Source: Chondrosia reniformis (Eukaryota; Porifera; Demospongiae; Chondrillida; Chondrillidae). Taken from it: 64,000 bases of DNA. Shown piece by piece: positions 1 to 64,000 of the stretch. The notes under the pieces are model-generated. The model saw only the letters and a list, made by a program, of their open reading frames with translations. It was not told the DNA's origin and ran no database searches. Every line of letters starts with the position of its first letter. Positions within the stretch are counted from its first letter, which is position 1. Both the position numbers and the translations under genes were made by a program. The stretch lies in NCBI GenBank assembly GCA_947172415.1, contig OX359200.1, positions 6,890,001-6,954,000 on the forward strand, given 5' to 3'.

Positions 1-12
1 GCACAGATCTCA

Positions 13-850
13 CCTTCATTACAACTCTTCTTCTGCGCACTACTGTCAATCCAGACCACTGGATCATGAGAGGAGTAGCTCTGTTATGTGATACTAAGTG
101 AACTGACAAGCAATATAAAACATATAGAATATTGAAATGAGAGACTGTAATGTATTTTAGTATATATATGTAAAGTTAATTTTATTCATCCCTTAGTTCA
201 TTATATGTATGAAAGATGATGAAATAATATTATTTTCGGCAATTCCAAGTGTTCACAACGTACAAGATTAAAGCATCAACTTTTCTTGCTTTAATGCATA
301 CATTTATAAAGAAAATGGCCATGAAAATGTCACAAAGATTGAAGAATTAATAGAAGTCACAGAACCACCCGAAGAAGGTGTTATGATCAATGCTTATTGG
401 GTATATATATGTACATGTGCTGCATGAAGCATCCGGTCGTGGGCGCCTGGGTTAACTTGACTCAGCTGGTTAACCTATTTTAAAGATTGTTGAGGTTTGA
501 AATTGGGTCATCACATATACGTTCACAGAAGGCAGTTAATTTACACCAATTGTGTATAAGACATAAGACTACTTATGTACACTGTATAAAATAAAATGCA
601 AAATCCTATGCAAAATATATATGTACATACGGATATAAACCTGTGTTTTTAAAGGGAAATTTGACAAGTCATATGTGCATATGCATGGTCTGAAAATAAT
701 CACAACAGAGTAAAAAACTGAATTGAATATTACTAGCTGGCTCCCAGGCCAAGCCCAGGTCTCCATTGGGAAGCAACTCAATGAAGGAGCTCTTAAAGGG
801 AGGGATCATATAGGCTTCGTACCTCCCATCTCCAGTTGGCCTCACTTTGC
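13..850 (-). CDS. Partial gene, two exon-like blocks, possibly BNR-repeat sialidase-like
   Basis: Two open minus-strand blocks look like exons of one gene whose 3' end lies beyond the left edge. The upstream block (about 850 down to 734) has a good acceptor and reads GDGRYEAYMIPPFKSSFIE followed by LLPNGDLGLAWEP; the downstream block (about 85 down to 13) reads YSSHDPVVWIDSSAQ and ends in a GTGAGA donor. The pattern 'DGxYE-x-MxPPFKxSFxELxPNGDL', then 'S-x-x-DPVxWxD', reminds me of sialidase-type BNR/Asp-box propellers, but this is recognition by eye. The reading phases of the two blocks do not join directly, so at least one exon between them (86-733) has been missed. No start codon was found. 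It could also be a pseudogene remnant. Confidence 0.4.
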
Positions 851-860
851 CTAGCAACAA

Positions 861-1633
861 AAAGAGGGATTACCATAGTACACGAGATGCAGTAGAAGAG
901 GAGGAAAGGTTTTACTTGTAACATTGACTATATATACCACATACGTACACTTAAATCATATATCCATAAAGACTAAAGATATATTGTACAAGTCTTTATA
1001 TCTTGTCATCATATTTATAGCATTCTGTATACAGTGTATGTATATCTGTTTAAAATGAGCAGCCAAGTACCAACAGCCACACCCATGAGCCATATTTAAT
1101 TATATTCATAGTGGGGATGTCCCTGCTTGTTAAATGTGCACGACAACTCAAGCATTCAAAAAGCTTTTAGCTTTCAGTTTGTTTTTCAGTATATAAATAA
1201 TAGTTTATACAGTAGCTACCTGACAAAAAAACACGTATAATAATCTCTCTCTCAGAGAGTATACGGTAGCACAGTAGAACACTGCCATTCCTACTAAAAC
1301 AAGGGCAATGACAAACTGAAATAAGAATGAAAAACTGAATAAACATAGTATGTGTAACTATATATGATGTCATAATCTCCCCACACATTGTGTCCAGTTA
1401 GGGAATTCCCAAACTTTGTTTGAAAACAGATTAATAAGTTAACAAAGTTAGTAGCATAAAAAATTCACAAGCTATAAAATGGTCTGTAACCCAGTGATAA
1501 TTATATATATAACAACATGTACACACACTGATCGCGAGGATATACTTACGTAAGACACATGAAATAAGTGGATAAAAAAGGAAACTTTTTGACAATATAA
1601 TATAAAAATTATAGTAAAGTTTTTATTCAGAAT
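861..1633. other. AT-rich non-coding DNA
   Basis: I see no exon with splice signals, no RNA gene and no clear repeat here. Short open frames are hydrophobic and AT-driven. Confidence 0.6.
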
Positions 1634-1742
1634 TATTGTCACTGTTAAGTTCAAAATATTGTCACTGTTAGTTCAAAATATTGTCACTGTTAGTTCAAAA
1701 TATTGTCACTGTTAAGTTCAAAATATTGTCACTGTTAAGTTA
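1634..1742. repeat. 22-23 bp tandem repeat, about 5 copies
   Basis: Units of the form TTGTCACTGTTAAGTTCAAAA follow one another with a one-base length difference between copies. Confidence 0.85.
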
Positions 1743-2749
1743 CTGTTTATAACTTGGAAGCAAAATCCATGTTCTGTAAGTTAGGAAGTTCTGTGCATCC
1801 AGCATTTTTAGTCCATTTTCATGAAATTAAAATCAATCTGTACAGAATAGAAAAATCAAACTTTATACATACATTCATACAGCTAAATGTATTACAAAAT
1901 GGTAATTTTAGGTCCGATATAATGACTAAGTTTTCAAAATTACATGGAATATAACAAGCCCATATAGGGGACAGCTATAGCTCAAGTCAATTGGCTGTAA
2001 GTCAGTAGACTGTCATGAAGGTTTTAAATAGTATTTAAAATGTCCCAAAACATGAGTTATAATAATAAAAGTCATATATCCAGCGGCAGAGTACATGAAG
2101 AATGCCACATATATTTAAAAAATATATGACTGCATATAGCTAGGCCTAACATGGTCTGTTTTGCAGATGGTTTCTTTACCAACTTACTACAAAAAGACTG
2201 TCATAGCTCCACTTAGTTTTAACAGCTTTCCAGTGAGTTTCAATTAGTTCCTTTGCTCATATGTGTCCATACACTGCGGCCTTTAGTAGGGACCATTATA
2301 TGAACTGTAGTAGGGAGAGAAATTAAACATGCTTATATAAAAATAATAATTAACAAATCTGGATCTGAACTCACTAAGAATTAGAGTAGTGCATTACTGC
2401 GTACTCCTCTTAGCATCAACTTTACCATGGAAAAGTTGACCCCGGGGCACACCACGCGGAGGTGGGAGTACATCGTGCCCCCCACTCCGCCCAGTAGTGC
2501 TCCACGTTCCCAGCTAGGAGGGGAGGAAGATGCGCGGGAACGGCTCGGCGTACCTAGCCGCCCTGTGACCAGTTACTAGATCAAGGTACAAATGCTACGT
2601 GTACAATGACCCGACCCTGGCGGACCTCAAACCTTCTTCATTGAGAATCATGACACACCGGCGTAGCACCAGAGAACAGTGCGTCACTTTACCTCAAATC
2701 AGACCTGCCTTCGTATGAGATAGGGACCACTAAAGGAATGAAAAGGATA

Positions 2750-3069
2750 TCATGTAAATTGCAAGCATACTAAACAATGGTAGAAACACGTAAATTGCAA
2801 GCATACTAAACAATGGTAGAAACATGTAAATTGCAAGCATACTAAACAATGGTAGAAACACGTACATTGCAAGCGTACTAAACAATGGTAGAAACATGTA
2901 AATTGCAAGCATACTAAACAATGGTAGAAACACGTACATTGCAAGCGTACTAAACAATGGTAGAAACATGTAAATTGCAAGCATACTAAACAATGGTAGA
3001 AACACATACATTGCAAGCGTACTAAACAATGGTAGAAACACGTACATTGCAAGCATACTAAACAATGGT
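2750..3069. repeat. 36-bp minisatellite, about 9 copies
   Basis: Units contain GCATACTAAACAATGGTAG. Substitutions (GCATAC/GCGTAC, CACGTA/CATGTA) alternate between neighbouring units, suggesting a higher-order 72-bp arrangement. Because 36 is a multiple of three, long open frames appear on both strands; they are a by-product. Confidence 0.95.
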
Positions 3070-3159
3070 TTCTGAAGCATTACAAGTGAAATATGGCTTT
3101 GTTGTACAAGGTAGCATGCACACAGTCGACATTATATACTATGCAATGGAAATGATACA

Positions 3160-5060
3160 ATAATTAGACCAGGGACAAGCTAGTTCAAAGTGATAAGTCT
3201 AGCTGAAATGAAATCACAAGTCAAATTACCAGTCACAGCTATAGGGGACACCCGGCTCAATGAGAAGTCAAAGTAAATCTAGGCCTGGGACAGCTATAGC
3301 TAGTACAATTAGGCCCGGAACAGCTGACAGCTGGTTCAAAAGGACTAGTAAATATAAACCAGAGAGAGTCGGATCAAAATGACAAAAGATCTAGACTATT
3401 TAAAGATGGCCCTATGATGCTAATGGACCAGGGACAATGAGTACTAAGGAGATCATTAAAAACCAGAGATAGCTGCAAAATGGCATGAAATTAGGCCATG
3501 AATGTAATAGCTGCTAAAGAGCTCTTAAAATAGACCTGGGACAGACAAGGTCAAAATTGGACAACTATAGACCAGCCAACCCAAAAAGGACGGTCAAATA
3601 CATAGGACAGGACAGCCAGCTAAAATGATAAAATTAGAAAAAATAGACCAGGGACAACCAGCACAAAGTGCATGACCAGGGACCGCCAACTCAGTTGTAA
3701 ATCCATAGATACACCAGGAAGATCTAGCTCATTGTTCCAAAAATAGACCAGGGACATCCAGCACAAATGAAAAGTCAATAGTAGATGAAAGTATTGTAGC
3801 AGTCCAGACCTGAAATGAGTAGCTAGTCCATGCAATGTAAAACCTGCATGTATATAGGAAAATAATATAATACAACAGAATAACGTACATCACGTAAAAA
3901 TGGCAAACCTTCAAAAAACAATATCCAGTGTTTGGTGTATATAGCCAGGAATTTTTACTCTTGCTACTGATATTACGTCATGTAAAGAACGAAGAATGTC
4001 GTTTTACATTCAAAAGATTGATGAAATTAGGGACTACTACCAGCTAGCTGAAAGTTATCAATCCACAATTGGGACATCCAGGTCAAATAGGTCTAAGTAG
4101 AAGAAGGAGTCCAAATGATTGCTATACCAAATGGCAGAACCTGTGGAATGTATATAGAAAAATATGAAACAACTAAATAATGTATACATTTAAACGTGTC
4201 AAACCTTCAAAAGATTAAAATCAGGTTGCTTGGTGTATTTTCTTTTGTTCTGAATTTACTTTAATCCACTGTTTACATCCATGCTATCTTTACAGTTAAG
4301 ATGATTTGATCTGTTGTTTCAATTGAGTTTTTTGAAAATTTTCTCTTGCTATTGCCATTTTGTTGAAGTACATGAAGAAGCTATTTTAATTAATTCAGAA
4401 GATGAAATTAAGTGACGATTCAAAGTTGGCCATGCATTTTCTTCCTTTGTTGTTTTCAGTTTAAAAGTTGAGATTTTCTCTTTTCTTGCAATTTTTACTC
4501 TTGCTGCTGGTATTAAGTATCAAAAAGATGAAATAGTGAGTATTCAATGTTATATATATATGTTTTCTTCCTTTGGCGTTTTAGGTTAAGAGTTAGGAAT
4601 TTTGTTTTCGGTTGCATTTTGAAATTTTTACTCTTGCTACTGGCATTAAGTTGAAGTATATGAATAATTTAATTAGCAGTTAGTCTACATTCAAAAGTTG
4701 AAATTAAGTGACCATTAATTCTTTAAGTCATCCATGTCTTCTTCTTAAAGCAATTAAAATGCCAATCTTGACAAATTATTAGAAAATAAAATGCAAAAAT
4801 GCCAATTTTGACAAATTGTTAGAAAAAATGCCAAAATGCCAATCTTGACGAATTGTTAGAAAATAAAATGCAAAAATGCCAATCTTGACGAATTGTTAGA
4901 AAATAAAATGCAAAAATGCCAATCTTGACGAATTATTAGAAAATGTTGGACATTAACAGCTATTTCACTGTAACAAATTTAAATCAAAAAACAGACCAGG
5001 GACTGCCAGCTCAGTGGCAAGTCAAAAATAGAACAGGGCAGCCAGTTCAAAATTGCAACT
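3160..5060. repeat. Degenerate long-period repeats (GACCAGGGACA family and TTTTTACTCTTGCT family)
   Basis: The motif GACCAGGGACA or close variants recurs about every 40-80 bp from 3166 to 3760 and again near 4993, usually followed by CCAGCTCAAA-like sequence. A second family with TTTTTACTCTTGCTACTGG followed by ATTAAGTTGAAGTA recurs near 3953, 4338, 4490 and 4624 at a spacing of roughly 130-150 bp or multiples. Both look like old, mutated tandem arrays. Confidence 0.7.
4755..4945. repeat. 40-bp tandem repeat, about 4.5 copies
   Basis: Units contain GCCAATCTTGACGAATTGTT; one internal copy is shortened by loss of the ATAAAATGCAA segment. Confidence 0.9.
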
Positions 5061-5550
5061 CCACAGAAACTTCAACATCCAACTCAAATTAAGTTAAGAA
5101 AAAGAATACCGAAAAATGCCATGTCAGAACCTGTAGAATGTAGAAAAATAATTTAATACAACTGAAAAATGTACATATAATAACATGACAAACCTTCAAA
5201 AGTTGAGCTCTGATTGCTTGGTGATAAATTTCTGTTTCATGGAGTTAAATTTGCTTTTGAAGAAAAATTTTTCTCAGTTATATTGATTTTTTGGTTCTGA
5301 ATTTTCTTTACTCTGAACAGTGGCATCCAATCTTTAAGTAAAGTTGCTAAGTTTAACTTTCATTTAAGTTACAATGTTACACTTAAATTGCTCCTGTGGC
5401 ATTACATTGAACTCGATTTTTTTAGAATTCAGAAAATGAAATTAAGTGACCATTCAAAGTCCATATTATCTTGAAGTACAAATGCCAATCTTGCTAAAAA
5501 TGTCATCTTGCTGATCAAATGCAATGAAAAATGCAAACAAAAAATGCCTA

Positions 5551-5755
5551 TCTTGCTGAATGCGCCAATCTTGCTGAATGCGCCAATCTTGCTGAATGCG
5601 CCAATCTTGCTGAATGCGCCAATCTTGCTGAATGCGCCAATCTTGCTGAATGCGCCAATCTTGCTGAATGCGCCAATCTTGCTGAATGCGCCAATCTTGC
5701 TGAATGCGCCAATCTTGCTGAATGCGCCAATCTTGCTGAATGCGCCAATCTTGCA
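5551..5755. repeat. 18-bp minisatellite, 11 near-identical copies
   Basis: The unit AATGCGCCAATCTTGCTG repeats almost without change. Four frames stay open through the array only because 18 is divisible by three. Confidence 0.97.
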
Positions 5756-5867
5756 TGCCTTATACACATATTTAAAATACTAGAATACATTCAATCACAC
5801 ACAAATATACGCAAAGCCTAACTAAATATATAAAAACACCAATTTGCAAAAATTGCTCTAAAACCAA

Positions 5868-5990
5868 TGTAAAATGCCTGAACGAGACAACCAAATTCAA
5901 GTGTATGCAAATACCTGAACGAGACAACCAAATTCAAGTGTATGCAAATGCCTGAACGAGACAACCAAATTCAAGTGTATGCAAATGCAA
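5868..5990. repeat. 37-bp tandem repeat, 3 copies
   Basis: Units begin TGCCTGAACGAGACAACC and end TGTATGCAAA; the three copies differ at about one position. Confidence 0.95.
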
Positions 5991-6349
5991 TTGCCAACCT
6001 TAAAACGGGCAGCCTAAAACAGGGACTCCGGTCAGAGCTTCTCTTCGCCGAGTCGGTGGGTACTGGTCCCACGCACTGCTTCCAGACCATCAGCCTCTAG
6101 TCTTTGGAGAACAAACGCACAAAGGCGAGTTTGTAGGGAGGAACAACCCCGGATCCTAGGCCATATTGGAGAAGACCATCCCCGCAGACGAAACCTCAGA
6201 TCCTTCAGCAGCACATGGTCCCATGACCGTACTCTAAGCCATGGTAGTCGCACCAAATTCCCGGAGGCTGGCGAACCGTATACTCCGGCGCTGGAACGGA
6301 GTGGGGCCCGAAGGCCAAAGAATGAAATTTGCTAGGGTCTATTTATAAT

Positions 6350-8140
6350 AAACGTATTTCTTTCGAACGATCTTCTGGTGGCAAGTTCGAGAACAATGAG
6401 TACATGTAGTACATCTATTCAGCTATTCAGCAGAGCAGGATTTCTGCTGTCGAGTTCGAGAACAATGAGTACGTGTAGTACATCCATTCAGCTATTCAGC
6501 AAAGAATAGTCAAAACAGCTCAGCAAAACCTTCCTCAATAGAAAGAACATCTTCAGGCGAAAGTCACAACAACTCAGCCACGACCTTCTCTATAGAGTTT
6601 ATAGAGAAGCTATTGTACCCAGTATAGATAGGAAAATTATTTGTGCAGGACACATTGTACATGTAGTTACGTACTCCTGCGCATGCTATGTGGCATTTAT
6701 GGTCAACCATGCAGATAGCATTTTAATGAGTAATTTGAATTTATTAACTTGTATGATACAGATATTAAGCTCCCGCGTATAGCCTATACGTAATTGTAAA
6801 CCTATAATTCATTAAATCTGCAATACAGCATGTTTCAATTTTAATATTCAGTGGGCATTGTGAATTTGAAAGATCGCTGTTTTTTGACACCGTAATTTAA
6901 GGGAAGAGTTTTGTAATTAAAGACGCATTGTATCGTTAGATACGCAGGCAATTGGATGAATGAAATGGCAGCCGCTTTTTAGTATTAAGTATAAAGCTTT
7001 ATTAGTTATAGAATGTTTAGTTATAAAGTTGTCCCTTCTCTGTTCACTTTCGAAGATTTGTATATAGAATCGACTATTCGGCTGAAAGGTTTGACAGAGA
7101 AATTGGCGGATACATGGAAGAGATGATGGCACAGTTCCGTGTGATTGCAACTTGCAAGTTTTTGGTTCATGCATAAGAAGCGACAATAAGTTTCATTCAC
7201 TACTTTTTATAGTAGCTGACTGTAAAGTTCACCATTGTCTAAAATAGACATATATACACACTATAATTTAAGTCTAATGTCATTTGAATTTAGCTGCATG
7301 TATTATATGTGTATAACAAGTCGACCAAAACATGCAGTGGAAACAATTAATTACGTACACATTCACTTATATGACAATTAATATTTTGTTCTTAATAGTG
7401 ATTGGTGAATTATAGCCTATCATGCAGTTGTATTCTATACTCATTCTTTATATATGTAATGAACTTCTCTAGAAAATGTATCGAATCTATTCTATTAACA
7501 TTTTACATGTCTTTTATGCGAATTGTGATTGTTTGTGATTGCCTATACATTGATAAAATTAAAGTGAAATATTGCCACAATAGATGAAATATCTCACTTT
7601 TCTAAATGGTATTAGAGTATAGTGATTAGAGAGAACTTGCCTAGAATGTTCTAGTTCTGATTGTTAACACTGTTATGGGCCAATCACAAAGAGAATTGTA
7701 TAGCACTGTCAAGCATGCTCAAAAACAACTCGTACAATTACCATATATGGTAACAGTTCATAACTACCATTCATGGGAATAACAACCTCACAAGCAATTG
7801 AAATTACCTTGAAACTTCTTCATTATTATTCCATTTTACAGAGACACAGAACTATGTAATGTACATTGTATAGTGTATATTTAAGGTAAGAGATATGCAG
7901 GAATTAATAGATCAACTTAAGAAACTGGCCATGGATCATTATTTTTACTGCATTAGCTCAGTTGGAATACTTCACAATTCTAAGGTAAATTAGGCTGTTT
8001 AGCTACCAAAATCTGCAGACAACCCAAGCATGAACAAACCTTAATGGGTGTTATGTAGAGGAAGTTGCAATTGGGTTCATAAATATCATAAATAAATATG
8101 TGATAATTGGGTGTTGGGTCTGAAGTAGTCTTGTTTTGTT
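6350..8140. other. Non-coding interval upstream of TADA2A
   Basis: No spliced coding exon with family similarity was found. A short partial duplication (GAACAATGAGTACATGTAG near 6390 and a one-base variant near 6460) is present. A 32-codon frame at 7894-7992 ends in a possible GTAAAT donor, but nothing supports it. Confidence 0.5.
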
Positions 8141-8149
8141 TGCATTCCT

Positions 8150-8487
8150 CTGTCTTTGCGCATGCATTCCTCTGTCTTTTTCATTGCACATGCATTCCTC
8201 TGTCTTTGTCATTGCACATGCATTCCTCTGACTTTATCATTGCACATGCATTCCTCTGTCTTTGTCATTGCACATGCATTCCTCTGTCTTTGTCATTGCA
8301 CATGCATTCCTCTGTCTTTGTCATTGCACATGCATTCCTCTGTCTTTGTCATTGCACATGCATTCCTCTGTCTTTGTCATTGCACATGCATTCCTCTGTC
8401 TTTGTCATTGCACATGCATTCCTCTGACTTTGTCATTGCACATGCATTCCTCTGACTTTGTCATTGCACATACATTCCTCTTTGCAT
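8150..8487. repeat. 28-bp minisatellite, about 12 copies
   Basis: Units read TGCATTCCTCTGTCTTTGTC followed by ATTGCACA. Edge copies carry a GACTTT variant, and the centre is nearly uniform, as expected for recent expansion. It lies about 330 bp before the TADA2A start codon. Confidence 0.97.
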
Positions 8488-8817
8488 GGAACAGTTAAGT
8501 GTAACAATATTTTAGTCATTGATGCTGATTTGTATAAAACAATTGAATAGAAATATTCAAAAAATGAAGTTAGAAGCTGGGTGGTAGGTATGGAAAAAGT
8601 ATTGAAACAAGACATTGTTATCACTTTTAAGTGCACCATGATATAACCAAGGTATGTTTATATTAATATATGATGGTATATATTTGTATAGCGATATCTA
8701 CATATGTTTCTACGCATAAAGTATGCCTCATACACTTCGTATAAATATTTAAGTCAAGTCGATTATGGACAACTACATTTAGGGAAAAAAAGATTTAGGG
8801 AATTTCCAGAATATAAA

Positions 8818-11800
8818 ATGGCTGCCTGTCAAAGCGAAGAAAGTAGTAGATGGATGTCCACTACGGTTACTTGTCACTCAGAGGCTACCTGGACAGCGGA
8901 GGAGGAACTGAAGCTTTTAGAATGTCTCGAAGACCGAGGATATGGGAATTGGTACGTTTTAGATGCGATTCTACGGGTAGCAACGCTAGCAACAGAACAT
9001 CAAGCTAATAACACTCATTGTACCACTCTTCATCGCTAGTGTTTGCGTAAATGTATTTAATTTACCTTGCTATGCACATAATAAATTAACTGTTACCTCT
9101 AACTTACTGCAAACATGTACATATATATAGATACATATATGTATGCATGTTCATTAATGTCTAAGGTCTATTGGAGTGGTAGTTCTCATTAGAACTATAT
9201 ATCTTATGTAGGTCAGATATTGCTTCTGTGTTGGGGAAGGCTGCATATGGTGAGTGTCTATGGTATTTCAAGTTTCGTTTTTTAGTCAACTTGACGACCA
9301 TTTTACTGTAGAATGTAGAGAACACTTTGAGAAGAGCTATATTGATTCACTTCCTGCTGATGCTTCTGCAGGTATAAAAACTTTAGAACTAAAAGCTCTG
9401 TATGCTATCCATATTAGTGTGTATAGTCTTATATATGCTGACTCTCACTAAAATGGCCGAATTTCACTAAAATGGCCGACCTCCATTATTAGTGTCATTG
9501 CCTGAAAGTTTGGATGACTGCAGTGGGGACAAGGAACGTGTGGTGTCACAATCCGGTTTGGGAAATTTAGATTTGAAGCCAGGACAGGGATTTTCCCTGC
9601 AGAGAGGAGAGTTTGACACTGTACGATTGTGTAACTAGGGATGGAAAGTTCCCTCACCTCTTAAGTGTTGGACTTTGAACTTTGAACTTAGGAATGGGTC
9701 AATGAGGCAGAGACTGTGGTGGCTGCAATGAGTATATCTGAAGAGTATGGCACAGATCCGTTATTCACAGGTGCTCTGTTGTGTGTTGTCAGGATATATA
9801 CAATTGAGTAAAGGATTTTGAACGTTTCATTTTGTAGACTTACAATTGGCTGTTTTAGATCGCTTTAGATTAATCCAGCTTGGTAGGGAGCTAAGAAAGA
9901 GGTGAGCACCCAAGGGACTGAGTAGTGTATTACTTGGTAGCCATGGCAACTGAGCAGTCTATTAGTGTATTAGTTGGTAGCCATGGCAACTGAGCAGTGA
10001 ATTAGCTGGTACCATGCTCTAATGTGGTGTTTTGTGTATAGGCTGATTGTTGACTACAGAGTTCTCGGATCTACCATTTCAGGTTAGTTTGTGTGTCTGT
10101 AATACCCTTTTCTAAATTTCTGTCTTCTCTAAGCTGTCCTGTTGAACTTGCAAAATATATATATGTGTACATCCTGCCATTTGGTTTAATTGTATTCATA
10201 GGTTTAGATAGGTCATTCATGGGAACAGTATATTGTGTCAAATATCTGCTCTAACTTCCTTTACAGAACCTGAATGTGATGTAATGCAGAAATGGTAAGA
10301 TACATTGTGTATTTACTGCACCATACAACTAGTCTGTCATGGAATGAGAAAACAATTATTTTGCTTGAGAATATCCTAGCAACCAAAATTAAAATGATTC
10401 AATTTTTTTGCCTTGTAGGAACTTGCAAATGTGTTTTGCTCCCTTTGTGAGATTATTGCCTGTTACAGAGTACATTTCTCTAGTGGACAGTCTGCTATGT
10501 GAGATACAGTTCACCTCACTCAGTATACCACTCAGTATACCATTCAGTATACCACTCAGTATACCACTCAGTATACCACTCAGTATACCATTCAGTATAC
10601 CACTCAGTATACCACTCAGTATACCACTCAGTATACCACACAGTATACCACTCAGTATACCACACAGTATACTGCTCTGTATACCACTCAGTATACCACA
10701 GTAAATCAGCCAGCTACTTAATGTGTACAACTGATAATACTAATGTAACTATCTCTCATCCACATACTGCACTTATATATAATTTCTTATTTCCACTTTC
10801 ACCAGTAAAGCATCAGTTAGAATCTGAAATACGAACACTGCAAAACTATCACCAAAATGGCCTCTACAGGAAAGATGGTAAGTTTAGTCAGTTGTACGTA
10901 CATATGTGCGTAAATTTGGCTAAAAGAGCAGATGAATTTGAGGAAACACTACACATGGTATTTTTAATTAGATAGAAGGAGCCACTTTTTAACAAAATTT
11001 AAAGGATAGGATACTTTGAACACATTCACTCTTCTACCTTTCTTGTTAAATCTGCTGTTTCTGTACTTTCTGGCATGTTTCCATCCGGCTTACATGTCAG
11101 TTGCATATTATGAGCTATTGGTCGGTTTCTGCTTTCAATTTGATAACTACAGTAGTTACAATCTCAGAATTTGTCATGTGCATGGAAATTTGATAAATTC
11201 TTTGATAGACTCCCAAAATATATGTTGAAATAGAGAAATAGATGACTTCTACTATAATTACTGAAATATATTGAATATATTGTGTACATTACTTGGATTC
11301 CCTAATTTAATATTGCTCCTTTGAGGTCAGTCATTTCACCTTCATACACATATACATAGTGTTTGATTATATTTGGCCAAAATGAACACACCCTTTCTTA
11401 GTAGGTCCCATTTTAATGGAACCACACCCCTTTGTAGTGGGCCTATCTCATTGGAGCCACACCCCTTTGTAGTGGGCCTATCTCATTGGAGCCACACCCC
11501 TTTGTAGTGGGCCTATCTCATTGGAGCCACACCCCTTTGTAGTGGGCCTATCTCATTGGAGCCACACCCCTTTGTAGTGGGCCTATCTCATTGGAGCCAC
11601 ACCCCTTTGTAGTGGGCCTATCTCATTGGAGCCACACCCCTTTGTAGTGGGCCTATCTCATTGGAGCCACACCCCTTTGTAGTGGGCCTATCTCATTGGA
11701 GCCACACCCCTTTGTAGTGGGCCTATCTCATTGGAGCCACACCCCTTTGTAGTTGGCCTATCTCATTGGAGCCACACCCCTTTGTAGTGGGCCTATCTCA

Positions 11801-13148
11801 TTGGAGCCACACCCCTTTGTAATTGGCCTATCTCATTGGAGCCACACCCCTTTGTAGTGGGCCTATCTCATTGGAGCCACACCCCTTTGTAGTGACTTTC
11901 TCATTGGAGCCACACCCCTTTGTAGTGACTTTCTCATTGGAGCCACACCCCTTTGTAGTGGGCCTATCTCATTGGAGCCACACCCCTTTGTAGTGGGCCT
12001 ATCTCATTGGAGCCACACCCCTTTGTAGTGGGCCTATCTCATTGGAGCCACACCCCTTTGTAGTGGGCCTATCTCATTGGAGCCATACTACTATATATTT
12101 GAAATGTTAGAGATGTGCTTTCTATCCCTTTTGACCATTTCATTAGCTGCTGAGCTGTTTGATGTTTTATCTGAAAAGCTAATGAGAAAGACAGACAAAT
12201 CATTCCCAAAGACTGTCTACACTTCAGAAGCAGGCAAGTCTTTTTCACTACATCTAGTCTTTATCACTTCATAGATTATCCAGTTAATTTTGTCATTCTA
12301 ATGTTTACTTTTCCATCAACAGTTATAAAACCATTGTAAAATATAATTATCCTCAGCTAATTTGATTAAGATGGTTATGGAACGCAGCCATCCAGTCTGC
12401 CGCTCAATCAGTTCTCAGCTGCTACTGTTATGCAATATTATGGGAATTGTTAATTGCTTGTATATGTTACAGCTTTAAGATGGATATGTAGATAAATGGT
12501 TGTCATATTATTGCCTTTCCGCTCCAGCTGTTCCCAGGACAAGTGATAGTGCCAATACTGATAAATTGGATTTTTCCAAACTACCTGGCTACAATATTCT
12601 TGATAAGGAGGAGAGAGAGGTAAAGTGTAACTAACTGCATAATAGGGTTACCAAACCGTCTAGCAGTTTTTAACTGTATATTGTACATATAGTTATATTC
12701 ACTGCTTTTAACTGTATCCTGATTTTATATGTAGAATTATAATACATATTCACTGCAATACAGTATAATGCATGTTACTTGTGCAGTGTGTGTGTGTTTA
12801 GTCAGTGGAGAAGAAGAGAAGTATATAGAAGGAGAAAACTCTTGTATCCTCATGTTAATAGTAATGTTTTATAACAAGATTTTCTTGTACTGTTTGCGCA
12901 GAGCTTATAGTCATAAAATCATTTTACCCTTTTGTGATCTTTTTTAGTTTTGTGTCACTATGAAGATTCAGCCAAACACTTTCTTGTCCAGTAAGAAGAC
13001 GTTACAACAAACAGTCAAGGAGAACCCACATGAAAACCTGCTCCTGTCAGATGCAAGAAGATTGCTTAAGATTAACGTAAATGTGACAAGAAAGATTTAT
13101 GATTTTTTGATGAAAAGAGGACTAAATGAAGTGAAATCTTTAACTTAA
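8818..13148 (+). CDS. TADA2A: Transcriptional adapter 2 (ADA2), SAGA/ATAC histone acetyltransferase subunit
   Basis: Thirteen exons (8818-8951, 9212-9253, 9286-9371, 9493-9620, 9692-9770, 9838-9901, 10042-10082, 10267-10294, 10419-10498, 10806-10877, 12147-12233, 12528-12619, 12948-13148) join in phase to give 377 residues. Seen: a SANT domain (WTAEEELKLLECLEDRGYGNW split as W25 onward), a central region matching the ADA2 'FARIVGPVEH' helix as FAPFVRLLPVTEY, and a C-terminal SWIRM helix pair (LLKINVNVTRKIYDFLMKRG). In the family, SANT supports the GCN5 acetyltransferase and SWIRM contacts nucleosomes; it acts in the nucleus. The start has a good Kozak context (AAAATGG). The usual N-terminal ZZ zinc finger is absent. 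Intron 2 is only 32 nt, and intron 11 starts with GC. The end matches TADA2A better than TADA2B. Confidence 0.9.
9903..9985 (+). repeat. 40-bp direct duplication in TADA2A intron 6
   Basis: Two adjacent units contain TTGGTAGCCATGGCAACTGA; they differ at two or three positions. Confidence 0.85.
10513..10703 (+). repeat. 12-bp tandem repeat, about 16 copies, TADA2A intron 9
   Basis: Unit CACTCAGTATAC with CATT and CACA variants. It begins 15 bp after the exon-9 donor, so the array takes up most of the intron's first 200 bp. Confidence 0.95.
11420..12087 (+). repeat. 35-bp minisatellite, about 19 copies, TADA2A intron 10
   Basis: Units contain CACACCCCTTTGTAGTGGGC then CTATCTCATTGGAGC. Most copies are identical; two AGTTGG/AATTGG variants and two 5-bp-shorter units occur towards the 3' side. 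The array ends 60 bp before the exon-11 acceptor. Unit length resembles CRISPR repeats, but there are no spacers. Confidence 0.97.
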
Positions 13149-13314
13149 TTGTACAAGGTCATGTACATAATGTCATTGTAAAATTTGATATATGTACATT
13201 AAAATCAGTCTATACAGCAGTACTTGTTATAATTATGTATAGAGTTTTTTTCAAAATGGTCAGTGTAATTAATTATTCATATCCAGTTGTCCATCTGCAG
13301 TGAATGTTTAATTG

Positions 13315-15325
13315 CTATGATGTGAAGGGGATTCCTGTTTTCTGAACATGTTCTGCTACCATTTTGACCAAGTCATCTTTTTTGGTTCCTTTAGCCTTGA
13401 ACTTTATGCTGTTTTTCCAAAGCCACTTCTTCAAATCTGCAACTTTTGCCTTTCAGATTTAAAGATATATATAATACACATTAATATATGCATCTATGTA
13501 TACAAGTTTAGGTGAATATTACATATACCTATGTTAACTATCCATAAAAGTCTAAGGTTATGAATTATTCATACATGAGGGAGTAGATTTAATTTGCCTA
13601 TATATATATATATGAATTATTGAATCACAAGTATACTCATAATTAACAAGTTATAATTGCTGGCATCAATGTATATATATATATATGATCTCTTATGTAT
13701 AATCATGCTGTGACAATTGTAACTTGGTGGCAAAGCACTACAGCCAGTTGCCCTGGGTCACAATTTTGCATATTTTATCTATATATCACACAAACTTTTT
13801 TAATCTCTTGACCATGAATTGGATTCCTTGGGATGGAAGGTGTCTTTGTGGCGGTCTGGGTCGAGTAGAAGTCATAGTCTTCACTGATATCTACTGATGG
13901 TAGGTCAGTGGGGACCTGTTGCAGTGAGGAGGTATTCACTGCAACAGGTAGCGATGCCCTACCAGTGTTTGTAGAGGAAGTGTTTGGCTGAGAAGTCTTT
14001 TGCATTACATTTGGTACTGGTACAGTCCTTGTAGTGTGCTGTACACTATTGTCTGGGGCTGGTACATTGGGGGCATCACTTCGGACAGATGATGATGCAG
14101 TGCTACTCCTTACGGAAGGGACCACTTGAGATGGCTCTATTCTTGTTACTTTGTGCGGTGGTACTGAGGAACTGTCTGAACTTTTAGATCTTTTAGTTGG
14201 AAGAGGTTTAGTGGATTTGGGTCCCCTAGATGTGAATTTGGGTACAATGGGTAGTCCATGGGGATTGCATGTAGACTGTAATGATCCAGGATGATGGAAA
14301 GACTGCTGCTCTGGAACAATCGGAATTATTGGTGGATTTGATGTGCCCTGTATGTCTGACGACTCATGAGAAGATCTGTCTGGAACTGTAGAGGTTTGAT
14401 GAACAATCTTTTGTTTGTTAACTTCTGTGAGCTTTGTAGTTGATTTTGTAAAGACTGAGTTGGCATTGGTGAGGTGCAGGGGCTTAAGTAAGGATGATTC
14501 ACTAACTGTGGATAGGGAGAGAGCAGACTGGAGGGAGGGCTGGTGCATTTCTGCAAATGTCACGGCATGTCCACCAAGTTTGGGCATCCTCTGATGAATA
14601 TCAAAAACCAGATTTATTGCAAGTGTCCTTTCTTCCTTAAATGGACATACAGTTGGTGGAGACTTTAACACACATGAACCTGGATAGCTATAAAACATAT
14701 AATATATATACATGCATTTTTAAATATTGATTTTTATCATTGATGCATGCATATGTTTCATATAATATACTGTAAATGTATATACGTACATATGATATAC
14801 ATCTGTAAGAATGCGTGGGTGTGAGATGGTGAATATCTTGAAAACAAATTGTGTCTTATTGAAAGATGTTCCATCCCAAAATAATGCAGTTAGAAGAAAT
14901 CCTTAATCTGTTGTCATTGTACGTATACAGCACTATTTTCCATATAATACATATAGGGCATATCTATAGTGTATGTATTTAATAATCAGTTAATTTGAGA
15001 CATACCTTAAAAGTGTTCCTATAGAGCTGTTTGTAAAGTACACTTTATAGTACAAACTTTCCTTTTCTGGTAAAATGTACCCATGCTGAAGAACAATGCA
15101 ACAAGCAGTATATATTCATCAAGTATAACATTAAGTGACAATATTACGAGACAATAGTGTCAGGCTGTTCTAGCTCCATTTCTTGCATGGGTTCATCAAG
15201 ATAACGATTATAGAACTTTAATAAATGTTTTTAATGTCTATACTTGTATTATTACAACACTTTTAAATACTGAATGAAACAATCCACCAAATTTCCAGAC
15301 TTCCTCGACCAGAGGCCATCTAATG
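13315..15325 (-). CDS. Unrecognised multi-exon gene with Ser/Pro-rich middle and SAP-like C-terminus
   Basis: Four minus-strand exons join in phase: 15325-15261, 15085-15006, 14687-13796, 13449-13315. They encode LWSRKSGNLVDCFIQYLK, then HGYILPEKESLYYKVYF, a conserved-looking stretch with GHAVTFAEMH, about 230 residues of low-complexity Ser/Thr/Pro sequence, and a final 45-residue exon containing LKKWLWKNSIKFKAKGTKK followed by DDLVKMVAEH. The last block has the helix-loop-helix pattern of a SAP DNA-binding motif (leucines and 'KGxKxDLVxxV'). The 5' end is not found; another possible exon lies near 15600-15700. The gene ends 166 bp from the TADA2A stop, tail to tail. I do not recognise the family; a chromatin or DNA-associated role would be inference from the SAP-like end only. 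Confidence 0.6.
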
Positions 15326-15919
15326 CTAAAATTGAATGGATGACTTGTAGGTATATACATTTCTAAAGGTTACACCTAAATATTTCATCGGTTACTGGCC
15401 AGGTTGCACCCAATATAAACACCACACCTATTATTATCTACCACTTAAAATCCATTCTAACCATATCTGCACCTTATCCATATATAGATCAGATTACTGG
15501 ATATAGTAAGAAGAAGCTATATTAGGCACACTGTGTATGTCTGTACATATGATGTCATCAGACAGAAATTCACTCTAATATAGTCCAACCTTTTTCTTCC
15601 AATACAGTCTAATATGATTATGGGAGGGTAGATTTGAAACTGGAACATAGTCACTTGATACAGATTCAACATATCCCACAGAACAGCTGTAGAATGGACA
15701 TATAACAGTCTATGGATTACATACTATTTATGTACATATGCTAGCTGTATATATATATACGTATATGTAACAGATACAGTTACGTATATATAATCATATA
15801 TGCCTATTTATGTACATACGTACGTATATAAAGAGAGAAGAATTAATGAATGAACTAGCTTATTGACACAATGTAACCACATGCATGACTAAACTGTTAT
15901 ATTATTCTAGATAGATTAT

Positions 15920-16096
15920 AGATAAGTTTATTGGAGTTATATATCTACAATGAAAATCGAACTATATTGAATGTTTCAACCCGTAGGTCTTCATCAGCAA
16001 TAATCTTGCCTTAACCTTATTGCTGATGAAGACCTATGGGTCGAAACGTTCAATCTAGTTTGATTTTTGTTGCAGATTGCTGCAATAAACTTATCT
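15920..16096. mobile_element. 177-bp foldback (MITE-like) element with two opposed hammerhead-like cores
   Basis: Perfect 14-bp terminal inverted repeats, AGATAAGTTTATTG (15920-15933) and its complement (16083-16096), enclose a largely palindromic body. Each arm carries the boxes CTGATGA and GAAAC around a 4-bp hairpin: plus strand 16023-16047 and minus strand 15997-15973. The minus copy differs by C-to-T changes at two CpG sites, as expected for decay. No coding capacity. Confidence 0.8.
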
Positions 16097-16099
16097 ATC

Positions 16100-16690
16100 A
16101 TCATGAACTGAACTAAAACTACTCCCTATCACTTCATAGGTACATATAATAGAGAGCATGTGTAAGAGAGACCTTTGATTATTGAGTGACTGTACATGTG
16201 ACAAGTATTACATGGGAGTACTCCCTTGGTGATTTCGTACAATTGAGTTAGACCCCTATCCATTATATATAATGATATGCATATGTATGTATGTATTGTA
16301 TATATATATACATGTAAGATGATTATATATTTACATATTGTATATATACCTATATAATTGAAGTTGTTCATTGAAATATGGAGGTTAACGTTATACTTTT
16401 TATATAATAATTGATCATGCCTACTGATTCTTATTAGTATGTGATATTGTATAAATGATGTACCCATATTTATGAGTCCAGAGGTATACAATATATTTTG
16501 CATAATTATACAATTAAAAAATATAAACTTAAACACACACTTAAGGCTTGTACAATTACTTATATTACTGTATGTTATTTTTGCCTTGTTATAGAAATCT
16601 ATATATAATTTCTGATCATGTATACTGATCATATATATGTCACCAACTCTGAAACAGTATATAGTGTATACAGGCATTGATCATGTATAT
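16100..16690. other. AT-rich intergenic DNA
   Basis: A 182-codon minus-strand frame at 16129-16677 is rich in Tyr, Ile, Cys and His and follows TATA/CATA dinucleotide runs. I see no domain or splice support and do not call it a gene. Confidence 0.6.
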
Positions 16691-16696
16691 ATATAT

Positions 16697-16800
16697 ATAT
16701 AGTATCAAAGTTCTTGAACTTATATTTTTAATGGCAATTATAAAATTAATTATCACAGAATGTTTCGGTCTCATGGACCTTCATCAACTTGATACTATAT
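16697..16800 (-). mobile_element. Foldback element with hammerhead-like core
   Basis: Inverted arms ATATAGTATCAA (16697-16708) and TTGATACTATAT (16789-16800) enclose, on the minus strand, TTGATGA (16787-16781), a hairpin with GGTC and GACC arms, and GAAAC (16766-16762). It has the same layout as the elements at 15920 and 44261. Confidence 0.65.
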
Positions 16801-18145
16801 TTCAACTTGGCAATGAACCTCTATGATATAATATATATACATGCAATACATATGGATTTACAGGGCATCCACAGGGGAATGTTGGATGGCACATTTTTAT
16901 ATAAATATTATACATAGTATGCTATATAATAGACCGCATGTGTATATATAAGTAGAAACGTTGGCAGGAAATTTGCATGTATGCATAAATATGGTGTAAG
17001 GGGAAATGGCAGATGTTCTGCAGGTTATATTAATGATACTTGCAAGGCTAAACATATTCCCAGACAATTTTGTGGCTCATAAATTCTATAAGCATATTAT
17101 AGGCTCCCTAATTATACACAGCTAAACACCCAGAAATAATTAACATGTACTATAATATGTGTCACTGAATGTCTCTGTAATTTGTAACTGATAATCAAGC
17201 CATTAAGGTTATTATTCCTGGCTGACTAAAATTCACCATTCTGTATCATGTAATTAATGGTTACCCGGCATTTAATTGTAGTACAAGAACTGAGACATGT
17301 CTATGTCAACATACAACATCTGGTGTTCTCTCTCAGAAGCACAGATGGCTGATCTGTTTGTTGATTTAGGCATAAACTATAGTGTGACCTGATTAGACTA
17401 ATTTAGCTGTGAAAATTATAAGAAATGCTTGTGTCTATATTATGTAAGCAAACAATATGTGATCATGACTAGAGAATAATGTGCCTATATAATTGTATTA
17501 GGACATGTACACTATATATATGTGAAAGGTATACCGGTCCATCATATATACATACATTATCCTGATACATGCAATTCAGCATATACATATTACACAGAAC
17601 AATTACTGTACATATATATCCACTAAATAAGTAAACTTAATATATAATCCCAAACGACTATGTGTTATGTGTGTATATACAATGGCTATATGGTTGCCAA
17701 ATGTTAATTAACACAAGTGAAATACAATGTAGAATGAATATATGTTTGCACACATAACGTGTTCTATACATAAATGTAGTTCTGAATCAGTTACTGAATA
17801 GGGTGATAGCCTTCCCCTGTATAGCCACCAAATGGGATCCATAGGACATATACGATTAACAAAATGATGTTAAAAACAAATATATACTATCACTTATGGT
17901 CTGAGTGCAAGTTCTTTATTTATACTAGAGGGCTCTATTTAGGACACTTATATAGTTGGGGTCAGCAGTAAAATAATACCCAGTCACTGCATGGGATGCA
18001 TAATATGTTAAGTTTTAGCAACAATATTGACACAAGTAGACGCAAATGTGAGTTAACCTCTATAATTAACGAATGAACTCCACACCTATATTTCAGTGGC
18101 AAAGGAGACAGTAATAGAATAAGGATTTCTCCTAAATGCGTCAAA
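16801..18145. other. AT-rich intergenic DNA
   Basis: Dominated by TATATA and ACGTATA runs. No exon, RNA gene or tandem array was recognised. Confidence 0.6.
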
Positions 18146-18254
18146 CTTATCTCTTAGATGGTATATCCTTGGACTCTTTGAGCGTCTAAACAAAAAGACA
18201 AACTGCATTTTTAGACGCTCAAAGAGTCGAAAGATGTACCATCTAAAAGATAAG
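18146..18254. mobile_element. 109-bp foldback element with long arms
   Basis: Outer arms CTTATCTCTTAGATGGTA and TACCATCTAAAAGATAAG, and inner arms GACTCTTTGAGCGTCTAAA and its exact complement, pair around a loop of about 20 nt. It could form a hairpin of nearly 45 bp with short interruptions. Confidence 0.8.
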
Positions 18255-18589
18255 GAGACTGTATTGTTCATAGTTATATATGTATTCTTGTAGCATGTAC
18301 ATGCACATACGTACGTACAACTTCTTGTGTGTATATATGTGTACATGCATACATATACCAACTTGGGCAGAACATAGCATCTTCTTCCTTCCATTTGCGT
18401 CTCTTTTATTTTGTTTGACTTGCCGCTTTCAAATGCTTTCAAAACAGACAAACTCACTCCAAGGTCATCAGGCTAATATATACACATAATATAGGTTTCA
18501 ATGTGTATATATACGTATAATGAATAATCTAATACACTTCTTTCCTATACATGCTATGCCTATATTTCTGTAATAAATTAAAAAGGTTA

Positions 18590-18665
18590 TATGGACTAAA
18601 CCTAGTGAGAGCTTTGGATGAGGAGGATACGGGAGTCTTTTCTTTCTTCTTTTGGGGAACTTGTT
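18590..18665. mobile_element. Fragment of the 19.3-kb foldback family
   Basis: The stretch CTAGTGAGAGCTTTGGATGA and the following TTTCTTTCTTCTTTT tract match the inverted end of the element at 19273-19408. No ribozyme-like core remains in this fragment. Confidence 0.55.
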
Positions 18666-19272
18666 CTTTTCTCTAGATCTATATATCTTTTGTGAATCCA
18701 GTATGTGTGGTAATGTAGATATAAACACTACCTTTAATTGGTTAAAGACCAGTGTTGATGCTGTTGCTCTCAGAATTAGCTTTCCATTATTGATCTTAAC
18801 ATTCAAATCTATAAGGATAATACACTATATGTACGTATATATATATGTAAAGATATGTGTGTATAATAGAATAGATATACATAGGTTCTATATATGCCAT
18901 ACTAAGCATTTATACAGTCACATGCATATATCTTCAGTATTAGTATACAAATATATATGTATATAGGCCAATACATGTACGTATAAAGCTGTTACATAAT
19001 ACAGTTTAATTTAAAATACTGGAATATACAGTCACATACAAATATAAACAAGAAAACGAGGCTGAAAATATAATTGATAATCATTGGAATGATCGAGAGC
19101 CAGATGAGAAAATACTGCATTCAAATACAATATATATACGTACAATATTGTACATGGATTCACAAAACATAAAGAAAAATGTATGAAAAATCTAATACAC
19201 CATTATTCTACATGCTATATATATTTGCCTACTCTTTAAAAAAGCCTATATATATAGGGAACTAAACCTGGA

Positions 19273-19408
19273 GAGAGCTTTGGATGAAGATACATGTACA
19301 AAGATTCCTAGGGTCACTGATGAAGGATGGAATTCCCAGAAACAGCCGTCTACCCTATATAGTGGAGCAAAAGAAGAAAGATCCTGTTTCTCCTCATCCT
19401 AAGCTCTC
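19273..19408 (+). mobile_element. Foldback element carrying the best hammerhead-like motif
   Basis: Inverted arms GAGAGCTTTGGATGA (19273-19287) and TCATCCTAAGCTCTC (19394-19408) bound the element. A related, more decayed copy is at about 19880-20042. The centre holds the hammerhead-like sequence listed separately. Confidence 0.7.
19310..19356 (+). ncRNA. Hammerhead-ribozyme-like motif with 2-bp stem III
   Basis: Every strictly conserved hammerhead position can be placed: CTGATGA (19317-19323), GAAA (19339-19342) and a GTC cleavage triplet (19348-19350). Stem III would be AC/GT closed by the loop AGCC. Stem I is formed by AGGGT-C-A before the core and TACCCT after the cleavage site, six pairs with one bulged C. 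Stem II (19324-19338) is weak, three pairs, with extra unpaired bases next to the core. Hammerheads with very short stem III are known from Penelope-like retroelements and some animal satellites and often work as dimers. Self-cleavage is not shown, and the weak stem II may mean a decayed copy. Confidence 0.5.
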
Positions 19409-19879
19409 ACCATGATCCTTGATATATATTTAGTCGATCATTAAAACTATTCTTTTTCTCAGCTGTATAGCCATAACTGATATATTAATAAGCTACGTGG
19501 CAATTGCACAAGCTTGCAACATTGGGATAATTGCAGATGCTGTACTATGCATGGTATTTATTTGATTTTAAATATTTAAAGAATGTTACAACAACCTACG
19601 TATATAAAAAATATGCACGCACATACACAAAATATTATGCATTCCATCATATATAGGAGCTTACTTATCGCTCTGTGACGCCCACCATTTAGGAAATCAG
19701 ATCCTGTAGGCATGACAGGGGAGCCATAATAGACATTCCTCCATCAGTTGATTACTTTAATTAAAATATTGAGCTTACTGCAATAAATATACATGCATGC
19801 ATTTGGTGTCTTCAAATGTTAAAGATTTGGAACAATTTTTATCACTGTATGTACATTTTTTAGCAATTTAAAAAGTGAA

Positions 19880-20042
19880 GTATATAGGACTCACAAATGA
19901 TCATGAAAAAGACAAAGATTCTTGGGTTTGCTGATCATGATGAAGGGTGGAATTCCCAGAAACAGTTGTCTGGCCCAGTGGAGAAGAAGAAGAAAACTCT
20001 GATCTAATCCGAAGTTCTCACTAGCTTTAGTTCCCTATAGGC
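19880..20042 (+). mobile_element. Second, decayed copy of the 19.3-kb element
   Basis: It shares GATGAAGGGTGGAATTCCCA then GAAACAG with the copy at 19273-19408. The core reads ATGATGA (19937-19943, C3 changed to A), GAAAC (19959-19963), loop AGTT, GTC (19968-19970). Stem II is better here (GGG/CCC), while stem I (TTGGG/CCCAG) is interrupted by an insertion on the 5' side. Confidence 0.6.
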
Positions 20043-20477
20043 CTTTATTCTAAAGTAGATGTACGTATATAGCATGTAAGAAAACGGTGTCACAGTGTTA
20101 GATTACGTATATTATTCATGTATGCCTTTTACATATATATTCTCTTATAGCAATGGTCTTTTGCTATTGTATATACGTACTTTATATTAGATATTATATA
20201 CATCCATTATATAATTATGTCCTTTACTCAATTTAATAACAGCAGCTGTTTCACACATATTTGGCAGGATATAAGTCACTCTTCCCATTTTTGCTCTATG
20301 TGAATTTAATCTAAACTAATTGAACAATATTATATCTTTTTCAGTGTATTATTCTTGCATGACAAACAGGGATATTATAGGCCTGTGAATTTGGTATATA
20401 TAATTGCTAAACTGCTATCTCCAAATAGTTTCATTCATTATATTAGATTATGATACTTCAAACTTCAATGCTAAAAA

Positions 20478-21765
20478 TTAGATCTCATTTAGAATCCCAC
20501 CTTGAATAGACCAGGTGGTTATTTGATTCCATTTTGGAGTGAGTCTTGCCCTTAGTGAAAAGTCAAAGCATTGAGCCAATATTTCATCACTGATAGCTAA
20601 CTTATGGTGAACCTGAAATATTGTATACAATGTACAGAATATATATCTGTATATATATATATACAAAAGACAGGTATACGTATGCATATGAAAAGTGTAT
20701 ACAGAAAGGCAAGGATTATTATTTTAATTATATATTACGTTGAAGCAATTACTACCTATAGTCTACGGGTGCACTTATATAATGACATAATATCCCAGTA
20801 ATTATTCACCCACATACACATAAATCTCAGGATCTATATATATATACCTCAATTCCAGCTTGCTTGAATTTTTCTGTTATTTTATCATTGGATAAATATC
20901 TAATCTATATATTGGAGGAATGTATATCTCATAGTTTAGTCTTGCCATCAAAACAAAGAGTAGGATATATGAATTCCATCACATAATACAGTTTCACTCG
21001 ATACATAGCTTATATATAGGTATGCAGCGGCCCGAATATCAATAAAAGAATATATGTGGATAATTGTGTGAATACTTCATATATTGTATATTTAAGATAT
21101 AATTATGTATTAATTGTGTGCATTGTAGCAAGTTCTCATAAAACCACATACCTATAAAACATGGCATTAATTACCCATTAAATTTAGACCAATGACAAAT
21201 ATAGCATAGATTTGCCATATATACTTTGATTCACTTCAGAACCATTTCTATCTGTATTATACCTAATTGAATAAATATCATTTCTGAGAAGATATGGCTA
21301 AAATATCTCAATTTTTAAAATAAATTATATAACTTATATATAATGATCTGCCCAGCGGTAATTGGATATATACATATCTCAGACTTATATAACGTGCAAT
21401 ATGGCTACCCTAACTAGTAATGTATACCTACCGCGGCGATAATCAGGATAGCGTCATGCATATGGTTCGGTAAGGATTCAGCCGGATTCACCGGCGACAC
21501 TGCTATACTTGCGTCACACCTCGCTATTTCCCTGTAGAACGGGAGAATCGAGAATGTTTTAATAAGTATTTATGCTCTACGATGAATATTTATTATTTTT
21601 GCAGCATGCATGTCCAGCTGCATGCATTATATAGTACCTGGCCTTTTCTTGAAGTACTTGATGACGATAAGAACTTTGTTCAGGGGCGATTATGATATAA
21701 ACAAAGCATTCCAAAGACCTCAAGTCGGGAATATTTGCCAGAAAGTGATACGAAGTCTTATTCAT
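20478..21765 (-). CDS. Small four-exon gene of unknown function (139 aa)
   Basis: Exons 21765-21638, 21531-21432, 20904-20848 and 20612-20478 have good splice sites and join in phase (420 nt with stop). The protein begins MNKTSYHFLANIPDLRSLEC, continues EIARCDASIAVSPVNPAES and NHMHDAILIIAA, and ends LTPKWNQITTWSIQGGILNE then I. It has no signal peptide, no membrane segment and no cysteine cluster; one hydrophobic strand (DAILIIAA) suggests a small alpha/beta fold. The composition is normal for a soluble protein, and the exact phase agreement over three introns argues against chance. I do not recognise the family. It lies 323 bp downstream of the testican-like gene on the same strand, so it has its own promoter or follows it as a separate unit. 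Confidence 0.65.
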
Positions 21766-22087
21766 ACTACCAACAACCGATTACGAAATAGCAGTCGCTA
21801 ATTAAATATTTTTGCCATAGTGGGGCGCCAGTTGCTAAGTAACCTTCAGACGTTTGAAAATGAACTGAATTTTCTTGAAAAGTAGCAGTTTTAAAATTAT
21901 TTAAAATGTGACTTATACACTATAAGTTTAGTGTGAAAACTAAATGGGTGATTTGATAAAAATAGTGGATTTATTTACAATAAAACATTAAATAATTTTT
22001 GAAATAAATAAATTAGTGAATATTGAGTTGTATTAAAATTGGGAAAAAATTCTAAAATTTCATCTGTTAAGATTTTGCTATCTAGAT

Positions 22088-23960
22088 CTATCGACTTGGT
22101 CCACTTCCGCTGTGTACAACAATGTTATTTGCTCTTTCAACATAATCAGTAACTGTATACAAGTAAGTAAATATTATATTTAATTTGGTACAAGATAGAA
22201 TTAACTAGTACATTAAAACATGCTATGAGAATTCTAAACAAATGTATGTATGAAATGTGCAACTTACGATTTGTGCTTTCATCAAAAAATGCATTCCATT
22301 GATTTCTATCAATTTTATGACTATCATTTCCCTTTATGATGTCATAAAGAAAAGACGAAGAGATCCGATCACTATCTGTAATGCAGTCCACGTAGCGGAC
22401 AACTTGTGAACCTAAAAATTTGTTCTTAAAAATGTATCTACTAGCAATGCTGACACTGTTCCATAGACTTTCAGTTAAATTATTCTTGTTGTTAATAGCA
22501 AGTTGATCTGTGACATTTTGAAAGTGTTGACAAGGACGAACATCTTGGGTATTGTAGTATTGATGAAGATACATGGCTTTGATCCAGTTTAATCTAAACA
22601 GCAATAGATCTGTCTCTGTTAAATCACAAGTTGAACTCTTTGTACCACATCTGGTTGTACCATTTTTGCAGTAACTACAATACAAAGAACATTGTATATG
22701 ATATGTACATGCCCACAATTTTATGCAATGCAAGCATATTTGCAAGAAAAAACAATTCTTTTAAATACATATTCTTTAAACATACCAGTTTCTTGCACAT
22801 CCATCAGTTGTTAAAACAGCAGATAGTGCTGTGCCATGAGGATACTCGGTTCCATTAATAGAGCAGGATTGGAGTAAATCTTTATGATAAGAAAAAGATA
22901 CAATAAATGTGAAATATCTAGCAATCTATCTATCTTACAATTTGAATATGTATAGATGCACGTATGCAAACATTATATAGTATCTATAAACTCTTTAGAA
23001 GGTGTATATACACAAACTGTGGACACTTATATATTAGCACTCACTGCAGTTGGTAATCTTTTCTCTAATTTGGAAATTTGCAATTTTAGGTATTCCTGTC
23101 GTACTATTGGCACACCAACACAGTTCAGTATTTTCAAGACAAGCACTTGTCCATGCTTTGTGGTGGGGCTTAAAACACTGGATCTCCTGGAACTCACAAG
23201 GGTTGGGATCCGTACGACAGGTTGGGGTATAGACGTTTACAATGTCTGAGTAGTGAAGGTAGCCATTCTCCTTATATAACTGGATGAGTTCTTCATGTAC
23301 TGTTTGGTTTATTTGTGCCTCTGAGTTCTTCCATTTAACCTGGCAACTGCATTCTGAAACTGTAGCAGATGTATAAGGAACATTAAGTGAAAGAGCTATT
23401 ACCACACAAAGAATAAACATTATTCTGTAATATTATATCTTCTCCACAGGAATTGTATTCGAGGTAATACAAGTTAGCCTAACAAACTGATGGACAACTA
23501 CAACTAAAGTCTCTTTATATATTCTCAGATGAAACTTTATCCAAACCAGCGTAATTGCTAAACTAACTGTCACTATACGTGACGTTTACATAATTATGTA
23601 TACACTTACTTTTGGACGGTGCCACACTTATTTGCTTCTTTATTGGTGCACTCTCACTCTGTGATACGAGCTACATGATAAAAGGAAGAATTTCAAGTAG
23701 CGAGTTTCTACAGGTATTCCAATAGATTCTACTCATGATGGGTTATAGATGATTGGCTAACATCGTGGAGATTATGAGATTGTTGGCTAGCACTGGCCTA
23801 ATGACTGCATTCGTTATCCACTTACCGAAGACAGAATAACAATAGTAATTAATCCTCTAGCTGTGTAAACTGCAAAGTTACTAAAGAGAGAAAAAGTCCA
23901 TCGTAAATTGATACACTTGACACCTTGTGGTAAATAGGGCCACTGAGGATCACGGATCAT
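22088..23960 (-). CDS. Secreted thyroglobulin type-1 / SPARC-like (testican- or SMOC-like) protein
   Basis: Six exons (23960-23826, 23670-23610, 23359-23045, 22879-22786, 22674-22268, 22152-22088) join in phase to 358 residues. Seen: an N-terminal hydrophobic segment (GLITIVILSSLVS), a thyroglobulin type-1 pattern (YTPTC, FQEIQC, CWCA), a chordin/VWC-like Cys cluster (CSINGTEYPHG, DGCARNCYCKNG), then a SPARC-like alpha-helical region starting CDLTETDLLLFRLNWIKAMY with acidic EF-hand-like stretches. Such proteins are extracellular matrix modulators that bind calcium; that role is by family only. An alternative in-frame start at 23420 within an extended exon 3 gives a typical signal peptide (MFILCVVIALSLNV). 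It is head to head with AARS1, 135 bp between start codons. Domain order differs from vertebrate testicans. Confidence 0.7.
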
Positions 23961-24095
23961 TGAATCCACTTAGCAGCGGCGTATCGCAATTACCCATTGC
24001 ATACTCACATTGCCATTTCGTAACTGGGTGAATATATCGGTGATTCACTAGATATCGAATGATCCAAAAGGCTTTATTTGATTTGAACTGCTCGA
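23961..24095. promoter_or_regulatory. Shared promoter interval, testican-like gene / AARS1
   Basis: Start codons of the two genes point away from each other across 135 bp, so at least part of both promoters and 5' leaders overlaps here. No TATA box was seen. Confidence 0.5.
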
Positions 24096-43846
<19,751 letters not shown>

Positions 43847-44260
43847 TAATCATTGCAATTAGGCCCTCTATTTATTATTATTATTATTATATTCTTAATG
43901 ATAGCAAACTGTTGGTTTAGTAAAACAATAGTTTTTTGAATAGTGAGAGCAGCATTTTCTGACTTCTAAAATTGCCATTAAGCTTCGTAATAACTAGATA
44001 TGCATTATGCAATAATTACTAAAACAATGATCATAAATTGCACATGCATGGGATGTATATGGAGTGAATTCATGGTCATATAGATGGATGTTTGCATTGA
44101 CTGACAAGCATTTCTTTTTTCTTTTTTTCTTTTAGTGAAACTGTTACATTGTGTAAGTGTGTACATGTGTGTCTGTTATGCAATAATTTATAAGACTGAT
44201 CATAAATGCTTATACATATGTATATATGAAGTAATAAGGGGTACTTGTCGTATTCATAAT
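43847..44260. other. AARS1 downstream region
   Basis: Contains an ATT trinucleotide run (43873-43891) and a CTTTT-rich tract near 44112; no gene seen. Confidence 0.5.
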
Positions 44261-44369
44261 TGGTTGGTTGGATATGATTTGAGCATCGGCAACACTTATT
44301 ATTAATCAAAGAATTAGGACGTTTCGACCCGTAGGTCTTCTTCAGCAATATATCATATCCAACCAACCA
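44261..44369 (-). mobile_element. Foldback element with hammerhead-like core
   Basis: Perfect 18-bp inverted ends, TGGTTGGTTGGATATGAT (44261-44278) and its complement (44352-44369). On the minus strand the interior reads CTGAAGA (44345-44339, one change from CTGATGA), a GACC/GGTC hairpin with loop TACG, GAAAC (44325-44321) and then GTC. The ends are unrelated in sequence to those of the other elements. Confidence 0.75.
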
Positions 44370-44561
44370 TATGCATATGTATATATATGTGGATAGATTC
44401 ATCATTTTCACCTGGAAATGTATATATAAAGAATCATTGCAAAATGATTAGTCTAAATTTATACGTGGCAATGATATATGCGTGCGTATTCCCCATTTTT
44501 CATTTTTTTCCTTTTTTCGAAATTTTATACACTGTTTGTTATACAATAGATTTACAAGAGT

Positions 44562-44607
44562 ATACTAAATGCTTATATATATCATTATATATATAAGCAT
44601 TTAGTAT
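44562..44607. repeat. 46-bp palindrome
   Basis: Arms ATACTAAATGCTTATATAT and the exact complement flank an eight-base centre. Confidence 0.9.
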
Positions 44608-44904
44608 GGATGCTTTGGGATAAGCTGTGTTATACATATTCATCAGTACTAGTCTCTTCATAAATTCATCATTTCATCAGTTGAAAAATCATTGCACAAT
44701 GATCATTTAAGTTAATTTTTTTTGAAATTTACATAGTTCAATCATAAATTTAGAAAAGGAGAAAAAATTGTTCAACAATTCTTAGTTCTTCATGGTTTTG
44801 AAGAGGCCATCTTCTTAGCTTTGTTTTAATTCTTCTCTTTCTTAGTCACTGTGGTTACTGGAATGTTGCTACAGTTACTGTACTTCTCTTTGCATCACTA
44901 CAGG

Positions 44905-45625
44905 TGATCCCAGGGCACACCACGAGGAGGTGGAAGTACTTCGTGCCCCAAAAAATGTTTTCAACTCTGTTTGACACTTCCACTACTGGCGTCGTAAGAG
45001 AAGTTGCACGGGAACGATCCGGCGTACCTGACCGCCCTATGACCAGTTACTAGACTTGCCCTGCACGCTACGAGCAGAAACAAGCCCGACCCTGGCGGAC
45101 CACAAACTCCCACCAATGAGAATCATCATGTGCACACAACGTAGCTTGGGAACACTGCACACAGACTTTAGCTCATTGGGATCGGCCAGGCGCTTTAGAG
45201 TAGGGACCCATCAGTTCAATGAACTACAGGAAAGAATTGAAAATACAGGATAAACAACAAGAAATGCAAAAACTGAATACAAATTCAAATGACTTCCAAA
45301 CCAACCTGAAGCTGCAGCCTACAACAGGGGTTCCTGACCGACTACGTAGTGGCACTGGACCCACGCTCCTCCAGGTACGGGTCGTATAGCAAGAATCCGC
45401 AAGTGCCAATTTAACACACAAGCAGGATTAATAGTGAGATACATCTCCAGGCACTAACCCATGATAGAGAGACCACCCCACTATACGAACACCGATGACC
45501 CTTCGTCGCATGGTACCATGGTCGTGCTCCTACCACGGTTTTCGCATCGATCTACGCAAGCATAGACCTCCAGAGTTGATGGCCCGTGGGCCGACGAGCA
45601 ATTTTTTTTCCTTGGTCTTTATAGG
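44905..45625 (-). ncRNA. Spliced TATA-led gene without conserved ORF, copy B (compact)
   Basis: It matches both conserved blocks of the element at 2430-6347. Minus-strand order: TATAAAGACC (about 45614-45623), a GGCCC/GGGCC hairpin (45581-45592), first block ending CTTCAG with donor GTTGG near 45310, a short AT-rich interval, acceptor TTTCCTGTAG near 45229, second block with the shared phrases TAGTAACTGGTCATAGGGCG and CCGCCAGGGTCGGGC, and the terminal GGGGCAC...GTGTGCCC hairpin (44914-44948). Beside that hairpin a small second one (ATCAC/GTGAT) replaces the unrelated arms ATCAACTTT/AAAAGTTGA of copy A, so the pairing is kept while the sequence differs. The interval between blocks is about 80 bp here versus 3.3 kb in copy A. 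Product unknown. Confidence 0.45.
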
Positions 45626-45938
45626 AAATTTGGCGCGACAATCTTTCTGGCGGACCCTGATGTAGTATTGCTCTGAAGTGACGTCATTTTCGACTTATCC
45701 TACTGAGCTCCCAAGCTCACGAATTCAGTAAAGCAGGCATGCCTATACATCAATGTCAATTCTTCACTAATGCACCTCTTTACTGCTGCATACACATAGT
45801 TAATCTACCAATTCAAGCATGCTCCAAAGCTTTGAATTGTCTTATATATATAACTAATGAATTAGTATAGCTTGCTTTATAGTAAACGCTATTATAAGTC
45901 TATCTTAGCCTGTTGCAAATTCAATGTACATTAAAAGT

Positions 45939-46001
45939 ATTGATACCACAATCTACAGAAGAAAGATATCTTCCTTCTGTAGATTGTGGTATGGTATCAA
46001 T
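45939..46001. repeat. Palindromic hairpin
   Basis: ATTGATACCACAATCTACAG with its complement, broken only by an ATGGT insertion, around a short AAGATATCTT centre. Confidence 0.85.
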
Positions 46002-46974
46002 TTCTGTACATGATCAATTATTTTAAAATGGCAGCCATTGGGTAAAGTTTTTTGCAAAACGAACTTTAACTATATATTTTAACGTTTCTTTTTAAAGGTT
46101 GGCATTGTTTTATTTCCTTCTAGCTACCTGTCTCACACTCGCAAGTTGTATTTGTCTATTATTGTTGTCTAAACAGCGACAACTTTTGCGTATAACATGG
46201 CTGTTTACATTAAATTGTTTCCTTTTTGCCCTTGTAGCAATCTTTTCAGAATGCCTTACCTGTAGAAATTAGACATTAGGCTGGATAGAGACAATGTTTG
46301 TATATAGCTCTGCTTTGAGGTGAGTTTTGACATTTTGAAATATAGCAACTTAGCCCCGGCCCATGCACATTTTATGAAATTAATCTGTATATGTATGTGT
46401 ATGTATTGTAGACAATTTAAAAAGTACAAATATTGAGTAAAATTGTACTAAATGGAACACATGAAATTTGGGTCTTTCTAAAGTGTCTGTGTATAACAAG
46501 TCCGGCCCAGCTGGTGGAATTCCCAAACTTAGATTATCTGCTAAGACTCTAACTGTTAAAAATCAAATCCTAATTGATTACAACTGTTACTATGGTAATT
46601 TTTTAAAGTGATTCACATTGACAAATAGAAAGTGTGCTTTTAGCCATGTTCATTCCTTTAGGCTAATGCTATCTATCATAACTTAATTGTTTATAGAAAA
46701 AACTGTAAGCTTTTGAAATTATATAATTTCTAATTGTTTCATCACAATCTTCTATTCATCTGTAAAGAGATCTTTGTAATTACTGATTGGAGTAATTTGC
46801 ATGGTTTAAATTTTAGTATACCATGTTCTATCTTCTCAATTTTGTGTAAAGAGATAATGTAACTGTCACTGTGCATACCTGTTCATGTACATACATTTAA
46901 TCATAGCAACAAGAATTGCTAAAGAGGAAAAAGATGTTCATTATGTGCATGTGTGATATTGTTATTGGTTTATT
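46002..46974. other. Intergenic DNA
   Basis: Nothing recognised; AT-rich single-copy sequence. Confidence 0.5.
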
Positions 46975-47063
46975 GAGGATTAGACAATAGGCTACATGAA
47001 CCCATGTTGCTAAGCTAAGTTGTGTACAGTACATGGGTTCATGTAGCCTATTGTATAATCCTC
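46975..47063. mobile_element. 89-bp foldback element
   Basis: Arms beginning GAGGATTAGACAATAGGCTA and extending through CATGAACCCATG, matched by their complement with two mismatches; a central loop of about 25 nt. MITE-like, no coding capacity. Confidence 0.8.
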
Positions 47064-48148
47064 TCAATGGCTGTCAACTTACAATTGTAGAATAATGGAT
47101 GTTTTTAAGGTCACCTGCAAAACAACTTACTCAACCATTACCATGGTAACAGCCAAATACCACCAAACACCAAATTAGGAAAAATGGGACCAAAATCAAT
47201 TTAGCTACACGTGTTTGAAAGATTATCTAAAAATTTAGTACTCATCCATTATGTTCTGACAATCATATATATAGTTTGTGGCTGGTATAACAATGACCAA
47301 TAATCCAATTGCCTTTTATACTTGTACACTGTCTCCTGACCACTTTGCCATCTCTTCATTTTAGACATTGTTCATGTTTCTTAAATGGTACTTTAGTTAC
47401 AGTATAAGCAAGTTAAAGATCAAAGTGGAGTAGGTAAATTGTTGTACAGCATGTTAAGCATTTCTGTGAAATATGTCTGCATGTCTTAATCGGTAATTAT
47501 TATTCATATTGATTACTTATTGATGCAATCCTATTATGTTTGTCCTCTAAGCCTTATATATACGTATGTCCATGCAGAGTATATATAAATATAATAAGCT
47601 ATATATTTGTAAATGTAAATGTACAGTTTGTTTTCTCTTTCCACAGTCCAGTTTTATCAAACAAAGCCAAGTGAAGAGTTTCCCTAGCAACCAGTTCCAT
47701 GGCAACAAGTCTAATTAAGGGTAACTCAAGTAATGTAAGGTTAATACTGTATGACACATTTCCTATGGACATGATTTTTATTTAAAGAGTACAAGATTAT
47801 TTGGACTTAATCTTCACCATGTATCCACAACCAAGCAATAAAGTATGATGTTTTCCAACACAAATTTTCATTTTACTGTACATGTGGAACTGATTTGAAT
47901 ATATACTTTAAAAGTAGCTCAGCTCAAATTTCATGTCTTATTATAAACATTTGATAGCTAATAAAACGTTGCCCATACATAATAGCTTTAGAAGGAATCC
48001 ATATTTTATTTTGCATATATACTGCAGGTACATATATAACAGTTACATGCAAATGTTCTAGAAAAGCAGATGAAATGTTCATATGTTTAGAAAAAATACT
48101 AAGATATAATAGTTTACTCAAGACTAATTAGCTTATTCTCTTAGTTTA
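47064..48148. other. Intergenic DNA downstream of ZNFX1
   Basis: An exon-like patch at about 47647-47738 (acceptor TTTCCACAG, then 23 open codons) is the only structured item; it has no partner exon that I could find. Confidence 0.45.
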
Positions 48149-51100
48149 TTACATCCAATCTTGTGGGTCAAAGTTGTGAATATTTGCTTGTTCAGAGAAG
48201 GCTCCAAATCTTGCTCCATCCATCTCTCGTGCAAGTGTGTTATCATCTCTCAAACGATGACTTCTTCCACCAATTCCAGCTCCACAGTCTGGACAGGTAC
48301 TCTCTTCAGTGGCTCCTCCACATTCAGTGATCACATAAACATGACCATTGGGACACTTGAACCAGTGACCTTGACTCAGTCCCATAGCTTTGACAATCTC
48401 CACCTTCTCCTTCTCTGAGATGTCAAGACCACTGCACTTCTTTCTGGCATCATCAAACACCTTCTTAATACTCTCATAATACTTGTCTGTCAGTTTCTCT
48501 GCCTTTGAACCATACCCAGCCAGACGGAGGTATTGCATGAGCTTACACAGTTGGTCCTTTGTTCTAGGTGGGATGGCTTGACCCTGACCTCTCTGAATCT
48601 TGTTAGCAATTTCACACCAATTCACCATCAGAGATATTCTTTTCAGTTCAGTCTCAATATCAGAGACTTGCTGGGGTGTGAGATATGAAGACGATTTGAG
48701 GACCCTGAGAATGACTTTCATGTCATTTAAAACTTCATTGCATTTGATCAAGCTGTCACTAATAACAAAGACATGATCGGAGGAGTGCTCCTCCAGTTTC
48801 ACTAGTAGGTCCCCAAGGGTAACAGCAATCTTCACTTTGACATCAAGTATAGAAGCTTCGTGGGCTGAAAGATTATGACTCTCCTGAGCTGCTTTGATGT
48901 CCTCTTTCAATTTCTTAGAGTATTCAATAAAAATGTCACAATGCTTCTTTTGAAAGAGAGAATTTCGTAGCTTTCTTAAGGTCATTGAAGCTTTTTTTAG
49001 ATCAACAGTTGCAGCATTTGCTGAGATTGCTGTCTTGATACTCTCAAGGTCCTTCAGTGTAGCCTTAATGATGTTGCCATATCTAAAACTGCGACGTATT
49101 TCAGTTTTACATTTGGGACACCTCTTGAATTGAATCTCTATTGTCTTCCCCTGGCTATGGTCTTGGTCCATCCACTGATCCATTCCTGTGACCTCTAACA
49201 CATGACCACAGTCTTGGAGTTTAATGAATCTTGCACCTTTTTCATCTTCAGTTCCAAAAAACACTTCTTCAACTTTAACCTTATGGCAGATTCTGCAATA
49301 CTCTGGGCACCTCTCACCACACAGACCAATGCAGGAGTGACCACACTCCAGGATCTTACGGCACGGCTTGTTACACCTAGGTCTGTTGCACATCTCTCCA
49401 CATTTCTTGGTGCACTTGTGATGTATGCACTGCCACTGGCAAGGCTCCATGCATGGAGTACAAGGCTCTCCACACTTCTTTTGACATTTGCTGTGTTCAC
49501 AATAGTTTCCACATTTCATCTTACAAGGTGGACACTTATCAGTGCAGGGGAACTTGCAAGCATGTCCACAAGGCAGTGTACGGTCACAAGGATGACTGCA
49601 GGGCTGGTGAAGGCGGCCATGTTGGCAGTCCGAACAAGTACCAGAGCAATAGTGGTCGCACTGAAGCCGAGCGGTACATTGCTGTGGACATACAGCATCA
49701 GCCTCATTGACGTTGCAAGGAATGTTTACCCTATGTCCACATGGCAAGAGTTTTGGGATCCAATGCTTGCAGTGCAATGATGTCATACAAGGCTCGTGAC
49801 ACCACCTTGTACAGCTGTGGCCACAGCTTAGCGACTTACCACAGGGATAGGGACATAAGTACTTTAAAGGATCCAAATGGCATTTCATTCTCACTGTATG
49901 CCCGCACTCCAGTGACCTCTCAACTGTAGTCATACACTTCTTGCAGCCATCCCTACATTCATAGCACCTTCTGGTACACTTGTGTCCACATGGAAGAGGT
50001 TTGACGTTGGAACACAGTTCTCTGCATTGTGTACTCTTGTGATCCATGTCAACCACGTGACACATTCTCTTGCAAGCATGGCCACAATCTAATCGGATCC
50101 CACATATCTTGGAGCATCCACCCTCCTTAACTTTACTGAAGTCATCTGCGCTGCTGACAAATGTGTCTGTGTTCCTGTGGTTTTGACAGTACAGAGGTAG
50201 GTTTTGGCTCAGGAGGCCACGCTTTTGAACATCTTCTATTATGTCTGGCCAAGGAGTTCCGACTTGTCCACGAAGCATTTCAAAGTTTCCAAACACATAC
50301 AAGCCCCATTTAGCTCTGGACAGTGCAACACAAACACGAGTGTCCTCCTTCAGGAAGCCAACGTTGTTCTTCTGGTTGCTGCGTACAAGTGACAGCAAAA
50401 TGATGTCATTCTCCTCTCCCTGGAAGTCATCTACAGCTGCAACTCGGACACCTTCAAACTGGTCTTTGGGCATCTTCTTTTTCAGCTTCAAGAGCTGTCC
50501 CTTGTACATGGTGAGTATGGTAATTTGACTGGTCTCATATCCCTGAAGGATCAGGTAACGGCAAAAAGCTACTATGAAATCAGCCTCAAAGTCATTTGAA
50601 TGACTGAGTTGATCATAATCTTTCTTGGAATCCTCTAGAGCTTGATGGTTTAAAAAGAGGAGATTTGCACCAACTCCCTTGATACTTGGGTAGTCCTTAA
50701 CGCTGTCGTGATCCACAAGGTGCTCGTAAATGTGTGGATGGACCAGTTTGGATATGTCTGGCCTCATGCGATGCTGAATAGCCAATGTGACATAGGGAAA
50801 ATCATTCTTGACAAGCCGTTCAAAGAGGGACACAGCCAAGTTGTAATGCTTTGACAGCTCATATGTGTTGAGCTTTGGTCTGAGCTGTTTGTGGTCCCCA
50901 ATGAGTACGAGCTGCTGTGCCCCCGAGGAGAGACAGGACACTATGTGAGACTCAAGGACTTCGGCTGCTTCCTCTATCACCACAATCTTGGGACAGATCC
51001 TCTGCAGGATGTAGTTGTACTTGGCTGCACCAGTGGTTGTCATGCCGATGATATCAGCAGATTGAAGGATGTGAAGATTCAACTCATGCTTTTGTTCCTC

Positions 51101-53707
51101 ATAATTTTTGCATGCCTCCATGTAGGCAAATGCCTTTTGCTGAGCTGCCTCTTTGGCTTCTTCTATAAATTTGTGCGACCAATATTGATACAGACGCCAT
51201 TTGTCTGGCAATTTAAGTTTGTGAATGTTTTTCACTCGTGTTGCTTCTACTTCTGTCATTGGCTCACAGTTTGATCCCGTGTCTATTGCTCTTCTTCTGT
51301 CAAAATTACTTGGTTGCACTACTTCCCAACCGAATGCCTCCTTTATGACCTTTTTCTCGTGCTCATAAAGCTCTTTTCTATGATCATCAGCACTTTCTTT
51401 ATTTCTTGTTGGAGCAATAAGCAGCTCCTCTCCTTCCAGCATACGTTCATTTTGAGCTAAATTAGCTTCAGCATCCACTTCTACAAAGTCCTCAGAATTA
51501 CTATCATCATCTTCTCCATTTTGATCGCCTTTACTTTCTTTGGACGCCATCTCTTCAAGGTCCTTTTTATCCTCAAGTTTCATTTGTTCCATCCTTAATG
51601 CCAGTTCCTCTTCCTCCTCCGGAGAGAGTGTGCTGGCATACCACAGCTTGAGCCATATCTCTATTTGCCTTCCACTGTCTCTTTGGCTGCTACTGGCTAT
51701 GGTCTGATTTAGCTGTACTAAGTGCTCCCTTTTAATGAAGCGGCTTATCTTATCAAATGGAAGCAAGCTGTCTTCTTTGTGGGCATCTTGCAAAACACTT
51801 GATTTCATTTCATCTTTTATGGCAAAAAATTTTCTAGTTCCCTCGCTTAATGGTTTGTGGATATGCTTGGGTACAGCACGTCGTCTCTTCATGTCTTGTA
51901 TAATTTCTCTGATTGTGCATTGCTTCATTCTCTCACTGCGTGCACGACCACCAACTCTAACCACATTTGGGGGTTCCCCATTTATTATCAGGGCTAGGAT
52001 GTATTCCAGAAACTGATCAAGTGCATGGTTGGTAAGACAAACCACAAGAATGGGACTTTGGCCTGTGGTCCACTTGGCTTTGTTCCTCAAGAGTGCCTCA
52101 ACAATCCTAACACCTACATAGGTCTTTCCTGTGCCTGGAGGTCCTTGGATAACAGACACTTCTTTGGAGAGAGCCATTCTCATTGCTTCTAGTTGGGACT
52201 TATCAAATTTAGTGTCTTCAGGCAAGGGCCATGTACGCTCATCTGTGAGGGTGACATTGATTGGTCGGTTTGACTTCATTATCTCCATCAAGTTAAATTT
52301 GTTATCTGGTAGAGGTAAATAACCCAGATTTCTCTCCTGCGGTCTTAGGTATAATGGAGGCTCCAAGTCATAGTCACTGCACTTCAAATCAATCAGATAC
52401 TTTTTGAAAGGCATCAAATCATTAGTAATTCCTTGGAGCTGTTTGAGAATATGGCGGCAAGCTTCAAAGTATGCCGCTGATTCGATCATTATGAAGGATG
52501 TGGATGGTTGAATCCTAAAGCCGTTTGTATCATCTTCAAACTTGATTGTGACATTACCTCTTTGCAGTTTTTTTGAGTCTCTGTCAACAACTGTAGCAAA
52601 GAGAATATCATCAAATCTGTTTGATGAAAGGCAAAGTAGAGAGCCAAAAATTAGTCTTCTGGAGTGGTCCCAATTTACTTGCTTTAACCCTGAGGAATCA
52701 AACTGGATCATGAATCCGACTCCAGTCATTAGGCATACTGGTTCTAGGATGCGAACATTATTGTACACTCTGATATCAGTGTTTCGCTTAGACTGGTCAT
52801 CAGCAAGAAATTGGTTCAGACCTTGTCTCAGAGGATGAAGAAAGTCTTCACGAAGCAGGCGGAAATGAACATCCAAATAGTGATCCCAGTTTAGGTAGGT
52901 CTTGTCCACACGATTCTCTCTGATGTCCCTAATTATTTTAGAATCATGCAATTCATCTGCAGTTGGTAAAATGGACACCTCTTTGAAGCTACCAAAAGGC
53001 ATGGGAACTTCATTCTCCTTATCGTCCTCCTTCTTAGTCTCCTTCTGAATCATTATAGAGGTCATTGCATTCCTCATGCACTCTTTCCTGAACTTAACTA
53101 ATTCTTCAATTTGTTGGCAAAGGTTTGCTATCTTAGAATCCTTATTCTGAAAGGAAAGCATTTCTGCTGCCTCACCCAGTGGTACAATTGGTAAATGACT
53201 GGAAGTAGAGGTTTCTGGTATACGCTGCAGACACTCATTAAATATGTTGTGTAGTTTCTTCATCCAATCTCTGCTCTTATCCAGTTCATGGCCACCCTCC
53301 ATTGGCACCTGTTCAATGGCTGTTCTCATATCAGTCCAAAGTGAACCAGTATTCAGAGCATCAAGGAAGACAGCCAACAAAACATTTGAATGTTCTATAT
53401 TGCCGCTCCTTGCAACCTTTTCTATCACCAGTGTGATGGAGAGAAGACCTTTCTTCTGAAGACTGTGTACGCTTCGAAGATAATTTTTTAAAAGTGGCTG
53501 CTGGTCATAAAGGTGCACTACTAGACTTTCAGTATCTTTCATCGAAAATTCAGTAAATGTCCTTTCTGTCCAGAAATTCTGGCCGTAATCACTGTGATTA
53601 TTACCATGGCTATTTCTCTGACTGGAGACGATCTGTTCGTTGCGTCTGTCGGCATTGCGGTAACCTCCTCGCCTACCTCTGCCGCGATACATTCCACCGC
53701 GATTCAT
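48149..53707 (-). CDS. ZNFX1: NFX1-type zinc finger-containing protein 1, SF1 RNA helicase
   Basis: A single open exon of 1852 codons, close to the vertebrate length. Order of parts: RG-rich N-terminus (MYRGRGRRGG), a ZNFX1 N-terminal region, an SF1 helicase with Walker A GPPGTGKT (522-529), motif II EEAAE (about 912), QHRMRP, DDFQGEENDIILLSLVRS and ALSRAKWGLYVFGN, a run of NFX1-type Cys/His fingers (about 1190-1470), and a C-terminal RZ-type zinc finger (about 1780-1820, CPNGHVYVITECGG, CPDCGAGIGG). In vertebrates ZNFX1 is an interferon-linked RNA sensor at mitochondria; in nematodes it works in small-RNA inheritance granules; RZ fingers of this type can carry ubiquitin-ligase activity. An acid-rich insert (EEEEELALRMEQ and neighbours) splits the helicase core. 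A probable 5' leader exon lies at 54182 and above. An AATAAA overlaps the stop codon. Confidence 0.95.
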   Translation of the reverse strand: MNRGGMYRGRGRRGGYRNADRRNEQIVSSQRNSHGNNHSDYGQNFWTERTFTEFSMKDTESLVVHLYDQQPLLKNYLRSVHSLQKKGLLSITLVIEKVARSGNIEHSNVLLAVFLDALNTGSLWTDMRTAIEQVPMEGGHELDKSRDWMKKLHNIFNECLQRIPETSTSSHLPIVPLGEAAEMLSFQNKDSKIANLCQQIEELVKFRKECMRNAMTSIMIQKETKKEDDKENEVPMPFGSFKEVSILPTADELHDSKIIRDIRENRVDKTYLNWDHYLDVHFRLLREDFLHPLRQGLNQFLADDQSKRNTDIRVYNNVRILEPVCLMTGVGFMIQFDSSGLKQVNWDHSRRLIFGSLLCLSSNRFDDILFATVVDRDSKKLQRGNVTIKFEDDTNGFRIQPSTSFIMIESAAYFEACRHILKQLQGITNDLMPFKKYLIDLKCSDYDLEPPLYLRPQERNLGYLPLPDNKFNLMEIMKSNRPINVTLTDERTWPLPEDTKFDKSQLEAMRMALSKEVSVIQGPPGTGKTYVGVRIVEALLRNKAKWTTGQSPILVVCLTNHALDQFLEYILALIINGEPPNVVRVGGRARSERMKQCTIREIIQDMKRRRAVPKHIHKPLSEGTRKFFAIKDEMKSSVLQDAHKEDSLLPFDKISRFIKREHLVQLNQTIASSSQRDSGRQIEIWLKLWYASTLSPEEEEELALRMEQMKLEDKKDLEEMASKESKGDQNGEDDDSNSEDFVEVDAEANLAQNERMLEGEELLIAPTRNKESADDHRKELYEHEKKVIKEAFGWEVVQPSNFDRRRAIDTGSNCEPMTEVEATRVKNIHKLKLPDKWRLYQYWSHKFIEEAKEAAQQKAFAYMEACKNYEEQKHELNLHILQSADIIGMTTTGAAKYNYILQRICPKIVVIEEAAEVLESHIVSCLSSGAQQLVLIGDHKQLRPKLNTYELSKHYNLAVSLFERLVKNDFPYVTLAIQHRMRPDISKLVHPHIYEHLVDHDSVKDYPSIKGVGANLLFLNHQALEDSKKDYDQLSHSNDFEADFIVAFCRYLILQGYETSQITILTMYKGQLLKLKKKMPKDQFEGVRVAAVDDFQGEENDIILLSLVRSNQKNNVGFLKEDTRVCVALSRAKWGLYVFGNFEMLRGQVGTPWPDIIEDVQKRGLLSQNLPLYCQNHRNTDTFVSSADDFSKVKEGGCSKICGIRLDCGHACKRMCHVVDMDHKSTQCRELCSNVKPLPCGHKCTRRCYECRDGCKKCMTTVERSLECGHTVRMKCHLDPLKYLCPYPCGKSLSCGHSCTRWCHEPCMTSLHCKHWIPKLLPCGHRVNIPCNVNEADAVCPQQCTARLQCDHYCSGTCSDCQHGRLHQPCSHPCDRTLPCGHACKFPCTDKCPPCKMKCGNYCEHSKCQKKCGEPCTPCMEPCQWQCIHHKCTKKCGEMCNRPRCNKPCRKILECGHSCIGLCGERCPEYCRICHKVKVEEVFFGTEDEKGARFIKLQDCGHVLEVTGMDQWMDQDHSQGKTIEIQFKRCPKCKTEIRRSFRYGNIIKATLKDLESIKTAISANAATVDLKKASMTLRKLRNSLFQKKHCDIFIEYSKKLKEDIKAAQESHNLSAHEASILDVKVKIAVTLGDLLVKLEEHSSDHVFVISDSLIKCNEVLNDMKVILRVLKSSSYLTPQQVSDIETELKRISLMVNWCEIANKIQRGQGQAIPPRTKDQLCKLMQYLRLAGYGSKAEKLTDKYYESIKKVFDDARKKCSGLDISEKEKVEIVKAMGLSQGHWFKCPNGHVYVITECGGATEESTCPDCGAGIGGRSHRLRDDNTLAREMDGARFGAFSEQANIHNFDPQDWM

Positions 53708-53734
53708 AAGGTGTAGCCGCGAAGAGGCAATTCA

Positions 53735-54181
53735 CTATAAAATTTGAAAGAACGAATATGAAATGTGACTCTATCCATGAGTATGGAATTTAGACTATTT
53801 AGTTTTACTTTAATTTACAGTTAATATTAATATTAACTGTAAATAAAGAAATACTAATTATGATTTATGTTTTTGTATTTGTATTTGCATGTCAATATAG
53901 GACTCACATTAATTAAGACCGGATGGAGCTTCAGGATATGCACTGACTGGTCGAATTAGTTGCTCGCCACGTTAATGAAGCTAGATCTAGACCTTTGAAT
54001 GTACGTATACACTGCAATACGATTATGACCTTGTACAGTATACGATACAGAGTGTTCTGTATGGTCCTCTAACTCCAGCCAGAAAGTATATTCCGCTTGT
54101 TCTACACACAAAATAATTTAAATAATATAATAGAATATCTATATAATCTATGTTATATATCGATCTATATAAGCAACTTAC
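53735..54181 (-). other. Probable 5'-UTR intron of ZNFX1
   Basis: An acceptor (TTTTATAG, 53735 side) lies 27 nt before the ZNFX1 ATG, and a strong donor (CA/GTAAGT) lies at 54181. A 30-bp perfect palindrome sits inside. The exon upstream of the donor (54182 to about 54390) has an open frame, but it does not fuse in frame with the neighbouring gene and is best read as untranslated leader. Confidence 0.5.
53814..53843. repeat. 30-bp perfect palindrome
   Basis: TTTACAGTTAATATT and its complement, with no spacer. Confidence 0.9.
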
Positions 54182-54435
54182 TGAGAGTGTACGAACAGGA
54201 TATTCGCCTTATAACTAGCTCAAGCTCGAAGGAAAGGCTTGCCTGCTTCTTTGTACAACTGCTTGTGAACTGGATTCCTAGAACGTCCTTTATATATCCA
54301 TGGAACTCAGTTAGAGTGACGCACGCTGTTATTCTATCTGCGAAATTCCCGTAATTTCGTAAGCGCAAGGTCACGATGTCGCTTCCTGGAAAGTCCCAGT
54401 TAACGGGAATTTACAACAAGAATGTGCAATATGAG

Positions 54436-56053
54436 TCACTGTTTATATAAGACATTGTGAATTCGAACAGTAGTTGATTTAACCTTAAAAAGTCCATTTT
54501 CTGCCATTAGAATAGCATCTTCAGCAGAATCTGTTAAATAGTCATAATAAATATCTAGTTTGGCCGTTTCTTCCTCTACTACATCATGATCAGAGGTAAG
54601 GTAGTGACCAATCTCGTAATGGGGCTTCATGTAATTCTCTTCATTGCATGGTAGCTTGTAAAAGAGTGCCAGCGACTTGGAGACTCCATCCAAATGTTCA
54701 TGAATTGTCATTTTCAGTCCTTGGACAGTCTGCGAGGCCAAAACCATCTTGTGGAAGTGACCAGGGTGTTGGGTGACGTGGCTGAATGTGGCCAGTATAC
54801 AGTGAACATTAATAAACCTACAACACACAGGTACGTATATAAAAGTGAATAAAGTGAATATAGTGAAATATAGCAAAACTTCATCTTGATACTTAAATAA
54901 TGTCTAGTGAAATAAGTCACTAACTGAAGGAGCACTAACATCCAATTTCTATAAACTAAACTAAAACAAATGTTGACAATTCAATGTCAAACTGCCTTAA
55001 ATTCAACTCAACAGGCTGGGAGAACTCAATTGCCATTGGATATATTTCAGAGTGTCCAAATACAGATAGTTACAGGTAAATGGCTTATTGTTGGATAGCA
55101 ATATTTCCTAGACTAAAAGTTTAATCTTTAGAAAGGGTCATCTTTCTAAAGATAAGTTCGACACAGTTAGAAGGAATCCTTACTCTATTAAAAATTTAAT
55201 GGCTGATTTCGTTAACCAAACAGGCTCAGTAGTGTAAGCAATTATTAACTAGAAAATATCTACACAATATCTATGTACTCAACATACTCACTTTGGATTA
55301 ACTTCTAATGGTATATCTGATCTTGAAATGAGACAATTGGGACATTGATATTTCACTGATTTTAATGGCAGTCCTTTGCTATCACCAGTTAATCCATCTG
55401 TATCTTCTCTCTTTTTATCAGCATCCACAATATCAAGTTGTTGATAAAGCTGTAACAGGTGACCACTTTTAATGAATGATTCCAGCTCAGAATAGTCTAT
55501 TTTCAATCCTCTTTCCTCCTTTGGGAAATGTGATGCAATCTTCTCCAATTCCTCTCTTTTGAATGGTGCCTGCATGTCATGTAGTATTCCTAAGAATTGC
55601 CTCACTGCAATGAGTCCAGCATGATCCGAGTTCTCGTCCATCAGATGACAGAAATGCACTACTTTCTTAATGTTGCTGAGTGCCCATATTTGGAAGCGTC
55701 TGACAAAAAAGTCACTCGGGTCAGGAGGAGGCTAGAAGTGGTAGAGTACATGCATTATCTATTTCCTAAACTTAACATAGACACACTATGACAGTGCAAG
55801 TCAGTTGATCAGTATTTCGCAATACAGGAAGTCAAAGTGAAGCAGGAACATACTGTATTATATATAAAGCGTGGGTAAGATACTACAGCAGCTTAAGAAT
55901 ATATAATTGATAAGGAGCTTACTCCAGCTTTGGGTTTGTCTTTGACATCTTTTCCTCCTTTCTTCTTCTTACTACACAAGAACAAGAAATTTACTACAAC
56001 TCAAGCAATTTTGCAATTATGACTTTATCTTACCTCGCCACCTTCTTCGGCAT
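54436..56053 (-). CDS. EF-hand-like protein of unknown function (296 aa)
   Basis: Four exons (56053-56034, 55971-55923, 55731-55292, 54817-54436) join in phase. The start MPKKVASKKKKGGKDVKDKP is a short lysine-rich tail; next comes PPPDPSDFFVRRFQIWALSN, an EF-hand-like helix-loop-helix pair (DENSDHAGLIAVRQFLGIL; KIDYSELESFIKSGHL), a CPNC knuckle, and a helical region (FSHVTQHPGHFHKMVLASQT, EHLDGVSKSLALFYKLP). The second loop lacks several calcium-ligand positions. I do not recognise the family; a lysine-rich N-terminus with degenerate EF-hands is common among ciliary proteins, which is only a guess. It is head to head with RNF212. Confidence 0.75.
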
Positions 56054-56223
56054 TATGGTACTTCAAACAAGTTATATACGTACTCGATGCAACTTCGGTA
56101 TTAATATCATGCTGCGTTTTGTAGAAATCTGATACCATTTGTGGCAGCCATTTTGTGACAGGTGCGGTAACCTCGGTGATTGCGGTTAGAATAATTGGCA
56201 GCTGTGGGTAAGAATTCGCAACA
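56054..56223. promoter_or_regulatory. Shared promoter interval, EF-hand-like gene / RNF212
   Basis: 170 bp separate the two divergent start codons. It is richer in GC than its surroundings and has no TATA box. Confidence 0.55.
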
Positions 56224-58662
56224 ATGGATTGGGTGCACTGCAACTCTTGCTACGTTCAACCAGGCAAAGGTACCTCCTTCTGCCTTACTAACTGTGGACA
56301 CATCTTCTGCAGTGCCTGCTTGGCAAAAGGTCTGGAGAAGAAATTGAATTGTTGATTTGATTGTGTTGAAAATATATGGATCTTATTAATTGAGTATGTA
56401 TGCTAGAATGTTATATGGTCTTAATGTGTATAGCTCCTGGACAATGTAGTCTTTGTAAAGCTAGCTGCAATACTATACCTCTGTCATCCAAAGTGAGTTA
56501 CCATGGGCAGGGAATGCATATAAATGGCTCAACTGTATAGTTATACAAACTCTACTTGCACTTGTTCAAAGATGAAACCTGAGATTGGCCAATATTTTGA
56601 AGATGTGGTTGAATATTTTCGAAAACAGCAAAAGACGATGCTTCAGATTTTGGAATTTCAAAAGAAGCACCGAGATAGATATGTTGCACAGCTGAAAAAG
56701 GTACATGCCATATAGGCTCTCGTTTTGAAGGTTGCCATAGTTACTAAAATGTTTCCTTATATGGTATGGGATAGTAGCAATCCAATGAGCAAGTGGTGCA
56801 GCAACTAATGGAAAGGATCACAATTCTAGAGAGGTACGTATACACAACTCTACACAATTGGAGATACATAATACATAATATAAGACTCAATATAGGCTTT
56901 ATATACCACATAACCTACGTATGTATAATGTACACATGAAGGTAGCATTGCTGTGGCAATTGTAGCTCAGGGTAGAGCCTGCTAGTTAAAACAAGCTGTC
57001 CTGGATTCAATTCACAGCAATTGCTTCTTTGTGATTTTACCTCTTAATGATGTTTGATACTAAATTTAAATACTTGTGGTTTGATTATCACTTTGATTAT
57101 TCATATAGGGAGAATCTGGCACTAAAGGCTGAGCTACAGAAGGTCTCTGGTCCTCCACCCACTCCATCAATGACTACACCAGTATGTACGGTCTCCATGC
57201 TGATTACCTTATATGGCAAACATATATACCGTATATGTAGAGTTCTCAATGTGCAGCACAGCTTGGTAGGTGAGTGGGCGGAGGAATGCACTGCTGGTAT
57301 CTGTAGATGAACCTGTTCTTGACACCTATGTAGGTCTAGAGGGATGACTCCCAGAGGAGGTAATCCTCTCTTGGGCTCCTCCCCCGCCTGTGGAGTGCTG
57401 CAGAACACTCCAAGGACAGCTGGTGAGTGCTGAAGTGGAATCCCTTTAATCTTAGAGGAGTGACTCAGCAGCAATCTAAAGATTCTTTCTATCCTTACCT
57501 AAGGTATACCAATGAATGCCCAGGCAATACAGAACAGAACACCAATGTAAGCCATTCAGGAGCTAATGAATATATTTAATTTAATGTTCATCTCTCAATG
57601 TTAGGTCAAATCCAAACAACTTGATTAGATCAACGGTGAGAGTGCACATTGTAATATACTTGCTTCTGCTCCGCTGTGTGTACCTCCTTGATCCTCTGTT
57701 AGCCAACCTCTGCTGGGCCAAAAAGGATTGTAGTGCGGACACCTCCAGTGGATGGCAGAATGGGTAACACACACCAAGATATACATTCACACACACACAC
57801 ACTCACACACACACACACACATGCACACTAACATTCTAATATGAAACATATGTCAAACCACATCTACAGTATATTCTTGTGTATTGTGTGAAGGACATAT
57901 ACCTAATTCAAGCGGTCCCAAAAGTAAAGTACCAACTCTCCCTGGTCAAGTCTTAAAGTGAGATCTACCATACCTATACTATATACACTATATATCATAC
58001 TACTGTAATATATATACATCATAGTACACTGTACTAGTCATCTGATGTCATTGTAGTTGATTTGATTTTGATAGGCATCTTTTCCATTTTTTTCTCATTT
58101 TAGTAGTAATTCTACCACATACATAAGCCCTTGTCCCAGTCGAGGTACTTCCCCCTCTCCAAGACAGCTACACACACCCATGAATATGTCTCCATCCGTA
58201 ATAGCCAATAGGTAAGCATTGAGCACAGACTATCATGCAGTCCAGATATATACAGATCTACCTGTAAGCATTAAAGTTCATGTGTTTATATAAGGCTCAT
58301 AATCTAACAGTTAGTCATCTATATATAGAGTGTGAGCTTCAATTAAAGGTATCCCTTATTAGACAAACCAACCAACTACTTCCTCAATCTTTCCTAATCC
58401 TCTCTGGACGGATAATAGATACCACAGAAAACCAGGCTTAAGACCTGAGTACATATATGTGTACGTTCATACATCTTCTCTCCACTGTAGGTTAGGACCT
58501 AGCCCCCTATCAGGATCTCACACCAGCCTACATGGAGGTGTGGCTACCATGACCGCACCCTCTTCCACCCATGCTGCCATAGCCTCCAGATTTGGATTAC
58601 CACGGAGGACTGCGACCTCATACGTCACTACTCCACAAGGACAGACATCATTTAGAATGTAA
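56224..58662 (+). CDS. RNF212: RNF212/Zip3-family RING SUMO E3 ligase (meiotic crossover factor)
   Basis: Thirteen exons (56224-56329, 56434-56492, 56572-56700, 56778-56833, 57109-57181, 57241-57269, 57334-57422, 57504-57546, 57605-57635, 57703-57763, 57894-57957, 58104-58211, 58491-58662) join in phase to 339 aa. The N-terminal RING ([27 protein letters not shown]) and the start [10 protein letters not shown] match the family start. A coiled coil follows ([20 protein letters not shown], about 70-135), then a Ser/Pro/Thr-rich tail, as in other Zip3/RNF212 proteins. Family members mark and stabilise crossover sites on meiotic chromosomes by SUMO ligation. The very small exons 6, 8 and 9 (29-43 nt) make skipping likely. 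AATAAA lies at 58685. The gene converges on FAAP24. Confidence 0.9.
56956..57024 (+). pseudogene. tRNA-like sequence in RNF212 intron 4
   Basis: A 7-bp acceptor stem (GCAATTG / CAATTGC) and a D-arm-like AGCTCAGGGTAGAGC are present, with a degenerate TTCAATTC T-loop. The anticodon arm does not fold well, so this is a decayed tRNA or tRNA-derived SINE head. Confidence 0.4.
57788..57821. repeat. CA microsatellite (RNF212 intron 10)
   Basis: (CA)n with a single CT interruption. Confidence 0.95.
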
Positions 58663-58713
58663 CATTTTTCAATTTAGAATGTACAATAAAACATGTGTTA
58701 AAAGAGACCTGGT

Positions 58714-60027
58714 TTATGAGGATGAATGGAGAAATGAATAAAGTAATTGTGCCCTGGACTTGCCGACAACTTCAGTTAATTCCTATTGTAAAACACATTA
58801 AGAGATTAACAGTACAGATACTCAAACATGCACATTCATTAATGCAGGTCACATGAGTCACTTGTACTCACTGCTTCAGTAGCCACAGATATTCCATACA
58901 AACCTGTCAGAATAGAGAATTCAATAACATTACTTAGTTAGGGGCATAGTGATACAGTAATTGGATTAGAGAGAGTCACTAAGTGAGTAAACATATTGTC
59001 ATAAAGTATACACTTTTACATATATATATATATGGGCACACACATACATACAGAGATGGGGACAAATGTATTTACAAGCTCTTGTAAGGGATGATAAACA
59101 GTTTGGACTCACTGCCAAACCTCTGCAGGAGAAGTTTGGCCGTGGCTGGCCCAGTTCTTGGGATCAGTTCCACTGCCTGTAGCACACGCTGGTCAACAGA
59201 TGGAGATGGAGAGGAAGGCACAAAGAGATTACCTGGTGACTTCTTTGACTACAGAAGAATATGCAAACTACTATACTGTTGTCATATTACAATTCATGAT
59301 AGAAATATACATCTCACTGCTATATATGTTCAAAATTATAGTGACTCACTATATTAACAATTATTCGAGCAGCTTCTTCAGTACAAGTCACAGGCAAGAT
59401 TTTTAATCCGATCTCAAAGACTATTACTTCTTGTAATTTATTAAAATACAGTTCAGTTGAATTTTTACACTCCACGATAACAAGACCTGATAGAGAAGAC
59501 TGTACATTCAGAAACAAAAGTAGTATCATTCCTTAACATTTGGTACTTTTATATACATAAGCACAGGGATATATAATAATAATAATAATTATACTTGCAT
59601 GGGTATAAGGACAAGATTTATATATAAGATCTGGATTATAGTTTGAGTTACATTGTTCTAACTTTGGCTAATCTGTCCAATTTCCTTCTCGTCATCTCAT
59701 CCATGCTCAAGGCCGACTCCTCCCCCAGAAATACCACTCCCATTGATGATATAGGATAACAGTCTACATTATGCAACCCACCCTCTATAATAACCTTAAC
59801 TGAATCTAATTAAAGGAATAAAATGGGAATTCACCTAAATGGGACGATATTTGGTGAATAGCGACACAAACAATTAAAAGAAGGCATTGTTCAGGCGTGT
59901 GCAGGTACTAACTCTTCAATAACTCGTTAATGGGCTCCTTCGATAGTCTGTCGCTAAGGACAACATGTCCAGGTGGTACGGTGCATCGAGGTACGGATCT
60001 CTGACTTGCTGGCGTCCTGTTCGACAT
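58714..60027 (-). CDS. FAAP24: Fanconi anaemia core complex-associated protein 24
   Basis: Six exons (60027-59913, 59805-59663, 59499-59350, 59248-59113, 58903-58872, 58782-58714) join in phase to 214 aa, essentially the human length. Seen: the family start of the fold VPPGHVVLSDRLSKEPINEL, a strand-rich pseudo-nuclease domain (KVIIEGGLHNVDCYPISSMG, SGLVIVECKNSTELY, LKILPVTCTEEAARIIV), and a C-terminal tandem helix-hairpin-helix (LIPRTGPATAKLLLQRFG, ELTEVVGKSRAQLLYSFL). In vertebrates FAAP24 pairs with FANCM and loads the Fanconi core complex on stalled forks. The nuclease ERKxxxD motif is absent, as in all FAAP24. It shares a promoter interval with CPSF1 and converges on RNF212, 51 bp between stops. 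Confidence 0.93.
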
Positions 60028-60163
60028 CACAGCTTGGGTTCTTGCTAATATGGGCGTGGTTTCATTGCATAATTTTTGAGGTTTTCGCAATCGTTCGAGA
60101 GAGGGATTTGAAGTGAAGTTGGTGATCAGCAGTTACTACTGATCGAAGCTGTTCCAGGCCGAC
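60028..60163. promoter_or_regulatory. Shared promoter interval, FAAP24 / CPSF1
   Basis: 136 bp between divergent start codons, moderately GC-rich, no TATA box. Confidence 0.6.
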
Positions 60164-63100
60164 ATGTACGCCTTGTATAAGGAGCTTCATCCGCCCACAG
60201 GAGTAGAACATTGCGCTTCCGGGAGCATCACTGATAGAGCGGACCATAACATTGTGACTGCAGCCGGCTCCACTTTAAGAGTATACAAGCTGAGAAAGGT
60301 ACCATTAACTGATAGATTCTACTATTCCTGTTAAGTATTTTTGAATAATTTTGTAGACACTAAATGGATCAGAAATAGAAGGTAAATTCATGCAGTCCTG
60401 CGTTACCTTGTGACTCTATATAATGTAGTTACAAAATGAGAACATTCAGGATGTCAGGATGGCCGAGCGGTCTAAGGCGCTGCGTTCAGGTCGCAGTCTA
60501 CTCTTGTAGGCGTGGGTTCGAATCCCACTTCTGACATATTTTTTCTTTTTTTCTAAATTCTTGTACATGTATCCCAAAGGTGACTTTTCTTTTTTTCCTT
60601 ATCATTTCAGAACATCTTGAGCAGGTCTTAGAATGCGAACTCTTTGGAAATTTGTCTTCTCTAGCCATAGCAAGGTTACCAAAGTCGAAACGAGATGCCA
60701 TCTTGTTAGCATTCAAAGACGCAAAAGTAACAGTTGGGATAATGGTAATGCACCTTTTTTATATTTATGGTTGCAATCTTATCGCTTGTTAGCTATCAGT
60801 AGTGGAGTTTGATTCAGAGAGTCACAGTTTGAATACAGTTTCTTTGCACTACTTTGAAGATGAAGAGACAAAAGTTAGTTTATTGGAAGGAATTTAAGAA
60901 AACCCGCAAGGTTATCTTATAGCAACTAAACATTTACATTTGTATGACTATTATTTGTTTTGCTAATGATAAATTAATTTGTTTACTGTCAGTAGCACTT
61001 TAGCTAGTATCTGAAATTCATTTCTGTCTATTGTGTCATATTATTATGGACTAAGTAATTGCTGTAAATCTAGCTGTGTGATTGAAGGGTGTGGTTGAAG
61101 GGTGTGGTTGAAAGGGTGTGGTTGAAGGGTGTGGTTGAAGGGTGTGATCACAAGGTGAGCCTGTTGGTGTGTGTGTGTAGGTGGGTAGTGGAGCGGAGGT
61201 GAAGCCTCCTCTAGTGAGAGTGGATCCAGACCACAGGTGTGCTGGAATGCTCATTTACAACACCAAACTTGTCATTCTACCCATCCAACAAGGGGACATC
61301 AGAAAGGCTTCCAAGAAATCACCTTCTCACAGGTTGGAACTGGCATCATCTGCATTCCTTGTTTGCTGGAATTTCTATATTTATTAATCGGCCATTTTCT
61401 TTCCTCTCCCAGCCACTCGTCCACTCTACATAGTTATATCATAGACTTGACAACGCTGGACTTGACGTCTGTTGCCGATCAGCTGTTGAGTGTTAGGGAC
61501 TTTAACTTTCTCTTTGGCTACAACAACCCAACTGTGTCCATCTTGTTTGAGACCGTTCCAACCTGTGCTGGGTATGACATACCAGTGAAGCATATGATAT
61601 ACGTAGGACATACTAGTAAAGCATATGATATACGTAGGACATACTAGTGAAGTATATGATATAGGACATACTAGTGAAGCATATGATATACGTAGGACAT
61701 ACTAGTGAAGCATATGATATAGGACATACTAGTGAAGCATATGATATAGGACATACTAGTGAAGCATATGATATAGGACATACTAGTGAAGCATATGATA
61801 TAGGACATACTAGTGTATTTTATTATGGTGAAATAGAAGTTTCTTTAAATTAACAACCTTCAAATGTTTTTTTTTCATTTTGGGAACCTCAAAAGGTTAG
61901 CAAGTGAACCATTTAAGGATTTGTATATGAACTTCTATCTTGAAATTATCTATCAAATCTGTAACTGATGGTATACTAGCTTTACCTGTACTTGTGTCCC
62001 CATTTTAGGCGCATTGCCACATTTAAGGACACTTGTTGCTTTGTCACTGCCTCACTAGACATCAGCCAGAAGATTCATGCTGTTGTGTGGGCGGACAGGG
62101 GACTTCCCCTGGATTGCTTCAAGCTCCTGCCTGTACCCAAACCACTTGGTGAGAACATTATGTGGCAATTGATTACCAGTTGTTGAATGTGTTACATATC
62201 TGTTGCAATTTGTTGCAATTTGTAACATTTTAGATTTAATACTCATTATGTTATTTCACTTCATTCTTCCACTTCCTCACTCTACATCAATCAGTCTCGC
62301 CTTCTTATTTCCATTTTCTGTCTCTCTTTCCTCAGGAGGTATTTTAGTGTTCACTGTGAACAGTCTGATCTACTTCAGTCAGAGCTACCCTCATTTTGGC
62401 ATCTCCACAAACAGTTTAGCAGAGAAAATATCAAAATTTGCATATCGTAAGTCCATTCTCCAACACATGGCCTCAGTTTATCTCTTGATTTCAGTGCGTA
62501 ATTAACATAATCTTAGTCAATTCAGTGTTAATGGACTGAGTTTGATAACTGGAGAGATAAAAGGCAATAAAGCATATTTACCTGCTACAGTCACTGTCCT
62601 ATGTATTCAGGTTCTAAGGCCTCAGTCGTGTTGACTTTGGACAGCTCAAGAGCTTGTTTCATGGCTCCTGACCAACTTCTTCTAACTCTGAAGAATGGAC
62701 AAATGTATGAAACATATTCAAGACAGTTATTTGCTCAAATAATATATTATTGATTTGATTCTAAGTTATACTTAAGTTTTTCATTGTTTCTACAGTTACA
62801 TGGTTTCCATGGTTACAGAGAGTCCTGGTAGGGACATGGTGAGAGGTATTACCTTTGACCTCATGGCCGCCAGTGTCCAATCTTCATCTGTGAGTAGCAG
62901 CAAGCAGTATTGGACACTATCCCTTTGAAAAGGGGTGTGTCTAACACAAAGGGGCGTGTCTGTCTGTGTTTGTAGGTGTGTAAACTATCAGACGAGTTTA
63001 TCTTTCTCGGATCTCATCTCGGAAACTCGTTGTTACTGCAGTGTACTCAAAAATTAGAAGTCAGTTTTATATTGTATATTATGTGTGGGTTTCATTACAT

Positions 63101-63883
63101 ATACAACTCTTCATTCTACTGAAGATTGTAGTTCTTACATTAGTCATCATTCACTATATTCACTGTATTTGGTACATATACGTTTGTCTCTCTATTGTCA
63201 GACTATGACTGAGCCACTCCCAAAGAGAAAGAGAATCAGCAGTTCAACATTCTGTGAGTTTCCATTGCACAATCACTCATGTCATGATCAGAGATAGCAT
63301 TGTTATACTACCTACGTGTACAGTAATATACTAGTACTACATATGTATATATACATATGCTATAATATACGTATGTACTTATACTATAATATATACATAC
63401 GTATACTGTACCTATTCCTCAATGACTTGTATCACTGATCACGGTTGTCTTGGCAGTGGATGAGTTTGATTTGGAGCTGTTTGGTTCTGGAGTGCCTACC
63501 ACTTCACTGTCCACATCTTATACGTTCAAAGTGAGCTACTGAAGTAGGCGGGGAAAAACAGGGTATTTCCCTCGTCTATCACATATTATGAAATATATTT
63601 GTATATACCATGTTCTTTCCTTTGTAATACATATATAGGCATATATATACTGATGCATTTAGTATACTTTACACTGTGTATGTAATATATACTTCATTCA
63701 TTGTTACAATATGTAGGTATGTGATAGTATTATCAATACAGCACCAATAACAAATATAACAATGGGAGAGACGGCTAATATTGCTGTAAGTTGTATTGTA
63801 TTATTTTGATGTCGTAGTATTGCTTCATATGATTCTTTATTGTCTTTCTCTTTCCTCCTTTCCGGCTCAATTAACAGGAAGAG
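60164..63883 (+). CDS. CPSF1: Cleavage and polyadenylation specificity factor subunit 1 (N-terminal part)
   Basis: Fifteen exons join in phase and cover about 464 residues, roughly the first third of the family's ~1440: 60164-60298, 60357-60381, 60611-60726, 60793-60873, 61181-61332, 61413-61571, 62009-62148, 62336-62446, 62611-62704, 62796-62889, 62976-63059, 63202-63253, 63457-63530, 63717-63785, 63878-63883. The start [17 protein letters not shown] matches CPSF1; so do [53 protein letters not shown] and the basic cluster PKRKRI. This is the first beta-propeller region (MMS1-N type). CPSF1 scaffolds the pre-mRNA 3'-end cleavage complex in the nucleus. The last visible exon is a 6-nt microexon. 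The rest lies beyond the right edge. Confidence 0.93.
60453..60536 (+). tRNA. tRNA-Leu (anticodon CAG)
   Basis: Full cloverleaf: acceptor GTCAGGA/TTCTGAC (one G-T pair), D-arm with GGCCGAGCGG, anticodon arm TGCG-TTCAGGT-CGCA, long variable arm CTAC/GTAG typical of Leu, T-arm GTGGG-TTCGAAT-CCCAC. Box A and box B promoters are intact, and a T6 then T7 Pol III terminator follows. It lies within CPSF1 intron 2, same strand. Confidence 0.97.
60537..60556 (+). terminator. Pol III terminator of tRNA-Leu
   Basis: T-runs begin four bases after the discriminator base; at least six T in a row, then a second run. Confidence 0.85.
61083..61147. repeat. 13-bp tandem repeat, about 5 copies (CPSF1 intron 4)
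   Basis: Unit GGTGTGGTTGAAG, one copy with an extra A-G step; it ends about 35 bp before the exon-5 acceptor. Confidence 0.9.
61585..61815. repeat. 27/32-bp tandem repeat, about 8 copies (CPSF1 intron 6)
   Basis: Unit ACATACTAGTGAAGCATATG then ATATAGG; some units carry a 5-bp insertion (ATACGTAGG). The first copy starts at the exon-6 donor. Confidence 0.95.
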
Positions 63884-64000
63884 GTAAGTAGTTGCTATGC
63901 AACCAAACAAACATACTTATTTGAATGGTTGCCATAGTAACACACACTACCTGATACGTTTGATCTCAAGTAACTTCATGGGTATGTATGCAGTTTTCCG

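Follow-up and report, generated by a model that had tools for sequence, protein, structure and literature searches.

A probable decayed minimal type I hammerhead in a solo pseudo-LTR retrocopy of a Chondrosia reniformis Penelope-like element, and a proposed cut-and-copy cycle

The window analysed here is a 64,000-nt stretch of chromosome 12 (6890001-6954000) of the sponge Chondrosia reniformis, assembly odChoReni1.1, as given in the available part of its genome note (PMC12181767); genome-wide searches covered 117,379,552 bp in 15 contigs. On the minus strand of the window, a 1852-codon open frame (48149-53707) has matches to a ZNFX1 domain, an AAA helicase and an RZ-type zinc finger, as in a ZNFX1-like protein. 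On the plus strand lie a match to the beginning of the class II alanyl-tRNA synthetase domain (24096-24563), probably an exon, and a tRNA (60453-60536; Rfam RF00005, 54.6 bits). A hammerhead-like motif occupies 19310-19356 (+), and was assessed by its boxes, by pairing in strict register and by pattern searches against shuffled sequences. The boxes CTGATGA (19317-19323), GAAA (19339-19342) and GTC (19348-19350) have the order and positions given to them by the initial annotation, as does the predicted cut at 19350/19351. Equally present is the claimed stem III, AC/GT at 19342-19343/19348-19349, with the pairs A19342-T19349 and C19343-G19348 and the loop AGCC; the two strands of stem I lie at 19310-19316 and 19351-19356. 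The pattern CTGATGA-N15-GAAAC-N4-GTC has one exact match in the window and one with a single mismatch (19937-19970), compared with a mean of 0.11 matches at up to two mismatches in shuffled windows, of which 1 in 100 held at least two.

What had been described around this motif as a single 136-bp foldback element consists of two copies of one repeat, nested in opposite orientations. The first 27 nt of the motif-bearing copy lie at 19153-19179 (+; BLAST against the 223-nt consensus, 88.9% over 27 nt, E 4.7e-4; L001 1394-1420), and its remainder, which corresponds to consensus 29-143 and holds the motif, lies at 19298-19412 (+; 83.5% identity). Between them, a second, 5'-truncated copy (consensus 118-222; 80% identity) occupies 19183-19294 on the minus strand and creates the foldback. 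A MITE or foldback element was rejected on this basis, the inverted arms being two copies and the family consensus having, by eye, no terminal inverted repeats. Copies in opposite orientations are also found close together at another locus, L058. The window holds two further copies of the repeat: one, 5'-truncated, at 18520-18654 (-; consensus 95-222; 86% identity), and another at 19886-20090 (+; consensus 3-208), found by alignment to the consensus and by pattern search, in whose hammerhead (19937-19970) an A replaces the first C of the core.

The six-pair stem I of the initial annotation does not hold for the window copy as such, in which four of the six pairs form in strict register and all six only with a bulged C; it does hold for the consensus of the family, where stem I is unbroken over six pairs (GGGTCA/TGGCCC, one of them G.U). 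Rfam gave no hammerhead match at gathering score in the whole window, nor at E up to 10 at the locus itself (L009), and the window copy folded in isolation took a shape unlike a hammerhead. Judged by its sequence, the window copy is an ordinary decayed member of a repeat family that has lost part of its relatives' features, and since stem I pairs have been lost, self-cleavage by this copy is unlikely.

The consensus of the family, which we call family C, was derived from an alignment of 40 scored copies out of 1385 first-look candidates. The repeat is about 223 bp long (range 223-245 nt), and dispersed copies are 88-98% identical to the consensus over aligned bases. The type I core (CUGANGA, GAAA, UH) and an A-U-closed stem III are present in both the consensus and the window copy, and in the consensus stem III is AC/GT and the boxes follow the order seen in the minimal type I hammerhead. 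Its stem II, by comparison, shows an A.A apposition at the closing place, followed by GGG/CCC. When the isolated consensus of subfamily C1 was folded, it gave the same fold as two further hammerhead families of this genome, A and B, but with a z of 0.00 against shuffles, compared with -3.3 for those families; in the young subfamily C2, stem I contains an A.C mismatch, and the 46-mer folded on its own gives no hammerhead.

Conservation was counted in 37 copies picked by similarity to the window region, namely the 40 without the window copy and without two that were near-duplicates. In these, core positions depart from the consensus in 14 of 555 cells, compared with 431 of 6858 elsewhere (p 1.2e-4) and with 64 of 1147 at the remaining hammerhead positions (p 0.004). 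The C1 and C2 consensuses showed no extra conservation of the hammerhead between them, being identical at 43 of 46 positions inside it and 156 of 172 outside (p 0.77). A lysine-rich open frame runs across the hammerhead in many family C copies (for example L060 1448-1640), and the core CTGATGA itself contains ATG. This frame had no Pfam match, and a coding origin of the motif region was rejected on that ground. In the Anolis carolinensis element PAc, by way of background, the available text describes an ORF that begins at hammerhead stem II (PMC11167929).

Several copies show local rearrangements. Pieces of the repeat have turned minisatellite at G000:C2:756967-757408 and G000:C7:5308340-5308446, with units of 25 bp and 28 bp directly after the cut site. 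The locus L128, considered as tandem copies, proved to be a local minisatellite with a unit of about 52 bp. Few close pairs were seen; at L139 (G000:C1:2734613-2735073), two family C hammerheads stand head to tail, 191 nt apart.

Genome-wide, the pattern CTGATGA-N6-30-GAAAC-N2-8-GTC has 1178+1215 (2393) matches, compared with 21+21 (42) for the reversed pattern. Those listed belong mostly to family C, and the others carry a canonical stem II, which is closed in both family A (GTCC..GGAC) and family B (GCCC..GGGC), with the same stem III as family C. Rfam RF00163 passes three of the four family A/B loci tried (37.1-41.6 bits; L078 fails), and it gave no match at E up to 10 in 20 family C loci, nor in L060. 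The A/B hammerheads lie within larger foldbacks, whose reverse-complementary arms are 1224-1344 and 1557-1676 in L061, and 1422-1476 and 1622-1676 in L070. Regular expressions for reverse transcriptase (RT) and GIY-YIG motifs found none within 3 kb at L061, L065, L070 and L078, nor in the window.

In an alignment of 17 sequences that we chose from families A, B and C, with 15 invariant columns, 90.4% of stem I and stem III cells are paired, a value that none of 500 shuffles attained, whereas slid partners reached at most 39.7%. Seventeen cells are changed on both sides, with a covariation score of 0.425, and neither figure was reached in 500 shuffles. Two further measures were less exclusive: five of the six stem I pairs are changed on both sides across the three families, which 66 of 500 shuffles matched, and another measure was reached by 21 of 500. 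Stem I covaries across families A, B and C and has been kept by compensating changes. The covariance support proposed as a check of the motif is found across the families, but not with the Rfam models, which miss family C.

The carrier of the repeat became apparent from the sequence upstream of the L060 copy. Among matches to that sequence, 37 of 40 scored share an unchanged 79-bp stretch, and several are paired on one strand, 3501-3533 bp apart. Four loci (L096-L099) have direct repeats of 421-1155 bp at this spacing, the repeat starts differing in L097-L099. At L096, the repeats (633-1297 and 4134-4798; 8 mismatches in 665, edges included) both contain the hammerhead and flank one open frame of 997 codons. 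Close to the N-terminus, the frame matches GIY-YIG (residues 126-159/997; 21.9 bits for the whole ORF and 24.1 bits on a piece, cut-off 22.6), ahead of a weak RVT_1 match (24.4 bits, below the cut-off of 29.6; E 2.6e-5). The motifs PKLHK, GIPMGT and RYIDD were recognised by eye as RT motifs, and a PDB sequence search with the RT piece returned no useful match. Because it combines tandem pseudo-LTRs (pLTRs), GIY-YIG and this RT, the carrier of family C is a young Penelope-like element (PLE), the repeat forming part of its pLTR, in place of the MITE- or retrozyme-like carrier first suggested. In permuted PLEs (the Naiad/Chlamys group), GIY-YIG is N-terminal and precedes the RT in one ORF, the same order as at L096, and for the sponge element this domain order points to that group. 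A TATATAAGG box lies about 31 nt upstream of CCAAGG, where many solo copies start; solo copies frequently begin about 31 nt past this TATA box, or are 5'-truncated.

Retrocopies were taken by their 3' pattern alone (1426+1401 genome-wide; 0+0 for the reversed control), and a sample of 100 listed places, all on chromosome 1, was analysed for 5' ends, 98 of them read from loci. At the middle alignment setting, 96 anchors were kept, giving 88 unique 5' junctions, of which 26 lie at the start site, 20 farther upstream (some set by the edges of the sequence examined) and 42 internally. Five of the 42 internal ends coincide with the base immediately following the hammerhead cut (binomial p 7e-6, taking 1/160 per base), or four of 41 events, L138 and L141 being one duplicated insertion. 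With the loose setting, 13 ends fell at the start site and the cut accounted for 4 of 37 internal ends; with the strict setting, the figures were 26 and 5 of 45, such that cut and uncut ends relate as 4-5 to 13-26, depending on alignment setting.

Junctions around the cut were also counted genome-wide, as an intact 13-mer downstream with three forced changes upstream. Raw counts were 17 at -5, 28 at -4, 23 at -1, 111 at +1, 39 at +2 and 56 at +6, with reversed controls of 1, 8, 0, 2, 0 and 5, respectively; the count at -11 (105 raw), many rows of which resemble family A/B hammerheads with a changed G, was set aside uncorrected. Once element-derived and minisatellite rows had been removed and similar rows merged, independent foreign junctions numbered 57 at +1 (among 100 listed of the 111) and 36 at +6, together with 11 at -5, 19 at -4, 11 at -1 and 20 at +2, these last four being counts of pattern rows without locus inspection whose true numbers may be lower. 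An alternative filter gave 11, 16, 13, 53, 22 and 39 from -5 to +6. In both subfamilies, the cut thus carries about 3 to 5 times as many ends as the positions compared with it. Forty of the listed +1 places, chosen by eye so as to leave out arrays and evident homologues, were inspected at the locus. In 35, which have the appearance of inserted 3' cleavage fragments, foreign DNA runs to the cut and is followed by at least 109 nt of a 142- or 156-nt 3' fragment, which in 29 of the 35 reaches within 5 nt of the 3' end; the remaining loci were L188 (stretch examined too short), L193, L197, L202 and L205. At the secondary hot spot at +6, 20 places picked by eye comprised 10 real ends, 9 chance 13-mers and one place with a hammerhead upstream, which indicates that about half of the independent rows there are due to chance.

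The peak at +1 suggests cleavage in vivo before reverse transcription, as far as the DNA of one genome can speak to it, and a reverse transcriptase running off the 5' end left by self-cleavage would explain why the peak at the cut is narrow. The alternative that survives best accepts the descent from a hammerhead and attributes the pile-up of 5' ends either to microhomology joining (target CATG, element TG) or to an RT stop at stem I. The concern about microhomology arises because targets resemble CATG and +1 starts with TG: 25 of the 57 +1 junctions have flanks ending in CA, CAT or CATG, and 16 of the 57 (CA followed by TG) are uncertain in position by up to 2 nt. However, position -4, which serves as the TG control, has 19 independent junctions (28 raw, reversed 8) compared with 57 at +1 (111 raw, reversed 2), and microhomology alone therefore does not make the +1 peak. 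Also against this alternative, a complete CAT or CATG precedes nine independent +1 rows compared with one of 19 at -4. With CA, CAT and CATG flanks removed, 32 junctions are left at +1, 29 at +6, 10 at -5, 13 at -4, 10 at -1 and 15 at +2; the filtered +1 count exceeds those at -5, -4, -1 and +2 but not clearly that at +6, about half of which is chance. The hot spot at +6, at the foot of stem I, would fit an RT stop, but a stop before stem I predicts ends at +6/+7 rather than +1. We consider this alternative unlikely, while giving it appreciable weight.

Far less probable is that the likeness to a hammerhead arose by chance, the repeat being a plain PLE pLTR fragment or a once protein-coding stretch. 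The absence of Rfam matches in the window, the 20 family C loci and L060, together with the A.A at the closing place of stem II, do count against the hammerhead reading, and the open frame across the motif in many copies might be taken the same way. Against chance stand the stem III and box spacing shared with the Rfam-positive families A and B, the covariation of stem I and the enrichment of ends at the predicted bond, and the open frame lacks a Pfam match. The proposal that the motif is a minimal hammerhead of the Penelope-like type is supported by stem I covariation between families and by retrocopy 5' ends enriched at the predicted cut. Least probable, by a small step, is a non-autonomous metazoan retrozyme spread via ribozyme-made circular RNA: size (about 223-245 nt, compared with 170-400 nt in animal non-LTR retrozymes in the available text of PMC7229834), a type I hammerhead and the head-to-tail pair at L139 would agree with it, but most copies looked at are single and the repeat is not in tandem arrays, copy ends are the start site or the cut plus a fixed 3' end, 0 of 35 inspected 3' fragments have a long match to the element upstream of the cut, and the sequence belongs to the pLTR of an autonomous PLE with its own ORF.

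That PLE pLTRs can carry minimal hammerheads is already known, and the available texts call the in vivo activity of these hammerheads unknown (PMC7761336, PMC11167929). With the minimal type I hammerheads of PLEs and Terminons, as far as these are described in the accessible parts of PMC7761336 and PMC6155905, family C shares the core, the minimal stem III, the pseudo-LTR place and dispersed copies, and differs in its open stem II closing pair, its lack of an Rfam match and its retrocopy ends at the cut. Another related system is Anolis PAc, which in the available text of PMC11167929 likewise has tandem pLTRs with a hammerhead in the pLTR region near the transcript start, AT-rich targets, a fixed 3' tail and uncut RNA as template. 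The same text places the GIY-YIG of PAc C-terminally, compared with N-terminally in the sponge PLE, and has the PAc hammerhead overlapping the ORF start, unlike that of the sponge. It also reports no RNA ends at the cut in PAc, whereas sponge retrocopy ends are enriched there, and finds that cutting was not needed in vitro, observations that we count against our preferred explanation. Also weighing against it are the A.A at the stem II closing place and the missing Rfam matches of family C, the C2 mismatch and fold, the C1 fold that does not beat its shuffles, the secondary hot spot at +6, the CATG-like targets that blur some +1 junctions, and the lack of extra C1/C2 conservation inside the hammerhead.

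Taken together, we assign a probability of roughly 0.78 to the reading that the window motif is a decayed minimal type I hammerhead in a solo pLTR retrocopy of a Chondrosia reniformis PLE, with a proposed cut-and-copy cycle. The sequence shows the repeat family, its position in the PLE pLTR, its covariation with canonical hammerheads and the enrichment of 5' ends at the cut; we infer the transcription start, the cleavage itself and its role. A TATA-type promoter in the pLTR would start RNA at ..CCAAGG, as indicated by the TATA box that precedes it by about 31 nt and by the start that many solo copies share. The hammerhead would then lie near the RNA 5' end, and part of the RNA would cut itself after GUC, yielding a 3' fragment that, from the retrocopy ends, probably begins UGGCCC or UGACCC. 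The PLE reverse transcriptase would begin from the element's fixed 3' end (..TTCATG), frequently on targets resembling CATG, and copying would run to whichever 5' end the RNA offers, be it the start site, the ribozyme cut or an earlier stop. The window copy would later have been interrupted by the opposite copy and have lost stem I pairs.

The literature titles and abstracts searched contained no report of retrocopy 5' ends at a hammerhead cut, and as far as they show, the sponge family C, its open stem II missed by Rfam and the use of retrocopy 5' ends as a cleavage record are new. One implication is that Rfam hammerhead models miss a large family. On balance, we favour the view that the genome records ribozyme cutting: reverse transcription of 3' cleavage fragments of PLE pLTR RNA would have run from the element's 3' end as far as the cut before insertion, and that of uncut RNAs as far as the transcription start. 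The minimal PLE hammerhead would then be active in vivo despite its open stem II closing pair and would determine the 5' end for some of the retrotransposition templates. If retrocopy 5' ends do mark the cut, the cleavage question becomes testable in many species from genome assemblies alone, the ratio of cut to uncut ends would measure germ-line cleavage in any sequenced species, and the Chondrosia genome says that cut and uncut RNA both serve as templates.
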